Positions 1 through 64,000 of a DNA stretch of 64,000 nt are shown piece after piece. A program made the position numbers and the translations under genes. The DNA comes from Acidimicrobiales bacterium (GTDB lineage: Bacteria > Actinomycetota > Acidimicrobiia > Acidimicrobiales > Aldehydirespiratoraceae): positions 64,001 through 128,000 of the forward strand of contig JAKMFW010000100.1 of assembly GCA_022425325.1 (NCBI GenBank). Direction: 5' to 3'. The first letter of the stretch is position 1, and each line of letters begins with the position of its first letter. The notes beneath the pieces were generated by a model that worked only from the letters and a program-made list of their open reading frames with translations, did not search any database and was not told where the DNA came from.

Positions 1-1362
1 GGTGTCCGCACCGGTCGTGAGTGGAAGCGCTCGTCGACGTCGGCGGCCGTGCGCCAGAACCGTCTCGACGACACACCTGTGTACGAGACATGGATGCGGG
101 TCCCGGGCGGCGATGTCATCCAGCGGTCGGCGGTCGTCACCGATGGCAATGGCCACGCCCTGGTGTGGCAGTTCGAGAACGCCTCGCCCGACGCCGTCGT
201 GGTCGCCGTCGTCGGACTCACACAGGGCCGCGTCCACGCCGAATTGTCGTGCACCGAACTCGATGGCGTGCCCTGGATCCGGCCGTGTGTCGATGCCGGT
301 GCGGTCGTCGCCGGGCCGGAAATCTGGTCCCTGGTGGAAGCCGATCCCACTGCCGCGTCGGCCGACGGCGAGAACGAAGCTGCCGTGCTCGTCCCGCTCC
401 CACACCGTCAGACCATCACGGTGCTCGTGTCGATCACCGGCGACCTGCCGGCTCGCCCCACTGCCCCCGAGGACGTCGCGGCGGGGTGGAAGGCGATCAC
501 CGCCGACGCCATGACGGTCGATGTGCCCGACGTCGATCTGTCCGCCGCCTGGCGCCGAGTGCTGGGTGATCTCGTGCTCGCCGTCGGTGACGACGACCCG
601 ATCGCCGCCGGCGAAGCTGCCTGGTGGCTCGACCTGGCCGGCATGCACGACGAAGCCGACCGGGGCCGCGAGGCGGTCCTCGCCGCCGCCGACCGTGACC
701 GACTCGGCTCCGACGCTGCCGTCGTGGCCCTTCGAGCGCTTGCGTCGAAGGATCTGCGTCAGGGCGCATCGTCGGCGCTCGCCGAGGTCGCCGGCCCGCT
801 TGCCAAGCTCGCCCGCGATCGACTCGACCGTCAGACCGTGTCGCTCGTCGCCCGGGCGCTCGATGGCGCTCATCCCGGAGCCGCCGCCGATGCCCGTGCC
901 CTGCTCGACACGCTGACCCTCGCAGATCGGGCCATGAGCTCCGCCGTGGCCCGTGGTGCCGAGCGAGTGCTCGGTCATCTCTTCCGCGACATCGATCTCG
1001 TCGAACGGATCGACATGTTGCCCGAGGTGCCGACGACCTGGTTCGGTCAGCCGATCGACGTTCGTGGCATGGTGACCGGCCTCGGTTCGCTCTCGTTCAG
1101 TGTCCGATGGCACCGCGAACGCCCTGCGGTCCTGTGGCAACGCGACGGTGGCCCCGACGGTGCCGTACTCCGCTGCCCCGGCCTCGATCCGGACTGGTCG
1201 AGCTCCGAACGGTCCGGCGAGGCGCTGCTCGCGGCACCGGCTGGGTCCGAGACGCTGCTCGTCGCTGATGTGGATGAGGTGCCTACCGCACCACCGGCCT
1301 CCGAGGTGCAGCGGGAAGGTGTCCGGCTCGACCCGAACGATCCGCCACCGTCGCTGTCGTGA
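1..1362 (+). CDS. Hypothetical protein, 5' end outside window
   Basis: The frame is open from the first base, so the true start lies upstream of the window; at least 453 residues are present. The N-terminal part (about 150 visible residues) is rich in short beta-like stretches. The remainder is Ala/Leu-rich helical sequence that could form helical repeats. I see no catalytic motif, signal peptide or membrane segment and do not recognise the family. Its TGA stop overlaps the GTG start of the RNase HII gene (GTGA), which suggests translational coupling. No function is proposed. Confidence 0.75.
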   Translation, partial: GVRTGREWKRSSTSAAVRQNRLDDTPVYETWMRVPGGDVIQRSAVVTDGNGHALVWQFENASPDAVVVAVVGLTQGRVHAELSCTELDGVPWIRPCVDAGAVVAGPEIWSLVEADPTAASADGENEAAVLVPLPHRQTITVLVSITGDLPARPTAPEDVAAGWKAITADAMTVDVPDVDLSAAWRRVLGDLVLAVGDDDPIAAGEAAWWLDLAGMHDEADRGREAVLAAADRDRLGSDAAVVALRALASKDLRQGASSALAEVAGPLAKLARDRLDRQTVSLVARALDGAHPGAAADARALLDTLTLADRAMSSAVARGAERVLGHLFRDIDLVERIDMLPEVPTTWFGQPIDVRGMVTGLGSLSFSVRWHRERPAVLWQRDGGPDGAVLRCPGLDPDWSSSERSGEALLAAPAGSETLLVADVDEVPTAPPASEVQREGVRLDPNDPPPSLS

Positions 1363-2054
1363 GCTCGAGAGCGCCGCAGCTGCGCGGAGCGTTGAAGGCG
1401 AAGGCGCCCGGCCTTCGGGTCGAACGCGCACGCTGGGATGCCGGCGATGAGATCGTCGTCGGTATCGACGAGGTCGGTCGCGGGGCCTGGGCTGGGCCAC
1501 TCACGCTGGCTGCCGTCGTCGTACCGCGTGACAAGCGGCTCTACAAGGTGCGTGACTCCAAGATGCTCACTGCCGGAGAGCGTGAGGTCATGTTCGACCG
1601 GGTGAACGAATGGGCCGACCATGTCAGCGTCGCCCATGCAAGCCAGGCCGAGTGCGACGAACTCGGCATGTCGGCAGCCCAGAAGCTTGCGGCGCAGCGG
1701 GCCATCAGCGGGCTCGGTATCGCAGTGGATCATGTCCTCGTCGACGGCAACTGGGACTTCGTCGAAACCCACCCCGCCACGATGCTGGTGAAGGGCGACA
1801 CCGTCTCGTTGTCGATCGCTGCGGCATCGATCGTCGCCAAGGTCACCCGCGACCGCATGATGGAGCGCTGGCACCGCATCTATCCGGCGTACGCCTTTGC
1901 CGGAAACAAGGGGTACCCGTGCCCCCGCCACAAGGCGGCGCTCGCCGGGTTCGGCCCCTCGGCGATCCATCGTCGACGCTGGGCGTTCATGGACGACCTC
2001 CGCTGGACCGGCCAGGCCCGCACCGTCGACGACACCCAGCTCGGTCTGTTCTGA
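1359..2054 (+). CDS. rnhB: Ribonuclease HII
   Basis: RNase HII (231 aa) nicks the RNA strand of RNA-DNA hybrids and removes single ribonucleotides misinserted in DNA. The family signature GIDEVGRGAWAGP near residue 34 carries the first two metal-binding acidic residues (Asp, Glu). Further acidic residues sit in the RDSKMLTAGER segment and in VLVDGNWDF. The later VKGDT and AASIVAKVTRDR motifs are also typical. The length is normal for the family. The start is GTG in a GTGA overlap with the preceding gene, so the two genes are probably co-transcribed. Confidence 0.95.
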   Translation: MSSRAPQLRGALKAKAPGLRVERARWDAGDEIVVGIDEVGRGAWAGPLTLAAVVVPRDKRLYKVRDSKMLTAGEREVMFDRVNEWADHVSVAHASQAECDELGMSAAQKLAAQRAISGLGIAVDHVLVDGNWDFVETHPATMLVKGDTVSLSIAAASIVAKVTRDRMMERWHRIYPAYAFAGNKGYPCPRHKAALAGFGPSAIHRRRWAFMDDLRWTGQARTVDDTQLGLF

Positions 2055-2056
2055 TC

Positions 2057-2416
2057 GTGCTCGACCGTCTCCGCGCCTGGCCGGCGTTCACCGTCTTGAT
2101 CGGCTGGACGCTCTTCCTGTGGGCGTCGCGCACCCGAAACGTCGTGTCGAACGATGCACTGTCGGCCTGGGGGACTGCCTGGCGCCTCGGGGTGGTCGTC
2201 GTCTTCGTCGCGTTGGCCGTGGGCGCGCTTCGTCGATCCGCTCGGAATCGGGTCCTGCCGGTCCTGATCTGGTGGACGATCGGCTACTGGCTCGTCCGCG
2301 GTGGCGGGATCGTGCTCGACGCCAACCACGATGCCTCGTTCAAGGTCGTCCACTCGGTGCTGATGGTCATCTCGATCGGTGCTGCGATGTGGGTCTGGCG
2401 GACGCGGAGTCGCTAG
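2057..2416 (+). CDS. Small four-helix membrane protein, hypothetical
   Basis: This 119-aa protein has four predicted hydrophobic segments: roughly residues 9-24, 38-55, 65-83 and 95-113. It has no cysteine pair, no long soluble domain and no signature I recognise. GTG at 2057 lies 2 nt after the rnhB stop and suits the hydrophobic first helix, so it is probably the third gene of the rnhB operon. The next gene overlaps its 3' end only with its promoter. Function unknown. Confidence 0.65.
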   Translation: MLDRLRAWPAFTVLIGWTLFLWASRTRNVVSNDALSAWGTAWRLGVVVVFVALAVGALRRSARNRVLPVLIWWTIGYWLVRGGGIVLDANHDASFKVVHSVLMVISIGAAMWVWRTRSR

Positions 2417-2429
2417 TCTTCGAGGCGCT

Positions 2430-2759
2430 ATGGGACAGCCGGTCACCCTCATCACGACATCGTCGCCCCGTCCGGGCATCCTGCGTTTCGAGCTGAATCG
2501 CAGCCTCACCGGGATGGGTCACGTCCGCTACGAGATGGGCGACGAGATCCGAGCCGATGATCCGGCCTCCGAGCTGGCCAAGCGGCTCTTCGATGCCGGT
2601 GGCGTCTCGGCAGTGCACGTCTTCGGCTCCATGGTCACGGTCACGCTCGCCTCGTCGGACTTCGGTGATCTCGAGACCGTGATCGGCGGGCTGTACACGT
2701 ACTATCTCCCGGGCGTGGAGATCCCGTCCGACGAGGAACTCATCGCCATGGTCGAATAG
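2430..2759 (+). CDS. Nfu/NifU N-terminal domain protein
   Basis: The 109-aa protein matches the Nfu N-terminal domain throughout. It has the beta-strand RFELNRSLTG, the spacer with SELAKRLFDAGGV, and the strand VHVFGSMVTVTLAS. In full-length Nfu scaffolds this domain precedes a CxxC-containing NifU-like domain that carries the Fe-S cluster. Here it stands alone and has no cysteine, so it cannot bind a cluster itself and may act as a partner or regulatory subunit (inference). TAGTCT at 2414-2419 sits 10 nt before the ATG, suggesting a leaderless transcript. Confidence 0.75.
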   Translation: MGQPVTLITTSSPRPGILRFELNRSLTGMGHVRYEMGDEIRADDPASELAKRLFDAGGVSAVHVFGSMVTVTLASSDFGDLETVIGGLYTYYLPGVEIPSDEELIAMVE

Positions 2760-2788
2760 CCGGCGGCGTCTCGCCTCTAGTAGACGCG

Positions 2789-3409
2789 TCAGCCAGCCCA
2801 GCGGCGCACCCAGGCGTGCATCGCGATGCCGGCGGCGACACCGGCATTGATGCTGCGGGTCGAGCCGAACTGGGCGATGGAACACACCTGCTCGGCGGCG
2901 GCATGGGCGGCGGCCGACAGGCCGGGACCCTCCTGGCCGAAGAGCAGGAGGCATCGCTGGGGCAGTTCGGTCGACTCGATCGGCACGGATCCCGGCAGAT
3001 TGTCGACCCCGATCACCGGAAGCGGGCCGTCGTCGTGGGCAGCAGTCCAGTCGAGTAACGACTCGACCGATTCGTGGTGGCGGACGTGCTGGTAGACGTC
3101 GGTCATCATCGCGCCGCGCCGGTTCCAGTTCCGTTTCCCGACGATGTGCACCTCGGCGGCCAGAAACGCGTTCGCGGTCCGCACCACCGTGCCGATGTTG
3201 CGGTCGTGTTCCCAGTTCTCGATCGCAACGTGAAACGGATGCCGACGGGTGTCGAGGTCGGCGACGATCGCCTCGACCGACCAGTAGCGGTAGACGTCGA
3301 GCACATTGCGGCGATCACCCTCGGCCAACAACACCGGATCGAGGCGTGGGTCGTCGGGCCACGGGTCGGGATGAGGCCCGACACCGACGGTCGGCTCGGG
3401 CTCGCTCAC
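2789..3409 (-). CDS. TrmH/SpoU-family RNA 2'-O-methyltransferase
   Basis: This 206-aa SPOUT-fold enzyme is predicted to methylate a ribose 2'-OH in tRNA or rRNA using S-adenosylmethionine. All three SpoU motifs are visible: NIGTVVRTANAF with the catalytic Arg, LLFGQEGPGLS, and the knot motif STRSINAGVAAGIAMHAW. The target nucleotide cannot be told from sequence. The GTG start overlaps the htpX stop in a GTGA junction, so it is the second gene of an htpX operon. Its 3' end faces the Nfu-domain gene across 29 nt. Confidence 0.88.
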   Translation of the reverse strand: MSEPEPTVGVGPHPDPWPDDPRLDPVLLAEGDRRNVLDVYRYWSVEAIVADLDTRRHPFHVAIENWEHDRNIGTVVRTANAFLAAEVHIVGKRNWNRRGAMMTDVYQHVRHHESVESLLDWTAAHDDGPLPVIGVDNLPGSVPIESTELPQRCLLLFGQEGPGLSAAAHAAAEQVCSIAQFGSTRSINAGVAAGIAMHAWVRRWAG

Positions 3410-4707
3410 GATGCGCGGCGTGCGCCGGCGTCGCAGAGATCGTTGCCGCCGGGGATCGTGTGGACGTGTTCGGTCCAGTCCGAGCCGTTCCAGTAGCGCA
3501 GGGTTGCGGGTTCACCCGACGGGTCGGCGTACCAACCGGCCCGGGCGTGATCGGGGTCGTCGTCCTCGTCGGCGACCTCACCGGCACCGGCGAAGATCGA
3601 GTCGAGATCGACGGAGCGGGCGGCTGCACCCTCGAAGAGCGCCGTACGGCCCGGAGTCTCGACCATGGCGGCCACCGACTCGGGGTGGTTGCGGTCGTCC
3701 TGCATGGTGCGCAGCGCCTCGGACACGGCCGGGTCGCGGCCCTCGTACGGCGGCATGCCCTCCATCTCGCGAAGGATGTTGATCCGTTCGGCGAGGGGTG
3801 GATGGGTCGAGAAGCGGTCGTTGAACTTGCGGCCGCGGTCGTCGGTTTCGTGGTCGTCGGGCGACTCGATCCACAGGTGCGAGGTGGCGTGGGAGGTGCG
3901 CTTCACGACGGTGATGTCGGCGTCGAGTTTCTCGAGTGCGCTGCGGAGACCGCCCGGGTAGCGGGTGATCTCGACCGCGGTGGCATCAGCGAGTGACTCT
4001 CGGCTGCGCGACACCGCGGCCTTGAGCAGGGTTGCTGCGAGTGGGGCGAGAACCGCAACGAAGACGATCGCGGCCAGGACGATCAGCAACATGGCGCCGT
4101 TGTTGTCGTTGTTGCTGCTGCGGCTTCGGTGTGAGGCGCCTCCGCCGGTGACGCCACCCCAGTAGAGCATCCGGAAAAAGATGTCGGAGATCATCGCGAT
4201 GGCGCCGACGGTGGCGACGGCGACGGTCATCACCAAGATGTCGCCATTGCGGATGTGGGCAACTTCGTGGGCGATCACCCCTTCGAGTTCCGCCCGGTTC
4301 ATCTTGTCCATCAAGCCCGTGGTGACGGCAACCGCTGCGTTGTCGGCGTTGCGGCCGGTGGCGAAGGCGTTGGGGGAGGGGTCGTGGACGACGTAGACAC
4401 CCGGCTTGGGGACGCCGGCAGCGATCGAGACCTCCTCGACCAGATTGTGCAGGCGCCCGAATTCCTCTCGAGCGGCTGGTTTCGCCCGTGTGGCGGTGAG
4501 GGCGATGGACGCCGAGGAGAAGTACGAACTGAACGAGATGCCGAACGAGAGCGTGACGGCGAACATCACGCCGATGAGTCCACCGCCCACGATGATGCTG
4601 ACGGCGATGCCGACCAGCGCAAGCAGGACGAAGAACGAGAACATCAGCACCCAGGTTCGACGCCGGTTCTGGGCAATCAGGTCGTAGAAGTCGGGCCGCT
4701 CAGCCAT
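3406..4707 (-). CDS. htpX: HtpX-type membrane zinc metalloprotease with C-terminal DUF2510
   Basis: HtpX is an M48 peptidase that degrades misfolded membrane proteins. The zinc motif HEVAH is at residues 147-151. Two hydrophobic segments lie near residues 18-70 and two more follow the zinc motif, with the third ligand expected in SRESLADATAVE. At 433 aa it is about 140 residues longer than typical HtpX. The extra C-terminus ends in a DUF2510-like module (AGWYADPSG...RYWNGSDWTEH), an actinobacterial add-on of unknown role. TACGGT at 4719-4714 is 6 nt before the ATG, pointing to leaderless expression. Confidence 0.9.
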   Translation of the reverse strand: MAERPDFYDLIAQNRRRTWVLMFSFFVLLALVGIAVSIIVGGGLIGVMFAVTLSFGISFSSYFSSASIALTATRAKPAAREEFGRLHNLVEEVSIAAGVPKPGVYVVHDPSPNAFATGRNADNAAVAVTTGLMDKMNRAELEGVIAHEVAHIRNGDILVMTVAVATVGAIAMISDIFFRMLYWGGVTGGGASHRSRSSNNDNNGAMLLIVLAAIVFVAVLAPLAATLLKAAVSRSRESLADATAVEITRYPGGLRSALEKLDADITVVKRTSHATSHLWIESPDDHETDDRGRKFNDRFSTHPPLAERINILREMEGMPPYEGRDPAVSEALRTMQDDRNHPESVAAMVETPGRTALFEGAAARSVDLDSIFAGAGEVADEDDDPDHARAGWYADPSGEPATLRYWNGSDWTEHVHTIPGGNDLCDAGARRAS

Positions 4708-4772
4708 GCGGTCACCGTACCGGTGCTGGGTTCGTTGCGGTGTCGCCCGCCATGGTTAGGGTTGCGCACGAC

Positions 4773-5303
4773 ATGGACGCCATCACCGCCTTGTATGCGT
4801 CAGCAGCGGTCGTGCTGGTGATCGCCGGGGCAGCGAAGGTGGTCCGTCCAGCGACTACCGCTGCGTTGATGGAGATGCTCGGCGCAGTCCTGCGCGGGTC
4901 GGTCCCCGGCACCCTCCTTGCGCGTGCGCTCGGGCTTGCCGAGATCACGCTCGGAATCGCCACCCTGTTGACCGACGTGGCGGCGTTTCGTGTTGTTGTC
5001 GGCGTCCTCTACGTCGTGTTCGCCCTGGCGGTGTGGCGGGCGATATCGGTCGGTGCCACGTCGTGCGGCTGTTTCGGCCGTGTCGACGCGCCGCCGACGT
5101 GGCTGCACGTCTTCGGCAACCTCGCCCTCGCGGCGTGCTCGTTCGGTGCGGTCGCCGGCCGTTCTCCGCTCGAGGTCATGGAGGACCAGCCCGCCGCCGG
5201 TGTCGGCTTCGTTGCTGCGGTCGGTGTGCTTGCCGGGCTCGAACTCGTTGCGTTCACGGCCCTGCCCGGAGCCCGCAAGTCCGCTCGGGTGACGCGTTCC
5301 TGA
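4773..5303 (+). CDS. MauE/DoxX-like redox membrane protein
   Basis: The 176-aa protein has about five hydrophobic segments and a conserved TSCGCFGRVD loop near residue 90. That CGCFG motif is typical of MauE-like proteins of the DoxX superfamily, which are thought to pass reducing equivalents across the membrane to periplasmic thioredoxin-like partners. No MauD or thioredoxin gene is adjacent. I chose the ATG at 4773 because TAGGGT at 4757-4762 sits 10 nt upstream, the usual leaderless geometry in this window; upstream starts would place this box inside the gene. Confidence 0.75.
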   Translation: MDAITALYASAAVVLVIAGAAKVVRPATTAALMEMLGAVLRGSVPGTLLARALGLAEITLGIATLLTDVAAFRVVVGVLYVVFALAVWRAISVGATSCGCFGRVDAPPTWLHVFGNLALAACSFGAVAGRSPLEVMEDQPAAGVGFVAAVGVLAGLELVAFTALPGARKSARVTRS

Positions 5304-5334
5304 GCGCCCCCGATCCCGCACCGGCTGACCCCGA

Positions 5335-6177
5335 TTACCGAGCTTGGCAGGCCGGGCACCAGGTGGTCGTGCGAGCGTCGATGACCCGGGTACGGAGCTC
5401 CTCGCCACAGCGCAGGCACGGTTCGCCTCCTCGTCCGTAGCAGGCGAGTTCGTGCTGATTGCCGCCCTGCGCGCCGTCGGAGTCGACATAGTCCCGAAGG
5501 GTCGTGCCGCCATGCGCAAGACCGGATTCGAGTGCCCGCCGGATCGCGACGACGAGCTCATCGGCTCGTTGGCGTGAGAGCCGCCGGGTCGCCGGGTTGA
5601 TGCGGGCATCCCACAGCGCCTCGTCGGCGTAGATGTTGCCGACACCGGCGACTACCCGCTGTGCCAGCAGGATGGTCTTGAGGTGCCGGTCGCTGCGTTT
5701 CACGAACGCGGCGAGGTGCTTGCCGTTGAAGTCGGGATTCCATGGCTCGGGTCCCAAGGCGTGAAGTGTCGGGATGTTGCGGTAGTCGCCTGTGTCGACG
5801 ACGTGGATGCGCCCGAAGCGGCGGATGTCGTGGAACGTCAACACCCGGTCGTCATCGAGGCGCCACCAGGCCCGCAGGTGCGGCTCGGTGGCCGGGTCGT
5901 CGAGTGCAAGCGCACTGCCGGGTTCGTGGACGGCGAGGCGACCGGTCATTCCGAGATGGACGACCAGTTCCCGCGGTGGTCCACCGTCGGCGCCCGGGTC
6001 GAGGTCGAACAGCAGATACTTGCCGCGTCGACGGGCGCTAACGATCTCCGTGCCGACGGCGTCGAGTGCCGGTGTGAACTTTGCCGACCAATGGGCACCT
6101 GCGTCGACGATCGCTGCGTCGATCAGCTTTGGTTCGAGTTGTCGACGGATCGTCTCGACCTCGGGCAGTTCGGGCAC
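5335..6177 (-). CDS. mutM: Formamidopyrimidine-DNA glycosylase (Fpg)
   Basis: MutM removes oxidised purines such as 8-oxoguanine and cleaves the abasic site. The N-terminus after the initiator Met is PELPEVET, giving the catalytic Pro1 and Glu2. A Lys in the RRRGKYLLFDL strand is the usual third active residue. The helix-two-turn-helix reads VAGVGNIYADEALW, and the C-terminal zinc finger has Cys pairs CLRC and CPAC. At 280 aa it is full length. GTG at 6177 follows TAGGGT (6189-6184) by 6 nt, a leaderless arrangement. A second family member lies at 50.9 kb. Confidence 0.95.
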   Translation of the reverse strand: MPELPEVETIRRQLEPKLIDAAIVDAGAHWSAKFTPALDAVGTEIVSARRRGKYLLFDLDPGADGGPPRELVVHLGMTGRLAVHEPGSALALDDPATEPHLRAWWRLDDDRVLTFHDIRRFGRIHVVDTGDYRNIPTLHALGPEPWNPDFNGKHLAAFVKRSDRHLKTILLAQRVVAGVGNIYADEALWDARINPATRRLSRQRADELVVAIRRALESGLAHGGTTLRDYVDSDGAQGGNQHELACYGRGGEPCLRCGEELRTRVIDARTTTWCPACQAR

Positions 6178-6236
6178 GGCTGCACCCTACGCCCGCCGCG
6201 TCCTCCCCGAGACGCCACCGGTAGGCTCAGCCGCCC

Positions 6237-7490
6237 GTGCCCGACCATCACCACGACTCCCCGGACCCCGCCCTCGCCTCCCTGATCGCAGATGCGATCG
6301 AGCAGGCCGACGAGCTGCCCGACCTCGACGCTGTTCGTGCCGAGGTCTGGGCTGCCGACCTCGTCGCGCTCGCAGCCGAGATCGATCCCGAGGGGCCTGC
6401 AGCGGTGGTCGAGGCACTCGCCGTCGCCGGTGGCTCGGGTCCTGCCGCTGGGCTCTGGGCGATCGACGCCGTGTCGGATCTCGTCGACCTCGGCGACCCC
6501 GCGCTCGAACCGGCACCGACCTGGGCCGATCAGTTGCTGACGTCGATCTGCGAGGCGGCGTGGATCGTCGGCGACTGGCGGGGCGATTCGGCAGCGTTCC
6601 GCTTCGTCGATGCTGCCGACGAACGCCACGTGCTCGTCCTTGACCTGGTCCCCGGTGCAGGTGACACCGGTGAGACGATCGGCGAGGCCACGGTCGGCCC
6701 CGCCGAACTTCTCGACGCCACGGCGGACGAGTCCGCAGGTCTGAAGAGCCGTTCGGTCCCGGCGCCCGAACTGGCAGAGCGGGTCGCCCGGGCGATGCGG
6801 TCGACGTCTGAACCATCGGCGTCGTTCGTTGCTGTCGGTCGGGTGGTGCTGGCTCGACTCTCGTCCTTCGGCATCGACGACCTCGAACCGCCTGTCTGGA
6901 TCGAACCCGATGTGCCTGCTCTTCCGGAGCGGGATCCCGACGACGACGCGTGGGCTGCGGACGTGGTGCGCCGCGCCCTCGGTGAGCCTCTGACACCGGA
7001 CGCACTCGATCCGGCTGCCGTCGGCGCTGCCGCCGCGACCCTGCGCGCTGCAGCCGACACCGATGACGAACTTGCCCAGTGGTTGGCCGCTTCGGTCGGG
7101 CCCATCGATCTCGACGAATCCGACGCCGATGTCGTACTCGCCGTGCTTGCTGCCGCAGTCGCGCCGGCATCGCTCATGCCGTTGACCGGCGATGCCCGAC
7201 AGGCCGTGCTGGAACTCGAGTTCGCCGACTGGCTCGGCGCTGTGCTCGGAGTCGTGCGGGCCGGCACCGGGACTCATGTCGACCCCGACGTCCTGGTCGA
7301 TCACGTGAACCGTTGTCCGGAGGTCACGTCGACGATCCCGAAGAGCGACCGGGCTCGGGTCGCCTGGGCGTTCGCTGTGGCGGTCGAGGCCTGGGGCCCC
7401 CTCGGTGTGGTCGACCCCGACAACTGCCTGACCGACTTCGGCGCCGCGGTGCTGCCGGCTGCGCTGGTGCGGGCCTGGCAACCGATCTGA
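6237..7490 (+). CDS. Acidic hypothetical protein
   Basis: A 417-aa strongly acidic, Ala/Asp/Glu-rich soluble protein without membrane segments or cysteine motifs. Only scattered segments look structured, for example a Trp-rich stretch near residues 105-130 and a helical C-terminus. I do not recognise the family. The GTG start at 6237 is chosen because TAGGCT (6222-6227) lies 9 nt upstream. It diverges from mutM across 59 nt, with separate -10 boxes for each direction. No function can be assigned. Confidence 0.7.
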   Translation: MPDHHHDSPDPALASLIADAIEQADELPDLDAVRAEVWAADLVALAAEIDPEGPAAVVEALAVAGGSGPAAGLWAIDAVSDLVDLGDPALEPAPTWADQLLTSICEAAWIVGDWRGDSAAFRFVDAADERHVLVLDLVPGAGDTGETIGEATVGPAELLDATADESAGLKSRSVPAPELAERVARAMRSTSEPSASFVAVGRVVLARLSSFGIDDLEPPVWIEPDVPALPERDPDDDAWAADVVRRALGEPLTPDALDPAAVGAAAATLRAAADTDDELAQWLAASVGPIDLDESDADVVLAVLAAAVAPASLMPLTGDARQAVLELEFADWLGAVLGVVRAGTGTHVDPDVLVDHVNRCPEVTSTIPKSDRARVAWAFAVAVEAWGPLGVVDPDNCLTDFGAAVLPAALVRAWQPI

Positions 7491-7523
7491 GCCGGGGACG
7501 ATCGCTGGTCTAGCCTCGCCGTC

Positions 7524-8648
7524 ATGCAGATCGCTCCGTTCGGTGTCGAGCAGTGGATGAACGAATACGAGACCCGCTGCCGACACAACCTGGCCGAGAC
7601 CTGCTGTGACTCGATCACCGTCGAGGAGCTCCTGCAGTTGTCAGGTCAGAGCCCCGAGCATCTCCACGAACTCCTCGACATGAAGCTGACCTACGGCGCC
7701 ATCGAGGGATCCGATCGTCTGCGCTCGGCCATCGCCGCCCTGTACGAGCACCAGACCGGCGAGAACACGCTGGTCACCCACGGTGCCATCGGGGCGAATC
7801 AGCTCGTGTACCTGGCCCTGGTCGAGCCGGGCGACCATGTCGTATCGGTCGTGCCGAGCTATCAGCAACACACGTCGATCCCCGAGTCGCTCGGCGCGAA
7901 GGTCACCCAGGTGCCCCTGCGCGAGGAGCGCGGTTGGCAGCTCGATGTCGACGAGCTCGTCGGCGCGATCACGCCAGGAACGAAGGTCGTCTCGCTCACC
8001 AACCCGAACAACCCGACCGGAGCACTGCTCGAGCGGTCGACGCTGCAGACGATTGCCGATGCGTGTGAGCGAGCCGGCGCCTGGCTGCTCTGCGATGAGG
8101 TCTACCGGGGCATCGATCAGCGGGGGAGTGGGACGACGGTGTCGGTGGTCGATCTCTCCGATCGGGCGATCGCCGTCGGGTCGATGTCGAAAGCGTTCTC
8201 GCTCGCCGGGCTTCGCCTCGGTTGGATCACCGGCCCAGCCGGGCTTCTGCACGACGTCACGATCCACCGCGACTACAACACGATCAGTGTCGGCATGATC
8301 GACGACCATCTTGCGTCGCTCGCGCTGGAGAACGCCGAGGCGATCCTCGATCGCAACCGGGCGCTCGTGCGAGCCAACCTCGCCACGCTCGCTGCCTGGG
8401 TCGAGACGGAGTCCCGTGTCTCGTGGACCCGTCCTCAGGGTGGCACGGTCACCTTGCTGCGCTACGCCGCCGACCTGACCTCCCGCGAATTCTGTGTCGG
8501 CCTCGTGGAGGGCGCTGGGAGTGTGATGTTCACGCCGGGCAGCGCCTTGGGCATGGAGGGCTTCGTCCGGGTCGGTTTCGGGAACAACACCGCGGCCTTC
8601 GACGTCGGCCTGCCGCTCGTCACCGAGTACCTCGACACGTTGAGCTGA
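7524..8648 (+). CDS. PLP-dependent class I/II aminotransferase
   Basis: A 374-aa fold-type I aminotransferase. The PLP lysine lies in SMSKAFSLAGLRLGW (about residue 222). The NPNNPTG motif and the cofactor Asp in LLCDEVYRG are in their normal places, and an Arg near the C-terminus (GFVRVGFGNN) can bind the substrate carboxylate. It is closest in feel to the broad AspC-like group that includes capreomycidine-synthase-type enzymes, but its substrate cannot be read from sequence or neighbours. TAGCCT (7511-7516) is 7 nt before the ATG. Confidence 0.88.
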   Translation: MQIAPFGVEQWMNEYETRCRHNLAETCCDSITVEELLQLSGQSPEHLHELLDMKLTYGAIEGSDRLRSAIAALYEHQTGENTLVTHGAIGANQLVYLALVEPGDHVVSVVPSYQQHTSIPESLGAKVTQVPLREERGWQLDVDELVGAITPGTKVVSLTNPNNPTGALLERSTLQTIADACERAGAWLLCDEVYRGIDQRGSGTTVSVVDLSDRAIAVGSMSKAFSLAGLRLGWITGPAGLLHDVTIHRDYNTISVGMIDDHLASLALENAEAILDRNRALVRANLATLAAWVETESRVSWTRPQGGTVTLLRYAADLTSREFCVGLVEGAGSVMFTPGSALGMEGFVRVGFGNNTAAFDVGLPLVTEYLDTLS

Positions 8649-8715
8649 GCGCACGACGAGCCGAGGCATCCGCCCCTCCACCTGAGGGTCACAGCCCCTG
8701 ACTACGGTCGGCGCC

Positions 8716-11151
8716 ATGTCTCGACAGCTCGAATTCGACGGCGGGTTCGCTCGCGAAGTCGTGGAGGTCCCCGTTGCCGAGGAGATGAGCGAGAGTTTCC
8801 TCGCCTACTCCCTCTCGGTCATCACGTCTCGTGCCATTCCCGATGTGCGCGACGGCCTCAAGCCGGTGCAGCGCCGCATTCTCTGGTCGATGTTGCAGAT
8901 GGGCATCCGTCCCGGCACGCCGTATCGCAAGTCGGCTCGCATCGTGGGCGACACGATGGGCCGCTACCACCCGCACGGCGATGCCGCCATCTACGACACC
9001 TTGACCCGCATGGGCCAGGACTTCTCGCGGATGGTTCCGTTCATCGATCCGCAGGGCAATTTCGGTTCGCTCGACGATCCGCCCGCTGCCGCGCGTTACA
9101 CCGAGTGCCGGCTGGCCGAGCCGGCGATGGACATGGTCCGCGAACTCGACGAGGACACGGTCGACTTCCGCACCACCTACGACGGTGAGGGCGATGAGCC
9201 GGTCGTGTTGCCGGCGGCGCTGCCCAACATTCTCGTCAACGGCACCAGCGGCATTGCGGTCGGCATGGCCACCAACATGGCCCCGCACAACCTGCGCGAG
9301 GTCGCCGATGCGATCGAGATCGTCATGACCAAGCGTCGGCCCAAGCCGACAATCGACGAACTCATGGCCGTGCTGCCCGGCCCCGACTTTCCGTCGGGCG
9401 GCATCGTCGTCGACGACGGCTTGCGCGACGCCTATGAGACGGGCCGCGGCACGTTCCGCATCCGGGCAAAAGCGCACGTGGAGCAGACCTCCCGAAATCG
9501 CCAGTCGATCATCGTCACCGAACTGCCCTACCTCGTGGGTCCGGAGCGGGTGATCGGCAAGGTTCAGGAGCTCGCCAACAGCGGCAAGCTCGTCGGTATC
9601 GAAGGCATTGCCGACCTGTCCGACATGAACGGCCTCATGATCCAGATCGATGTGAAGCCGGCCGTCAACCCACAGGCGGTGCTCCAGGAGCTGTATCGCG
9701 TCACCCCGCTCGAGGAGTCGTTCGGCATCAACAATGTGGTGCTTGTCGACGGCGTGCCCACCACGCTCGGGCTCTACGACCTGTGCCGGGCCTACATCGA
9801 GCATCGCCTTGAGGTCATCGTCCGCCGAACCCAGTTCCGACTGGAGAAGGCGCAGGATCGCCTCCACATCCTCGAGGGTCTCCTGATCGCCCTCGATGCG
9901 ATCGACGAGGTGGTCGCCATCATTCGCTCGTCGGAGAACGCCGGCGAGGCTCGCGATCGCCTCGTTGAACGTTTCGAGCTGTCGGTCATCCAGGCCACGC
10001 ACATCCTCGACATGCCGCTGCGTCGCCTCACCGCGCTCGCCAAGCTCGAGCTCGAAGACGAAGCCGCCGGCCTGCGCACCGACATCGCCGAGTACGAACG
10101 ACTGCTCGGCAGCGAGGATCGCCGTCGCAAACTCGTGCTGGAAGAGCTCGGCGAACTCGTCGACACGCACGGCCAGGATCGCCGGGCCGAGATCATCAAC
10201 GCCGACGACATTCCGGTCTTCGAGCGCCCCAAGGAGAACGACACCTCGTTCGACACCGACAACGACGAGCCATGTGTCGTCACCCTGTCGTCCTCGGGCA
10301 ACCTCGGCCGGGTCCCGACCGAGGGCGCCAAGAAGGGCGTGGCCGGCCGCCACGACCTCGTCGCGTCCGCGCTGGTCACGTCGACCGGCACCGCGATCGC
10401 TGCCGTGACCTCCGAAGGTCGGGCGTTCATCTTCCACGCCGGCGAAGCCGCCGACGCTGGTGGCCGTACCCGCGGCAACGCCGCCGCGCAGCAGCTCGGC
10501 CTGAACAAGGGCGAGGATGCACTCGCACTCGTCGGGGCGGGCGAGGAGCATCTCGTCCTCGTCACCGCCCGGGGTGTGGCGAAGCAGGTCACCGCCGACG
10601 AGGTGCTCGCAACGAAGTCCGGCAAGCCGGTGATCGGGCTCAAGGACGGCGACCGGGTGGTCGCTGCGTTCCGGCCGCCTGCCGGGGTCGATGTGATTGC
10701 CGTCGCCTCCGATGGCCAGGTTCTGCGCATGCCGCTCGACTCCATTTCGGTGCAGGGTCGAGGTGCGGGCGGTGTCGCCGGCATGAAGCTCAAGGCAGGG
10801 GCCGAGGTCGTTGGCGCCGGTCCGGTGATCGGCGACGGCGTCGTGCTCACGGTCACGTCCGACTCGGCGGCAAAGGCCACGCCGTATGAGGAATTCGAGT
10901 CCAAGGGCCGAGGCGGGCAAGGCGTGCGGGTCGCCAAGCTGGTAGCCGCCGAAACGGTCACGCTCGCGTGGTTTGGTTCGCTCGGTTCGATCGGTGGGCC
11001 CGGCGATCTTCTCGCTCAGATGGCTGATGACGAGGACCCAAAGAAGCTCGACCCCAATCCGGTGCCGTTCGACATCGCGCCCTCGAAGCGAGATCTCGTG
11101 TCCACCAAGACCGAACGTCAGGTCATGGTCCTCGGCCCCAGCCGCTGGTGA
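8716..11151 (+). CDS. parC: Type IIA DNA topoisomerase subunit A (ParC/GyrA family)
   Basis: This 811-aa breakage-reunion subunit cuts and rejoins both DNA strands. The catalytic Tyr is at about residue 128 in AARYTECRL; the motifs DGLKPVQRRIL and MGRYHPHGDAAIYD are intact. The quinolone-determining position is Ala90 rather than Ser. The C-terminal beta-pinwheel has only a degenerate GyrA-box (KGRGGQGVR), which favours a topoisomerase IV-like role over supercoiling gyrase, but this is not certain. No gyrB/parE partner is adjacent. TACGGT (8703-8708) precedes the ATG by 7 nt. Confidence 0.85.
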   Translation: MSRQLEFDGGFAREVVEVPVAEEMSESFLAYSLSVITSRAIPDVRDGLKPVQRRILWSMLQMGIRPGTPYRKSARIVGDTMGRYHPHGDAAIYDTLTRMGQDFSRMVPFIDPQGNFGSLDDPPAAARYTECRLAEPAMDMVRELDEDTVDFRTTYDGEGDEPVVLPAALPNILVNGTSGIAVGMATNMAPHNLREVADAIEIVMTKRRPKPTIDELMAVLPGPDFPSGGIVVDDGLRDAYETGRGTFRIRAKAHVEQTSRNRQSIIVTELPYLVGPERVIGKVQELANSGKLVGIEGIADLSDMNGLMIQIDVKPAVNPQAVLQELYRVTPLEESFGINNVVLVDGVPTTLGLYDLCRAYIEHRLEVIVRRTQFRLEKAQDRLHILEGLLIALDAIDEVVAIIRSSENAGEARDRLVERFELSVIQATHILDMPLRRLTALAKLELEDEAAGLRTDIAEYERLLGSEDRRRKLVLEELGELVDTHGQDRRAEIINADDIPVFERPKENDTSFDTDNDEPCVVTLSSSGNLGRVPTEGAKKGVAGRHDLVASALVTSTGTAIAAVTSEGRAFIFHAGEAADAGGRTRGNAAAQQLGLNKGEDALALVGAGEEHLVLVTARGVAKQVTADEVLATKSGKPVIGLKDGDRVVAAFRPPAGVDVIAVASDGQVLRMPLDSISVQGRGAGGVAGMKLKAGAEVVGAGPVIGDGVVLTVTSDSAAKATPYEEFESKGRGGQGVRVAKLVAAETVTLAWFGSLGSIGGPGDLLAQMADDEDPKKLDPNPVPFDIAPSKRDLVSTKTERQVMVLGPSRW

Positions 11152-11240
11152 CACCGTGAAGCCGTTCGACATCCAGCGGGGCTGATCCCGCCGGGCGCTT
11201 CGGGTGGTGTCGGCGGCGGGAGCGAGGGATACTCCCGGCC

Positions 11241-12308
11241 ATGCGTACGGAACTCGATCCCGGTCAGTTGGGGCTCACGGTCCTGAGCCTCTACAAGCTC
11301 AAGGAGGGCGAGGTCGCCAGTGCGGTGCTGCACGTCGGTCACAAACTCGGTCTCTTCACTGCGCTCGACGAGGCCGGGCCGACGACCTCAGTCGCCTTCG
11401 CCGAGACGACGGGTCTCCACGAGCGCTGGCTTCGAGAGTTTCTGTTCCTTCTCAGCGCACTCGACCTCGCTCAACATGACGACGGCGAGTTCATGCTGAC
11501 GCCCGAGGCCTCCGTGGTGCTGGCCCAACCCGATCATCCGAACTATCAGGCGGGTGTCTTCGGGCCGCCCATCACCCAGCACGAGATCGACCGCACGATC
11601 GAGGCGTTCTCCAGCGGCATCGGCATGACCTGGGACGAACACGGGGCCGAGACCTGTCACTTCCAGGCTGCGATGGGCGCAGGCGGGCAAAAGGCCTATC
11701 TCGTCCCGGTCATTCTGGACTCGATCGACGCCATGACCGAACGCCTCCGGGCCGGGGCAACCGTTGTCGACATCGGGTGCGGCGCCGGCGTCGCCGCCAC
11801 GACGGTTGCGCAGGCGTTTCCGAACTCCACCGTGATCGGGATGGATCCCTCGAGCCACGCGATCGCTTCCGCATCCGCTCGCGCCGCCGAAGCGGGCCTC
11901 GACAATCTGTCGTTCCGGCAGGGCACCTTCGACGACCTCGGCGAGTTCGCCGACCTCGACCTGCTCCTCACGCTCGACGTCATCCATGACCTTCCCCGTC
12001 CTGGTGCGGCGGTGCGGTCGGCGCGTGAGTGTCTCGCCGACGACGGTGTCTGGATGGTCGCCGACATCCGCGCACGCGGCGGCCTCGAGGACAACCGGGC
12101 CATCCCCGTCCTGCCACTGATGTACGGCATGTCGATCCTGTACTGCATGTCGTCGGCCATGTCGGAGCCCGGCGGTGCGGGGTTCGGCACACTCGGGCTG
12201 ACCACCGGCGTGTTCGAGGAGATGACCCAGGCCGCCGGCTTTACCGGGTTCGCCAGTCGAGAGTTCGATGTCGACGCGATGAACCGGTATTACGAGGTGC
12301 GGCCCTGA
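11241..12308 (+). CDS. SAM-dependent methyltransferase with N-terminal winged-helix domain
   Basis: The 355-aa protein has an N-terminal winged-helix-like dimerisation region (about residues 20-95, with HKLGLFTALDE) and a Rossmann methyltransferase domain. Motif I is VVDIGCGAGVAAT and a following acidic residue (VIGMDPS) would bind the SAM ribose. This layout resembles class I small-molecule O- or C-methyltransferases. The substrate is unknown. GATACT (11228-11233) lies 7 nt before the ATG. Its 3' end overlaps the convergent helicase gene by 19 nt. Confidence 0.85.
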   Translation: MRTELDPGQLGLTVLSLYKLKEGEVASAVLHVGHKLGLFTALDEAGPTTSVAFAETTGLHERWLREFLFLLSALDLAQHDDGEFMLTPEASVVLAQPDHPNYQAGVFGPPITQHEIDRTIEAFSSGIGMTWDEHGAETCHFQAAMGAGGQKAYLVPVILDSIDAMTERLRAGATVVDIGCGAGVAATTVAQAFPNSTVIGMDPSSHAIASASARAAEAGLDNLSFRQGTFDDLGEFADLDLLLTLDVIHDLPRPGAAVRSARECLADDGVWMVADIRARGGLEDNRAIPVLPLMYGMSILYCMSSAMSEPGGAGFGTLGLTTGVFEEMTQAAGFTGFASREFDVDAMNRYYEVRP

Positions 12309-13852
12309 CCGCGGCGGCGCTGGCCACCCTGGCCCCCCTTGCCTTGCGCGGGTCGACCACCTGAACGCTTCTGGGGTGGCCGCCCACCACTCGCCTTCGG
12401 GCCACCCTGCTTGGGGCCTCGGTTCGGGCCACTGCGCTTCTTCGTGGCCCTCTTGCCAGCGTTCGGCCCTGGGCCCTTGCCGCCCTTGCGATGGGGTTCG
12501 CGGCTGCCTTCACCCGACTCGTCGCGATGCTGGCCACCCTGGTTCCCCCGATTGGGTTTGCGCTTCTTGGCCTTGGCGCCGGGCTTGGCGCCCCGCTTCC
12601 GAGCCTGGCCGTCGGACCTGCGGGGACGGTCATCGCGCACGCGTTCGCGATCGGCTGGTGCGGTGCGTTCCTGGATCGGCGCCATGTCGGTGGCCGTCTG
12701 CTCATGGGGGAGTGGCGCGCCGTCGATGTCGGGCGGCGGAGTGATCTCCTGCGGTAGTTCGAGTCGCCGCTTCATCCTCTGGACGTCCTTGACCTGGCCG
12801 GGATCCACGAAGGACACGACCGTGCCGCGAGCGCCTGCTCGGGCCGTCCGGCCGGAACGGTGGACGTAAGCGGAGTCCTCATCGACCGGATCGAAGTGCA
12901 CGACACACTCGACTGCATCGACATGGATGCCTCGGGCAGCGACATCGGTGGCGACCAGGGCCGCCGCCTTGCCCCGGGTGAAGTCGTCGAGGGCTCGCTG
13001 TCGCTGATTTTGTGAGCGGTTGCCATGGATCGGCACCGCCGGCACGCCGGCCCGGGTGAGTTGGCGGGCAGCGCGGTCGGCGCCATGACGAGTTCGGGTG
13101 AACACGATCGTGCGACCGAAGGTGGCGATGACCGATGCGCAGAGCGGAATGCGTTCCGGCCGGGGAAGCTTCCAGAAGTAGTGGGTCATCTTGTCGAGAT
13201 CGGGGGTGGCTTCACCGACCTCGTGACGCACGGGATCGGACTGGTACGCCTTCGTGAGTTTGGCGACCTCGCCGTCGAGCGTCGCCGAATACAGCACGGT
13301 TTGTGGGTTGTCGCCGGCCTGATCGAGCAGTCGCTTCACCGCCGGCATGAATCCCATGTCGGCCATGCGGTCCGCCTCGTCGATGACGACGTATTCGACC
13401 TCGGCGAGCGACACGACCCGTTGCTGGATCAGATCCTCGAGTCGGCCGGGCGTTGCGACGAGCACGTCGACGCCGCTGGAGAGTCGGTTGATCTGGGGCT
13501 GAAGGCCGACGCCGCCGTAGACGGCGAGTCCGTGGCGCTCGACAGCGGCGAGCATCGGCGCAAGTTCGTCATGGATCTGGCCGGCGAGTTCGCGGGTTGG
13601 TGCAAGAATCAGGACTCGGGGGCGTTTCTTGCGGGCCGGGCCGCGTTCGAGCGCCATCGCGACTGCAGGAATGCCGAACGCCAGCGTCTTTCCCGATCCG
13701 GTCGGGGCCCGACCGATGACGTCGCGACCGTCCACCAGATCGGGGATGGTCTCGGCCTGGATGGCGAACGGCTGCGTGATTCCGGAGGCGCTCAGCGCCT
13801 CGACGATGGCCGCCGGGACACCGAGCTCGGCGAACGTTGTCGGGCGGGGCAC
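12290..13852 (-). CDS. DEAD-box RNA helicase, RhlE-like, with basic C-terminal tail
   Basis: A 520-aa ATP-dependent RNA helicase. The Q motif (ITQPFAIQAETIP), Walker A (APTGSGKT), DEAD (VIDEADRMADMGF), SAT (SATLDG) and HRSGRTARAG motif VI are all present. About 140 C-terminal residues are a low-complexity Lys/Arg/Gly/Pro tail, typical of RNA-binding extensions. I chose GTG at 13852 because TACGGT at 13864-13859 is 6 nt upstream and the protein then begins just before the Q motif. The stop lies inside the convergent methyltransferase gene. Confidence 0.93.
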   Translation of the reverse strand: MPRPTTFAELGVPAAIVEALSASGITQPFAIQAETIPDLVDGRDVIGRAPTGSGKTLAFGIPAVAMALERGPARKKRPRVLILAPTRELAGQIHDELAPMLAAVERHGLAVYGGVGLQPQINRLSSGVDVLVATPGRLEDLIQQRVVSLAEVEYVVIDEADRMADMGFMPAVKRLLDQAGDNPQTVLYSATLDGEVAKLTKAYQSDPVRHEVGEATPDLDKMTHYFWKLPRPERIPLCASVIATFGRTIVFTRTRHGADRAARQLTRAGVPAVPIHGNRSQNQRQRALDDFTRGKAAALVATDVAARGIHVDAVECVVHFDPVDEDSAYVHRSGRTARAGARGTVVSFVDPGQVKDVQRMKRRLELPQEITPPPDIDGAPLPHEQTATDMAPIQERTAPADRERVRDDRPRRSDGQARKRGAKPGAKAKKRKPNRGNQGGQHRDESGEGSREPHRKGGKGPGPNAGKRATKKRSGPNRGPKQGGPKASGGRPPQKRSGGRPAQGKGGQGGQRRRGQGRTS

Positions 13853-13916
13853 CCACCTACCGTACCGGCTGGCTCGGTGGGTGCCGCTGACACCCACCGT
13901 GGTGGTGGCCGCCAGG

Positions 13917-14324
13917 TCAGTCCTCGGCGGTGTCTCGGTCGAGACGCATGGCGGCACTGTTCATGCAGTAGCGCTCACCGGTCGGCGCCGGGCCGTCGGG
14001 GAACCGGTGACCGAGGTGGGCGCCGCAGTTGGCGCAGACGGCCTCTTCACGGATCATGCCGTGGCTGGTGTCGGTGCGGATCTCGACGACGTCAGGGCCG
14101 ACGGCTTCGAAGAACGACGGCCAGCCTGAGCCGGACTCGTACTTGGTGTCGCTGGAGAAGAGCGCGGTGTCGCAGACGACACACCGGTAGGTGCCGTCGT
14201 CGTGGCAGTCCCAGTACTCGCCGGTGAAGGCTCGTTCGGTACCCGCTTGCTGGGTGACGGCGTACTGCTCGGGGGTCAGACGCTCGCGGAGCTCGGCGTC
14301 GGTGTAGCTGCTGGTCTCAGCCAT
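13917..14324 (-). CDS. msrB: Peptide-methionine (R)-S-oxide reductase
   Basis: MsrB (135 aa) repairs the R-epimer of methionine sulfoxide in oxidised proteins. The catalytic Cys is residue 120 in GERYCMNSAAM. Two zinc-binding CxxC pairs are at 48-51 and 97-100, and the SGSGWPSF signature is near 64-71. No second recycling cysteine is obvious, so thioredoxin would act directly or through an unusual residue. AGGAGG lies upstream of the ATG, so this gene, unlike many neighbours, has a normal ribosome-binding site. It is divergent from recA. Confidence 0.95.
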   Translation of the reverse strand: MAETSSYTDAELRERLTPEQYAVTQQAGTERAFTGEYWDCHDDGTYRCVVCDTALFSSDTKYESGSGWPSFFEAVGPDVVEIRTDTSHGMIREEAVCANCGAHLGHRFPDGPAPTGERYCMNSAAMRLDRDTAED

Positions 14325-14476
14325 GGGGGCCTCCTGGCGTCTTTAGTGCGTGGCGTCCGGCAAGTTTCGCATCAACGGACCCGCAAGCGGAAACGCAGGA
14401 GGGCCCGGTTCTGATCTCGTTTTTGCGGAAAACCCGGCTGGGTGACGCGTTCTCGTGATTTCCTTGCGTTCGGTCC

Positions 14477-14505
14477 TTGACCGAACAGCTGTTCGCAATT
14501 ACGTT
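14477..14505 (+). promoter_or_regulatory. recA promoter with LexA box in the spacer
   Basis: TTGACC (14477-14482) and TACGTT (14500-14505) are separated by exactly 17 nt, a good sigma-70-type pair. The spacer contains GAACAGCTGTTC (14483-14494), a perfect GAAC-N4-GTTC LexA operator. LexA bound here would block polymerase directly. The transcript would start near 14512, giving a leader of about 112 nt before recA. Confidence 0.85.
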
Positions 14506-14526
14506 GCTGTCATTCGTTCCCACTGG

Positions 14527-14547
14527 TCCGGGCGTGTCACACCCCCT
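14527..14547 (+). repeat. 21-nt leader motif shared with the LysM gene
   Basis: A 21-nt element around GTGTCACACCCCCT in the recA leader is repeated with 20 of 21 identities at 25346-25366, upstream of the SOS LysM gene. It includes an inverted repeat (GGGCGTG, one T, CACACCC, one mismatch). It lies downstream of the recA start site, so it may act in RNA or as a DNA operator. Role unknown. Confidence 0.6.
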
Positions 14548-14623
14548 CCGTAGGTTCGACCCCACACCCCCCAAGGCAACCAACGCCCGGTTCAGCCGGG
14601 CAGCACACAGCAGAGGAAAAACG

Positions 14624-15703
14624 ATGGTGGATCGAGACAAGGCGCTGGACATGGCGCTCGGCCAGATTGAGAAGCAGTTCGGCAAGGGCTCCGTCATGAA
14701 GATGGGCGACAAGACGACGATGGCCATCGAGTCGGTGCCCACCGGCGCCCTGGCCCTCGACCTTGCGCTCGGTATCGGTGGCCTGCCGCGAGGCCGGGTC
14801 ACCGAGATCTACGGCCCGGAATCCTCGGGCAAGACCACCCTCGCTACCCATGTTGTGGCCGAGGCGCAGCGCAATGGCGGCACCTGTGCCTACATCGATG
14901 CCGAGCACGCCATGGATCCGGTCTATGCCAAGGCCATCGGTGTCGACATCGATGAACTGCTGATCTCGCAGCCCGACACCGGCGAACAGGCGCTCGAGAT
15001 TGCCGACATGCTCATCCGCTCCGGTGCGCTCGACGTCGTCGTGATCGACTCGGTGGCGGCGCTCACGCCCCGCGCCGAGATTGAAGGTGAGATGGGCGAC
15101 ACCCACGTCGGTCTTCAGGCTCGACTTATGTCGCAGGCGTTGCGCAAGCTCACCGGCAACCTCAACAAGTCCAAGACGATCTGCATCTTCATCAACCAGC
15201 TGCGCGAGAAGATCGGTGTCATGTTCGGCTCGCCCGAAACCACGCCAGGCGGCCGTGCGCTGAAGTTCTACTCGTCGGTGCGTCTCGACATCCGCCGTAT
15301 CGAGTCGATCAAGGACGGCGTCGAGGTCGTGGGCAACCGCACCCGGGTGAAGGTCGTGAAGAACAAGGTCAGCCCGCCGTTCAAGCAGGCCGAGTTCGAC
15401 ATCATGTACGGCACCGGTATCTCCCGTGAGGGTTCTGTCCTCGACCTTGCCGTCGAAGAAGCGATCGTGAAGAAGTCGGGTGCCTGGTACACCTACGACG
15501 GCGAGCAACTCGGCCAGGGCCGAGAGAACGCCAAGAAGTACCTCACGGAGAATCCCGAGGTCATGGTCGAGATCTCCGACCGTGTCTGGAAGGCGGTCAT
15601 GCCCGACGAGGAAGAGGCGACCGATGTCACCGATGTCACCGACGTCGATGAGGACGAAGAGTTTTCCGACGCCGACGGCATGCCGATCGCTCTCGACGAC
15701 TAG
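14624..15703 (+). CDS. recA: Recombinase A
   Basis: RecA (359 aa) forms filaments on single-stranded DNA, drives strand exchange and activates LexA self-cleavage. Walker A is GPESSGKTT, the DNA-binding loop includes [23 protein letters not shown]-type sequence, and the [13 protein letters not shown] signature is present. There is no intein. The C-terminus is a very acidic tail with a [10 protein letters not shown] repeat. ATG at 14624 is chosen because the family N-terminus ([20 protein letters not shown]) follows directly and AGAGGA precedes it. Expression is under LexA control through the upstream operator; a terminator follows. Confidence 0.98.
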
Positions 15704-15860
15704 CCGAGCTGCGACCCCATGGCCGGCTCGAGCTGGCCGACCGATCACACGAAGGTTACCAACGACCCACCTTCGTCTCCCCGCCCGAGCGTGACGCACG
15801 GTGCTGTCCGGATCCTTCCCCGATGCCGGCGGCGCCAGTCGGCGAGCGCTTGGGCGTGAG

Positions 15861-15899
15861 AGCGGGCCACTCCTCTCGGGGTGGTCCGCTTCAGGTTTT
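15861..15899 (+). terminator. Intrinsic terminator after recA
   Basis: A 13-bp stem with two G-T pairs (AGCGGGCCACTCC with GGGGTGGTCCGCT), loop TCTC, followed by TCAGG and TTTT at 15896-15899. It closes the recA transcript before the miaB promoter region. Confidence 0.75.
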
Positions 15900-15919
15900 C
15901 CGGTGGCAGGTCGGCCGGT

Positions 15920-15962
15920 GGTTACCGACCGCACCACGGCCTGCGCGCTGCGGTCGGTAACC
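15920..15962 (+). promoter_or_regulatory. 13-bp inverted repeat over the miaB promoter
   Basis: Perfect arms GGTTACCGACCGC (15920-15932) and GCGGTCGGTAACC (15950-15962) are separated by 17 nt. The right arm contains most of TAACCT (15958-15963), the probable -10 box 7 nt before the miaB GTG. Since the transcript would start at or near the GTG, the repeat lies in untranscribed DNA. It is best read as an operator for an unknown dimeric regulator. Confidence 0.5.
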
Positions 15963-15970
15963 TCTGAGGC

Positions 15971-17491
15971 GTGACCGATCAGGTGAACGACACCGCTGTG
16001 AGCCGTCAAGGCAAGTCCTACGTCGTCAAGACGTATGGCTGTCAGATGAACGAGCACGACTCCGAGCGGATCTCCGGCCTACTCGAGGCCGACGGGATGA
16101 ACCGCGTCGACGACGTCGCCGATGCCGACGTGATCGTCCTCAACACCTGCTGCATCCGTGAGAATGCCGACAACAAGCTCTACGGGGCCCTCGGTCACCT
16201 CAAGGTGCTGAAAGAACAGAACCCCGACGTGCAGATCGCCGTCGGCGGCTGTCTCGCCCAAAAAGACCGCGACACGATCATGGATCGTGCGGGCCATGTC
16301 GACGTCGTGTTCGGCACACACAACGTGCACCGAGCGCTCGAACTCCTCGACCACGCCCAAGAGCACGGCCCGATCGTCGAGATCCTCGAGGCAACCGCCC
16401 GAGACGATCAGGAGGCCTTCCCGTCGGCATTGCCGGCCCGGCGAGAGGTCGACCACGCCGGTTGGCTCACGATTCAGATCGGCTGCGACAACACCTGCGC
16501 GTTCTGCATCGTGCCCGCCGTTCGCGGCCCCGAGATCTCTCGTCCCTTCGGAGAACTTGTTGACGAAGCACGTGATCTCGCCGCCGACGGCGTCAGCGAG
16601 ATCACACTCCTCGGTCAGAACGTCAACAGCTACGGCCGCGACCTCGCGCTCGCCCGCCGGGCTCTCGATAGCAGTGAGGGCGACGCCGATGAGGGCGATG
16701 CGTTCTGGTGTGGTGATCGTTGGGCAACCGACCGTCGCGCCCGTCCCTTGTTCGGTGACCTGCTCCGCGATATCGGAGCAATCGAGGGAGTGCACCGGAT
16801 CCGCTACACCTCGCCGCACCCCAAGGACATGCGCACCGAGACCTTTGAGGCCATGGCCGAGACGCCCGAGGTCTGTGAACACCTGCACTTCCCACTGCAG
16901 GCCGGATCCGACCGCGTCCTCAAGCTGATGCATCGGGGCTACACGAGCGAGCGCTTCCTCGAAAAGCTCGCAGAGGCCCGGGCGACCATTCCCGGCCTGG
17001 CCGTGTCCACCGACATCATCGTCGGGTTCCCCGGCGAGACCGACGACGACTTCGAGCGCACCCTCGAGGTGGCGGCCGCAGCCGAGTTCGCAAGCGCCTT
17101 CACCTTCGTGTTCTCCCCCCGCCCGGGCACCGAAGCAGCCGAACTGCTCGACCACCAGCCCGAGCTCGCGGTGCCGCACGAGGTCGCCGTCGAACGCTAC
17201 GAGCGCCTGCGAACGGTGATCGAGCGCTCCAGCCTGAAGGCCAACCAAAGCCGAGTCGGTGTGGTCGAGGAAGTGACGGTCGAGGGGCCGAGCAAGAAGG
17301 ATCCGTCGGTACTCACCGGCCGGACCCGCCGCAACACCCTCATTCATTTTCCGAGTCCGTCACCGATCAAGCCCGGCACCTACGCCACCGTTCGTGTGCT
17401 CGACGCGAAGACGAATCATCTGCTGGGCGAGCTCGTCGAGATCACGATTCCGGCCCGTCACCGCACCCGGATCCCGGTCGTCTCGGGCTGA
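15971..17491 (+). CDS. miaB: tRNA-2-methylthio-N6-dimethylallyladenosine synthase
   Basis: MiaB is a radical-SAM enzyme that adds a methylthio group to i6A37 in tRNAs reading UNN codons. The N-terminal MTTase domain (YVVKTYGCQMNEHDSERI, NTCCIREN) supplies cysteines for the second Fe-S cluster. The radical-SAM CxxxCxxC is CDNTCAFC. A C-terminal TRAM-like domain follows. At 506 aa it is longer than usual because of an insert near residues 220-260 with GDADEGDAFWCGDRW. The GTG start is 7 nt after TAACCT. Its partner gene miaA lies two genes downstream. Confidence 0.95.
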   Translation: MTDQVNDTAVSRQGKSYVVKTYGCQMNEHDSERISGLLEADGMNRVDDVADADVIVLNTCCIRENADNKLYGALGHLKVLKEQNPDVQIAVGGCLAQKDRDTIMDRAGHVDVVFGTHNVHRALELLDHAQEHGPIVEILEATARDDQEAFPSALPARREVDHAGWLTIQIGCDNTCAFCIVPAVRGPEISRPFGELVDEARDLAADGVSEITLLGQNVNSYGRDLALARRALDSSEGDADEGDAFWCGDRWATDRRARPLFGDLLRDIGAIEGVHRIRYTSPHPKDMRTETFEAMAETPEVCEHLHFPLQAGSDRVLKLMHRGYTSERFLEKLAEARATIPGLAVSTDIIVGFPGETDDDFERTLEVAAAAEFASAFTFVFSPRPGTEAAELLDHQPELAVPHEVAVERYERLRTVIERSSLKANQSRVGVVEEVTVEGPSKKDPSVLTGRTRRNTLIHFPSPSPIKPGTYATVRVLDAKTNHLLGELVEITIPARHRTRIPVVSG

Positions 17492-17495
17492 GCCG

Positions 17496-18062
17496 ATGAC
17501 CGGCACCGCCGACCGTGAGGGCATCCCCCTCTCGGATCCGACCGTTCCGATCGACCCCGAGCAGGCCGCCCGCGCCCTCGGACGCACGCTCGCGGCCAAG
17601 CACACGGCAGTGCCGACCACTGATGGACGGGTCGACCTGGCGGTCTTTGCGTCCGTCGTGCGGGCTGCCGCCGAGGCTGACGATGACGCCATCTTCGACT
17701 CCGGTCCGTACCTCGACCGTTCCCGCCACGAGATGGCGCGCCTCGCCGTCGACACCGTTGCCGCTCTCCCCGAGTCCGAGGTCGCCGAGGTGGCGATCAC
17801 GCCGGGCTTCGACCTCGGCATGGTCGAACTGCAGCGTGACGGTTCGGTGCTCGTGCTGGGAGACACGGTGGCGGGCGATCGTCACCTGGATCTTGCGCGA
17901 GCGGCCGTTGCGTTGGCACTTCGCTTCGGCCCCGCCGTCGTCGCTCCGTTCCTTGATGCATACGGGCTCGATGACATCGATGTCCGCCGTCTCGACACCT
18001 GCCAGCTGCTCGGCTCGGTTGCCGAGGAGGTCGGCGTTGCCGAACCGGTCGTCGCGCCATGA
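17496..18062 (+). CDS. Hypothetical protein between miaB and miaA
   Basis: A 188-aa acidic, Ala/Val-rich protein without membrane segments or recognisable motifs. It begins 4 nt after the miaB stop and its stop overlaps the miaA start (ATGA). It is therefore almost certainly co-translated with both tRNA-modifying enzymes. Repeated short beta-alpha patterns (for example SEVAEVAITPGFDLGMVELQRDG in parts) suggest a compact soluble fold. Position hints at a link to tRNA A37 modification, but sequence gives no support for a particular activity. Confidence 0.75.
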   Translation: MTGTADREGIPLSDPTVPIDPEQAARALGRTLAAKHTAVPTTDGRVDLAVFASVVRAAAEADDDAIFDSGPYLDRSRHEMARLAVDTVAALPESEVAEVAITPGFDLGMVELQRDGSVLVLGDTVAGDRHLDLARAAVALALRFGPAVVAPFLDAYGLDDIDVRRLDTCQLLGSVAEEVGVAEPVVAP

Positions 18063-18994
18063 CCGATGTTCGTGCTTCCCGCCGGGAACGCTCGCTGGCG
18101 ATCCTCGGGCCGACTGCCTCTGGCAAGTCGACGCTCGCGCTTGCGCTCGTCGATCGCATTCGCACGGCGGGTGGTGAGGCAGAGCTCATCTCGATCGACT
18201 CGATGCAGGTTTACCGCGGGATGAACGTCGGCACGGCCACACCAACGGCAGCCGAGCAGGCCGAGGTCCGGCACCACCTCATCGATCTGGTCGACCCGTC
18301 CCACGCCTTCACCGTCAGCGAGTTCCAGTCGCTCGCCCGCGACGCGATCGACAGCGTCCGACAGCGAGGAGCGGTGCCGATCCTCGTCGGCGGCACCGGC
18401 CTCTACCTCCGAGCGGTCATCGACGACTTGGAGATCCCGGGACAGTTTCCCGATGTGGCGGCCGAGTTGGAGGCCGACCCTGATACGGCGGGCCTTCACG
18501 CCCGCCTTGCCGAACTCGACCCCACCGCCGCTTCACGGATGGAGCCCACGAACCGGCGCCGTGTCGTACGGGCGCTCGAGGTCACTCTGGGTTCGGGTCG
18601 GCCGTTCTCATCGTTCGGACCCGGGCTCGACACCTACGGCGAGTCGGAGTTCGTACAGGTCGCCCTGCGATGGGATCGAGCCGATCTCGATGCGCGGATC
18701 GCCGCTCGATACGAGCAACAGATGGCCGAGGGGTTCCTGGACGAAGTCCGATGGCTCGCCCAGCAGGCCCCCAGCCGAACGGCCAGGCAGGCGCTGGGGT
18801 ACCGGGAGCTGCTGATGCACGTCGCCGGCGAGTGCAACCTCGAAGAAGCGCTCGACCTTGCGATTACCCGAACCTGTCAGTTCGCCCGTCGACAGGAGCG
18901 CTGGTTCCGGCGCGATCCCCGCATCCTCTGGGTCGATGCTCCGCCGGATGTCGACGCAGTCATCGAACACTGGTCGGCGGCTGCCGGCCGCTGA
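18059..18994 (+). CDS. miaA: tRNA dimethylallyltransferase
   Basis: MiaA (311 aa) transfers a dimethylallyl group from DMAPP to N6 of A37, making the substrate of MiaB. The P-loop is ILGPTASGKSTLA. The DSMQVYRGMNVGTA segment holds the conserved Asp and the tRNA-binding region, and VGGTGLYLRAVIDDLE and the C-terminal RQERWFRRDPRI motif are typical. It is full length. The ATG overlaps the stop of the preceding hypothetical gene, and dapF follows after 56 nt. Confidence 0.96.
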   Translation: MTDVRASRRERSLAILGPTASGKSTLALALVDRIRTAGGEAELISIDSMQVYRGMNVGTATPTAAEQAEVRHHLIDLVDPSHAFTVSEFQSLARDAIDSVRQRGAVPILVGGTGLYLRAVIDDLEIPGQFPDVAAELEADPDTAGLHARLAELDPTAASRMEPTNRRRVVRALEVTLGSGRPFSSFGPGLDTYGESEFVQVALRWDRADLDARIAARYEQQMAEGFLDEVRWLAQQAPSRTARQALGYRELLMHVAGECNLEEALDLAITRTCQFARRQERWFRRDPRILWVDAPPDVDAVIEHWSAAAGR

Positions 18995-19050
18995 TCGCAT
19001 TCGGCCGAACAACCTGTCGAAGTTCGCCCTTTCCCTGCGATGATGGGGCC

Positions 19051-19908
19051 ATGGCCTCCGCGCCGACGCCGATCCGTCTCTCCAAACACCACGGTCTTGG
19101 CAACGACTTCCTCGTCTGCCTCACCGAACACCTTCCACTCGACGCCGTCACGCGCGCCCGCACCTGGTGCGATCGGCGCACCGGCATCGGTGCCGATGGC
19201 CTGATCTTCGGTTTGCCGCCCGGACCCAACCATGACGATGAGGGCGACATCGTCATGCGGCTGTTCAACAGTGATGGCAGCCCCGCTGCTCTCAGCGGCA
19301 ACGGCTTGCGCTGCTTCGCCCAGGCGGTCGCTCGGGCGCAGGGTGTGGCCGATCTCCACCTCAAGGTGTCCACCCCAGCCGGGGTACGCGAGTGCACGGT
19401 GCACGACACCGATGAGCCCCATGTCGTGACCGCTACGGTCGACATGGGCGTGGTGCGCCCGGGGCCTGCTCCTGACGTCGCCGAACTCATGGAGGTCGTC
19501 GGTGCTCCGGTTGCGTCGGTGAAGCGCTGGGAAACGGGTGACATCGGCAATCCGCATGTCGTCTGCGAGGTCGACGACCCTGACGAGATCGATCTGGCCC
19601 TCGCCGGACCCGCGATCGAAGCCCACTTCGACGACGGGGCCAATGTGCACTTCGTGAGCGTCAGCGGCGCCGACGAGATCTCCCTTCGCGTCTGGGAGCG
19701 AGGCGCCGGCATCACCAACGCCTGCGGCACCGGTGCCACCGTCTCGGCCGACGTCTTCCATCGCTGGGGTCTGGTCGATCGCAAGGTGATCGTGCGCATG
19801 CCCGGCGGCGATGCACTCGTCGACGTGGGCGATCCCACCACCCTGACCGGCCCGGCGACCCATGTGGCCGATCTCCTCGTGCCTGACCTCGGGGGGCCGG
19901 GTGCCTGA
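19051..19908 (+). CDS. dapF: Diaminopimelate epimerase, first catalytic Cys replaced by Ser
   Basis: DapF converts LL- to meso-diaminopimelate for lysine and peptidoglycan. It is 285 aa with the GLGNDF opening motif and NSDGS segment. Classical enzymes use two cysteines. The second is present (Cys225, TNACGTGAT). The first, normally Cys in the CGNG loop, is Ser82 here (LSGNGLRCF), with a Cys six residues later (Cys88). Ser at this site may be normal for a branch of actinobacterial DapF, or it may change activity. It shares an operon with dapC, dapD and dapE. Confidence 0.9.
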   Translation: MASAPTPIRLSKHHGLGNDFLVCLTEHLPLDAVTRARTWCDRRTGIGADGLIFGLPPGPNHDDEGDIVMRLFNSDGSPAALSGNGLRCFAQAVARAQGVADLHLKVSTPAGVRECTVHDTDEPHVVTATVDMGVVRPGPAPDVAELMEVVGAPVASVKRWETGDIGNPHVVCEVDDPDEIDLALAGPAIEAHFDDGANVHFVSVSGADEISLRVWERGAGITNACGTGATVSADVFHRWGLVDRKVIVRMPGGDALVDVGDPTTLTGPATHVADLLVPDLGGPGA

Positions 19909-21367
19909 CCAGGGCAACAGCGGCGAGCGCGAGCTCCCGAACATCTTCGACGCCGACGACCTGATCGACGAGTTCGATCGGGACGACGATGTGTCCGATC
20001 TCATCATCGACGCCGAAGAAAGCCACCGCGGCGCGTTCGGCGACTACGGCGGCGAGTCCGGTGGCCTCATCGAGCGAACCTTCCGGGAACGCATCGTGCT
20101 CGTCGGCGTCACCCTGGCAGGCGACGATCCAGAGGAGACCGACGCCTCACTCGACGAGCTGGCGCTGCTGGTCGACACCGCCGGCGCCGACGCGCTCGAC
20201 CGCGTCGTGCAGCGCCGTTCATCACCCGATGCGGCCACCTACGTCGGTTCCGGTAAGGCCAAGGAGATCAAGGCGGCAGCCAACGCGATCGATGCCGACA
20301 CGGTCGTCTTCGACGACGAACTCACCCCGGCCCAGCAATACAACCTCGAGAAGATTCTCGGCCGATCGGCGCTCGATCGCACCGCCGTCATTCTCGACAT
20401 TTTCGCCCAGAACGCCAGCAGCCAGGAGGGCAAGGCCCAGGTGGAACTCGCCCAGCTGCGCTACCGCCTCCCGCGCCTTCGCTCAAGCGGACGCACCTTC
20501 TCCCAGCAGGGCGGCGGTATCGGTACCAGGGGCCCGGGTGAGACCCAGCTCGAGGTCGACCGTCGCCGTCTCGTTCGTCGGGTGCACAAGCTCGAAGCCG
20601 ACCTGCGCAAGGTCCAGGCGCATCGTGAGACACAGTCGAAACAGCGCTCTCGCACCCGGAACCGGGCGATCGCCCTCGTCGGGTACACCAACGCCGGCAA
20701 ATCGTCGCTGCTCAACCGCCTTGCCGGTGCCGATGTCCATGTCGAGGATCGACTCTTCGCCACGCTCGACGCCACCACGCGACGCCTCGCCCTTCCCGGC
20801 GGTGAGACGGTCTTCGCCACCGACACGGTCGGGTTCGTCCGCAAGTTGCCTCATCAGCTCGTCACGGCCTTCAAGACCACCCTCGACGTCGTTCGCGATG
20901 CCGACCTGCTCGTTCACGTTGTCGACGGGAATGGACACGACCCGGTTGGGTCGATGGATGCCGTGCGCGAGGTGCTCGAGGAGATCGGAGCAGGTGATGT
21001 GCCTGAGCTCCTCGTCTTCAACAAGGCCGACCAAGGCGATGGTTCCGAGCGCTTGGCCGAAAAGTACGAGGGAAGCGTCGCCGTTTCGGCTCACTCCGGC
21101 TTCAACCTCGAACACCTCACGGCGGTGATCGGTGATCGGGTTCGGTCGATGACTGCGCTCGCCGAGCTGATGATCCCCTGGGATCGCGGCGATGTGCTCG
21201 CCTCGGTTCATCGGGAGGGTCAGGTCTTGTCGGAGCGCGCAGAGGAGCACGGCATGCGCCTCAAGGCTCGGCTCGAGCCGGCGTCACTCGGACACTTGCA
21301 CGAGTACGTGCTGACCGTCGACGGCGAAGTACCGTCTCAGCAGCGCCACGAAGAGGACGAATGGTGA
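19901..21367 (+). CDS. hflX: Ribosome-associated GTPase HflX
   Basis: HflX (488 aa) is a GTPase that splits stalled or stressed ribosomes. The N-terminal HflX domain contains VGSGKAKEIK. A helical linker ends with GTRGPGETQLEVDRR, and the G domain shows G1 GYTNAGKSS, G3 DTVGFVRKLP and G4 NKAD. GTG at 19901, overlapping dapF by 8 nt, is the preferred start. An in-frame ATG at 19862 is possible but lies deep within dapF. Its last codon overlaps the start of dapC. Confidence 0.92.
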   Translation: MPDQGNSGERELPNIFDADDLIDEFDRDDDVSDLIIDAEESHRGAFGDYGGESGGLIERTFRERIVLVGVTLAGDDPEETDASLDELALLVDTAGADALDRVVQRRSSPDAATYVGSGKAKEIKAAANAIDADTVVFDDELTPAQQYNLEKILGRSALDRTAVILDIFAQNASSQEGKAQVELAQLRYRLPRLRSSGRTFSQQGGGIGTRGPGETQLEVDRRRLVRRVHKLEADLRKVQAHRETQSKQRSRTRNRAIALVGYTNAGKSSLLNRLAGADVHVEDRLFATLDATTRRLALPGGETVFATDTVGFVRKLPHQLVTAFKTTLDVVRDADLLVHVVDGNGHDPVGSMDAVREVLEEIGAGDVPELLVFNKADQGDGSERLAEKYEGSVAVSAHSGFNLEHLTAVIGDRVRSMTALAELMIPWDRGDVLASVHREGQVLSERAEEHGMRLKARLEPASLGHLHEYVLTVDGEVPSQQRHEEDEW

Positions 21368-22494
21368 GCGAGCCGACGCATCCCTACCAGACGCCGTACG
21401 ACCCACCGCCGTATCCCTACGACCTGCTCGACGAACTGCGAGCGGTCGCCCAGGAGCGTTTCGGTGCGGTGATCGACTGCTCGATCGGCGCGCCGATCGA
21501 TCCGCCACCCGCATCGGTGATCGATGCGCTGTCGTCGTCGAACACCGAACGGGGGTATCCGCCCTCGATCGGCTCACTCGCGTTCCGAGAGGCCGCCGCC
21601 CGGTGGATGGCTCGTATCGCCGATGTCCACGTCGATCCGGTGACACAGATCGGTGCCACCGTGGGCACCAAGGAGTTCGTCGCCGGCACCCCGCACTATC
21701 TGCGGATGCGCCGGCCTGATCGCGACACCGTGCTCTATCCCGAGGTGTCGTACCCGAGCTACGAGCAGGGTGCCATCTTCTCGGGCTGTCGAGCCGTCGC
21801 CGTGCCTGTCGACGATCAGTGGCGCATCGACCTCACCGCCATCGACCCTGATGACGCCGCCCGAGCACTGTGCCTGTGGGTCAATACACCCGGAAATCCG
21901 GCGGGCGGTATCGACGATCTCGCTGCTGCCGCGGCCTTCGGTCGAGAACACGACGTCACCGTGCTCTCCGACGAGTGCTACATCGAATTCACCTGGGAGG
22001 GCACGCCACAGTCGATCCTGCAGCACGGCACCGACAACGTGCTTGCGTTGCACTCGCTCTCCAAGCGTTCAAACCTCGCCGGTGGCCGAGCCGGCTTCTA
22101 CGCCGGCGACACCGACCTCGTGCAGTACCTGCGCGAGGTTCGCAAGCATGGGGGCTTGATGGTGCCCGGTCCGGTTCAGGCGGCAGCCGTCGCCGCCTTC
22201 GACGACCAGCAGCATGTCGATGTCCAGCGGGAGATCTATCGAGAACGTCTCGAGCTCGGCCTTGCCCTGTTGCGGGCGGCCGGCGCTGATGTCGAGCTTC
22301 CCGGTGGTGGCTTCTACCTGTGGGCTGCGGCCCCTGGCGGTGATGCCTGGGCGCTCGCCCGAACGCTCGCCGAGCGAGCCGGTGTGATCGTCAGCCCGAG
22401 CGAGTTCTACGGCCGCCGTGCGGACCATGTCCGGTTCGCTGCCGTTCAGTCCTCCGATGATCTCCGCACCGCAACGGAGCGACTCACGGCGTAA
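21361..22494 (+). CDS. dapC: N-succinyldiaminopimelate aminotransferase
   Basis: DapC (377 aa) is a PLP enzyme that aminates N-succinyl-2-amino-6-ketopimelate using glutamate. The PLP lysine is in HSLSKRSNLAGGRAGF, the cofactor Asp in LSDECYIEFTWEG, and the NTPGNPAG motif matches the actinobacterial DapC type. Its place between hflX and dapD-dapE supports the assignment over other class I aminotransferases. ATG at 21361 overlaps the hflX stop by 7 nt; GTG at 21364 is an alternative. Confidence 0.9.
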   Translation: MVSEPTHPYQTPYDPPPYPYDLLDELRAVAQERFGAVIDCSIGAPIDPPPASVIDALSSSNTERGYPPSIGSLAFREAAARWMARIADVHVDPVTQIGATVGTKEFVAGTPHYLRMRRPDRDTVLYPEVSYPSYEQGAIFSGCRAVAVPVDDQWRIDLTAIDPDDAARALCLWVNTPGNPAGGIDDLAAAAAFGREHDVTVLSDECYIEFTWEGTPQSILQHGTDNVLALHSLSKRSNLAGGRAGFYAGDTDLVQYLREVRKHGGLMVPGPVQAAAVAAFDDQQHVDVQREIYRERLELGLALLRAAGADVELPGGGFYLWAAAPGGDAWALARTLAERAGVIVSPSEFYGRRADHVRFAAVQSSDDLRTATERLTA

Positions 22495-22545
22495 GCGACG
22501 CGCCGACCACGGCCTGTCGGGATCGCCCAGCTAGCCTGCTGCTCC

Positions 22546-23370
22546 ATGAGTGATCTGCAATCTCGGATCGAAGGCCTGTGGGAGGGCCGCGACAGCCTGA
22601 GCGTCGACGACCCGGAGGTCGTTGCCACCGTGCACGAGGCGATCGACGCCCTCGACACCGGTATGGCCCGTGTCGCGGAGTGGAACCCCGACGGCTCGGT
22701 CACCGTGAACCAGTGGTGCAAATACGCCGTCCTGTTGCTGTTCAAGATCTCCAAGATGGAGACCATCGAACACGCACCGTTCGAGTACGCCGACAAGATT
22801 CCGCTCAAGAGCGACTACATGGAGCGCGGTGTCCGCGTGGTGCCCGGAGCCCAGGCCCGGTGGGGGAGCTATCAGGCCCCTGGCGTGGTGATGATGCCGA
22901 GCTACACCAACATTGGTGCCTACGTCGGTGAAGGCACCATGGTCGACACGTGGGCCACCGTCGGTTCGTGTGCCCAGATCGGCAAGAACGTCCATCTGTC
23001 GGGTGGCGTCGGGATCGGTGGTGTGCTCGAGCCGGCGCAGGCCGCTCCCGTGATGATCGGTGACGAGTGCATGATCGGGAGCCGGGCCATCGTGGCCGAG
23101 GGTGCCCGGGTGGGGGAGGGCACCGTGCTCGGCGCCGGCGCGATCCTCACCGGCTCGATGCCCGTGATCGACGTCGAGACGGGTGAGGAACTTGGTCGAG
23201 GCGAGGTGCCGTCCTGGTGCGTCGCTGTCGCCGGTACTCGTCCGAAGCGCTTCGCAGGGGGCGAGTACGGCCTTCCTGCGGTGCTCGTCCTCAAGCGCCT
23301 CGAAGAGGGGCAACGACACGACAAGTCCGCCCTCAATGACATCCTCCGCGACCACGGTCAAGCGGTCTGA
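22546..23370 (+). CDS. dapD: 2,3,4,5-tetrahydropyridine-2,6-dicarboxylate N-succinyltransferase
   Basis: DapD (274 aa) transfers succinyl from succinyl-CoA to tetrahydrodipicolinate, the first committed step of the succinylase branch. The centre is a left-handed beta-helix with hexapeptide-type repeats (GAYVGEGTMVDTWATVGSCAQIG, given here in part). The RVVPGAQARWGSY and SGGVGIGGVLEP segments are typical of the trimeric enzyme. TAGCCT (22532-22537) is 8 nt before the ATG, so dapD and dapE can also be expressed from their own leaderless promoter. Confidence 0.95.
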   Translation: MSDLQSRIEGLWEGRDSLSVDDPEVVATVHEAIDALDTGMARVAEWNPDGSVTVNQWCKYAVLLLFKISKMETIEHAPFEYADKIPLKSDYMERGVRVVPGAQARWGSYQAPGVVMMPSYTNIGAYVGEGTMVDTWATVGSCAQIGKNVHLSGGVGIGGVLEPAQAAPVMIGDECMIGSRAIVAEGARVGEGTVLGAGAILTGSMPVIDVETGEELGRGEVPSWCVAVAGTRPKRFAGGEYGLPAVLVLKRLEEGQRHDKSALNDILRDHGQAV

Positions 23371-23374
23371 TCTC

Positions 23375-24469
23375 GTGACCGACGTGGTCGCCTCGAGCCT
23401 GCCCACCGGCGACGTGTTCGCCCTCACGGCCGCGCTCGTCGACATTGCGTCGGAAAGCTTCAACGAGCAGGAGATCGTGGCGGTCATCGAGGCGGAGCTT
23501 CGGGCGTGCCCGCACCTCACCGTCGACCGCATCGGCGACAACCTCATCGCCCGCACCATGCTCGGCCGTGATCGACGACTCGTTCTCGGTGGTCACACCG
23601 ACACGGTGCCAGCTAACGGCAACGCTGGGGCCCGCATCGAGGGCGACCGGATGTACGGCGTTGGCACCAGCGACATGAAGGGCGGGCTGGCGACGATGCT
23701 CGAACTCGCCCGCACCGTCACCGAACCGGCCATCGACCTCACCTACGTGTTCTATGCGCGCGAGGAGGTGGCGGTGATCCACAACGGACTGCGCGAGATC
23801 GAAGCCGAGCGGCCCGATCTGCTCGATGGTGATGTTGCGCTACTTGGTGAGCCGACCCTCGGAACGCTCGAAGCCGGTTGTCAGGGAACCCTGCGGGTCG
23901 AGGTCACCCTTCAGGGGGCCCGGGCCCACACTGCTCGCCCATGGATGGGACGCAATGCGATTCATCGCTTGGGCGAACTGCTTGCGATCGTCGAGGCCTA
24001 CGAGGCCCGCCGTCCTGTCGTCGAAGGGTGCGAGTACCGCGAGGCACTGCAGGCGGTGCATGTCGAAGGCGGCGTTGCCGGCAATGTCGTGCCCGACTCG
24101 GCCATGGTGCGGATCAACCATCGTTTCGCCCCCGATCGATCCAGCGAGGAAGCCGTGGCCCACGTGCGGTCCGTGCTCGCACCGGCGCTGGAGGATGGCG
24201 ACACGGTCGAGGTCACTGATCTCTCGCCCGCTGCCCGCCCCGGGCTCGGTGATCCGCTCATCGAGGCGTTGGTCGAACGGAACGGCCTCGAGGTGCGCGC
24301 CAAGCTCGGCTGGACCGATGTTGCGTTCTTTGCGGAGCGGGGTGTACCCGCCTCGAATTTCGGTCCTGGCGACGCGACCATCGCGCACACCCAGGGCGAA
24401 TATGTCGAGCGAGCGTGGGTGGTCGACACCCACGCTGCGCTGCTCGACGTGATCACCAACGGCGTCTGA
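23375..24469 (+). CDS. dapE: Succinyl-diaminopimelate desuccinylase
   Basis: DapE (364 aa) is an M20 di-zinc amidohydrolase that releases LL-diaminopimelate from its succinyl form. Visible ligands are the His and Asp of LGGHTDTVPAN, the Asp of GVGTSDMKGG, the catalytic Glu pair in YAREEVAVIHNG, and a later His near the C-terminus (DATIAHTQGEYV). GTG at 23375, four nt after the dapD stop, is preferred over an ATG inside dapD. It ends 18 nt from the convergent lexA gene. Confidence 0.92.
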   Translation: MTDVVASSLPTGDVFALTAALVDIASESFNEQEIVAVIEAELRACPHLTVDRIGDNLIARTMLGRDRRLVLGGHTDTVPANGNAGARIEGDRMYGVGTSDMKGGLATMLELARTVTEPAIDLTYVFYAREEVAVIHNGLREIEAERPDLLDGDVALLGEPTLGTLEAGCQGTLRVEVTLQGARAHTARPWMGRNAIHRLGELLAIVEAYEARRPVVEGCEYREALQAVHVEGGVAGNVVPDSAMVRINHRFAPDRSSEEAVAHVRSVLAPALEDGDTVEVTDLSPAARPGLGDPLIEALVERNGLEVRAKLGWTDVAFFAERGVPASNFGPGDATIAHTQGEYVERAWVVDTHAALLDVITNGV

Positions 24470-24487
24470 TCGTTCCGGCCGCTCGGA

Positions 24488-25117
24488 TCAGAGCTTGCGC
24501 ATCACGGTGACGACCTTGCCGAAGATCTGCACCTCGGCCGGATCGAACACCATGTCGCTGAGCGATGCGTTGTGGGGCACGAGCACGATCTTGCCGTCGC
24601 GCTCCTGGTACGTCTTCACCGTGGCTTCCTCACCGGGGATGCCAGCGATGACGATGTCGCCCTTCGTGGCGGTGGTCTGGCTCTGGCAGACCACGAAGTC
24701 ACCGTCGAAGATCCCGATGTCGATCATCGATTCACCTCGCACTCGCAGCATGAACAGTTCGCCGTCGCCGGTGAGGTCGGCCGGCATCGGGACGACCTCT
24801 TCGATGTTCTCGGAGGCGAGTACGTCGGTGCCGGCGGCGACATCGCCGACGAGGGGGACATGGCGGACGGGGCGGCGCTCGGCGCTCGCACCGGAAAGGC
24901 CTTCGTAACGCACCTGGATGGCACGGGGCTTGGCCGGATCGCGCACGAGGTAGCCGGCGTCCTTGAGGTTGTCGAGGTGGGCCTTGACCGTTGCCGGGGA
25001 CTTCAGGCCGACCGCCTCACCGATCTCACGCACCGACGGGGGATAGCCCCGGTCGTTCTGGTGCTCGACGATGCAGTCGAGAATTTCTCGCTGTCGAGTG
25101 GTGAGTGTGTCGGACAT
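24488..25117 (-). CDS. lexA: LexA SOS repressor
   Basis: LexA (209 aa) represses DNA-damage genes and self-cleaves when RecA filaments form. The N-terminal winged helix has RQREILDCIVEH and SVREIGEAVGLKSPATVKAHL. The cleavage site is Ala95-Gly96 (DVAAGTD), with catalytic Ser130 (RGESMID) and Lys168 (ATVKTY). ATG at 25117 is chosen because the conserved N-terminus follows and GGAGG precedes it. The upstream region carries four LexA boxes, implying autoregulation. Confidence 0.97.
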   Translation of the reverse strand: MSDTLTTRQREILDCIVEHQNDRGYPPSVREIGEAVGLKSPATVKAHLDNLKDAGYLVRDPAKPRAIQVRYEGLSGASAERRPVRHVPLVGDVAAGTDVLASENIEEVVPMPADLTGDGELFMLRVRGESMIDIGIFDGDFVVCQSQTTATKGDIVIAGIPGEEATVKTYQERDGKIVLVPHNASLSDMVFDPAEVQIFGKVVTVMRKL

Positions 25118-25194
25118 GGGGACCTCCGTTGGGCCGAATTCCCGCCCCTGGCGGGCGGCCTGTGGACAAGGTGGGGATTTCTTGTGGTCGATGG

Positions 25195-25270
25195 TTGACA
25201 AACGAACAGGTGTTCGGGTTGAATGAACGAACGGTTGTTCGCCGCACACATGTTCGCCAAACATTCGTTC
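25195..25270 (+). promoter_or_regulatory. Operator cluster with four LexA boxes between lexA and the LysM gene
   Basis: Two perfect boxes, GAACAGGTGTTC (25204-25215) and GAACGGTTGTTC (25229-25240), are followed by two with one mismatch each, GCACACATGTTC (25244-25255) and AAACATTCGTTC (25259-25270). Box starts are 25, 15 and 15 nt apart. TTGACA at 25195-25200 can serve as -35 for the LysM gene, with TTGAAT (25219-25224) as a possible -10. The lexA-side promoter is not clear. Confidence 0.85.
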
Positions 25271-25345
25271 GGTGTCAAGTACCCGGGAACTCCGCTCCGA
25301 AATCCCTCACGGAAGGGGCCCGGGCGGCGACAACCTTCCATCGCC

Positions 25346-25366
25346 TCCGGGTGTGTCACACCCCCT
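25346..25366 (+). repeat. Second copy of the 21-nt leader motif
   Basis: Differs from the recA leader copy (14527-14547) at one base. Here the inverted repeat is perfect: GGGTGTG, one T, CACACCC. It ends 16 nt before the ATG of the LysM gene, where a ribosome-binding site would be expected, so a folded hairpin could affect translation. Confidence 0.6.
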
Positions 25367-25382
25367 GAAGAGACTGACTCCC

Positions 25383-25847
25383 ATGACCGCAGCTTTCGCT
25401 CCCGCCCCGCAGACCACCTTCCGCCCCCGCACCGTCGACGATCCCTCGCTTACCCCGATGCAGCGTCCGGTGTTGGTGATCGTGCCGGCGCGTGATGAGG
25501 CACCCGCCGAAGTTGCACCCCTGGCCGCCGTGTACCGCCTGCCGGTTGCCGATCAGGCGAACGTGTACCGGCGTCGCCGGCTTGCAGCGCTGGCCATCGT
25601 GGCCGGTCTCGTGCTCGGTGTGGTGTCGTTCATGCAACAGGCCGACGCGACGCCCACCCCCGAAGGCCAGCTCACCGAGTCGGTCAGCGTCGTCGTGCAG
25701 CCCGGCGACACCCTGTGGGGTATCGCAAGTGCTCTGGCACCGGAGGGTGATCCCCGAGCACTCGTCGACCAGCTCAGCGATCTTGCCGGAGGATCCCAGA
25801 TTCAGCCTGGCCAACAGCTCGTGGTGCCGCTCCACTGGATCGACTGA
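25383..25847 (+). CDS. LysM membrane protein, probable SOS cell-division suppressor
   Basis: A 154-aa protein with a cytoplasmic N-terminus, one membrane segment at about residues 67-84 (preceded by YRRRR), and an extracytoplasmic LysM domain at 103-149 (QPGDTLWGIASALAP). Divergent position to lexA and the LexA boxes upstream match YneA of Bacillus, ChiZ of Mycobacterium and DivS of Corynebacterium, which stop division during DNA damage. No hydrolase domain is visible, so binding to peptidoglycan rather than cutting it is likely. ATG at 25383 fits this layout. Confidence 0.85.
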   Translation: MTAAFAPAPQTTFRPRTVDDPSLTPMQRPVLVIVPARDEAPAEVAPLAAVYRLPVADQANVYRRRRLAALAIVAGLVLGVVSFMQQADATPTPEGQLTESVSVVVQPGDTLWGIASALAPEGDPRALVDQLSDLAGGSQIQPGQQLVVPLHWID

Positions 25848-25856
25848 GCCTTCCGA

Positions 25857-26606
25857 TCACGCCCGGACGTATCGGGCGAACAGCGCGTTGTCGTGTTCGA
25901 GCAGGCGATCCAGCCGCAGATCGGCAGGGATCGTGGCTTCGCTCCCTTTGACGATGCGGCTCGAACCTCCGCCCACCAGGTGGGGCGAGATCGAAAGGCA
26001 GAGTTCGTCGATGAGGCCGCTGTCGACGAGCTGACCGTTGAACGTCGGGCCGCCTTCGGCAAGCACGACGTCCGCACCTCGTTCTCCGAGCGCAGCGAGC
26101 ACACCCTCAGCGGTCGGGCGTTCCGTGTCGGTGTGATGCCACTCGGCTCGTCCCTCGAGGGCGTGCATGCGATCCGCCGGCGGGTTGGCGCCCGTGATCA
26201 CGAGCGGCCGGGCCTCTCCGTCGCGCTGGTCGGCGAAGAGCGGGAGTTCGGGGTCGAGATCGACCGAAGCGCTCACCACCGCAAGTCGGGGTGCTTCGCT
26301 CCGGCCGGCGGCGACGCGCACGGCTGCGGTTTCCTCCGTGGCTCGGGGAATCCGATAGCGCTCGGCCCGAATGGTGCCCGCCGCCGCCACGATCCAATCG
26401 CAGCTCGCTCGGATCGCCCGGAAGGCCATCGAGTCACCCTCACCGCCGAGCCCACCGCTCACACCGTCGATCGCGATCGCGCCATCGACACTCGCCACCA
26501 TGTTCGCCATGAGCCACGGTCGACCGGCCGGGCGAGGGCGATGATCGAAGGGGTAGAGGGTGAGCGGGTCGACCGCGTCGACTGGGGTGGGGAGCAGTTG
26601 GCGCAC
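25857..26606 (-). CDS. RibD C-terminal / dihydrofolate-reductase-like NADPH reductase
   Basis: A 249-aa protein matching the RibD C-terminal reductase domain, related to the pyrimidine reductase of riboflavin synthesis. Typical motifs are ANMVASVDGAIAIDG, the NADPH-binding region LVITGAN, and LAEGGPTFNGQLVDSGLIDEL near the end. No deaminase domain is fused, and no rib genes are nearby, so it may act on another pteridine- or pyrimidine-like substrate. GTG at 26606 is chosen because TACGGT (26620-26615) lies 8 nt upstream. Confidence 0.82.
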   Translation of the reverse strand: MRQLLPTPVDAVDPLTLYPFDHRPRPAGRPWLMANMVASVDGAIAIDGVSGGLGGEGDSMAFRAIRASCDWIVAAAGTIRAERYRIPRATEETAAVRVAAGRSEAPRLAVVSASVDLDPELPLFADQRDGEARPLVITGANPPADRMHALEGRAEWHHTDTERPTAEGVLAALGERGADVVLAEGGPTFNGQLVDSGLIDELCLSISPHLVGGGSSRIVKGSEATIPADLRLDRLLEHDNALFARYVRA

Positions 26607-26910
26607 GAGGCTCGACCGTACCGCGACCGGGTTGTGAACGCTTGTGGACAAGCGGCGCGAAATCCCCGCGCAATCCACATGAAGTTCCCTTTTCGTTCAC
26701 ATGCGACCTTCTCTAGGGTGAGGGTCGCTGTGGCGGTCGGGTCCATCAGGATGGTGGTGGCGAGACGTCTCGGTGTGAGTCGAACTCTGCTCCTTGGGGG
26801 CCCTACGCCAAGGGGGGTGTGGGGAAGCTGCATGTCAATGCTGCCCTCTGACCCAGGTTGACCCGCCCGCCACGGCCGTCACGGCGGCCCGCACCCGGAC
26901 TCGCTCTCTT
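26607..26910. other. 304-nt gap with no confident gene
   Basis: Between two minus-strand genes. On the plus strand TAGGGT (26714-26719) precedes a 36-codon frame beginning ATG at 26751, with a weak hairpin CCTTGG/CCAAGG inside it. Neither coding nor RNA function can be shown. The minus-strand end of the sigma gene has no clear terminator here. Confidence 0.4.
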
Positions 26911-27603
26911 TCAGGCGTCGCCGATCTCGGTGCGGAGTCTCGTCAGGGCACGGCGAAGCAGGCGCGACACCTGCATTTGGCTGACGCCGATCCGCTCTGC
27001 GATCTGACTTTGGGAGAGCTCGCCGTAGAACCGAAGGGAGACGACCGCGCGTTCTTGCTCGGGTAGTCCGTCGAGCAGTTCGGGCACAACGAGGCCAGTG
27101 TCGACCGCATCCCATGTCTCGTCGCTGGATGGATCGGAATCGAGTTCGTCGGCTCGGTGGGCATTGGCTGCGTCGAGCGCGAGGGCAATCTGGTCGACCG
27201 TGACACCGAGACGGTCGGCGAGCTCTGCGGGTGACGGAACTCTGCCCAGTTCGTTGGTCAGCTCACTGGTCGTCGAGCGGACGGCGACCGCCAGCTGTTT
27301 GATCGACCGGGGAACCCGGATGTCCCAACCATCGTCGCGGAAGTGCTGCTTGAGCCGGCCATCGATGACTCGAGCGGCGTAGGTCGAAAAGCGAACTTCT
27401 CGTTCGGGGTCGAAACGGTTGATGGCGTGGATCAGCGCCTCGAGGGCGATCTGCTCGAGATCGTTGTCGCGCCCGGTGCGGGCGTATCTCCGAGCGAACG
27501 CGATTGCGAGCCCCTGGTGCTCGAGCACCAGTTCGTTGCGCAACGCCTCGTCGCCGGTCGCGGCAAAGCGGACGAAACGGTCGTCAAGCGGCGTGTCGCT
27601 CAC
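26911..27603 (-). CDS. Alternative RNA polymerase sigma factor, SigB/SigF type
   Basis: A 230-aa group 3 sigma factor. Region 2 includes DLEQIALEALIHAINRFDPEREVRFSTYA in parts, region 3 has LGRVPSPAELADRLGV, and region 4 ends with a helix-turn-helix (LSQSQIAERIGVSQMQVSRLLRRAL). Such factors drive stress or stationary-phase genes and are held by anti-sigma proteins. The GTG start overlaps the upstream anti-sigma-like stop (GTGA), the classic rsbW-sigB order. The other module genes lie just upstream. Confidence 0.93.
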   Translation of the reverse strand: MSDTPLDDRFVRFAATGDEALRNELVLEHQGLAIAFARRYARTGRDNDLEQIALEALIHAINRFDPEREVRFSTYAARVIDGRLKQHFRDDGWDIRVPRSIKQLAVAVRSTTSELTNELGRVPSPAELADRLGVTVDQIALALDAANAHRADELDSDPSSDETWDAVDTGLVVPELLDGLPEQERAVVSLRFYGELSQSQIAERIGVSQMQVSRLLRRALTRLRTEIGDA

Positions 27604-27980
27604 GCCGATTTGTCGAACTCGACCGTCGTTGCGCCGGCGTCGTGGTCGATCGCGAACCCGTCGACGACGGCCGAGAGGATCGTGCGGCGAAAATCGTCAG
27701 CTGCATCGGGAACCGGGCCGGTCTCGCTGCAGAGCCGGACACTGAGCCGCTCGTTCGAACACCAGAAGGTGGCCTCGATCCGACCGGTCGGCCCGGTGTC
27801 GAGCAGGATCGACGCCGCTTCCTCGACGCCGATCTGCGCGTCCTCGACCGCTTCCACATCGAGGAGTTCGCCGGCAACCACCGCAGCGGTGAGCCGCAGC
27901 ACACGAAAGTAGGCGGGGTCAGCAGGCACCGAGACGACGACCGCTTCGTCGGGAACGGTTGGGGCGGGGGGCGGCGACAT
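27600..27980 (-). CDS. Anti-sigma factor, RsbW family, degenerate ATPase
   Basis: A 126-aa protein with the RsbW-like order of strands and helices, directly upstream of and overlapping the sigma gene. The N-box region reads IGVEEAASILLDTG, lacking the Asn that coordinates magnesium in kinases of this family, and no clear G1 DxGxG is visible. It could bind sigma without being a good kinase. ATG at 27980 has GGAGG upstream. TACGCT about 27 nt before it may be the operon -10. Confidence 0.78.
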   Translation of the reverse strand: MSPPPAPTVPDEAVVVSVPADPAYFRVLRLTAAVVAGELLDVEAVEDAQIGVEEAASILLDTGPTGRIEATFWCSNERLSVRLCSETGPVPDAADDFRRTILSAVVDGFAIDHDAGATTVEFDKSA

Positions 27981-28083
27981 CACGTACCTCCAAAGGGCAT
28001 CGGCCTCAGCGTACCTGTCGTGACGGGGCCGACTCTCAGCTCGTGGTTTCATCGACGTCCAGAACGGCAACACTCTTTGCGTC

Positions 28084-28497
28084 ATGGCTGCCGCCTCGTT
28101 CCGCGCGTCGATTCCTCCGTCGCACCTCGATCTGTCGTCGCTTCGACACGAGGTACGGGCGTGGCTCGATGCGCGACCCGACAGCGGTCGGCCACCGTCG
28201 GTTGATGTCGACCTCGTGGTCACCGAACTCGTCGCCAACGCAATCGATCACACCGACGCCCCGGCGATCGACCTGACGGTGGTGGCTGAGGGACCGACCC
28301 TACGAGTCGAGGTCGCCAACGACCGCGGTCCCGAGGAGCCCGTGCTCGCCAGCGCGTGGGCCGAGTCGGGTGCGCGGGGCCGCGGCCTGCGGATCGTGGC
28401 AGCGCTCAGTGCCGAGCTGCGCTTGCAGACCGAGAACGGTCGGTCAGTGGTTGTCGCCGAGCTCGTCGGTGAGCGGCAGCCGGCCTGCGAGGCCTGA
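28084..28497 (+). CDS. Serine-protein kinase / anti-sigma HATPase, RsbW family
   Basis: A 137-aa GHKL ATPase with intact motifs: N-box VVTELVANAIDHT (Glu48, Asn52), G1 VANDRG, and G2 SGARGRGLRIV. It is the canonical kinase of the local partner-switching set and would phosphorylate the STAS protein encoded opposite. It diverges from the anti-sigma/sigma operon across 103 nt. Its 3' end overlaps the STAS gene by 54 nt in convergent orientation. A possible SigF-like promoter (GGTTTC near 28045, GGCAAC near 28066) precedes it. Confidence 0.87.
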   Translation: MAAASFRASIPPSHLDLSSLRHEVRAWLDARPDSGRPPSVDVDLVVTELVANAIDHTDAPAIDLTVVAEGPTLRVEVANDRGPEEPVLASAWAESGARGRGLRIVAALSAELRLQTENGRSVVVAELVGERQPACEA

Positions 28498-28764
28498 CAG
28501 CTCGAGCAGTCGGCGCACCGTCTCACTCGCACCGAGGAGGCGCAGCGACCCACCACCGGCTTCGAGTCGTTCTGCAGCAGCGAGCAGCACGGCGAGTCCT
28601 GCGGACGAGATGAAGCTCGTGCCGGTGAGGTCGATGCCGAGCGCTGCGTGGGGAGGAATATCGGCAAGCCGCTCTGCAAGCGTCGGAGCGGTGTGGGTGT
28701 CGATCTCTCCGACGACGCGGAGAAGGTCGGGGCCCGTTTCGTCGACGAGCAGCTCAGCAGCCAT
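28444..28764 (-). CDS. STAS-domain anti-anti-sigma factor, RsbV family
   Basis: A 106-aa single STAS domain. The phosphorylation loop is DLTGTSFISSAGLAVL; Ser54 aligns with the phosphorylated Ser of RsbV. When dephosphorylated it should bind the HATPase and free the sigma factor. It lies 10 nt downstream of the phosphatase gene, so phosphatase and target are co-expressed. Its 3' end overlaps the convergent kinase gene. Confidence 0.9.
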   Translation of the reverse strand: MAAELLVDETGPDLLRVVGEIDTHTAPTLAERLADIPPHAALGIDLTGTSFISSAGLAVLLAAAERLEAGGGSLRLLGASETVRRLLELSGLAGRLPLTDELGDNH

Positions 28765-28773
28765 GAGCGGAGA

Positions 28774-30321
28774 CTAGCGAGGTGACGGCGGTTCGTGCTC
28801 GTCGGCTGACGGGTGCCGCCGAACGGCCACCACCGCCGTATCGTCCTCGGCGCTGCGAGACGCGATGACCGAATCGACGATGTCGTCGAGTGGGCCAGCT
28901 GCGTGACCGAGCGCAGCGCAGAGGCGATCGAGCCCCTCGGGGAGTGGCTCCCCCCGCCGCTCAACGAGTCCGTCGGTGAAGAAGAGCAGGCTCTCGCCGT
29001 CAGAGAGCGGTGTGGTCGTGGCGGTTGGTTGTTCGCCTCGAAGATGTCCGAGCGGCGGGATAGGAGAGACTGGGACCAGCGTTGCACCATCGGACCCGAA
29101 GCGAACCGGCGGAAGGTGCCCGGCCGACCAGATCAGGGCGTCCTCGCTGTCGGTCGAGATCATGGCGAGCGTCATCGTTGCCATCGTGGCATCGTCGCGG
29201 CACGCACGGTCGAGAACGTCGAAGATCTGGTCGATCGGCCGCCCCGCTCGGATCTCAGCGGCAGTGAGGGTCTGGAGCCGCGCCATGGTGGTGGCGGCGT
29301 CGATGCCGTGGCCGCTCACATCGCCCACGACGAGGACGATGGCGGTTGCCGTCTCGATCACGTCGAACCAATCGCCGCCGACGTAGACGCCGACGTCGCC
29401 GGGGAGATAGCGACTGGCGATCTCGAAGCCGTCAGGCGCTGCGTCGACCCGGGGGAGCATCGCCTCCTGGAGGCGAAGGGCGGTGCGTCGCTGACGCTGA
29501 TACTCGGCAAGACCGGTGATCACCGCTGCCGCCCGTTCGGCGACCCGGTTCAGGCTCGGCCGATCGATCATGTTGCGCTCGTCGTCGCGGAGGTTGCCGA
29601 TGGTGATACTTCCGATCGTCACGCCATCGACCCGCGTCATCGGGACTCGAACCTCGACGGTGATGTCAGGATTTGCCGGCGGTTCGGCGTTGATGTCGAC
29701 GCTCGCTCGGAGCGGTCCGAGCGTCGGATCCCGCAAGATCACCTCGGCGGTTCCGTAACCGGCGACTCGTCCTGCGCCGACGGCGACTGCGTCGAGCAGG
29801 AGCGCAAGCGCAGCCTCCGCGTCCGACGGCGAGCCGAGTGCATCGACGAGCGCCGTGTCGAGTCCCTCCTCGGCGAGACGCACCCGCTCCGCAACAACCT
29901 CGGCGGTGACATCTCGCTGCGTTGCCACATAGTGGGTGGCGACACCGTGATCGTCGAGCACCGGGTCGATGCTCCATGCGATACGGAACGGCTCGCCGTC
30001 GGCGCGATAGTTGATCGTCTCGCCGCTGAAGGGCCGTCCGGCGGAGAGATCGTCTCGGAGTCGATCGAGGACGCTGCGGTCGGTGAGCGGCCCTTGCATG
30101 ATCCTTGGGGATCGGCCGATCACATCGGCGCGGTCGCGGCGGGTCATCTGGCTGTAGGCCGGATTGACGTACACGATCGTGGGGCCGGGTGCATCAAGAT
30201 CGGCGGTGGTGATGCAGACGGGCGAACTGGTCTCCTCGAGTGCCGCAATGAGCACGCGAGGGAGTGCATGGCCGTCGGCGATGGTGTCGATCTCGAACAG
30301 CGTTCCTCGGTCGGCGCTCAC
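28774..30321 (-). CDS. PAS-GAF-PP2C (SpoIIE/RsbU-type) serine phosphatase
   Basis: A 515-aa sensor phosphatase expected to dephosphorylate the STAS protein. Residues about 20-135 form a PAS domain of the LOV-like subclass with GRSPRIMQGPLTD; the flavin-binding Cys of true LOV domains is Pro here. A GAF-like region follows (about 150-290), then the PP2C core with GGDWFDV, GDVSGHGIDAA and FFTDGLVERRGE metal-binding Asp motifs. GTG at 30321 has a G-rich ribosome-binding site. No membrane segment, so the signal is probably cytoplasmic. Confidence 0.9.
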   Translation of the reverse strand: MSADRGTLFEIDTIADGHALPRVLIAALEETSSPVCITTADLDAPGPTIVYVNPAYSQMTRRDRADVIGRSPRIMQGPLTDRSVLDRLRDDLSAGRPFSGETINYRADGEPFRIAWSIDPVLDDHGVATHYVATQRDVTAEVVAERVRLAEEGLDTALVDALGSPSDAEAALALLLDAVAVGAGRVAGYGTAEVILRDPTLGPLRASVDINAEPPANPDITVEVRVPMTRVDGVTIGSITIGNLRDDERNMIDRPSLNRVAERAAAVITGLAEYQRQRRTALRLQEAMLPRVDAAPDGFEIASRYLPGDVGVYVGGDWFDVIETATAIVLVVGDVSGHGIDAATTMARLQTLTAAEIRAGRPIDQIFDVLDRACRDDATMATMTLAMISTDSEDALIWSAGHLPPVRFGSDGATLVPVSPIPPLGHLRGEQPTATTTPLSDGESLLFFTDGLVERRGEPLPEGLDRLCAALGHAAGPLDDIVDSVIASRSAEDDTAVVAVRRHPSADEHEPPSPR

Positions 30322-30384
30322 AGTCCCCCCAGTCTGGTCGAACGCGCCCGAACGTGTCCCGCCAGAAAAGTGCGTCGTTTGTGT

Positions 30385-30682
30385 TTGACCTTGTTGAGGT
30401 TGGTCAACGTTTCGCTTGACGGTGCTTCCCCCGGCACCGTCCAACCATCCCTCATTCAGGAGAAAATAGCCATCGAGACGAAGGCCACGACCTGAAGACA
30501 ACGGTCGAGATCGTCGAAACTCCTCCCGCCGCCATCCCCATATCCCCCCTGGCGGTGGGCGTTGTTCGATCTCGAACGAGTTGCCCTGACAGTCGCTGCG
30601 GTGTTGATCCCCCCCCCAACACCGCACCGAAGGGCTCCCTGCACCCACGCCGGCCCTCCCTGGGCCGGCGTGCGGTCGTTTT
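30385..30682 (+). ncRNA. Candidate structured non-coding RNA
   Basis: The 380-nt gap between the phosphatase gene and the next plus-strand gene has no credible coding frame but many inverted repeats: TTGACC/GGTCAA (30385-30407), GACGGTGC/GCACCGTC (30418-30441), a 14-bp palindrome GTTCGATCTCGAAC (30564-30577), CGGTGTTG/CAACACCG (30599-30624), then a terminator hairpin. No other plus-strand gene precedes the terminator, so a short RNA may end there. The 5' end is unknown; strand is inferred from the T-tract. Confidence 0.4.
30646..30682 (+). terminator. Intrinsic terminator in a gene-free region
   Basis: A perfect 11-bp stem, CACGCCGGCCC with GGGCCGGCGTG, loop TCCCT, then CGGTCG and TTTT at 30679-30682. 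The same stem plus GGTCGTTTT ending is found after tRNA-Gly, supporting function on the plus strand. Confidence 0.7.
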
Positions 30683-30703
30683 GGCGCCTGCCGAGGGTCC
30701 GGT

Positions 30704-31135
30704 TTGGCACCACCGCAGTCGGTCAACAACCGCTGGGTGCAGCGAAACATTGCCACACCCGATCCGGTCCTTCTGCTCGAACAATGGGTGTCCGGCGCAG
30801 AAAGCGCATCCCTGCCAGCGGCGGTGGCTATCGACCGCCTGCTTGATCTCCGAAATCTGGTTGGCGCGCGGCGAGAAGCGCTCGTGGATGCCGTGCTCGC
30901 CGAGCTGACGGCCATGCACGACGTGTCGGCGAGATGGTGGCAGGCTCAGCTTGAGCGGCTCCGCTCAGAGTTGTCCGCTGCCGTTGTCGACACCCCCGAA
31001 ACACCCCGTGAGGATTTCGTTCATGACTCGTCCCTCCCGCCGAACACTCCTGTTCCTGGCCGCACTCGTGCTGGTCGTTGGCGTCGTCGGCGTACGCGCC
31101 CTGCGCACGACGACAACCGAGATCAGCCGCGCTGA
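30704..31135 (+). CDS. Hypothetical helical protein, uncertain
   Basis: A 143-codon frame starting TTG with GAGGG just upstream. The first 100 residues look coding, with amphipathic helices and family-like Leu/Ala/Arg spacing (DPVLLLEQWVSG, AIDRLLDLRNLVGARR). The last 37 residues overlap the next gene and are Arg-rich, as expected for out-of-frame reading, so the real protein may end in this overlap by chance. No recognised domain. Confidence 0.4.
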   Translation: MAPPQSVNNRWVQRNIATPDPVLLLEQWVSGAESASLPAAVAIDRLLDLRNLVGARREALVDAVLAELTAMHDVSARWWQAQLERLRSELSAAVVDTPETPREDFVHDSSLPPNTPVPGRTRAGRWRRRRTRPAHDDNRDQPR

Positions 31136-31889
31136 GGTCGTCGATCGGTACGAGCAAGCCGTCGAAGACGACGACGCCGATGAGGTCGATGACACCGAAC
31201 CAACGCTTGACGCAGACGACGCCTCCGGGCCCGAGGCGTCCAGCGAGCCGGCGACTACCTCGACGACCAGCACTCTGCCGGCCGAACCTGCGACGGCGGG
31301 CGTTCCCCTCCCGACACCTGGCGTCTACCCGGTGGCGTTGCGAGGCGGCGAGCAACTGGATCTCGCCACCGGCGCCGAGCGGACGTACCCCGACGAGGGG
31401 TTCGTCACCGTCACGCCGGTCGAGTGTGGTGTCGACATCCGAACCGACATGGTCGTCGAGCGGTGGCAAAGCCTTGAGTTCTGTGAGACCGAAAACGGCA
31501 TCGAACTCGGAACCGAACGGATCTTCCATAGCTTCTTCGGACTTGACGATCTCGCCGTTCGTTCCTGCACCGCGAGTCCGGTGTCGGTTGATGCCACGTC
31601 ATGGCGTTGTGAGAGCGAGACATCCGTCGCCGTTCGTGTCGTCACCACCGAACGTGTCGTGCGCGTGGTGGCCGGCGAGGAGCGTGAGGTGATCGTTTTC
31701 ACCGCCGAACTCGTGGAAGGCGATCACCCCGACAATGTGGAACTCATCGAACTGTGGGTGGATGTGGCGACCGGGATGACGGTGCAGGAGCAGCGTACCT
31801 ACGATTTCGTGCTCGATACCCCCCTCGGCGATGCCGGCTATACCGAAGAATACGAGTGGTGGGTGACCTCGCTCGAGCCGATTGGCTGA
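31023..31889 (+). CDS. Hypothetical membrane-anchored or secreted protein
   Basis: A 288-aa protein with an N-terminal signal or anchor (basic RPSRR then a hydrophobic stretch at about 8-25), an acidic Ser/Thr/Pro-rich linker (about 50-95) and an extracytoplasmic beta-rich domain. Four cysteines in the domain could form disulfides. The ending TYDFVLDTPLG...YTEEYEWWV resembles no family I know. ATG at 31023 is chosen to start the signal sequence. Probably a cell-envelope protein of unknown role. Confidence 0.72.
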   Translation: MTRPSRRTLLFLAALVLVVGVVGVRALRTTTTEISRAEVVDRYEQAVEDDDADEVDDTEPTLDADDASGPEASSEPATTSTTSTLPAEPATAGVPLPTPGVYPVALRGGEQLDLATGAERTYPDEGFVTVTPVECGVDIRTDMVVERWQSLEFCETENGIELGTERIFHSFFGLDDLAVRSCTASPVSVDATSWRCESETSVAVRVVTTERVVRVVAGEEREVIVFTAELVEGDHPDNVELIELWVDVATGMTVQEQRTYDFVLDTPLGDAGYTEEYEWWVTSLEPIG

Positions 31890-31958
31890 GCGACAGCTCC
31901 GAACGAGGGACGGTTTCGTATGCCTCGGCTTGGCGCGTACTGGGCCATACTCGGCGCC

Positions 31959-33854
31959 ATGAGTGATCTCGATCCCCGCGCTGCCAAGCTCGCTACTCCG
32001 CATACGGCGTCGGTCAACGCCGCCTTCGCTGCGTCGCTTCGTTTGGAGGACGACTGGGAGCGCGCAACGCAGGGGCTGATCGCTCAGCACGAGTCCGGTG
32101 AGATCGAAGGGCCACTCGGTCTGTCGTGGAACACCAACGACTGGAACTTCTTGCGCGAGCAGGAGGACCCGCCTGAGTCGGTCAACCCGAGCCTGTGGCG
32201 TCACGGTCGTCATAATGCGATCCACGGCCTGTTCGAGGTCGCCGAGAACGTCTGGCAGGCGCGCGGCTACGACATCTCCAATATCACCTTCATCAAGGGG
32301 GGCGAGGGGTGGGTGATCGTCGATCCGCTCACCACGTCGTTCACGGCTAAGGCGTGTCTCGATCTCGCCAACGCCACCCTCGGGGAGCGTCCCGTCACGA
32401 CCGTGCTGTACACCCACAGCCACACCGATCATTACGGCGGCATTCTCGGCGTGACCAGCACCGACGAGGTCGACAAGGGCAATGTGCGCATCCTGGCGCC
32501 CGAGGGGTTCATGCGGGAGGCCGTCGCCGAAAACCTGATCGCCGGTCCTGCGATGGGCCGCCGGGCCTTCTACCAGTTCGGCATGCTGCTGCCGCCCGGT
32601 CCGCAGGGCCATATCGATTGCGGCCTCGGCAAGTGGATTCCGCGTGCGCAGCCCGACCTGGTCGCACCGACCGAGGAGATCGCGCTCACCGGAACCGAAC
32701 TCGTGCTCGATGGCGTTCGGGTCGTATTTCAGAACACGCCGGGCACTGAAGCGCCGGCAGAGATGAACTTCATGTTCCCGGACCTCGGCGCGCTCTGCAT
32801 CGCCGAGAACTGTACCCACACGATGCACAACACGCTGCCGTTCCGTGGGGCGCAGGCCCGCGACACGCTGAGTTGGAGCAAGTACATCCAGGAGGCACTT
32901 GATCTCTTCGGTGGCGACATGGATGTGCTCTTCTCCACCCACAACTGGCCGCGATTCGGTCGCGATGATGCGGTGCGCTATCTCGAGCTTCAACGCGACA
33001 TGTACCGCTGGTTGCATGACCAGACAATGCGTCGAGCGAACCACGGCATGACGATGCGTGAGATCGCCGAGGATCTCCAGCAGCCCGAGTGCTTCGCCAC
33101 CCAGAGCCACACGCGTGGCTATTACGGGACGGTCAGCCACAACGCAAAGGCGGTGTATCAGCGCTACATCGGCTGGTACGACGGCAACCCGGCCAACCTC
33201 AACCCGCACACGCCTGAGGAGAGCGGGAAGCGTTACGTCGCCGCGATGGGCGGCCCCGACCAGGTGCACGCCGAAGCACAGCGGGCCTTCAACGAGGGTG
33301 ATTACCGATGGGCGGCGGAACTGCTTAACCATCTCGTGTTCGCCGATCCGACCTATGAGCCGGGTCGGTTGTTGCAGGCCGATACCTTCGAGCAGCTCGG
33401 CTACCAGTCGGAGTCGGGTCCGTGGCGCGATTCGTACCTGATGGGAGCGATGGAGCTGCGTACCGGAACGAAGGGCTTCCCGATGTTCGTGGGTCGTTCG
33501 ATCACCGATCAGCTCGACGTCGACATGCTGGTGGAGCTGATCGGGATCCGCTTGCAGGCGGAGAACGTGGAGGGCGAGTCGTTCGAGTCGAACTGGTACT
33601 TCTCCGACGTCGATGAGCGCCATGCGATTGGGCTCGACAACTGTGCGATCCATCATCGCCCGGGGGCGACGATCGAGGGAGCGCCGTCGATCACCTGTAC
33701 GAAGGCGGCGTTGGCCGACGCAGTGAAGGGCGCGGTCGACGTCGATGGCTTCCTTGCGATCGAGGGCGTGTCGGCGAGTGACGATGGTCCGGTGCGGCTG
33801 CTGTTCGAGAACCTCGACCAGTTCAGCAGCGAGTTCGGGATCGTCGAACCGTAG
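31959..33854 (+). CDS. Alkyl/aryl sulfatase, metallo-beta-lactamase fold (SdsA/Yjc-type)
   Basis: A 631-aa type III sulfatase predicted to hydrolyse primary alkyl sulfates such as SDS to alcohol and sulfate. The zinc motif is THSHTDHYGG, with later ligands in NCTHTMHNTLP and the STHNWPRFG segment. A dimerisation region and a C-terminal SCP2-like domain follow, giving the usual length. No signal peptide is visible, whereas Pseudomonas SdsA1 is secreted. CATACT (31946-31951) lies 7 nt before the ATG. It faces a hydroxyacid oxidase operon. Confidence 0.9.
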   Translation: MSDLDPRAAKLATPHTASVNAAFAASLRLEDDWERATQGLIAQHESGEIEGPLGLSWNTNDWNFLREQEDPPESVNPSLWRHGRHNAIHGLFEVAENVWQARGYDISNITFIKGGEGWVIVDPLTTSFTAKACLDLANATLGERPVTTVLYTHSHTDHYGGILGVTSTDEVDKGNVRILAPEGFMREAVAENLIAGPAMGRRAFYQFGMLLPPGPQGHIDCGLGKWIPRAQPDLVAPTEEIALTGTELVLDGVRVVFQNTPGTEAPAEMNFMFPDLGALCIAENCTHTMHNTLPFRGAQARDTLSWSKYIQEALDLFGGDMDVLFSTHNWPRFGRDDAVRYLELQRDMYRWLHDQTMRRANHGMTMREIAEDLQQPECFATQSHTRGYYGTVSHNAKAVYQRYIGWYDGNPANLNPHTPEESGKRYVAAMGGPDQVHAEAQRAFNEGDYRWAAELLNHLVFADPTYEPGRLLQADTFEQLGYQSESGPWRDSYLMGAMELRTGTKGFPMFVGRSITDQLDVDMLVELIGIRLQAENVEGESFESNWYFSDVDERHAIGLDNCAIHHRPGATIEGAPSITCTKAALADAVKGAVDVDGFLAIEGVSASDDGPVRLLFENLDQFSSEFGIVEP

Positions 33855-33888
33855 GTTCGCCAGGGGTGTCGAACCGTAGGTTCGCCAG
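33843..33888. repeat. 25-bp tandem duplication with a palindromic core
   Basis: Two identical 21-nt copies (33843-33863 and 33868-33888) with a 25-nt period, each containing the perfect palindrome CGAACC-GTA-GGTTCG. The first copy includes the TAG stop of the sulfatase gene; the second ends 3 nt before the stop of the convergent glcF. It may act as a bidirectional transcription barrier. Confidence 0.85.
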
Positions 33889-33891
33889 CGC

Positions 33892-35049
33892 TCAGGTGCG
33901 TTGGTGAAGGGCCTGGTTGATGAGTTGCATCGGGTGCATGACCTCGACGCCGCCGGCGGCGAGGTGCAGCGAACAACCAGGGTTGGCGCTCGCCACGATG
34001 TCGGGCGACACGCGTTCGATCGCGTCGACTTTTCGGTCGCGGATGTCGGTGGCGAGTTGCGGGTGGAGCACCGAGAAGGCGCCGCCGGCCCCGCAGCACA
34101 GACCGTCATCGTCGAGTTCGATGATTTTGTGAACATAGGGGGCGAGCACGGCGCGCGTGGCGTCGTGGACTCGTTGCACGTGGCGTTGATGGCAGGGATC
34201 CTGGACCGCAACACACAGATCGAGTTTGGCGGTGGTCGGCAGATCATCGAGGCGGGTGGCGAGCCACTCGTGAATGTCGTACACCCGGGCGCTGAAGGCC
34301 GCGGCTTCCGGTGTGCCGAGTAGATGGCCGTACTCCTTCATCGCGGCGCCGCAGCCGGCCGAGTCGACGAGGATCGGTCGATCATCGTTTGAGAGCGCCG
34401 TGATCGTCGCTTCCGCTCGCTGCCGGGCGGGATCGCCGAGTCCGGCGTGGGTGTGGAGGGCGCCGCAGCACGGCGCGAGGTCGCCCGTGGGGGTGACACC
34501 GACGCCGGCGGCTTCGAGCACCCGTTGGCCGGCATCGTGGACGTCGCGCTGCCAGGCGTCCATGACACAGCCCGTGAAGAGGTAGACGTCGTCGCCCGAG
34601 GTGTGGCGCTGACCCCGCATGAAAGGCAGGTCGGTGGGCACGCCGAGCCGTTCGGGAACGAGTCGCAGCCGTGCGGCGACGGCCAGCAGGGTGCTGCCAA
34701 GCCGCAGCGTGCGAGGCCTGCTCAGCGCCCAGAAGGCGAGCCGCTGGCGACGGGTGGAGACGGCACCCGTGTCGGCGAGTACGGCTCGGGTCGATTCGAT
34801 GAGACGGCCGTAGGGAACGCCGCTCGGACACGCAGGCTCACATCCTCGGCACTGCACGCAGGTGTCGAACGCGTCGACGACCTCGGTGGTGACGGGAGCG
34901 TCGTTGTCCTGAACCTCGCGCATGAGGTGGATGCGGCCCCGCGGCGAAAGCGCCTCGTCGCCTGTGACGCGGTAGGTGGGGCAGTGGGGGAGGCAGAGTC
35001 CGCACTGCACACAGGCGTTGAGGTCGTCGGCATTGATCTTGAGATCCAT
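33892..35049 (-). CDS. glcF: Glycolate oxidase iron-sulfur subunit
   Basis: GlcF (385 aa) carries electrons from the flavin subunits to the respiratory chain. Two 4Fe-4S motifs are near the N-terminus: CVQCGLCLPHCP and CVQCRGCEPACP. Two CCG domains follow (GDLAPCCGALHTH and DDGLCCGAGGAF), which typically bind another cluster or cofactor. It starts 1 nt after the glcE stop. It is the last gene of a four-gene operon for 2-hydroxyacid oxidation. Confidence 0.93.
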   Translation of the reverse strand: MDLKINADDLNACVQCGLCLPHCPTYRVTGDEALSPRGRIHLMREVQDNDAPVTTEVVDAFDTCVQCRGCEPACPSGVPYGRLIESTRAVLADTGAVSTRRQRLAFWALSRPRTLRLGSTLLAVAARLRLVPERLGVPTDLPFMRGQRHTSGDDVYLFTGCVMDAWQRDVHDAGQRVLEAAGVGVTPTGDLAPCCGALHTHAGLGDPARQRAEATITALSNDDRPILVDSAGCGAAMKEYGHLLGTPEAAAFSARVYDIHEWLATRLDDLPTTAKLDLCVAVQDPCHQRHVQRVHDATRAVLAPYVHKIIELDDDGLCCGAGGAFSVLHPQLATDIRDRKVDAIERVSPDIVASANPGCSLHLAAGGVEVMHPMQLINQALHQRT

Positions 35050-35050
35050 G

Positions 35051-35974
35051 TCAGGCTCCTGCCCGGCGGCCGGGGTTCAGTCGTCCGGAGGGATCAAACA
35101 GTCGCTTTGTGCGCTCGGCGATCTGGGCGGCAACGGGGTCGGGTTCGGCGGGCTGGGGTGGTTCCTCGGCCCAGACCGTTCCGACGCCGATGCTCGCAAT
35201 GAATGCCCCGTCGGTCATCGTGTCGACGTGCGCCGCCCCCTGAGGGGAAAGAAACCAACGGTGAGGTGGCAACTCGGGCGGGCCGTCGACATCGGCGATG
35301 TCGGCGAGCGTCGCCAGCTTGTCGACCTCGGCGTCGACATCCACCTCGTGTCCCTCGACGAGCGCCCAGCTACTGGTGCCATCCCACAGCACGGCTCCAG
35401 GTCGCAGGAGTGCATCCCGGATGTCACGGGGGTCGACCCGCTCGGCCCGGATCCAGCGTTGAACGGGCGGAAGCGGATTGGTGCGCAACACGACCTCGGC
35501 GATGAGCCCGAGCGTGCCGAGTGAGCCGACGATGAGCTTGGGGAGGTTGAAGCCGCTGACGTTCTTCACGACCGGACCACCGCCGGTGACGATCTCGCCT
35601 TCGGCCGACACGTACCGGACCTGCAACACGGCGTCGCGTGCCGACCCGCGACCGAGGCGGTCGAGTCGGTTCTCTCCGACAGCGACTGCTCCGCCCACGG
35701 TGCCGCCCCGGTCGGGCAGTGCTGAGGTCTGGCCGGCAGCGGCGAGTGTTTCGTGGAGTTCGGCGACGGTCGTGCCGGCGCGGACGGTGACCACCATCTC
35801 CGAGGGCTGGTAGTCGACGATGCCAGTGGGAGCCTCGACGAGCCGGGCCAATTCGTCGAGTGGACCGCCGAGATGCCAACGGGTGCGGTTGCCCTCCACG
35901 GCGATGGGGTCCTCGGCGCCGACCTGCGCAGCGAAGTCGTGCAGAGCCCGGTCGGTGGAGGTGAGCGTGCTCAT
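35051..35974 (-). CDS. glcE: Glycolate oxidase FAD-binding subunit
   Basis: GlcE (307 aa) has a PCMH-type FAD-binding domain with VTVRAGTTVAELHETLAAAGQ and a GGTVGGAVAVGENRL loop, followed by KNVSGFNLPKLIVGSLGTLG. It lacks the large substrate domain of GlcD and is thought to complete the GlcDEF complex. ATG at 35974 overlaps the glcD stop (ATGA). At 307 aa it has the normal size for this subunit. Confidence 0.9.
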   Translation of the reverse strand: MSTLTSTDRALHDFAAQVGAEDPIAVEGNRTRWHLGGPLDELARLVEAPTGIVDYQPSEMVVTVRAGTTVAELHETLAAAGQTSALPDRGGTVGGAVAVGENRLDRLGRGSARDAVLQVRYVSAEGEIVTGGGPVVKNVSGFNLPKLIVGSLGTLGLIAEVVLRTNPLPPVQRWIRAERVDPRDIRDALLRPGAVLWDGTSSWALVEGHEVDVDAEVDKLATLADIADVDGPPELPPHRWFLSPQGAAHVDTMTDGAFIASIGVGTVWAEEPPQPAEPDPVAAQIAERTKRLFDPSGRLNPGRRAGA

Positions 35975-37431
35975 CCCCACACTCCGGTGGGCATCTCGCG
36001 CAGCGCCTGGATGTCGGCGCAACTGTGTCCCATCGGCAAGACCTTGCCGGGGTTCGCTCGGCAGGCAGGGTCGAAGGCCTGGCGAAGACGGTTCTGGTGG
36101 TCGAGATCGGCCGGGGAGAAGAGTTCGTCCATATAGGCCTGCTTCTCGACACCGATGCCGTGTTCGCCCGACAGCACGCCACCCGCCGCAAGCGACGCTC
36201 GGAGGATCTCCGCACCGGCGGCGTGGACCCGTTCGAGGGTGCCTTGTTCGCGGGCGTCGAAGACGAGGAGGGGATGCAGGTTCCCGTCGCCTGCGTGAAA
36301 GACATTCATCACGGTGACCTCGTGGCGATCGGTGATCTCGTAGATCTGTTCGAGGATGTCGGCGAGTCGGGCCCGGGGAACGACGGTGTCGTGCAGGTAG
36401 TAGTCGGGCGCGATCTGGGCGACGGCGCCGAAAGCGGTCTTGCGGCCCTTCCAGAGTGCAGCTCGCTCCTTCTCGGAGCCGGCGAGCCGCACGTCGGTGG
36501 CGGAATTGGCTCGACCGAGTTCCTCGATACGGGCGGCGTCGATTTCGACCCCACCATCGAGTCCTTCGACTTCGGCGAGCAGCACGGCGGCGGCATCGGT
36601 GGGGTAACCGGCAGCGACATAGTTCTCGACCGCAACGGTCATGCGCTGATCCATCACCTCGAGCGCGGCGGGCACGACACCGGCGGCGATGATGTCGCTG
36701 ACAGTCTGCGCAGCGTCGCGGACCGTTGCGAACGACAGCAGCAGGGTGCGCACGGCCGGGGCGTTGGGTGTGATCCGGACCCCGATCTTGGTGGCGATCC
36801 CAAGCGTGCCCTCGCTGCCGACGAATGCGCCGCGAAGGTCGAGTCCGGGGGTCTCGTCCTCGGCGCCGCCGAGCACGGCGACCTGCCCGTCGGGCAGTAC
36901 GACTTCCAGCGACACGACGTGGGCATCGGTGACGCCGTAGGCGAGGCAGTGGGGGCCTCCGGAATTGTTGGCGACATTGCCGCCGAGCGTGCAGACCTGT
37001 TGGCTCGACGGGTCAGGGGCGAAGTGGAATCCCTTGGGCCGAAGCTTCTTCGAGAGGTCGAGATTGATGACGCCGGGTTGCACCCAGGCGATGCGGTTGT
37101 CGGTGTCGACCGACAGCACCTTGTTCATCCGGCCGGTCGATACGACGACGGGCCGCCCCAGTGGGATCGCGCCGCCGGCGAGTCCGGTGCCGGCGCCACG
37201 GGGGACCACGGCCGAACCGTGCTGCTCGGCGATTCGCATGATCGCCTGGACCTCCTCGGTGGTCTCCGGGAAGCACACCGGGCCGGCGATGCCGCCGTCG
37301 AACACGGAGGCGTCATGCGCTGCGAGTGACCGTTGGGCGCCGTCGGCGCGGACTCGATCGGCATCGAGTGCGGCGGTGAGGTCGGCGACGAGCGGATCGA
37401 TCGGTTCGCGCGTCGAGCGGAACAACGGCAT
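35971..37431 (-). CDS. glcD: Glycolate oxidase catalytic FAD subunit
   Basis: GlcD (486 aa) oxidises glycolate, or possibly D-lactate, to the 2-oxo acid. The FAD domain shows VVPRGAGTGLAGGAIPLG and CTLGGNVANNSGGPHCLAYG. The C-terminal FAD-oxidase domain contains VFHAGDGNLHPLLVFD and SGEHGIGVEK, typical active-site segments. ATG at 37431 is 5 nt from the lldD stop. The GlcD/E/F set strongly supports glycolate, but substrate range cannot be fixed from sequence. Confidence 0.93.
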   Translation of the reverse strand: MPLFRSTREPIDPLVADLTAALDADRVRADGAQRSLAAHDASVFDGGIAGPVCFPETTEEVQAIMRIAEQHGSAVVPRGAGTGLAGGAIPLGRPVVVSTGRMNKVLSVDTDNRIAWVQPGVINLDLSKKLRPKGFHFAPDPSSQQVCTLGGNVANNSGGPHCLAYGVTDAHVVSLEVVLPDGQVAVLGGAEDETPGLDLRGAFVGSEGTLGIATKIGVRITPNAPAVRTLLLSFATVRDAAQTVSDIIAAGVVPAALEVMDQRMTVAVENYVAAGYPTDAAAVLLAEVEGLDGGVEIDAARIEELGRANSATDVRLAGSEKERAALWKGRKTAFGAVAQIAPDYYLHDTVVPRARLADILEQIYEITDRHEVTVMNVFHAGDGNLHPLLVFDAREQGTLERVHAAGAEILRASLAAGGVLSGEHGIGVEKQAYMDELFSPADLDHQNRLRQAFDPACRANPGKVLPMGHSCADIQALREMPTGVWG

Positions 37432-37436
37432 CAGGG

Positions 37437-38669
37437 TCAGTCTGTCCGATTTCGGGGCGGCGACACCACGTCCGGGGTGATCTCGCTGACCGAGCGCAGC
37501 CCGTTGAGCGCCATCGCGCGTCGGAACTCGTCGTGCAGGAATCCGAAGGCGAGTTCGACCCCTCGTTCGCCTGCGGCTCCGAGGCCGAAGAAGTGCGCCC
37601 GCCCGCCCATGGTGGCGTCGGCGCCGAGTGCGAGTGCCTTCACGATGTCGGCACCCCGTCGGATGCCGCCGTCGCAGATGATCTCGCACGCGTCACCGAT
37701 CGCGTCGCGAACGGGCGCGATGAGTTCGATCGGCGGTGGGGAACCCTCGAGTTGTCGGCCACCGTGGTTCGAGATCGCGATTGCTTCGATGCCGAGATCG
37801 GCGGCGATGCGGGCGTCGGCCACGGACTGCACGCCCTTGACCACGATCGGGCCGTTCCAGATCGATCGGAACCACTCGATGTCGTCCCAACTGAGTGACG
37901 GGTCGAGCTGCTCGTTGGCATAGGCGGCGAGGTTGATCGCGTCGGTGCCGTCGCGTTTGCCGGAGCCCTCGGACGCCGCGACGTTGGCGAAGCGGATGGG
38001 ACCACCCGTCAGGAAGTCCCAGGTCCAGCTCGGGTGGCGGATCCCGTCGACGATCGTGTCGAGCCCGATCTTCGGGGGTAGCTCGAACCCGCGCCGTACG
38101 TCACGCTCGCGACGCCCGAACGTGGCGAGGTCGACGGTCGGCACGATCGTGTCGAAGCCAGCGGCTCCTGCCCGCCGCACCATCTCCTCGACGAGCCCGC
38201 GGTCCTTCCAGACATAGACCTGGAACCAGTTGCGGCCCGGATTGACCGCTGCGATCTCTTCGATCGATCGGGTCGAGAGGGTCGAGAGGGTGAAGGGAAT
38301 CCCGGCGCGCCCGGCGGCTCGAGCGACGGCGAGTTCCCCCTCGCTGTGAGCGATGCGGGTGAAGCCGGTGGGGGCGGCGATGAACGGGAACGCCATCGGC
38401 TCACCAAGCAGCGTGGTGGTCGTGTCGATCTCGGAGACGTCGCGCAGCACCCGGGGCTTGAACTCGATGTCGGCGAACGCCGTCATCGAACGAGCGAGGC
38501 TGCGCTCGTCCTCGGCGGCGCCGTCGATGTAATCGAACACCCCACTCGGCAGGCGGCGCTTGGCGATCGCCCGCAGGTCCATGACGTTCGCCGCTCGATC
38601 GAGTTGTCGAGTCGCACGACTGAACCGGAAGCGCCGGAACCGAACTGCAGAGCGCAGGGTCTCGAACAT
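37437..38669 (-). CDS. lldD: FMN-dependent alpha-hydroxyacid dehydrogenase
   Basis: A 410-aa TIM-barrel flavoprotein of the L-lactate dehydrogenase/glycolate oxidase family. The catalytic His is in ISNHGGRQLEG, and the FMN-binding IAPTGFTRIAHSEGE and CDGGIRRGADIVKALALGA segments are present. It likely oxidises an L-2-hydroxyacid such as L-lactate or glycolate. It is the first gene of the operon, with TACACT (38683-38678) 8 nt before the ATG. A fixed substrate is not evident. Confidence 0.88.
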   Translation of the reverse strand: MFETLRSAVRFRRFRFSRATRQLDRAANVMDLRAIAKRRLPSGVFDYIDGAAEDERSLARSMTAFADIEFKPRVLRDVSEIDTTTTLLGEPMAFPFIAAPTGFTRIAHSEGELAVARAAGRAGIPFTLSTLSTRSIEEIAAVNPGRNWFQVYVWKDRGLVEEMVRRAGAAGFDTIVPTVDLATFGRRERDVRRGFELPPKIGLDTIVDGIRHPSWTWDFLTGGPIRFANVAASEGSGKRDGTDAINLAAYANEQLDPSLSWDDIEWFRSIWNGPIVVKGVQSVADARIAADLGIEAIAISNHGGRQLEGSPPPIELIAPVRDAIGDACEIICDGGIRRGADIVKALALGADATMGGRAHFFGLGAAGERGVELAFGFLHDEFRRAMALNGLRSVSEITPDVVSPPRNRTD

Positions 38670-38709
38670 GGGAGGCGAGTGTAGGTCCCGCCCGCAGGCC
38701 ACTCGACGG

Positions 38710-39639
38710 TCAGCGGCCGCGATAGCCCGGTACCTCGATCAGCGGGGGCCGTTCGTCGACCCGCACCTCGACCGGCGCAGCGTCGGGGCGCATCAGCACC
38801 CGGCCGAGGGTGGCCCTGTCGGCCCCGGCTCGAAGGAGTGCGGCGTGGAGAACTTCCATCGCCTGAGAGGACAGCGCGCTCAGTGGCTGATGGCGGTGTT
38901 CGCGAACGCCGAGGTCGACCTGGGCGATGCGATCGACACCCCAGCGGTGAGCGATATCGATCAAGAGTCCGGTCTCGACGCCGTAGCCCTGTGGGAAGGG
39001 GAGTTGTTCGAGGATCGAGCGGCGGCTCGCGTACTCGCCGCCCAGCGGCTGTTCGATCACGCCGAGTTCAGGGAAGAACGTGGCGAGCGCGGGACGAGCC
39101 ATCAGTTCGGTCGTCCGCCCACCGCCGACGCCTCCGACGGAAGGCCGCTCGTAGAAACCCTTGACGAGGGTGACCTCGGGGTCGGTGAGCAGTGGGCCGA
39201 GCAGGCCGATGACGTAGTCGGGCGTGAAGCTACGCAGGTCGGCGTCGATCCAGACGATCACATCACCGGCACTGGCGGCGACGCTCGCCCACAGCACATT
39301 GCCCTTGCCGGTGGCGGTACCGGTCTCGGGGAGCACGTCGGGGACCGAGACGACTCGTGCTCCGGCGGCGGTTGCGATCTCGGCCGTCGCGTCCGTGCTG
39401 CGATCGTCCATCACCAAGATCTCGTCGACGAGGCCACGGTGCCGAAGGGTCGAGATCGTCTGCACGATCGGCCCCACGGTCTCGGCCTCGTCACGTGCTG
39501 GCACGCAGACCGAAACGGTGGTGGTGCCTTTACGTTCGCAGAGATGCGTCAGGTCGAACTCGCCAGCCTCGAAGCGCCGGAGCCGGTCGAGGGCGACAAG
39601 ATCGACGGCATCGACGGGCGAGAGGGCGTGATCGGTCAC
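38710..39639 (-). CDS. gpgS: Glucosyl-3-phosphoglycerate synthase
   Basis: GpgS (309 aa) is a GT81-like glycosyltransferase joining glucose from a nucleotide sugar to 3-phosphoglycerate, the first step to glucosylglycerate and methylglucose lipopolysaccharides. The family features SVCVPARDEAETVG, the sugar-nucleotide DDRSTDAT motif, IDADLR for metal binding, and VKGFYERP are present. The start is GTG. No phosphatase partner gene (gpgP) is adjacent. Confidence 0.88.
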   Translation of the reverse strand: MTDHALSPVDAVDLVALDRLRRFEAGEFDLTHLCERKGTTTVSVCVPARDEAETVGPIVQTISTLRHRGLVDEILVMDDRSTDATAEIATAAGARVVSVPDVLPETGTATGKGNVLWASVAASAGDVIVWIDADLRSFTPDYVIGLLGPLLTDPEVTLVKGFYERPSVGGVGGGRTTELMARPALATFFPELGVIEQPLGGEYASRRSILEQLPFPQGYGVETGLLIDIAHRWGVDRIAQVDLGVREHRHQPLSALSSQAMEVLHAALLRAGADRATLGRVLMRPDAAPVEVRVDERPPLIEVPGYRGR

Positions 39640-39738
39640 GGTGGGTCTACGTTCGGAATCGGCTCAACCGATGCGGATTCCGAGACGTTCGCGTCGATCC
39701 CTCCCCGGCGCCCGCTGCCCGTTGGCGACATTTGGGGT

Positions 39739-40173
39739 TCAGAGGTCGAAGGTGAGGTGATCGGAGAGATCCCCGATCAGGTCGGCGAAGTAGCGACGCT
39801 TGACCAGGCGCCACGTACCGTCGATGCGGCGCAGGGTGTCGTGGTAGCGCCCGGCGATGATCGCCTGCATCGGCAGCGTCTCGGTCTGCTGGAAGACGGT
39901 GTACATCGAACGAATCGTCGCCTCGTCGTCGTTGACGGCGACGATTGGGTTGGTGGTGACGTGTTTGGTCCGCCAGGTGCCATCGGGGTGGATCTTCACG
40001 ATCGAACGGAAATGGGTGACCGCTGCCGCACCGCCCTCGGCGAGCACCGAGCCGCTCGCCCCGTCGACGAGCGCTGCGTGTTCGAGCAGCGACTCGAGGG
40101 TGTCGTAGGCCGCGGCGTCCATCGCTTCGGCGATCTCGAAGAGCACGTTGGTGCATGCCGCGACGTCGTCCAT
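39739..40173 (-). CDS. SnoaL/NTF2-like protein
   Basis: A 144-aa alpha+beta cone-fold protein typical of the SnoaL/NTF2 superfamily, with an N-terminal helix pair (VLFEIAEAMDAAAYDTLESLL) and a curved sheet (TWRTKHVTTNPIVAVN). Members include small cyclases, isomerases and dehydratases or simple binding proteins; this one has no clear catalytic set. The ATG is 8 nt after a TACGGT box shared with the divergent gene. Function unknown. Confidence 0.75.
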   Translation of the reverse strand: MDDVAACTNVLFEIAEAMDAAAYDTLESLLEHAALVDGASGSVLAEGGAAAVTHFRSIVKIHPDGTWRTKHVTTNPIVAVNDDEATIRSMYTVFQQTETLPMQAIIAGRYHDTLRRIDGTWRLVKRRYFADLIGDLSDHLTFDL

Positions 40174-40181
40174 CGGCAGGC

Positions 40182-40191
40182 ACCGTACCCT
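40182..40191. promoter_or_regulatory. Bidirectional promoter, overlapping -10 boxes
   Basis: Top strand TACCCT (40186-40191) is 7 nt before the GTG at 40199. Bottom strand TACGGT (40187-40182) is 8 nt before the ATG at 40173. The two boxes share base pairs 40186-40187. Both transcripts should be leaderless, and polymerase can bind in only one direction at a time. Confidence 0.7.
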
Positions 40192-40198
40192 TTGGGCC

Positions 40199-41158
40199 GT
40201 GGGCCGAGCGAGTGCGCAGCGTCGGGTCGGCGAGATCGCCGGGCGGGTAGGGCGATGGTCGTACCGGTTCGTGCGCGACATCATCGACGAGTGGTCGAAG
40301 GACCGCGTCGGTGGCCTCGCCGCCGAGATCGCGTTCTTCGCCCTGCTCGGTTTCTTCCCGGCGTTGATCGTGCTGGCCGCCGCACTTGGCTCGGCCGACG
40401 GGATGCTCGGCACGGCTGCTGCCACCGACATCGAGACCTGGCTGGTCGAGCAGGTCACGACTGTGCTCGGCGGCGACAACAACGTTGAGGGTGTCGTGCG
40501 CGACCTGTTCGCATCCGACAACGGCAGTGCGTTCACGGTCGGTGCGGCGCTCGCTGCGTACGCGGCGTCACGTGGTTTCACCGCCGTCGTCCGGGCACTC
40601 GATGTCGCCTACGACCACGAACAGCAGCGGAACTGGCTGTCGACTCGGATCGTCGGGATCGGATTGACCGTGATGACGATCGTGGTCGCCGCCATCGTGC
40701 TCATGCTGATCGTCGTGGGTCCGCTCTTCGGCGAAGGCGCCGAGCTCGCCGAGCGGCTCGGTGCCGACGGGTGGTTCACCGTGCTGTGGACGTGGTTCAG
40801 CTGGCCGGTCGTCTTCCTCGTGCTGATCGGCTGGGCCGCCTCGCTATACAACATTGCGCCGAACCATCGGTCGCCGTGGAAGTACGAGCTTCCGGGTGCG
40901 CTGCTGGCATCGGTGTGGTGGACCGTCGTGTCGCTCGGCTTCGGCACCTATCTCGGGCTTGCGTCGAGTGGCGCAAACGCCATCTTCGGCTTCCTCGGCG
41001 GCGCCCTGAGCCTGCTGTTCTGGCTCTACCTGATGGCCATGGGCCTGCTGCTCGGCGCAGAGGTCAACTCGATCATCGCGACCCGTCGCGGCGTGATCCT
41101 CGAGGCGGTGCCGCGGGAACGGCTCGATCGTTGGCTGAAACGGGCACTGCGCCGATAG
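40199..41158 (+). CDS. YihY/BrkB-family membrane protein
   Basis: A 319-aa integral membrane protein with about six segments and the family pattern AAEIAFFALLGFFPALIVL in the first helix. Later motifs such as LYNIAPNHRSPWKYELPGAL and FLGGALSLLFWLYLMAMGLLLGAEVN (given in part) fit the family. These proteins were once called ribonuclease BN; true function is unknown, and transport has been suggested. GTG at 40199 follows TACCCT by 7 nt. The basic C-terminus is cytoplasmic. Confidence 0.9.
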   Translation: MGRASAQRRVGEIAGRVGRWSYRFVRDIIDEWSKDRVGGLAAEIAFFALLGFFPALIVLAAALGSADGMLGTAAATDIETWLVEQVTTVLGGDNNVEGVVRDLFASDNGSAFTVGAALAAYAASRGFTAVVRALDVAYDHEQQRNWLSTRIVGIGLTVMTIVVAAIVLMLIVVGPLFGEGAELAERLGADGWFTVLWTWFSWPVVFLVLIGWAASLYNIAPNHRSPWKYELPGALLASVWWTVVSLGFGTYLGLASSGANAIFGFLGGALSLLFWLYLMAMGLLLGAEVNSIIATRRGVILEAVPRERLDRWLKRALRR

Positions 41159-41194
41159 CCCGGCGGGGCAGGTGAGCCACTAGCCTTTGCGGCC

Positions 41195-42976
41195 ATGAGC
41201 GACTTCCGGAGCCCCATCGAGGACATCACGTTCACCCTTCGGCACGTGGCCGATCTCGACGCCCTCGCCAAACTCGAGGGGTACGAGCATGCCGACCCGG
41301 ATCTCATCGACGGTCTCGTTGCTGAGGCGGGTCGTTTCTTCGACGAGGTGGTGGCGCCGACCAATCGCGACGGCGACACGGTCGGCACCAAGCTCAATGA
41401 GGACGGCAGCATCACCACCGCCCCCGGTTTCCCCGAGGCCTACGGCAAGCTCGTTGAGTCTGGCTGGAACGGCATCGGGTTCCCTGAGGCCTATGGCGGC
41501 GGCGGGTTTCCGCAGTTGCTCTCCACAGCTGTGCAGGAGATGACCACGACGGCCAACATGGCGTTTGCGCTGGGCCCGCTGCTGAGTCAGGGCGCCATCG
41601 AGGCGATCATGCATCACGGCGACGAGAGCCAGAAGGAGATCTACCTCCAGAAGCTCGTCAGCGGTGAATGGACCGGCACGATGAACCTCACCGAGCCCCA
41701 CGCCGGGTCCGACGTGGGCGCGCTCACCTCCAAGGCCGAACCGGCCGACGACGGCACCTGGCGCATCTTCGGTCAGAAGATCTACATCACCTGGGGTGAG
41801 CATGATGTCGCCGACAACATCGTGCACCTGGTGCTCGCCCGGTCCCCCGGTTCACCTCCCGGGACGAAGGGCATCAGCCTCTTCATCGTCCCGAAGTTCC
41901 TCGTCAACGACGACGGCACGCTCGGTGAGCGCAACGACCTCACGTGCGTGAGCATCGAGCACAAGCTCGGCATTCATGGCAGTCCGACGTGTGTCATGCA
42001 GTACGGCGACAACGGCGGCGCAGTCGGTTACCTCCTCGGCGAGGAGCATCAAGGCATGCGCTGCATGTTCACGATGATGAACAACGCCCGTCTCGGTGTG
42101 GGTGTCGAGGGCGTCGGCATCGCCGAGCGCGCCTACCAGCAGGCGCTCGGCTACGCCCATGAGCGCACCCAGGGCCGCGCCATCGGTGCGGCGCCCGGTA
42201 CCGAGTCGCCGATCATCGACCATCCCGACGTCCAGCGCATGCTGCTCGACATGAAGTCGACGATCGCCGCGATGCGGGGCCTGACCTACCGCAACGCTGA
42301 GGCGCTCGACCATGCCCACCACGGTGCCGACGAGGACGCGCGCACCAAGGGCGATGAGCGGGCCGCCTTGCTCACCCCGCTGTCGAAGAGCTGGTGCACC
42401 GACATGGGTGTCGAGCTCGCCTCCATCGGTGTGCAGATCCACGGTGGCATGGGCTTCGTCGAGGAGACCGGCGCTGCGCAGCATTTCCGCGACGCCCGTA
42501 TCGCCCCGATCTACGAGGGCACCAACGGCATTCAGGCGATCGATCTCGCTGGTCGCAAGCTCGGGATGCGGCAGGGCGGTGTCGTCCGTGACCACCTCAC
42601 CGAGATCGGTGCCACCATCGCCTCCCTCGAGGGTGTCGAGGGGCTCGAGGCGGTGCGGGAGCAGTTGTCGCTCGCGCTCGACGCGCTCCGTTCGGCGACC
42701 GAGTATCTCCTCGAGGTCTCAGGCTCGAACCCGTCCGACATGCTTGCCGGCGCAATGGCGTACCTCAACATGATGGCCATCACCACGGGCGGTCAGATCC
42801 TGGCCGACGCGGCACTTTCCGCTCGTTCACTCGGCGCCGAGGAAGCCGAGGACCGCGCCGTCATGGCCCGCTTCTTCGCCGCCAACCGGCTCGCTGGCGT
42901 TCCCGGTCTGTTGCCGGCCGTCACCGCCGGCGCCGGCGATCTCAGCGCCGCTCGCGGTCGTCTGCTGTCGACCTGA
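41195..42976 (+). CDS. Acyl-CoA dehydrogenase, long form
   Basis: A 593-aa FAD enzyme of the acyl-CoA dehydrogenase family that would form a trans double bond in an acyl-CoA. Motifs include [17 protein letters not shown], the [10 protein letters not shown] segment, [21 protein letters not shown], and the catalytic Glu in [14 protein letters not shown]. It has the C-terminal extension of the FadE5-type enzymes. TAGCCT (41181-41186) is 8 nt before the ATG. Chain-length specificity is not evident and no other beta-oxidation gene adjoins it. Confidence 0.93.
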
Positions 42977-43044
42977 CCCGGCGGTTGCGTCCTCAGCCGG
43001 GCGCGCCGTTGGAATCCCTCGGCGACGCATAGGGTTGTCTCCGC

Positions 43045-43881
43045 ATGCTCGCTTCGATCCCCAGCCCGTCCGAGAGCGTCATCGAGCTCGGACCGCTCAC
43101 CCTTCGGGCCTATGGCGTGATGATCGCCTTCGGTGTGGTGGCCGCCGTCCTGCTCTCACAGCGGCGGTGGGCGGCCCGCGGCGGCAATCCCGACGACATC
43201 TCGACCATCGCGCTCTGGGCGGTGCCCGCCGGGCTGCTCGGCGCTCGCGCCTACCACGTCCTCACCGACTGGCGCTTCGACGAGGGTTGGGCGCAGCCGT
43301 TCAAGATCTGGGAAGGCGGCCTCGGCATCCCGGGCGGTATCGCTGCCGGCGTGCTCGTCGGTCTCTGGATGATCCGCCGCAATGGCTGGGACCAACCGAC
43401 CTTGCTCGATGCGATCGTCCCCGGGCTTCCTCTGGCGCAGGCGATCGGACGCTGGGGCAACTACTTCAACCAGGAGCTCTTCGGTGGTCCGAGTGAACTT
43501 CCGTGGGCGGTCGAGATCGACCCTGATGTGGCGGCCTCGGCCGGTCACCGCGACGTCGAGACGTTCCACCCGACCTTCCTCTATGAATCGCTGTGGAATC
43601 TCGGGCTCACACTGTTTCTGGTGTGGGTCGATCGCACGGGCAAGCTGCGCCGCGGTGCGCTGCTCGCGGTCTACGTCGTCGGGTACCTAGTCGCCCGACT
43701 GTGGCTCGAGACGATTCGCGTCGATCCGGCAACCGAGGTCGGTGGCGTGCGCATCAATATCTGGATGAGCATCATCGGCACCGCGATTGCCGGCGGTTGG
43801 CTCCTCGTGCGGGGTCGTCGTCCCAAGGATGACTCGACCGATGGCATCGTCGGTGCCATAGACTCCGCCGACGGCGCGTAG
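43045..43881 (+). CDS. lgt: Prolipoprotein diacylglyceryl transferase
   Basis: Lgt (278 aa) attaches diacylglycerol to the lipobox Cys of prolipoproteins in the cytoplasmic membrane. The family signature QAIGRWGNYFNQELFGGP carries the essential Arg and Asn. About seven hydrophobic segments are visible, with the conserved RAYGV(M/I)IAFG-type N-terminal loop and HPTFLYESLWNLG. TAGGGT (43030-43035) lies 9 nt before the ATG, suggesting a leaderless transcript. Confidence 0.96.
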   Translation: MLASIPSPSESVIELGPLTLRAYGVMIAFGVVAAVLLSQRRWAARGGNPDDISTIALWAVPAGLLGARAYHVLTDWRFDEGWAQPFKIWEGGLGIPGGIAAGVLVGLWMIRRNGWDQPTLLDAIVPGLPLAQAIGRWGNYFNQELFGGPSELPWAVEIDPDVAASAGHRDVETFHPTFLYESLWNLGLTLFLVWVDRTGKLRRGALLAVYVVGYLVARLWLETIRVDPATEVGGVRINIWMSIIGTAIAGGWLLVRGRRPKDDSTDGIVGAIDSADGA

Positions 43882-43926
43882 CCCGTCGAGCTGATCGGTC
43901 GGGCTCGGCTGATCTAGCGTGCAGTC

Positions 43927-44913
43927 ATGACCGAGCTCGACGACCAGCAGCGCTTGATGAACGGGATTTTTTGGTACGGGATCCCGACCCTGTTCCGATG
44001 CGAGCACGACGAGGATCCCGCCAACGCCGACATCGGTCTGGTCGGCGTCCCGCACTCGACCGGCAACGGGACGACACAACGCGATCAGCACCTCGGACCC
44101 CGTGCGGTCCGCAATGTGTCGGCGATCGGCCGTCGGGTCCACAACCACTTCGGCATCGACCCGTGGGAGATGGCGCGGGTACGTGACCTGGGCGACGTGC
44201 CGCTGAGCGAAGGCAACAACAACGAACGCTCGATCGAGATGATCACCGAGTACTACGCCCGACTCGACGCCGCCGGCTGCCGGCCGGTGTCCATCGGCGG
44301 TGACCATTCGATCACCGGAGGCATTCTCCAAGCGCTCGGTGGCGGCAATCTGACCGGTGGTGAGAAGGCGTGCCTGCTGCACTTTGATGCGCATACCGAC
44401 GCCTTCCACAACATCCCCCACTTCATGGGGGCGGTGAAGTCGGCAGCCCACTGGGCGAGTTATCTGGTGACCGAGGGTCACGTCGACCCCCAACACTCGG
44501 TGCAGGTGGGTATCCGTGGCAACACCCGAAGTCTGGAATGGCTCGACCCGTCCTACGACCTCGGATACACGGTCATCAAGAAGACCGACTACGACTCCAT
44601 GGGTGCCGAGCAGGTAATGGAGGTCATCGACGAAACGATTGGCGACCGCCCGCTCTACATCACGTTTGACCTCGACTGTCTCGATCCGATGGTCGCCCCC
44701 GGGGTGGCCAACATCGAGGCGGGCATCGAAGGGTTCGGCATCGATCAGGTGATGGAGCTCCTTCGTTGCGTCCGCGGCAAGAACGTCATCGGCGGTGATG
44801 TCGTGTGTCTCATGCCGACCGTCGACTCGCCGAACCAGATCACCAGCTATCGCTCGATGGCGATCATGTTCGAGATGATCAGCCTCATCGCCGATCGGCA
44901 TCACCAGGCCTGA
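43927..44913 (+). CDS. speB: Ureohydrolase, agmatinase/guanidino-acid hydrolase type
   Basis: A 328-aa di-manganese hydrolase of the arginase superfamily, cleaving a guanidino compound to urea and an amine. Metal ligands lie in SIGGDHSITGG, HFDAHTDAF and TFDLDCLDPMVAPG. The ending GIEGFGIDQVMELLR and overall length fit agmatinase or guanidinobutyrase better than arginase. TAGCGT (43915-43920) is 6 nt before the ATG. No other polyamine genes adjoin it, so substrate is unproven. Confidence 0.87.
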   Translation: MTELDDQQRLMNGIFWYGIPTLFRCEHDEDPANADIGLVGVPHSTGNGTTQRDQHLGPRAVRNVSAIGRRVHNHFGIDPWEMARVRDLGDVPLSEGNNNERSIEMITEYYARLDAAGCRPVSIGGDHSITGGILQALGGGNLTGGEKACLLHFDAHTDAFHNIPHFMGAVKSAAHWASYLVTEGHVDPQHSVQVGIRGNTRSLEWLDPSYDLGYTVIKKTDYDSMGAEQVMEVIDETIGDRPLYITFDLDCLDPMVAPGVANIEAGIEGFGIDQVMELLRCVRGKNVIGGDVVCLMPTVDSPNQITSYRSMAIMFEMISLIADRHHQA

Positions 44914-44965
44914 CGATCGACTGCCTTCGTCGATCCGGGGGTGGTTGTCGTGCTGCGGAGGGTGC

Positions 44966-45811
44966 TCAGGTCGCCGATGCCAGCGCGTCGGCGCTGAACC
45001 GGGGCCACGCCTCGGCCGCCCAGGGGCCGAACGGTTCAGTGCACAACGCTACGGCGGCGGTGCGGGCATCCGGGTCGATCCACAGCATCGTGCCTGTCTG
45101 CCCGAAGTGGCCGTAGGTGTGGGGGCTGTTGTCGGCTGCCGTCCAGTGGGGATCCTTGTGGCCCCGAATCTCCGGTCCGATACCCCATGGGTTCGGGCGT
45201 TGGGTGCCGAATCCGGGAAGCACGCCGTCGAGGTCGGGGAGATGGGACGTGACGGCCTGCTCCAAGGTGGTCTCACCGATGAGAACGGGCCGGCGCCAGG
45301 CGTCGATCACCCGGACGAGATCGTCGACGGAGGCCCGTGCGCCAGCACCGGCGGATCCGTTGAGGTGGGTGGCGTGCAGGCCGAGCGGGACGATCAGCGC
45401 CTCGTCGAGATAGTCCTGAAAGGTGATCCCGGAGCGTTCGGCTACGGCGTCGGCAGCGAGGTCGTAGGCCGAGGTCGAGTAGATGCGGCGGGTGCGGGGT
45501 GGTGCGAGTTGGTCGAGGGTGTCCGGGGCGACCCCGGCGGTGTGGGCGAGCAGGTCGGTGGTGGTCGAATCGCCCGGTCCGATCGGCTCGTCGAGATCGA
45601 GGGTGCCCTCCTCGTGGGCGATCAGCACGGTCATTGCGGTGAGCAGTTTGGTGACCGATGCCAGCGCGAACGGCTCGGTGGTGTCCCCCCATCGCTCGAT
45701 GCTGCCGTCGGGTTGCACGACGGCAGCGGCGGCGCGGCCGGGCCAGTCGGAGAGGGTGGCGAAGGGGTCCACAGCGTGATCGTACGGCGATGGGTGCAGA
45801 GCCAGCCGCAT
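44966..45811 (-). CDS. Serine hydrolase, class C beta-lactamase/PBP-like fold
   Basis: A 281-aa member of the beta-lactamase-related serine hydrolases. The nucleophile motif SxxK is SVTK, the second motif is YST in RIYSTSAYDLAADAV, and the third is near HFGQTGTMLWID. No signal peptide is visible, so it is probably a cytoplasmic esterase or peptidase-like hydrolase, not a resistance enzyme. ATG at 45811 is separated by only 20 nt from the divergent ATG at 45832. Confidence 0.85.
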   Translation of the reverse strand: MRLALHPSPYDHAVDPFATLSDWPGRAAAAVVQPDGSIERWGDTTEPFALASVTKLLTAMTVLIAHEEGTLDLDEPIGPGDSTTTDLLAHTAGVAPDTLDQLAPPRTRRIYSTSAYDLAADAVAERSGITFQDYLDEALIVPLGLHATHLNGSAGAGARASVDDLVRVIDAWRRPVLIGETTLEQAVTSHLPDLDGVLPGFGTQRPNPWGIGPEIRGHKDPHWTAADNSPHTYGHFGQTGTMLWIDPDARTAAVALCTEPFGPWAAEAWPRFSADALASAT

Positions 45812-45831
45812 CGGATCGCTACGGTGGCGCC

Positions 45832-46359
45832 ATGGCCGATGTGCTGCACGATGCGTCCCATCCCCGGGCAACCCGGGTTGAGCGATCGTTCGCGTTCGTC
45901 GACCTGTCCGGTTTCACCCGGTACACCGATGTGCAGGGGGACGATGAGGCGGTCGACATCCTGTCGGCGTTCCGTGCGGTCGTTCGCGGTGTTGCATCGA
46001 CCCACGGGGTGCGCATCGCGAAGTGGTTGGGCGACGGTGCCATGCTCGTCGGCGTCGAACCCGAACCGCTGTTGGAGGCACTGGTCGAGATCGAAGGGCT
46101 GATCACCGATTCCGGCTCGCCACTCCCGTTACGTGCCGGCTTCACGACGGGTCCCGTGATCTTGATCGACGGCGACGACTATGTCGGCCATGCGGTCAAC
46201 CTTGCGGCCCGGTTGTGCGCTGCGGCCGAACCTCGGCAGGTGCTCGCCATCGCCGACGACATCGTCCACCTCTACACCGACATCGTGTCGGTGCCGGTCG
46301 GTCGACGTGAGATCCCCGGTGTGGAGGAACCCGTCAACGTCGTCGCGATCCGACGCTGA
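45832..46359 (+). CDS. Class III nucleotide cyclase domain protein
   Basis: A 175-aa stand-alone cyclase homology domain. SFAFVDLSGFTRYTD holds the first metal-binding Asp, KWLGDGAML the second, and GHAVNLAARLCAAAEPRQV the Asn/Arg transition-state pair. It may make cAMP, or be a small regulatory relative, since no sensor domain is fused. TACGGT (45820-45825) is 6 nt before the ATG. The alkyltransferase-like gene follows after 1 nt. Confidence 0.85.
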   Translation: MADVLHDASHPRATRVERSFAFVDLSGFTRYTDVQGDDEAVDILSAFRAVVRGVASTHGVRIAKWLGDGAMLVGVEPEPLLEALVEIEGLITDSGSPLPLRAGFTTGPVILIDGDDYVGHAVNLAARLCAAAEPRQVLAIADDIVHLYTDIVSVPVGRREIPGVEEPVNVVAIRR

Positions 46360-46360
46360 C

Positions 46361-46651
46361 GTGGACCCCGACCGCTCGACCTGGACCGATTTCGAACGAG
46401 CGGCGGGCGCCGTCCTCGACGCGCTCGAACCTGGAGATCTCGTGACCTACGGCGAAGTCGCAGCCGAGGCCGGGTACCCCGGCGCAGCTCGTGCCGTGGG
46501 CTCGTTGCTGCGGCGTGCTCCCAGCGGCACGTTTGCGTGGTGGCGGGTGATCGCGGCAAGTGGCCACCTCCTGGCGAGCCACGAGGAGGAGCAGACCTCG
46601 CGGTTGCGGAGGGAAGGGGTCGAGGTGCGTGACGGCCGGATCGTCCCGTAG
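46361..46651 (+). CDS. Alkyltransferase-like protein (Atl), MGMT family without catalytic Cys
   Basis: A 96-aa protein matching the DNA-binding domain of O6-alkylguanine-DNA alkyltransferase, with VTYGEVAAEAGYPGAARAVGSLL for the helix-turn-helix and Arg finger. The PCHR active-site motif is replaced by AWWR (Trp60, Trp61), so it cannot accept the alkyl group. Atl proteins bind alkylated guanine and flag it for nucleotide-excision repair. The GTG start is 1 nt after the cyclase gene stop. Confidence 0.88.
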   Translation: MDPDRSTWTDFERAAGAVLDALEPGDLVTYGEVAAEAGYPGAARAVGSLLRRAPSGTFAWWRVIAASGHLLASHEEEQTSRLRREGVEVRDGRIVP

Positions 46652-46666
46652 CGGCCCGGTCGCTTG

Positions 46667-46751
46667 TACCCTTGCGTTGTCGTCGTCACCCCACGACGAC
46701 CCGACCCGCCGGGGGACCCCGCTTCCCGGACCCCGGCTCCCCTGAGAAGAG
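46667..46751 (+). promoter_or_regulatory. Promoter and hairpin-rich leader of the DEAD-box helicase gene
   Basis: TACCCT (46667-46672) would start a transcript near 46680 with a leader of about 72 nt. The leader begins with an 8-bp hairpin GTCGTCGT/ACGACGAC (46679-46700) and continues with GC-rich self-complementary sequence. GAGAAGAG lies before the ATG. This contrasts with the leaderless genes around it. Confidence 0.5.
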
Positions 46752-47918
46752 ATGACCGAAACACAAACGTTCGCGGATTTGGGGCTGGCCGATGCCATCA
46801 CCGGCGCCCTGTCCGAGCGGGGGATCACCGCCCCCTTCCCCGTCCAAGCCCTCACCATCCCCGACGCACTCGCCGGCCGAGATGTCTGCGGCAAGGCCAA
46901 GACCGGTTCGGGCAAGACCCTTGCCTTCGGCCTGCCCGTGCTGCAGCTGATGGCGAAGGCCGAGCCGAAGACGCCCACCGGGCTCGTGCTCGTCCCGACC
47001 CGTGAGCTCGCCAATCAGGTGTGCGACGAACTGGCGCCCGCCGCCGAGGCGGTCGACCGAACCGCCCTCGCGATTTACGGCGGCGCACCGATCGAGAAAC
47101 AGATCGAGAAGCTCGAGCGGGGCGTCGATCTCGTCGTAGCCACCCCGGGTCGCATGATCGATCTGATCGAGCGCGGCGCCATCTCGGTGGCCGTCGTCAA
47201 CCATGTGGTGGTCGACGAGGCCGACCGTATGGCCGACATGGGCTTTCTTCCGCAGGTCGAGTGGATCCTGCGAAATGTCGAGTCCGATCACCAGACGCTG
47301 TTGTTCTCGGCCACGCTCGACGGTGTGGTCAACACGCTGATCAAGCGGTACCAGACCGATCCGTCCATGCACGAAGTCGTGTCCGAAGAGGTCACCGTCG
47401 AGCAGATGACCCACCGGTTCGTCGCCGTGCACAAGATGGACAAGGCGAAGGTCGCCGCCAGCATCGCCAAGTCGGCCGAGCGCACGATCATGTTCACCCG
47501 CACCAAGGCAATGGCTGATCGGCTCGCCCGGGAACTCGAGGAGCTCGATGTGAAGGCTGCGCCGATCCACGGTGATCTGCGCCAGTCGAGCCGCGAGAAG
47601 TCGCTCAAGGACTTCAGTGACGGCAAGCTTCACACGCTCGTAGCCACCGACGTCGCCGCTCGCGGCATCCATGTCGACGATGTCGACGTGGTGATCCAGT
47701 ACGACCCGCCCAGCGATCACAAGACCTACCTGCATCGAGCGGGCCGCACGGCTCGCGCCGGCGAGTCCGGCCTGGTTGTGACCTTGTCGCTGTGGGACGA
47801 GGAGTTGGAGATCAAGCGGCTCCAGAAGCGCATCGATTGTGTGATGCCGATCGTCGAGATGTTCTCCAATGATGCCCGCCTGGCCGATCTGACCGAGTGG
47901 GATCCTGCCGACGCCTGA
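46752..47918 (+). CDS. DEAD-box RNA helicase
   Basis: A 388-aa compact helicase with only the two RecA-like domains. Motifs are Q (ITAPFPVQALTIPDA), Walker A (AKTGSGKT), DEAD (VVDEADRMADMGF), SAT (SATLDG), and VI (HRAGRTARAG). It lacks the long basic tail of the helicase at 12.3-13.9 kb, so the two paralogues probably bind RNA differently. The stop overlaps the likely N-terminal coding region of the downstream methylase gene. Confidence 0.95.
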   Translation: MTETQTFADLGLADAITGALSERGITAPFPVQALTIPDALAGRDVCGKAKTGSGKTLAFGLPVLQLMAKAEPKTPTGLVLVPTRELANQVCDELAPAAEAVDRTALAIYGGAPIEKQIEKLERGVDLVVATPGRMIDLIERGAISVAVVNHVVVDEADRMADMGFLPQVEWILRNVESDHQTLLFSATLDGVVNTLIKRYQTDPSMHEVVSEEVTVEQMTHRFVAVHKMDKAKVAASIAKSAERTIMFTRTKAMADRLARELEELDVKAAPIHGDLRQSSREKSLKDFSDGKLHTLVATDVAARGIHVDDVDVVIQYDPPSDHKTYLHRAGRTARAGESGLVVTLSLWDEELEIKRLQKRIDCVMPIVEMFSNDARLADLTEWDPADA

Positions 47919-49575
47919 TCCCGTCGTCGCCGACCTTGTCGCCCGCTGGGCCGAGTCGGGCCGAACCGATCCCGCTGGCACGGTCGCTGCCGTCGTTGCT
48001 GCTGTCGCCGCAGCGCGGGGCGTCAGCGTCGAGCTCCGACTCGACGACACCGTTGTTCCAGCAACGATCGATGTCGACGCAGGAGTGTCGTCTGTGCTCG
48101 AAGGCCCGTGGGGGCCGTGGCTTCCCGGCTTCGTCCGAGAGGCGCTGACCTCCGACGGTGAGCGACACGACGCCGGGGTGCATCACACGCCACCCCGGGT
48201 CGTCGATCAGGTCCTCGATCGTGCCCTCATCCACGCCGAGCCGTTAGACGAGCAGACGACCGTGCTCGACCCGGCTGTCGGCGGGGGAGCGTTTCTCCTG
48301 GCGATGGCCGAACGGATGCCAGGCACACCGTTCGACATCGTCGCTCGTCTTCATGGTGTCGACGTCGATCCGCTCGCCGTCGCCACAACTCGAGCGGCAC
48401 TCTCGCTGTGGGCGGGTGGCGACGTCGCGCTCGACACGGTGCGGGTCGGCGACCATCTGGTCGATGATCCGTTCGCAACGAAGCGATTCGATCTCGTCGT
48501 CGGGAATCCACCGTTCTTGTCGCAGCTGCGCGGCGGTACGCCGCGCAGCCAGGCGCAACGAGCGGCGCTCGCCGACCGCTGGGCGGGTGTGGGTGGCTAT
48601 GTCGACGATGCCGCCGCCTTCTTGCTCGCTGGGGTCGATGCGCTCGCCGACGGGGGCACCGTCGTCCTGGTGCAGCCGGCATCGGTGCTTGGCGCAATCG
48701 ATGCCCGCTCTGTTCGGGAACGGCTGGCCCGGTCGGCGCCACCGAGGGCGTTGTGGGTCGATCCTGGTCGGGCCTTCGCCGCCGGCGTCGACACCGTTGC
48801 GCTCGTGTGTCGGAGGGGCGACGCTCCTCCGACCGTTGATGTCGACGGCGTGGCGGTGGATCGGCCGTCGGCGGCTTCGTGGGCACCGCTCCTGGCGGCG
48901 GCTGCCGGTGTCCCGGTCGTGCCCCGTCCGACCGGCGGCGCCACGTTGGGTGATGTCGCCCGGGTTACGGCGGGCTTCCGCGATCAGTACTACGGGCTCA
49001 CCGACGCCGTCGTCGACGACGCCGCCGGTGCCCATCCGCTCGTGACATCGGGGGTCATCGACCCGCTCGACGATGGATGGGGGAGGCGTCCGACCCGTTT
49101 CGCAAAGCGGTCCTTCGACGCGCCCGCGGTTCTGCTCAACCGGGTCGACCCGTCGATCGACACCTGGATCCGCGACCGACTCGTGCCGAAGGTGCTCGTT
49201 GCGTCCCAGACCCGTCTGATCGAGGCGATCGTCGATGTCGATGGTCGATGCGTGCCGTGTACGCCGGTCGTGTCGGTGGAGCCGGTCGGCGGACCGTCGA
49301 TCTGGCATCTTGCTGCGCTGCTCATCAGCCCGGTCGCCACCGCCTGGCTCGTTACCGAGGCAGCGGGCACGGCGCTGTCGGCCGCTGCCGTCCGAGTCTC
49401 GGCTGCAACGCTCGCCGCGCTCCCTCTTCCGGACGATGAGCAGGCGTGGGACATCGCTGCGGAAGCGTCTCGCAACGGAGATGTCGCCGCCTGCGGCCGG
49501 GCCATGCTCCAGGCCCATGCGGTCGACGACGACGCCCTCTACGCGTGGTGGTGGGATCGAATGCCGACCCGATGA
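47905..49575 (+). CDS. DNA N6-adenine methyltransferase, start codon uncertain
   Basis: The core has motif I DPAVGGGAFLLAM and motif IV GNPPF, placing it with N6-adenine DNA methylases of the type II/TaqI-Eco57I group; a C-terminal part may recognise DNA. The first standard start is GTG at 48085 (496 aa). Yet the same frame is open from 47893 with strongly coding composition (G at codon position 1, C at position 3). The only candidate starts there are ATC 47902 and CTG 47905. I give the CTG (556 aa). No nuclease gene is next to it. Confidence 0.8.
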   Translation: MPTPDPVVADLVARWAESGRTDPAGTVAAVVAAVAAARGVSVELRLDDTVVPATIDVDAGVSSVLEGPWGPWLPGFVREALTSDGERHDAGVHHTPPRVVDQVLDRALIHAEPLDEQTTVLDPAVGGGAFLLAMAERMPGTPFDIVARLHGVDVDPLAVATTRAALSLWAGGDVALDTVRVGDHLVDDPFATKRFDLVVGNPPFLSQLRGGTPRSQAQRAALADRWAGVGGYVDDAAAFLLAGVDALADGGTVVLVQPASVLGAIDARSVRERLARSAPPRALWVDPGRAFAAGVDTVALVCRRGDAPPTVDVDGVAVDRPSAASWAPLLAAAAGVPVVPRPTGGATLGDVARVTAGFRDQYYGLTDAVVDDAAGAHPLVTSGVIDPLDDGWGRRPTRFAKRSFDAPAVLLNRVDPSIDTWIRDRLVPKVLVASQTRLIEAIVDVDGRCVPCTPVVSVEPVGGPSIWHLAALLISPVATAWLVTEAAGTALSAAAVRVSAATLAALPLPDDEQAWDIAAEASRNGDVAACGRAMLQAHAVDDDALYAWWWDRMPTR

Positions 49576-49654
49576 CTCGGTATTTGGACCGGTGTTGCTA
49601 CCCTGAAAGGCTCACGCCGTCGCCGACGGGCGACATCGCACGGAGCCAGGACTC

Positions 49655-50872
49655 GTGACCCAGCGACCCGAACACCTCCACTACGACGCCTCCCGGCGTT
49701 TCGCCGCGGGCCTGCCCGCCTCCGGTACGTGGCGCCAGGGCGACCCTGTCGGCAACCGTGAGTTCGCCGAGGTCTGCGGTGAGCGGCCGTTCGTGCTCGA
49801 AGGTGGGGGTGTGCTTCCCGAGGTCACCATCGCCTACGAAACCTGGGGTTCGCTCGATGACGAACGCGGCAACGCCGTGCTCATCACCCATGCGCTCACC
49901 GGTGACGCACATGCGGCAGGCGACATGGGTCCTGGTCATCCCTCCGATGGCTGGTGGAAGGACCTGATCGGCCCCGACAAGGCAATCGACACCAATGAGT
50001 ACTTCGTGGTGTGCGCCAACGTGCTCGGCGGTTGCCAGGGCACGACCGGTCCGTCGTCGACCGACCCCGAGACCGGCAAGCCCTACGGCCCCACGTTCCC
50101 GCAGGTCACCATTCGCGACATCGTCCGCACCCAGCACATGCTGATGAACCATCTCGAGTTGCCGTATTGGCTCTCGGTTGTGGGTGGCTCGATGGGCGGA
50201 ATGCAGGTGCTCGAGTGGGGCGCGATGTACCCCGACCACGTGAAGTCGCTCATCCCGGTGGCATCCGTCGCCGCGGCCAGCCCGCAGCAGATCGGCTGGA
50301 GCGCCGTGGAGCGGATGGCGATCGTCCAGGATCCGAAGTGGCGCGATGGCTGGTACTACGACGCCGAACCCGGTGATGGTCCCTGGCATGGCCTGGCACT
50401 GGCCCGGGAGATCTCCCAGATCACCTACCGCACGACCGAGGTCTTCGATGATCGATTCGGTCGCGAACCGGTGAGCAAGAAGGAAGAACTCCAGCCGTGG
50501 GGCCGCTATCAGGTGGAGTCCTATCTCGACCACCACGGGCAGAAACTGGTCCGTCGTTTCGACGCCAACTCGTTCCTCGTGCTGTCCAAGGCCATGGATC
50601 TCCACGACGTTGGTCGCGGGCGCGGTGGCATCGAGCGGGTCCTCGGCGCGTTCCGGATGCCGGTGCTCACAGCCTCAATCACCAGCGACGTTCTGTACCC
50701 GCCGTATCAGCAGGCCGCGATCCATGAGGCGATCACCGCCGGCGGAGGCAGCTGCGAGTACCACGTCGTCGAGAGCCCACAAGGCCACGACGGCTTCCTC
50801 CTCGAGTCGGCGTTCCTCGGCCCGCTCATCGCCGACACGCTTCTGCGCGCCGCCAAGGAAGCCGCCGAGTAG
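49655..50872 (+). CDS. metX: Homoserine O-acetyltransferase
   Basis: MetX (405 aa) acylates homoserine with acetyl-CoA (or succinyl-CoA in some members) for methionine synthesis. It is an alpha/beta hydrolase fold: nucleophile Ser in VVGGSMGGMQVLEW, Asp in SDVLYPPYQQ and His in PQGHDGFLLE. The NVLGGCQGTTGPSS segment is typical. The GTG start follows a leader of about 43 nt from TACCCT (49599-49604). I see no SAM riboswitch in so short a leader. Confidence 0.95.
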   Translation: MTQRPEHLHYDASRRFAAGLPASGTWRQGDPVGNREFAEVCGERPFVLEGGGVLPEVTIAYETWGSLDDERGNAVLITHALTGDAHAAGDMGPGHPSDGWWKDLIGPDKAIDTNEYFVVCANVLGGCQGTTGPSSTDPETGKPYGPTFPQVTIRDIVRTQHMLMNHLELPYWLSVVGGSMGGMQVLEWGAMYPDHVKSLIPVASVAAASPQQIGWSAVERMAIVQDPKWRDGWYYDAEPGDGPWHGLALAREISQITYRTTEVFDDRFGREPVSKKEELQPWGRYQVESYLDHHGQKLVRRFDANSFLVLSKAMDLHDVGRGRGGIERVLGAFRMPVLTASITSDVLYPPYQQAAIHEAITAGGGSCEYHVVESPQGHDGFLLESAFLGPLIADTLLRAAKEAAE

Positions 50873-50884
50873 AACGGGCCATCG

Positions 50885-51667
50885 ATGCCCGAGATGCTGG
50901 AGATCGAAGAGTATCGGCTCGCTGCTGATCCGGTGATCGGCCGCACGGTTGCCGCCGTTCATGCGCCCGACGAGTGGTACGCCAAGGGCGCCACGACGAC
51001 CGACGCCCTTCGTGCCGAGCTTCCGGGTCTGCGCATCACCGGAACCCGGCGGATCGGCAAGCTGATGCTCGTCGACACCGACGGGCCGGTGCTGGGTCTG
51101 CGTTATGGCATGACGGGCCGGATCCTCGTGGACGACACTGCCCCGATTGCGGCGCTCGAGTATTCGAGCGACCGCAACGATCCGGCGTGGGATCGCTTCG
51201 GGCTCGACTTCGCCGAGGGAGGCTCGCTCGTCATTCGTGATCCCCGTCGGCTCGGAGGTGTCGAGCTCGATCCTGACGAGTCCAAGCTCGGCCCCGATGC
51301 GGCGGCGATCACACTCAAACCCTTCCGTGCGATCCTCACGGCATCGTCGGCGCCACTCAAGGCCCGACTCATGGATCAGGCGAAGATCGCCGGCATCGGC
51401 AACCTGCTGGCCGACGACATGCTCTACCGCTCGCGGCTGGCGCCGAATCGGCCCGCCAACTCGCTGTCGGATCACGAGCAGGCGAAGCTGCACCGGTCGA
51501 TGCGGCGCACGCTCGAAGTCCTGGGCGCACGGGGAGGCAGCCACACCGGCGATCTCCAGGTCGAACGCAAGCGCGGTGGGGTGTGCCCACGATGCCCGAC
51601 GGTCGAGTTGCGGCGCGACGACGTGGGCGGTCGCACCACCTACTGGTGTGCCGACTGTCAGACCTGA
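50885..51667 (+). CDS. Fpg/Nei-family DNA glycosylase, second paralogue
   Basis: A 260-aa glycosylase of the MutM/Nei family. The N-terminus PEMLEIE keeps Pro and Glu as catalytic residues but differs from the PELPE of MutM. The IAGIGNLLADDMLYRSRL helix-turn-helix and a C-terminal zinc finger (CPRC, CADC) are intact. The lesion preference may differ from MutM. It follows metX by 12 nt and may be co-transcribed, without an obvious functional link. Confidence 0.9.
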   Translation: MPEMLEIEEYRLAADPVIGRTVAAVHAPDEWYAKGATTTDALRAELPGLRITGTRRIGKLMLVDTDGPVLGLRYGMTGRILVDDTAPIAALEYSSDRNDPAWDRFGLDFAEGGSLVIRDPRRLGGVELDPDESKLGPDAAAITLKPFRAILTASSAPLKARLMDQAKIAGIGNLLADDMLYRSRLAPNRPANSLSDHEQAKLHRSMRRTLEVLGARGGSHTGDLQVERKRGGVCPRCPTVELRRDDVGGRTTYWCADCQT

Positions 51668-51776
51668 ACCCGGCTCAGTCCGCGGCGCTGATGATGGGAG
51701 TGGTCGTCGGTTCAGACACGGGCGCTTCTCGACAGACACGCCGATCGGTGTCGCTGTGCACTACGGTCGACGGGCG

Positions 51777-52172
51777 ATGTCTGGCCTCCACCGTGTTCGT
51801 TCGTTGCTCGTCGCGACGGTCCTCGTTGTGAGCGTGCTCGGTGCTGGGGCGCCGGTTGCTGCGCAGGTTGACAGCAACGGTGCTGAGGGCGACGTGTTCG
51901 ATGCGAACGAGACGGAGAGCACGATCGACGCAATTCGCTACCAGCTCTGGGGTATCGCCGGGATCACGGGTGCCCTGCTCGTCGTCTATATCTGGCACAC
52001 GGATCCGGCCCGTCGCCAACGGGTAGCCGGCCGTCGTCGCTCCGAACGCGAACGTGCTGCGGCCACCGCACTCGAGGACATGTTCGTGTTGCCCGGCGAG
52101 ATCGACGACGAGCAGCCCGCCGACACGCGCGCTGAGGCAGCCGATTCCTCCACGGAGCCCAAGCCCGACTGA
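51777..52172 (+). CDS. Small secreted or membrane protein, hypothetical
   Basis: A 131-aa protein with a signal peptide (about 1-30, ending in a GAPVAAQ site), a short acidic extracytoplasmic stretch, a membrane segment (about 56-73), and a charged cytoplasmic tail rich in Arg then Glu/Asp. Topology is type I. No family recognised. TACGGT (51762-51767) is 9 nt before the ATG, which fixes the start at 51777. Confidence 0.7.
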   Translation: MSGLHRVRSLLVATVLVVSVLGAGAPVAAQVDSNGAEGDVFDANETESTIDAIRYQLWGIAGITGALLVVYIWHTDPARRQRVAGRRRSERERAAATALEDMFVLPGEIDDEQPADTRAEAADSSTEPKPD

Positions 52173-52207
52173 GTCGACAGTTCGTGGTTGCCGGTTACGG
52201 TGGAGGC

Positions 52208-52432
52208 ATGTCCGACTCCCTCGACATCGACGCCCTGTTGGAACGGTTCCGTGAGCGGGCCGAGGCGGTGAAGCGCCGCAATCTCCCGCCGGTCGGCGGC
52301 GATGAACGTGCAGCCTTCGTCAAGCAAGCCCAGACCGACTACATGGACTACGCCATGATCGGCGACGCCGAAGGTGAGCTCGCCGACGGCATCTTGACCC
52401 TTCGGATCGACCTTCGGTCATCCGACGGGTGA
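52208..52432 (+). CDS. Small hypothetical protein
   Basis: A 74-aa soluble protein, helical at the N-terminus (IDALLERFRERAEAVKRRNLP) and with a short beta C-terminus (GELADGILTLRIDLR). No cysteine and no known motif. TACGGT (52196-52201) lies 6 nt before the ATG. It is followed by the tRNA-Gly promoter. Confidence 0.7.
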   Translation: MSDSLDIDALLERFRERAEAVKRRNLPPVGGDERAAFVKQAQTDYMDYAMIGDAEGELADGILTLRIDLRSSDG

Positions 52433-52498
52433 CCGCCGCCGGTTTTCGTGCACGCAGGTGCGGGATCTCGCTGCAAGCGGTTACCATTGCGAGCCGCT

Positions 52499-52574
52499 GC
52501 GGACGTAGCTCAGTTGGTAGAGCGCAACCTTGCCAAGGTTGAGGTCGCCGGTTCGAACCCGGTCGTCCGCTCCA
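52499..52574 (+). tRNA. tRNA-Gly(GCC)
   Basis: A 76-nt cloverleaf with acceptor stem GCGGACG/CGTCCGC, D-arm GTAGCTCAGTTGGTAGAGC, anticodon loop TTGCCAA (GCC) and T-arm GCCGGTTCGAACCCGGT. The CCA end is encoded. TACCAT (52482-52487) 11 nt upstream is the likely -10; a terminator follows. Confidence 0.97.
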
Positions 52575-52583
52575 GATTCACTC

Positions 52584-52619
52584 GATCCCGCACGGGCTCC
52601 GTGCGGGATCGGTCGTTTT
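52584..52619 (+). terminator. Intrinsic terminator after tRNA-Gly
   Basis: Perfect 12-bp stem GATCCCGCACGG with CCGTGCGGGATC, loop GCT, then GGTCG and TTTT at 52616-52619. Confidence 0.85.
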
Positions 52620-52658
52620 GGGCGCTTGCGGTCATGCGTCGCACCGGTGGCGACGGGT

Positions 52659-53882
52659 TCAGCCGAGGCGGTGTGTAGCCACGAACTGATCGAGGCACTC
52701 CCCGATGTAGTGACAGTCGTCGTCATTCATCGAGTGGTTGTTCGGCAGGATCAGCCCCCATTCCATCACTCGGTCGGCGTTGGGGAGACCGCCCGGCGGG
52801 CAGCGGTGAGGCTGATCGCGGAAGGCCGGCTGGCGGGCCGCGTTTCCGGTCCAGACCATTCGGGTGTCGATGCCATGGCGTTCCATCCAGTGCTGAAGTT
52901 CAGCGCGGCGGATCCCGGATCCAGGTTCGATGATGATCGGGAACATGTGCCATCCGGTCTCAACTCCGTCGGTCAAGCGGGGGAGGGTGAACAGGTCGCC
53001 GTGGCGGGCGAAGTGACTGCTGGTGAGTTCGAAGTTCCGCTGCCGACGAGCGAGGTTGTCGGCGAGTTTGTCGAGTTGGACCAGACCGAACGCAGCGGAG
53101 AGTTCAGATGGCTCGAAGTTCCAACCGAGCTCATCGAAGATGAAGAGGTTGTCGTACTCGAGGTCGTCATCGATCGTACTGAAGAATCGATCACCGGCGC
53201 CCTTGCGTGAGCCGAAGAGTTGGACTTCCGAACGTCGGCCCCAGCGTCGAAGGGTGAGGGCGCGATCGGCCAGGTCGTCGTCGTCGAAGCACACCATCCC
53301 ACCGGTGCCAGCGGCAGTGATGATGTGAGACAGCGCGAAGCTGGTCAGGCTGATGTCGGCGCGAGTCCCGGTGGGCGTGCCCCGAAGCGTCAGGCCGAGG
53401 GCGTCGCAGGAATCCTCGATCACCCAGAGGTCGTGACGGTCGGCGATCTCGCGAATGCGGTCCCAGTCGGGAGCGTTGCCGATGAGGTCGGGCGTGAGGA
53501 TTGCCCGGGTGCGGGGTCCGATCATCTCCTCGATGGCGTCCACATCGATCTGGAAGGTGTCGGGCGTGACGTCGACAAAGACCGGGACGAGCTGGGCTCG
53601 CAGCATGGGGGCGAGGTCGGTGGAGAACGTGACGGCCGCCGTGATGATCTCGTCGCCAGGCTCGAGATCGAGGACCTCGATGGCGAGGTAGAGCGCTGAG
53701 CTGCCTGAATTGCACATCACGCCACGACGCTTACCGAGGAGCGCAGCGACGCGTTCCTCCATGTTTCGGACGTTGCGCCCGATTCGGAGGGCGGTGGGGC
53801 CGCCTCGCAGCACGTCCACGACCGCGTCGATCTCTCGTTCGTCATGAACGGAGCCGGCGTAGTTGATCCGACGATTGGTCAT
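52659..53882 (-). CDS. DegT-family sugar enzyme, RfbH/ColD-like, with His in place of PLP-Lys
   Basis: A 407-aa fold-type I protein of the DegT/DnrJ/EryC1/StrS family. The cofactor Asp lies in VIEDSCDALG, close to RfbH (EDNCDALG). The usual PLP lysine position is His186 (SFALSHIITAAGTGG). His at this site marks 3-dehydrases such as RfbH and ColD, which remove the C3 hydroxyl of a 4-keto-6-deoxyhexose. Unlike RfbH there is no four-Cys 2Fe-2S motif, which points to a ColD-like mechanism. No other sugar genes adjoin it. GAGGGAG precedes the ATG. Confidence 0.82.
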   Translation of the reverse strand: MTNRRINYAGSVHDEREIDAVVDVLRGGPTALRIGRNVRNMEERVAALLGKRRGVMCNSGSSALYLAIEVLDLEPGDEIITAAVTFSTDLAPMLRAQLVPVFVDVTPDTFQIDVDAIEEMIGPRTRAILTPDLIGNAPDWDRIREIADRHDLWVIEDSCDALGLTLRGTPTGTRADISLTSFALSHIITAAGTGGMVCFDDDDLADRALTLRRWGRRSEVQLFGSRKGAGDRFFSTIDDDLEYDNLFIFDELGWNFEPSELSAAFGLVQLDKLADNLARRQRNFELTSSHFARHGDLFTLPRLTDGVETGWHMFPIIIEPGSGIRRAELQHWMERHGIDTRMVWTGNAARQPAFRDQPHRCPPGGLPNADRVMEWGLILPNNHSMNDDDCHYIGECLDQFVATHRLG

Positions 53883-53940
53883 CACGTGCTCCCTCGCTGG
53901 CGCGGTACCCACGTCGTGAGATCTTCCATCGTCGTGGCTT

Positions 53941-53961
53941 ATGCTTGACTGAGTCAAGCAT
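53941..53961. promoter_or_regulatory. 21-bp palindrome, probable MarR operator
   Basis: Arms ATGCTTGACT and AGTCAAGCAT flank one central G, a perfect palindrome lying between the MarR gene and the divergent DegT-type gene. TTGACT within it can serve as a -35 for marR, with GTGAAT 17 nt on. The regulator probably represses itself and perhaps the divergent gene. Confidence 0.75.
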
Positions 53962-54011
53962 TTCGGCGTGAATGGGTCAACCGAAGACGCACGGGCAGGA
54001 GGTCTGACATC

Positions 54012-54491
54012 ATGGAACAGGACAGTCCGAACGCTTCCGATATCGCCGCGGTCAGGGCGGCCGTGCAGCGATTCCAGCGACTGCGGGCCGGAAAGGCGAC
54101 GCATGCCGCCCTCGTCGATGCAGCGGGGGTCGAACTCACACAGCAGTCACTCCAACTGCTCGTGGCGGCCCAGGACGGGCAGAAGGCATCCGAACTCGGC
54201 CGGGCGACACACATGGACGCCGCTGCGGTGAGCCGGGAGCTGCGCCGTCTTGAGGGCAAGGGATTCATCGAGCGAAGCCCGAGCCCGCATCATCACGCCG
54301 GGGTGATCGTCCATCTCACGGACGCTGGCCGCCAAACGCGAGAAAAGGTCATCGCGCTTCGCGAAGGGCACCTGACGCAAGCGCTCGCAGGTTGGCGTGC
54401 GGCGGACGTGGTCGCGTTCGCGCGGATGCTCGACCAGTTCGTGATCGACCTCCAGGCGATACCGCTGGTGCCGAACGAGGCGCCCGCCTAG
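54012..54491 (+). CDS. MarR-family transcriptional regulator
   Basis: A 159-aa winged-helix regulator. The recognition helix region is LGRATHMDAAAVSRELRRLEGKGFIER, followed by the beta-wing HHHAGVIVHLTDAGR. It probably acts as a dimer and senses a small aromatic or oxidising ligand, as MarR proteins do. AGGAGG precedes the ATG. The palindrome 50 nt upstream is the likely operator. The regulated pathway may involve the divergent DegT-type gene. Confidence 0.9.
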   Translation: MEQDSPNASDIAAVRAAVQRFQRLRAGKATHAALVDAAGVELTQQSLQLLVAAQDGQKASELGRATHMDAAAVSRELRRLEGKGFIERSPSPHHHAGVIVHLTDAGRQTREKVIALREGHLTQALAGWRAADVVAFARMLDQFVIDLQAIPLVPNEAPA

Positions 54492-54540
54492 CAGAACGAG
54501 GCCGTTCGTCGAGCCCAGGGGCGGGCGGGGATCTTCCGGT

Positions 54541-55065
54541 CTATTCCGCTGCCGGGTGGAAGGTGATCGTCGGCGCCGGCGACATCGGCGGATCGTCGGC
54601 CGTGAGCAGCTCGAGTGCCTCAGCAGCGTCAGCGTCGGTGAAGCCCTCGGTGACGATCGCGAATTCGACGACGTTGCCGTCGGGGTCCTCGGCGTAGACC
54701 GACTGGATCCAGCCGTGATCGATTTCGACCACGGGCAGACCCGCGTCCTGCAGGCGGTCGCGTTTGGCGGCGAGGTCGTCGAGGCTGTCGGCCTGGAACG
54801 CCAGATGGTTCGTGAACGGATCGAGTCCGAGATCACGGGAAATGTCGGTTTTGTAGCCCTCGCCGAAGCCGGGCACATCGCGAAGATCCCAGAACGCAAT
54901 CATCTGATCATCGGCCGAGCCGGTCGAGTAGAAGGCGTGACGGGCCTTGCCGCCCCGCATGTCGGCGATCTCGGCCTTCACCAGGTCGAAGCCCATCACG
55001 TCGGTGTAGAAGCGATGGGTGGCCTCAAGGTCCTTGACGGCGAGTGCAATGTGGCTGATGCCCAT
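54541..55065 (-). CDS. Vicinal-oxygen-chelate (glyoxalase/dioxygenase-like) protein
   Basis: A 174-aa VOC-superfamily protein with paired beta-alpha-beta-beta-beta modules: GISHIALAVKDLEATHRFYTDVMGF then FTNHLAFQADSLDDLAAKRDRL. A metal could be bound by His of SHIAL, His of NHLAF and Glu of NVVEFAIV. The size fits a single-domain glyoxalase or ring-cleavage enzyme. ATG at 55065 is 7 nt after TACCGT (55078-55073). It diverges from an MBL-fold hydrolase. Confidence 0.82.
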   Translation of the reverse strand: MGISHIALAVKDLEATHRFYTDVMGFDLVKAEIADMRGGKARHAFYSTGSADDQMIAFWDLRDVPGFGEGYKTDISRDLGLDPFTNHLAFQADSLDDLAAKRDRLQDAGLPVVEIDHGWIQSVYAEDPDGNVVEFAIVTEGFTDADAAEALELLTADDPPMSPAPTITFHPAAE

Positions 55066-55102
55066 GGCGTCGACGGTAGTGGGTGCCGCTAATGTCCGCC
55101 GC

Positions 55103-56005
55103 ATGTTCACCGCCTGGGGCGATCATGCCCGCCGACTCACCGAGCACGTCACCGTCCTCGGCACCCCTGACAACGGTGCCTACCCGTCGGGCAATTCGCT
55201 GCTGATCCAGGGGGCGGGGGAGACGGTGATCGTCGATCCGTCGATCACGGTGGTCGATCTCGGGGTCGAGGCGCCGGTCGATGCGGTGATCAACAGTCAC
55301 GGCCATGAGGACCACATCGCCGGAAACTGCGCGTTCCCCGATGCCCGGATCCACATCCATCACGACGACCTCCCGGTCACTCGCAGCATCGAGGCGTTGA
55401 TGGCGCTCACCGACTCCACGCCGGAAGAGCATCCCGATCTCGAGCAGCAGTACCTCGAGGAGTTCCACTACGAGCCGCGTCCCGATGCTGAGGGCTATGT
55501 CGACGGCGCCGTGTGGGATCTCGGCGGGGTGTCGGTCGAGGCGGTGCATCTGCCCGGCCACACTGCGGGGCACTGCGGGCTGCGGATCTCCGAGGGTGTG
55601 TTCTTCCTCTCCGACATCGACCTCACCGGCTTCGGCCCCTACTACGGCGACGTCTTCAGCAGTCTCGAGCAGTTCGAGGAGAGCCTGATCCGGGTGCGCG
55701 AAGAAGATGCCGAGGTCTATGTGACCTTCCATCACAAGGGTGTGATCGAGGGGCGCGAGACGTTCCTCGAACTTCTCGACGCCTTCCATGCCGTCATCAC
55801 CCGGCGTCACGACAACATGCTCGCCTTTCTCGCCGAGCCGCACACGCTCGACGAGATGGTCAAGCATCGCTTCGTGTACCGACCTCATGTCGAGATGTCG
55901 ATCGTCGATCGGGTCGAGCGGCGCACTGCCGAACTCCATGTGGCCCGCATGCTCGATCGGGGCGAGGCCGTCGAGGTCGACCCCGGCCGGTACCGAGTCG
56001 CCTGA
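55103..56005 (+). CDS. Metallo-beta-lactamase-fold hydrolase
   Basis: A 300-aa MBL-fold protein. Zinc ligands are in SHGHEDHIAG, LPGHTAGHCG and the Asp of FFLSDIDLTG. A helical C-terminal domain (about 210-300) resembles those of lactonase- or glyoxalase II-like proteins. Substrate unknown; the divergent VOC gene suggests small-molecule detoxification or catabolism. TAATGT (55090-55095) is 7 nt before the ATG. Confidence 0.85.
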   Translation: MFTAWGDHARRLTEHVTVLGTPDNGAYPSGNSLLIQGAGETVIVDPSITVVDLGVEAPVDAVINSHGHEDHIAGNCAFPDARIHIHHDDLPVTRSIEALMALTDSTPEEHPDLEQQYLEEFHYEPRPDAEGYVDGAVWDLGGVSVEAVHLPGHTAGHCGLRISEGVFFLSDIDLTGFGPYYGDVFSSLEQFEESLIRVREEDAEVYVTFHHKGVIEGRETFLELLDAFHAVITRRHDNMLAFLAEPHTLDEMVKHRFVYRPHVEMSIVDRVERRTAELHVARMLDRGEAVEVDPGRYRVA

Positions 56006-56014
56006 GACGATTCC

Positions 56015-56836
56015 TCAGGACTCGAAGCGGGCCCGGATCGCCGGGTTGGTGACAAACACCGGCAGGTCGTACTCGTCGAGTGCGCCGCGGCTCGGGCCGC
56101 CATCGACGTCGAGCGTCTGGCCGGTGACGTAGGCAGCGAGATCCGAGAGCAGATAGACGCACGCGTTCGCGATGTCGGTCGGTGTGCCCCGCCGACCCAG
56201 GGTGATGCCCTTGGCAAGCGGATCGTCCGGATCGTCGACCGGTCGACCGGAGCGAGGCGTGTTGACGGTGCCCGGCGCGACATTGTTGACCCGGATGCCA
56301 CGGCGACCCCACTCCATCGCCATGGATCGAGTGAGCGAATCGAGCCCCGCCTTGGCGGCGCCGTAACCGGCGAGGAGGGGCTGCCCTTTCGAGGCGATCG
56401 AGGAGATGTTCACCATCGCCCCCGGGCGAGCATCGGCGATCAGTCGAGCGGCGACGGTCTGGCAGCTCGTGAAGGCGTATCGAAGGTTGGTGGTGAGCAG
56501 ATGATCGAAGGACTCGATGGGGTAGTCGTGCAGTCGGTGCCAGTGCGGCACCGTGACCCCGCCGACGACGTTGACGACGAGGTCGACCTCGGGATGGTTC
56601 TCGATCGTCGAACGCAGCGTTTCGAGGTCGTGGACGTCGACGACGGCCGATGCGCACTGTTGTCCCCGCTGTTCGACCTCGGCCTGGGTGGCGTTGAGAT
56701 CTGCAGCAACGGCACTCAAGGCGACGATGTCGGCGCCGGCGTCGGCGAGCCGGTGACACACCGAGGAACCAATGCCGCCACCACCTCCGCCCACGACGAG
56801 GGCAGTGCGGCCGGTGAGCGAGATCTCGATCGTCAT
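56015..56836 (-). CDS. Short-chain dehydrogenase/reductase
   Basis: A 273-aa classical SDR. The coenzyme motif is GGGGGGIG near residue 16, the NNAG-equivalent is NVVGG, and the catalytic set is Ser in NISSIASKG followed by Tyr/Lys in YGAAKAG. The C-terminus has the VDGGPSRG ending. ATG at 56836 is assigned by the family N-terminus. Its promoter region lies near the LexA box of the divergent gene. Substrate unknown. Confidence 0.85.
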   Translation of the reverse strand: MTIEISLTGRTALVVGGGGGGIGSSVCHRLADAGADIVALSAVAADLNATQAEVEQRGQQCASAVVDVHDLETLRSTIENHPEVDLVVNVVGGVTVPHWHRLHDYPIESFDHLLTTNLRYAFTSCQTVAARLIADARPGAMVNISSIASKGQPLLAGYGAAKAGLDSLTRSMAMEWGRRGIRVNNVAPGTVNTPRSGRPVDDPDDPLAKGITLGRRGTPTDIANACVYLLSDLAAYVTGQTLDVDGGPSRGALDEYDLPVFVTNPAIRARFES

Positions 56837-56882
56837 GTCTGCATCGTCGCGCACGGTGAGCCGGATTTCGATCTGGAAAAGC

Positions 56883-56903
56883 GAACACATGTTCGTGTAC
56901 GTT
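56883..56903 (+). promoter_or_regulatory. LexA box and -10 of a small SOS gene
   Basis: GAACACATGTTC (56883-56894) is a perfect GAAC-N4-GTTC operator. TACGTT (56898-56903), identical to the recA -10, follows after 3 nt and lies 6 nt before the ATG at 56910. Bound LexA would cover the -10 and start site. Confidence 0.85.
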
Positions 56904-56909
56904 GCGAAG

Positions 56910-57110
56910 ATGGACTTCTCGGGCGACCACGAAATCGAACACTTCCGACGCTCCCTGGCGATGCTTCCCGCAGGAGCCGACGCGCTGAAACGCGAGGAGG
57001 CCATGGTGTTGCTGGGCCGGTTACGCGACGCCACCGCCCGACTGCGGCGGGTCGAGGCCGGCCTGCAGGAACTGCTCGATACCGAACTCGGTGATGGAGC
57101 AGCCCGTTAG
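56910..57110 (+). CDS. Small coiled-coil SOS protein, unknown function
   Basis: A 66-aa, highly charged, probably all-helical protein; the second half (EEAMVLLGRLRDATARL) has heptad-like spacing consistent with a coiled coil. No cysteine, no membrane segment, no recognised domain. A perfect LexA box with a recA-type -10 stands directly before the ATG, so expression should rise on DNA damage. An upstream ATG at 56889 would place the -10 inside the gene and is less likely. The 3' end overlaps the convergent hydrolase gene by 4 nt. Confidence 0.75.
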   Translation: MDFSGDHEIEHFRRSLAMLPAGADALKREEAMVLLGRLRDATARLRRVEAGLQELLDTELGDGAAR

Positions 57111-57799
57111 CGCCCTGCGTGTTCGTCGAAACGGGCCCGCACCCATTCGCCGGTGATCTCGGCGATCTCGTCCGCCACCTCGCTCATCAGATGGTCGGCC
57201 TTGGGGAACGTTCGAACCTCGCCGTGGCCAGCAAGGGCGTGCACCATCATCGAGTTCTCCGGCCCGAGGATCGAGTCATGCTCGCCGTGCAGGAGGAGCA
57301 GCGGCGTGTCGCCCATGCGGGCCGCCTCCTCGCACCCAGCCGACTGCGTCGCATAGGTGAGCACCCCGGCCACCAGGTGCGGGAAGGTGCCCGCTGCTTG
57401 CACGGCCACTGCGCCGCCGAACGAGTGGCCGAGCACGACGAAGCGTTCGGCACCGTTGCGCATGGCGAGATCGACCGCTGCGCAGGTGTCGAGAAGGGAG
57501 CGGCTCAGATCTCCTGCTTTGCGATAGTCGACCGCCATCGCAGCCCGACCTTCGGCGGCCATCGACGCAGCGAGTTCGACATACAGGGCACGCCCTGGTC
57601 CGGTGACGCCGCCCATGGCGCCGCCGCACATGATCACCACATCCTTCGCGCCCGGCTCGCCCCACCACCAGATCTGGAGAAGACCCTCCATCGTGTAGAT
57701 CTCGACAAGCCGGCTCTGCTCGCTGATCTCGGCATCGGTCTTGGCCAATGCGCCGAGCAGTTCGAGCGGGGAGCGGGCCGGAGTGGGGTCGTCGGTCAC
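57107..57799 (-). CDS. Alpha/beta-hydrolase
   Basis: A 230-aa alpha/beta-hydrolase. The nucleophile Ser is in LGHSFGGAVAV, an acidic residue follows in LLLHGEHDSILGP, and the His is in FPKADHLM. The oxyanion region has the sequence MCGGAMGGVTGPGRA. Size and shape resemble dienelactone-hydrolase relatives and small esterases. GTG at 57799 is used; GTG at 57802 is equally possible. Substrate unknown. Confidence 0.82.
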   Translation of the reverse strand: MTDDPTPARSPLELLGALAKTDAEISEQSRLVEIYTMEGLLQIWWWGEPGAKDVVIMCGGAMGGVTGPGRALYVELAASMAAEGRAAMAVDYRKAGDLSRSLLDTCAAVDLAMRNGAERFVVLGHSFGGAVAVQAAGTFPHLVAGVLTYATQSAGCEEAARMGDTPLLLLHGEHDSILGPENSMMVHALAGHGEVRTFPKADHLMSEVADEIAEITGEWVRARFDEHAGR

Positions 57800-57848
57800 C
57801 ACACCATGGTCGCACGTCAGGTCCGGCCCGCTAGCATTTCTTGCGCTG

Positions 57849-57923
57849 GCGCCGGTGCCCGAGCGGCCCAAGGGAACGGCCTGCAAAGCCGTACAGTCGC
57901 GGGTTCAAATCCCGCCCGGCGCT
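57849..57923 (+). tRNA. tRNA-Cys(GCA)
   Basis: A 75-nt cloverleaf: acceptor GCGCCGG/CCGGCGC, anticodon stem ACGGC/GCCGT with loop CTGCAAA (GCA), T-arm GCGGGTTCAAATCCCGC and discriminator U as expected for Cys. CCA is not encoded. TAGCAT (57832-57837), 11 nt upstream, is the likely -10. Confidence 0.95.
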
Positions 57924-57930
57924 CGTCAGC

Positions 57931-57967
57931 ACGGGGGTTGCCGTTCGGCAGCCCCCGTCGCCGTTTT
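57931..57967 (+). terminator. Intrinsic terminator after tRNA-Cys
   Basis: A 12-bp stem with one G-T pair (ACGGGGGTTGCC with GGCAGCCCCCGT), loop GTTC, then CGCCG and TTTT. Confidence 0.8.
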
Positions 57968-58012
57968 CAAAGGTGCGTTCTGGCGGAACGCTGCTACCCT
58001 TTTCGTCCCTAG

Positions 58013-58086
58013 GGGCCGTTAGCTCAGTTGGTTAGAGCGCCTGCTCGACACGCAGGAGGTCACAAGTTCGACTCTTGTACGGCCCA
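58013..58086 (+). tRNA. tRNA-Val(GAC) with C33
   Basis: A 74-nt cloverleaf: acceptor GGGCCGT/ACGGCCC, D-stem GCTC/GAGC, anticodon stem CCTGC/GCAGG and T-stem ACAAG/CTTGT all pair. The seven-base loop TCGACAC gives anticodon GAC, A35, C36 and A73, as expected for Val. Position 33 is C instead of the near-universal U. CCA is not encoded. TACCCT (57995-58000) is 12 nt upstream. Confidence 0.93.
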
Positions 58087-58093
58087 CTCCATC

Positions 58094-58126
58094 ACGACCG
58101 GCCCTCGGGTCGGTCGTCGTGGTTTT
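58094..58126 (+). terminator. Intrinsic terminator after tRNA-Val
   Basis: Stem ACGACCGGCC with GGTCGGTCGT including one G-T pair, loop CTCG, then CGTGG and TTTT at 58123-58126. Confidence 0.7.
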
Positions 58127-58158
58127 CGCCCTCGTGTCGAGCGGCTACCGTGCCGAAC

Positions 58159-58446
58159 GTGGCCGACGAGCAGCTCGAGACCTATCGATCCAGCATCGAC
58201 AACATCGATGCGGCGCTGATCCTGTTGCTCGCGGAGCGTTTCAAGGTCACCAAGGCCGTCGGCGAGTACAAGGCCGCAGCTGGTCTCCCGCCCGCTGATC
58301 CCGACCGTGAGAAGGTCCAGATCGCCCGACTCCGCCGGCTCGCCGAAGAGGCCAATCTCGACCCGGGCTTCAGCGAGAGTTTCCTTCGGTTTGTGATTGC
58401 CGAAGTGATCCGTCACCACGAGCGGGCTGGCGTCACCGAGTCCTGA
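58159..58446 (+). CDS. Chorismate mutase, AroQ class
   Basis: A 95-aa all-helical AroQ-type enzyme converting chorismate to prephenate for Phe/Tyr synthesis. Active-site residues are in RSSIDNIDAALILLLAERFKV (first helix), KAVGEYKAA, and the C-terminal RFVIAEVIRHH. No fused dehydratase or regulatory domain. GTG at 58159 is 7 nt after TACCGT (58146-58151), so leaderless. Its end overlaps a convergent gene by 14 nt. Confidence 0.93.
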   Translation: MADEQLETYRSSIDNIDAALILLLAERFKVTKAVGEYKAAAGLPPADPDREKVQIARLRRLAEEANLDPGFSESFLRFVIAEVIRHHERAGVTES

Positions 58447-58858
58447 GCCCATCGGCGTCGACCTCGTCGATGCGGTGGATGTCCAGTCGCCGATGTGTGA
58501 GCCGCCAGCCTGCAGGCGTCTGCTCGTAACGGTCGTGGTAGGTGATCGTCATCACCCGGTCGGTGCGATGCCCGCTGTCGTTCGTCGACCAATGGTGCGC
58601 CTCGCACTCGACGGTACCGGTGGCCCGGTCGCCGTCGATGGCGAACGTCGACGCCCCAACCTGATGGTCGGTGGCCTCATAGCGATGAAGGCCCTGCATC
58701 GCGGTACGGATCTCGTCGAGACCGACCCGTCGCCCGTTTCCGGTCTCGAGCACGGCCTCCGTGGTGAACACCTCGTCGAACGCGTCAAACGCGCGGGTGT
58801 CGACGATCTCGGCGTAGCGCCGAACGAGCATCTGGAGGGTGTCGGCAGGTTCGCCCAT
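58433..58858 (-). CDS. SnoaL/NTF2-like protein
   Basis: A 141-aa SnoaL-like protein, similar in size to the one at 39.7 kb but with the pattern MLVRRYAEIVDTRAFDAFDEVFT then HHWSTNDSGHRTDRVMTITYHDRYE (in parts). His and Asp residues in the cavity might allow catalysis or simple ligand binding; none is diagnostic. ATG at 58858 is the best-fitting start; longer starts up to 58975 exist. Function unknown. Confidence 0.75.
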   Translation of the reverse strand: MGEPADTLQMLVRRYAEIVDTRAFDAFDEVFTTEAVLETGNGRRVGLDEIRTAMQGLHRYEATDHQVGASTFAIDGDRATGTVECEAHHWSTNDSGHRTDRVMTITYHDRYEQTPAGWRLTHRRLDIHRIDEVDADGLRTR

Positions 58859-58991
58859 CGTTCGAGCGTGGCCGGTGCGGGTCCCGGGCGCAAGCGACAC
58901 CGCCATGGAGATGGCTGCCGGAGCGCAGTGCCGTACACGACGCGCCTCGGGCGGCCCCTGGTCATCTGGCCCCACTAGGGTGAGCAGGCCG

Positions 58992-60743
58992 ATGACCGAA
59001 CTCGAGACCCTCGTCCCTGCCGCCGATCCAGCCGTCGAACGGCTCGCGCTCGTCCTTCACGACAGCTTCGTGGCCTACCACGACGCCTACCTGGAGGTCA
59101 CCCACCGCGCCGCGAACCGCTTCCTGAACCGGGAGTGGGACGAACATCAAGACGACAACACCGAACGTCTCGGGTTGCACAAGAAGGGCGTCTGGAGTGC
59201 GGTCGATGCCACCCGGCTCATCTTGTCCGACGACGCCGAGACCGCCCGCCGACAGTGGATCGATGCTCGGCGCCGCTATGTCGCCCTCGTCGGCGGCCGG
59301 ATGGATTTCGAGCTCGCCGAGACGTTCTACAACTCGGTGACCCGCCGACTGTTCGAGGTTGTCGGCCTCGACATCGGGCTCGAGTTCCTGTGGCTCGGAC
59401 CCACCGCCCTCCCCGCCGACGACGGTACCCGCGGCGAATATCGCAACTTCCCGGTCGACGAGTCGCTCAGCGAATCGGTCCGGCAGATCGTCGAGCACAG
59501 CCCGCTCGCCAGCCAGTTCGGCGACCTCGAGCGCGACGTCGAACGCATCGCCACCGAAATTCAGGCGGAACTCGACGAGATCTGGGACGGCTACATCGAC
59601 TCGATCGACATTCTGCGACCGGTCTTCTACCGCAACAAGGGCGCCTACCTCGTCGGGCGGCTGCGGTGGCTCAACCGGGTCAATCCGGTGATCTTGCCCG
59701 TTGCGGTGACATCCGACGGCAGCGTGCGCGTCGACGCCGTGCTGCTCACCGAGCTCTCGGCCAGCCGCCTCTTCGGATACACACGCTCCTATTTCCACGT
59801 GCTGTGTCGCCGGCCGGCAGCAGTCGTGGCCTTCCTCAAGAGCCTGTTGCCGGTGAAGCCGGTGGCCGAGCTCTACACCTCCATCGGGTACAGCGCCCAT
59901 GGCAAGACCAATCTGTTTCGGGCCCTGTACCGCCACATGGAGCACAGCAACACGCGTTTCGAACGAGCCCGCGGGGCACGAGGCATGGTGATGGCGGTGT
60001 TCACCCTGCCGTCGTTCGACGTCGTCTTCAAGCTGATCAAGGACCGCTTCCCGCCGTCGAAGCGCACCACGCCCGAAGACGTGCAGCGGCGCTACAAGCT
60101 GGTGTTCGACCGCGACAAGGTCGGTCGACTCGTCGACGCCCAGGAATTCACCAACCTGAGTTTCGATCGCGATCGGTTCGACGAGGACCTGATTGAGGAA
60201 CTCCAGGCCGATTGCCAGCGCAGCGTGACCGTCACCGAGGACGAGGTGATCCTTCATCACGTCTACACCGAACGGCGGCTCTACCCGCTCGACCTGTATC
60301 TGCGAGAGATGGCACCGGATCGGGCCCGCGAAGCGGCGGTCGACTACGGCAATGCCATCAAGGATCTTGCCTCGGCCAACATCTTCCCGGGCGACCTCTT
60401 CCCGAAGAACTTCGGCGTGAGTCGTCATGGCGTCGTGGTCTTCTACGACTACGACGAACTTTCACTCTTGTCGGAGGTCAACTTCCGCAAGATGCCGGTG
60501 AGCCAGTCGTACGAGGACGAGATGCTCGATCAGCCATGGTTCCCGGTCGAACCCAACGATGTCTTCCCCGAGGAATTCCGCACCTACCTGCGGTCGCCCC
60601 GGGTCGTCGGCGAGGTGTTCGACGAAGTGCACCCTGAGATCTGCACGGTGGAGTTTTGGCAGGAGATGAAGGACCGGCATCAGGGCGGCGAACGACCCGA
60701 CTTCTTCCCGTATCCCCAGCAGTACCGCTTCCCGGAGGACTGA
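58992..60743 (+). CDS. aceK: Isocitrate dehydrogenase kinase/phosphatase
   Basis: AceK (583 aa) switches isocitrate dehydrogenase off and on by phosphorylation, sending isocitrate to the glyoxylate shunt. Conserved segments are AELYTSIGYSAHGKTNLFR, GMVMAVFTLPSFDVVFKLIK and NIFPGDLFPKNFGVSRHG, followed by VVFYDYDE and DVFPEEF. It is full length. AceK is best known from proteobacteria, so its presence here is notable. TAGGGT (58976-58981) is 10 nt before the ATG. Citrate synthase lies 3 kb downstream on the other strand; no icl or aceB is in the window. Confidence 0.95.
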   Translation: MTELETLVPAADPAVERLALVLHDSFVAYHDAYLEVTHRAANRFLNREWDEHQDDNTERLGLHKKGVWSAVDATRLILSDDAETARRQWIDARRRYVALVGGRMDFELAETFYNSVTRRLFEVVGLDIGLEFLWLGPTALPADDGTRGEYRNFPVDESLSESVRQIVEHSPLASQFGDLERDVERIATEIQAELDEIWDGYIDSIDILRPVFYRNKGAYLVGRLRWLNRVNPVILPVAVTSDGSVRVDAVLLTELSASRLFGYTRSYFHVLCRRPAAVVAFLKSLLPVKPVAELYTSIGYSAHGKTNLFRALYRHMEHSNTRFERARGARGMVMAVFTLPSFDVVFKLIKDRFPPSKRTTPEDVQRRYKLVFDRDKVGRLVDAQEFTNLSFDRDRFDEDLIEELQADCQRSVTVTEDEVILHHVYTERRLYPLDLYLREMAPDRAREAAVDYGNAIKDLASANIFPGDLFPKNFGVSRHGVVVFYDYDELSLLSEVNFRKMPVSQSYEDEMLDQPWFPVEPNDVFPEEFRTYLRSPRVVGEVFDEVHPEICTVEFWQEMKDRHQGGERPDFFPYPQQYRFPED

Positions 60744-61561
60744 TGCCGCTGGGAGATCCCGCAGGGAAGGTCGCGGTCGTCACCGGCGCCGCTAGTGGCA
60801 TCGGCCGGGCACTGGTCGATCACGCCGCTGCGCTCGGCATGCAGGTGGTCGCCAGTGACGTGGTGGCGTCGGCGCTGACCGGCTTCGACGATGGTGTCGT
60901 GACCCATGCCGTCGATGTCGCGGACGCCGAAGCCGTCGAGGCGCTCGCCATCGCCGTCTTCGAACGTTTCGGTGCCGTGCATCTGCTGTGCAACAACGCT
61001 GGTGTCTTCCAGGCCGGCCGGGCGTGGGAGGCCACGGACGAGGAATGGCGATGGGCATTCGACGTCAACGTCTTCGGCATCATCAACGGCATCCGGTCCT
61101 TCGTGCCCCGCATGCTCGATGGTGGCGATCACGGCCATGTCGTCACGACGGCGTCGGTCGCCGGCTTCGTTGCCGCCCCGCTCAACGGGCCCTACACGGC
61201 CTCGAAGACCGCCGCGCTGTCGGTGACGGAGTGTCTCGCTCACGACCTGCAGTCGGTCAATGCTCGTATCGGCGCTTCGGTGCTCACCCCGTCGGCGATC
61301 CGCACCGGCATCGCCCGTACCGATGTCGTTCGGCCCGACGGCATGGCTGTGGAGTCCGAACTCGCCTCCGGGGTCCGTGACATCCTTGAGCATCTCACCG
61401 ATGCGGGTCTCGACCCGACTGCGGTGCCACCCATCGTCTTCGAGGCGATCGAGGCCGGTGACTTCTTGATTCCCACCAAGCCCTCGCATCGTGCGCAGAT
61501 CGACACTCGGTTCGAGGCGATGCGGGAGCGTCAGCTTCCCCCCACGCCGCCCGTCGACTGA
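60743..61561 (+). CDS. Short-chain dehydrogenase/reductase
   Basis: A 272-aa classical SDR: VTGAASGIGRA coenzyme motif, NNAGVFQAG, catalytic Ser in TTASVAGF, and YTASKTA for Tyr/Lys. The extended C-terminus after residue 210 resembles SDRs active on lipids or steroids, but specificity is unknown. Its ATG overlaps the aceK stop by 1 nt (TGATG) with CGGAGG upstream, so the two are translationally coupled. An NADPH:quinone oxidoreductase gene follows after 9 nt. Confidence 0.88.
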   Translation: MPLGDPAGKVAVVTGAASGIGRALVDHAAALGMQVVASDVVASALTGFDDGVVTHAVDVADAEAVEALAIAVFERFGAVHLLCNNAGVFQAGRAWEATDEEWRWAFDVNVFGIINGIRSFVPRMLDGGDHGHVVTTASVAGFVAAPLNGPYTASKTAALSVTECLAHDLQSVNARIGASVLTPSAIRTGIARTDVVRPDGMAVESELASGVRDILEHLTDAGLDPTAVPPIVFEAIEAGDFLIPTKPSHRAQIDTRFEAMRERQLPPTPPVD

Positions 61562-61570
61562 GGAGACAAC

Positions 61571-62554
61571 ATGCGTGCCGTCGTGCTCCAAGAGAAGGGC
61601 GGGCCCGAGGTCCTCCGGATGTTGGAGGTCCCCGAGCCCGAACCCGGCCCAGAGGAGGTACTCGTCGACGTGGTGTCCACTGCCGTCAACCGGGCCGACC
61701 TGCTCCAGCGGATGGGGCTGTATCCCGGACCTCCGATGGTCCACGAGATCCCTGGCCTCGAGTTCGCTGGTCGGGTTGCCGCCGTCGGGGAACGGGTCGT
61801 CGAGCATGCGGTTGGTGATCTCGTCATGGGCATCAACAACGGTGGCTGTTACGCCGAGAAACTTGCGATCCACGAGCGGCTCGCAATGAAGGTTCCTGCC
61901 GCCTTGGCGATCACCGACGCCGGCGCTTTCCCGGAGGTGTTCATCACCGCCTGGGACGCGCTGGTGCGCCAGAGCGGCCTGACGAGCGGCCGCTGGGCGC
62001 TTGTGCACGCCGGGGCCTCCGGCGTGGGCACCGCCGCCATCCAGATCGCCAAGACCCTCGGCGCCCGGATCGCCGTCACCGCCTCAGCAGGCAAACACGA
62101 GGTCTGTCGGATGCTCGGCGCCGACCTCGTGATCGACTACCACACCGACGACTATGTGGAGGCGGTGAAGGACATCACCGATGGTGCCGGCGTCGACGTC
62201 GTGCTCGACGTGATCGGCGGTTCGTACCTTCCCCGCAACGTCGCTGCGCTGGCCCAGGGCGGCCGCATCATCCAGGTGGGCGTGATGGCTGGCGGGCCGG
62301 TTCCGTTTGACGTCGGCGGCCTGCTGATGAAGCGGGCGTCGGTCACCGGCACGACGCTGCGGGCACGGCCGATCGAGGAGAAGATCGCGATCACCCGTGA
62401 GTTCGCGACCCAGCTGCTGCCCCATGTCGCGTCAGGCGCGCTCGCCCCGGTGATCGATTCCCGGTATCCGCTCGCCGATGTTGCTGCGGCGCACATCCGG
62501 ATGGGGGAGAACGCCAACGCCGGCAAGTTGGTGCTCGACGTCCAGGCGCCCTAG
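61571..62554 (+). CDS. Zinc-independent NADPH:quinone oxidoreductase family protein
   Basis: A 327-aa medium-chain dehydrogenase of the QOR/PIG3 group. It has VNRADLLQRMGLYP, the coenzyme motif VHAGASGVGTAAIQIAK, and lacks the structural zinc cysteines. Members reduce quinones or other electrophiles with NADPH. AGGAGA precedes the ATG. It is the last gene of the aceK-SDR-QOR operon and converges with the sulfotransferase gene, their stops being adjacent. Confidence 0.9.
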   Translation: MRAVVLQEKGGPEVLRMLEVPEPEPGPEEVLVDVVSTAVNRADLLQRMGLYPGPPMVHEIPGLEFAGRVAAVGERVVEHAVGDLVMGINNGGCYAEKLAIHERLAMKVPAALAITDAGAFPEVFITAWDALVRQSGLTSGRWALVHAGASGVGTAAIQIAKTLGARIAVTASAGKHEVCRMLGADLVIDYHTDDYVEAVKDITDGAGVDVVLDVIGGSYLPRNVAALAQGGRIIQVGVMAGGPVPFDVGGLLMKRASVTGTTLRARPIEEKIAITREFATQLLPHVASGALAPVIDSRYPLADVAAAHIRMGENANAGKLVLDVQAP

Positions 62555-63199
62555 TCAGGCGAACCGTTCCGCCGCCCGGCGGTAGAAGTCGACCTCGAAC
62601 TCGTGATGACGTTCGATGACCTGGCGGGTGGCGGCATCGACCGGTGTCGCATCCTTCGGCGTGGTGTTGGTCCGCACACCTGGTCGGGGAGTGGTCGTCC
62701 AGTTCAGCCGGTGAGCGAGCTTGGCGAGGTCCTCGTCGAAGCGTTCGGTGATGCCGATGAAGTCGAAGGAGTCGAGACCGTCGGTGCCGTCGAGGAAGAT
62801 CTCGGCGAAGCCGCCGGTGACGATCTCCCACCGGGCGAATTCGGCCAGGCTCATGTCGGCGTCCTTGAACGCCATGTGGTGGGGTTCGCCGCTGGGCTCG
62901 ATCGCGTCCCAGAAGTCGTACCAACTTCGGATCCGATCGATCGGATCGCGCATCCACATCACCAGTGCGGCGTTGCGTCCCGAACTCCAGAACTGGCGGG
63001 GTCGGAAGTGGCCGTGCACACAGCGGTAGAGCCGACCGTTGACGATCTCGCTGTTGTAGACCGCCCGGAGGTCATCGCCGTACTCGGCTTCGAGGGCTGC
63101 ACGGAACGACCACCCAGCCGTTTTTGGGAGGTGAACGCTGATCAGCTCGAGCCGGGTGGGGCGGAGCCGACCGAGACGGTTGCGGAGGGTGTAACTCAG
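62555..63199 (-). CDS. Sulfotransferase family protein, probable CTG start
   Basis: The P-loop-like PAPS motif ISVHLPKTAGWSF and the later MWMRDPIDRIRSWY identify a sulfotransferase of the carbohydrate/heparan type. The first standard start, GTG at 63019, leaves out the PAPS loop (154 aa). Extending the frame adds 60 codons without a stop up to CTG at 63199, whose CTGA overlaps the TGA of the citrate synthase gene. From there the protein is 214 aa, with about 20 residues ahead of the PAPS loop as in relatives. No ATG, GTG or TTG lies between. Confidence 0.85.
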   Translation of the reverse strand: MSYTLRNRLGRLRPTRLELISVHLPKTAGWSFRAALEAEYGDDLRAVYNSEIVNGRLYRCVHGHFRPRQFWSSGRNAALVMWMRDPIDRIRSWYDFWDAIEPSGEPHHMAFKDADMSLAEFARWEIVTGGFAEIFLDGTDGLDSFDFIGITERFDEDLAKLAHRLNWTTTPRPGVRTNTTPKDATPVDAATRQVIERHHEFEVDFYRRAAERFA

Positions 63200-64000
63200 C
63201 GGGCGTCGATGGCGACGTAGTCGCGCACGTCGGCACCGGTGTACCGCTGGCGGGGGCGAGCGATGCGGGAGTTCTGCTCGAGCATCTCGTTCCAGTGAGC
63301 CAGCCAGCCCGGGGTACGGCCGATCGCGAACAACACCGTGAACATCTCGAAGGGGAAGCCCATCGATTCGTAGATGAGGCCCGAGTAGAAATCGACGTTC
63401 GGGTAGAGCTTGCGGTCGACGAAGTAGCTGTCGCTGAGGGCGACCTCTTCGAGCTTGAGCGCAATGTCGAGGCGCGGGTTCTTGCCGGTGACCTCGAAGA
63501 CGTCGTACGCAGCGTCCTTGATGATCGCAGCGCGGGGGTCGTAGTTCTTGTACACCCGGTGACCGAAGCCCATCAGGCGTCCCTCGCCGGCCTTGACGCT
63601 TTCGATGAAGGCGGGAACGTTGTCGAGGCTGCCGATGTCGTCGAGCATGTTGAGCACCGCCTCGTTGGCGCCGCCATGGCGAGGGCCGTAGAGGGCGGCA
63701 GCGGCAGCGGCAACCGAGCTGTACGGGTCGGCGTGGGCGGATCCGACCACTCGTGCGGCCGTGGTGGAGCAGTTCTGCTCGTGATCGGCGTGGAGAATCA
63801 AGAGGATTTCCATCGCCTTGTGCAACGCCGGGTGGACCTCGTAGGGGTTGCCGACCTGGAACATCATGTTCAGGAAGTTCGAGGGGTAGTCGAGCGCGTT
63901 GTCGGGGAAGACGTAGGGCAGGCCCATGGCGTGGCGGTACGCCGAGGCCGCCATCGTCGGCATCTTGGCGATCAGCCGGACGATCTGCTCCATGCGAACG
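63196..64000 (-). CDS. gltA: Citrate synthase, 5' end outside window
   Basis: The C-terminal 268 residues of citrate synthase, which condenses acetyl-CoA and oxaloacetate. Visible are LILHADHEQNCSTTAARVVGS (in parts) with one catalytic His, GFGHRVYKNYDPRA with the second His and an Arg, and the catalytic Asp segment near FYSGLIYESMGFPFEMFTVLFA (in parts). The frame is open to base 64000, so the start lies beyond the window. Its TGA overlaps the probable CTG start of the sulfotransferase gene, so the two are in one transcript. Confidence 0.96.
   Translation of the reverse strand, partial: VRMEQIVRLIAKMPTMAASAYRHAMGLPYVFPDNALDYPSNFLNMMFQVGNPYEVHPALHKAMEILLILHADHEQNCSTTAARVVGSAHADPYSSVAAAAAALYGPRHGGANEAVLNMLDDIGSLDNVPAFIESVKAGEGRLMGFGHRVYKNYDPRAAIIKDAAYDVFEVTGKNPRLDIALKLEEVALSDSYFVDRKLYPNVDFYSGLIYESMGFPFEMFTVLFAIGRTPGWLAHWNEMLEQNSRIARPRQRYTGADVRDYVAIDAR

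Follow-up and report, generated by a model that had tools for sequence, protein, structure and literature searches.

Background

RecA modulators of the DinI/RecX type are small proteins of the damage regulon that tune the response, and the SOS division suppressors YneA, ChiZ/Rv2719c, DivS and SidA are small proteins induced in the SOS response. LexA-controlled antirepressors that act in trans are reported for Salmonella prophages (PMC3121763). The LexA motif of Streptomyces is tCGAAC-N4-GNNCGa (PMC9380542), and mycobacteria have a LexA-independent damage promoter, tTGTCRgtg-8 nt-TannnT (PMC5656591), which is the site of PafBC action (PMC6789036, PMC11804915). A literature search for work on LexA regulons in Acidimicrobiia found none.

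The locus considered here is a small gene of a member of the Acidimicrobiales, located in a window of 64,000 nucleotides, which is the whole stretch of DNA that was analysed. Small SOS-controlled proteins are already known as a kind; the family to which this one belongs is absent from every library searched and is apparently undescribed. The small protein showed no sequence or fold similarity to DinI/RecX in Pfam, NCBIfam, PDB sequence or Foldseek comparisons, and, unlike the SOS division suppressors, it is without a LysM domain, a LysM candidate being already present next to lexA. Like the antirepressors reported for Salmonella prophages (PMC3121763), it is encoded by a small gene with predicted LexA control, one copy of which lies on a phage-like contig. 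Unlike those antirepressors, the family is mainly chromosomal, has a conserved neighbourhood in f1, and is absent from known phages. Here, f1 denotes the taxonomic family of the source genome, and f18, f19 and f59 denote other families of the order.

Promoter and coding sequence

The original prediction was that a perfect LexA box, a -10 hexamer identical to that of recA and a 66-codon open reading frame follow one another at this locus, and all three were found where it had placed them (Table 1); the same TACGTT hexamer also follows the LexA box of the recA promoter. The small-gene promoter carries the actinobacterial LexA box GAAC-N4-GTTC. Counting this box, an exact GAACnnnnGTTC site occurs five times in the window; other sites are located at 14483, upstream of recA, and at 25204 and 25229, upstream of lexA. 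LexA is encoded in the window (24488-25114) and in 38 of the 40 genomes checked, and LexA boxes in the window's genome also precede recA, lexA, imuA' and dnaE2. In the lexA region (24488-25847), two perfect and two one-mismatch boxes were found (25204-25270), and a LysM-domain gene, divergent from lexA and behind LexA boxes, occupies the position of SOS division suppressors.

Table 1. Features of the small-gene locus, with positions in the window
Feature	Position	Strand	Basis and remarks
LexA operator GAACACATGTTC, palindromic SOS box	56883..56894	+	exact match
Predicted -10 hexamer TACGTT	56898..56903	+	read from sequence; starts 3 nt after the box
Small protein gene, 66 aa, SOS-controlled as judged by sequence, probably leaderless	56910..57110	+	translation, codon-position test, relatives
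Conserved core RRSLAMLPAG..AL.REEA..LL..L, residues ~12-39	56943..57026	+	54-member alignment and AlphaFold2; spans the end of helix 1, the turn and the start of helix 2

Only 6 nt separate the hexamer from the ATG, and the mRNA of the small gene is therefore probably leaderless. The reading frame remains open farther upstream, to 56772; in several relatives, stop codons are found just 5' of the ATG position, and the similarity among members begins at the ATG. The start was therefore set at 56910 on the basis of the conservation, the promoter and the stops in the relatives. In pairwise comparisons of 16 members from f1, the fractions of differing sites at codon positions 1, 2 and 3 were 0.09, 0.05 and 0.50, respectively, and codons with a single change comprised 2291 synonymous and 281 nonsynonymous cases. 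Since the changes pile up at third codon positions, the small open reading frame is a translated and selected gene, and the purifying selection on it in f1, as measured by these substitutions, is strong.

The part of the protein that is kept throughout the family is a two-helix hairpin of about 33 residues, E..RRSxAMLPPG..L.RE.A..LL, in which E10, R13, R14, S15, A17, M18, L19, R28 and E29 are invariant or nearly so in the alignment of 54 members. The AlphaFold2 model contains helices at residues 6-17 and 28-65 with a mean pLDDT of 90.9, and a prediction from the single sequence of a short f18 member without the C-terminal extension gave helices at 10-21 and 25-49 with lower confidence. The length of the C-terminal helix varies, and in members from f18, f19 and f59 the helix is short or absent. 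The description of the product as a coiled-coil protein was not upheld as a defining trait, because the coiled coil is confined to this variable helix and is missing in several members, whereas the hairpin core is kept. The median net charge of the members is -1, so the small protein is no obvious DNA binder; furthermore, the small size, slight acidity and invariant face of the hairpin suggest protein binding over an enzymatic or DNA-binding activity.

Extent of the family

When 61 related genomes were searched with the single sequence, 18 close members turned up in f1, along with two distant members. A profile run against 397 genomes of the order gave matches in 51 of them. Most of the order is thus without a detectable member, which suggests that the gene is an accessory rather than a core part of the response. 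The members examined come from 14 families of the order, and wider searches added one member in another order of the class and, at the level of the phylum, one in a Nitriliruptorales MAG. No significant match to the family was found in Pfam, NCBIfam or PHROGs, in a profile search of the PDB, or in Foldseek comparisons with the PDB and BFVD, in agreement with the earlier statement that the gene belongs to no recognised family.

Several genomes carry 2-4 copies of the gene, some of them decayed; five broken or degenerate copies lack an exact LexA box, and some of these share a genome with intact copies that have one. Several candidates were rejected. Three loci were weak matches or unrelated frames, and one was a truncated frame behind GAAC-2nt-GTTC. 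A likeness to the N-terminal region of DUF222/13E12 HNH proteins, plausible by eye, received an hhalign probability of 2%.

Conservation of the LexA box

Sixty distinct intact members fit the core motif, and 47 of them were found by protein similarity alone. An exact GAACnnnnGTTC site was present within 170 bp upstream of 46 of these 47 members, the lone exception being a gene located 87 bp from a contig end; as background, the 35 loci contained five other boxes in 248 kb. The half-sites are common to the members, and the four centre bases vary. In 36 of the 60 members, a TAnnnT sequence starts 2-3 nt past the box, and its most frequent distance to the start codon is 6 nt. When the DNA of 85k species genomes (257 Gb) was scanned for the box together with the core motif, 35 stretches were obtained. 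Their sources were Actinomycetota MAGs without exception and Acidimicrobiia in nearly every case, so the pairing of box and core is specific.

The original prediction had named a box that is not conserved where the gene is as an outcome that would speak against it. What was found is a box kept with the intact gene and absent as a clade only in f59, and this outcome therefore did not arise. The exact box at the promoter of a gene that stands alone also bears out, as far as sequence can, the view that the gene is a direct, stand-alone target of LexA.

A probable PafBC-type promoter in family f59

The f59 homologue (MRIPGPNELTSHVQVEILRRSIAM..PG..) has no LexA box, and LexA is present in four of the five f59 genomes tested. 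The homology of the f59 proteins to the family was supported by an hhalign probability of 95.7 (E 1e-8). Just before the ATG, 17 of the 18 f59 loci contain TGTC-N12-TA with exact spacing, usually in the form TGTCnnACCCC-N5-TA, and the distance from TGTC to TA equals that of the mycobacterial PafBC promoter. The middle of the f59 element is mostly nnACCCC and not RGTG, and the final T of TAnnnT is missing in most cases. Tandem WYL genes of the PafBC type are present and are located next to pafA in the window's genome, and the PafC of f59 matches the PafBC structure 6sj9 in the PDB (E 4e-19).

An over-specified pattern for the PafBC-type element matched the small gene only; once corrected, the pattern matched recA and further repair genes. 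TGTCnnACCCC-N5-TA occurs 2-22 times per genome, versus 0-2 times for a reversed control, the 22 elements being found in a single genome. Within the order, the PafBC-type element also precedes recA, sbcD, rmuC and the genes for an Lhr-like helicase and for DUF222-HNH proteins, and a near variant, GGTCYGACCCY-N5-TA, was found at the recA gene of f59. Genes for HNH proteins of the DUF222/13E12 type were found repeatedly behind the element in Acidimicrobiales, at seven loci. The element is also present, at three loci, at the gene for a small protein rich in Cys (IDCDxC...CDDCLVTYL), for which Pfam gave no match; in the window's genome (contig C36, near 8595-8682), this gene has in addition two LexA boxes, which it shares with a divergent exonuclease-like gene. 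The Cys-rich protein is thus another candidate for an undescribed damage-response protein.

The f59 gene follows an element with PafBC spacing, and PafBC is encoded in these genomes. Most simply, therefore, the small gene seems to have switched in f59 from control by LexA to control by PafBC. Since the motif differs in its middle from that of mycobacteria and often lacks the final T of the -10, PafBC control is strongly suggested rather than demonstrated. In the dual LexA/PafBC damage regulon of mycobacteria, two promoter types are found on damage genes and recA is under both, and likewise here recA carries both. In the window (14483-14556), its LexA box at 14483 is accompanied by a PafBC-type element, TGTCACACCCCCTCCGTAGGTT, at 14535, as in the dual control of mycobacteria. 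Unlike the genes of that dual regulon, the small gene apparently has either the LexA or the PafBC type of promoter, depending on the family.

Genomic context and alternative explanations

In f1, the small gene is found between a divergent SDR oxidoreductase gene and a convergent alpha/beta hydrolase gene; next come tRNA-Cys, tRNA-Val and a gene for chorismate mutase. This neighbourhood is kept within f1 and not in other families. The neighbours have no repair role, as the original prediction had noted, and they differ between families, so the small gene does not belong to an SOS operon. Because the neighbouring genes stay the same only inside a family, neither an operon nor the neighbourhood gave a clue to function.

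One copy with a perfect LexA box is located at 12243-12450 of a 13.8-kb viral contig (L094), which also carries genes for an integrase, an HNH protein, a terminase, a prohead protease and a WhiB protein. No capsid gene was noticed on it, and the contig may therefore represent a satellite or an incomplete element. This copy, together with the genomes that hold multiple or decayed copies, might be explained if the protein were an antirepressor derived from a mobile element, which is controlled by LexA, inactivates the repressors of phages or satellites after damage, and was later kept in chromosomes; a precedent is provided by the trans-acting antirepressors reported for Salmonella prophages (PMC3121763). 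However, the copy on L094 was the only true match in two viral scans, another match being due to chance, and collections of 50,697 phages and 72,556 plasmids gave none. This explanation is also at odds with the common chromosomal neighbourhood and the strong purifying selection in f1, and we consider it improbable.

A cytoplasmic brake on cell division or on the initiation of replication, similar to SulA, would be in keeping with the general observation that SOS genes which are small, stand alone and are tightly repressed frequently have such a role. However, the LysM protein divergent from lexA in the window already occupies the position of the Gram-positive SOS division suppressors, and the small protein has no similarity to known division suppressors, so we give a brake of this type little credence. 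That the box serves the divergent SDR gene (start at 56836, minus strand, ~46 bp from the box) and the small open reading frame is incidental is hardly credible and largely refuted by context, since the box precedes the small gene also in families with a different neighbourhood, its distance to the start is short and similar among members, and the frame is under purifying selection.

Proposed function

As judged from its operator, the small gene is almost certainly a LexA-controlled damage-response gene. Nearly all members appear to be wired to damage regulators, LexA in most cases and, it seems, PafBC in one branch, and the product is therefore very probably a new damage-response protein; that the f59 members appear to carry the promoter type of a second damage regulator strengthens this reading. 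From the predicted sites we infer control by LexA and, in f59, by PafBC, and of the steps proposed here induction by damage through LexA has the firmest support. Without damage, LexA bound to the promoter box would keep the small gene off. Upon damage, self-cleavage of LexA promoted by RecA would free the promoter, and the leaderless mRNA would then be translated. In f59, the same protein would be driven by the PafBC-type promoter instead. RRSxAML and the RE pair make up an invariant face, which would most likely bind one partner protein of the damage machinery and tune it, and RecA or the ImuA'-ImuB-DnaE2 mutasome would be our first guesses for this partner. For the statement as a whole, that a two-helix protein made chiefly after damage binds and tunes one partner of the damage machinery, we estimate a probability of about 0.4.

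With modest confidence, a modulator of the damage machinery is the most likely role of the small protein, RecA and the mutasome being given the most weight. ImuA' was present in all 29 carriers tested and the six genomes without ImuA' were also without the small gene, a link that is weak because the genomes cluster in a few genera and because it is confounded by ancestry and by the choice of genomes. In a more far-reaching version, such hairpins are a new family of damage-induced regulators in deep-branching Actinomycetota, lineages without a known regulator of this kind; they set how strongly the mutasome or RecA acts, were handed over from LexA to PafBC in evolution and are also carried by a phage-like element. 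Taken as a whole, this version appears rather unlikely.

Conclusions

This work adds a well-supported, apparently undescribed family to the DNA-damage response of a large and mostly uncultured group of bacteria, and its layout of one gene and one operator makes it easy to test. The pattern TGTCnnACCCC-N5-TA provides a sequence definition of a likely PafBC-type promoter in Acidimicrobiia. The apparent exchange of LexA for PafBC over one and the same protein is unusual, and it offers a natural experiment in how genes move between the two damage regulons of actinobacteria.
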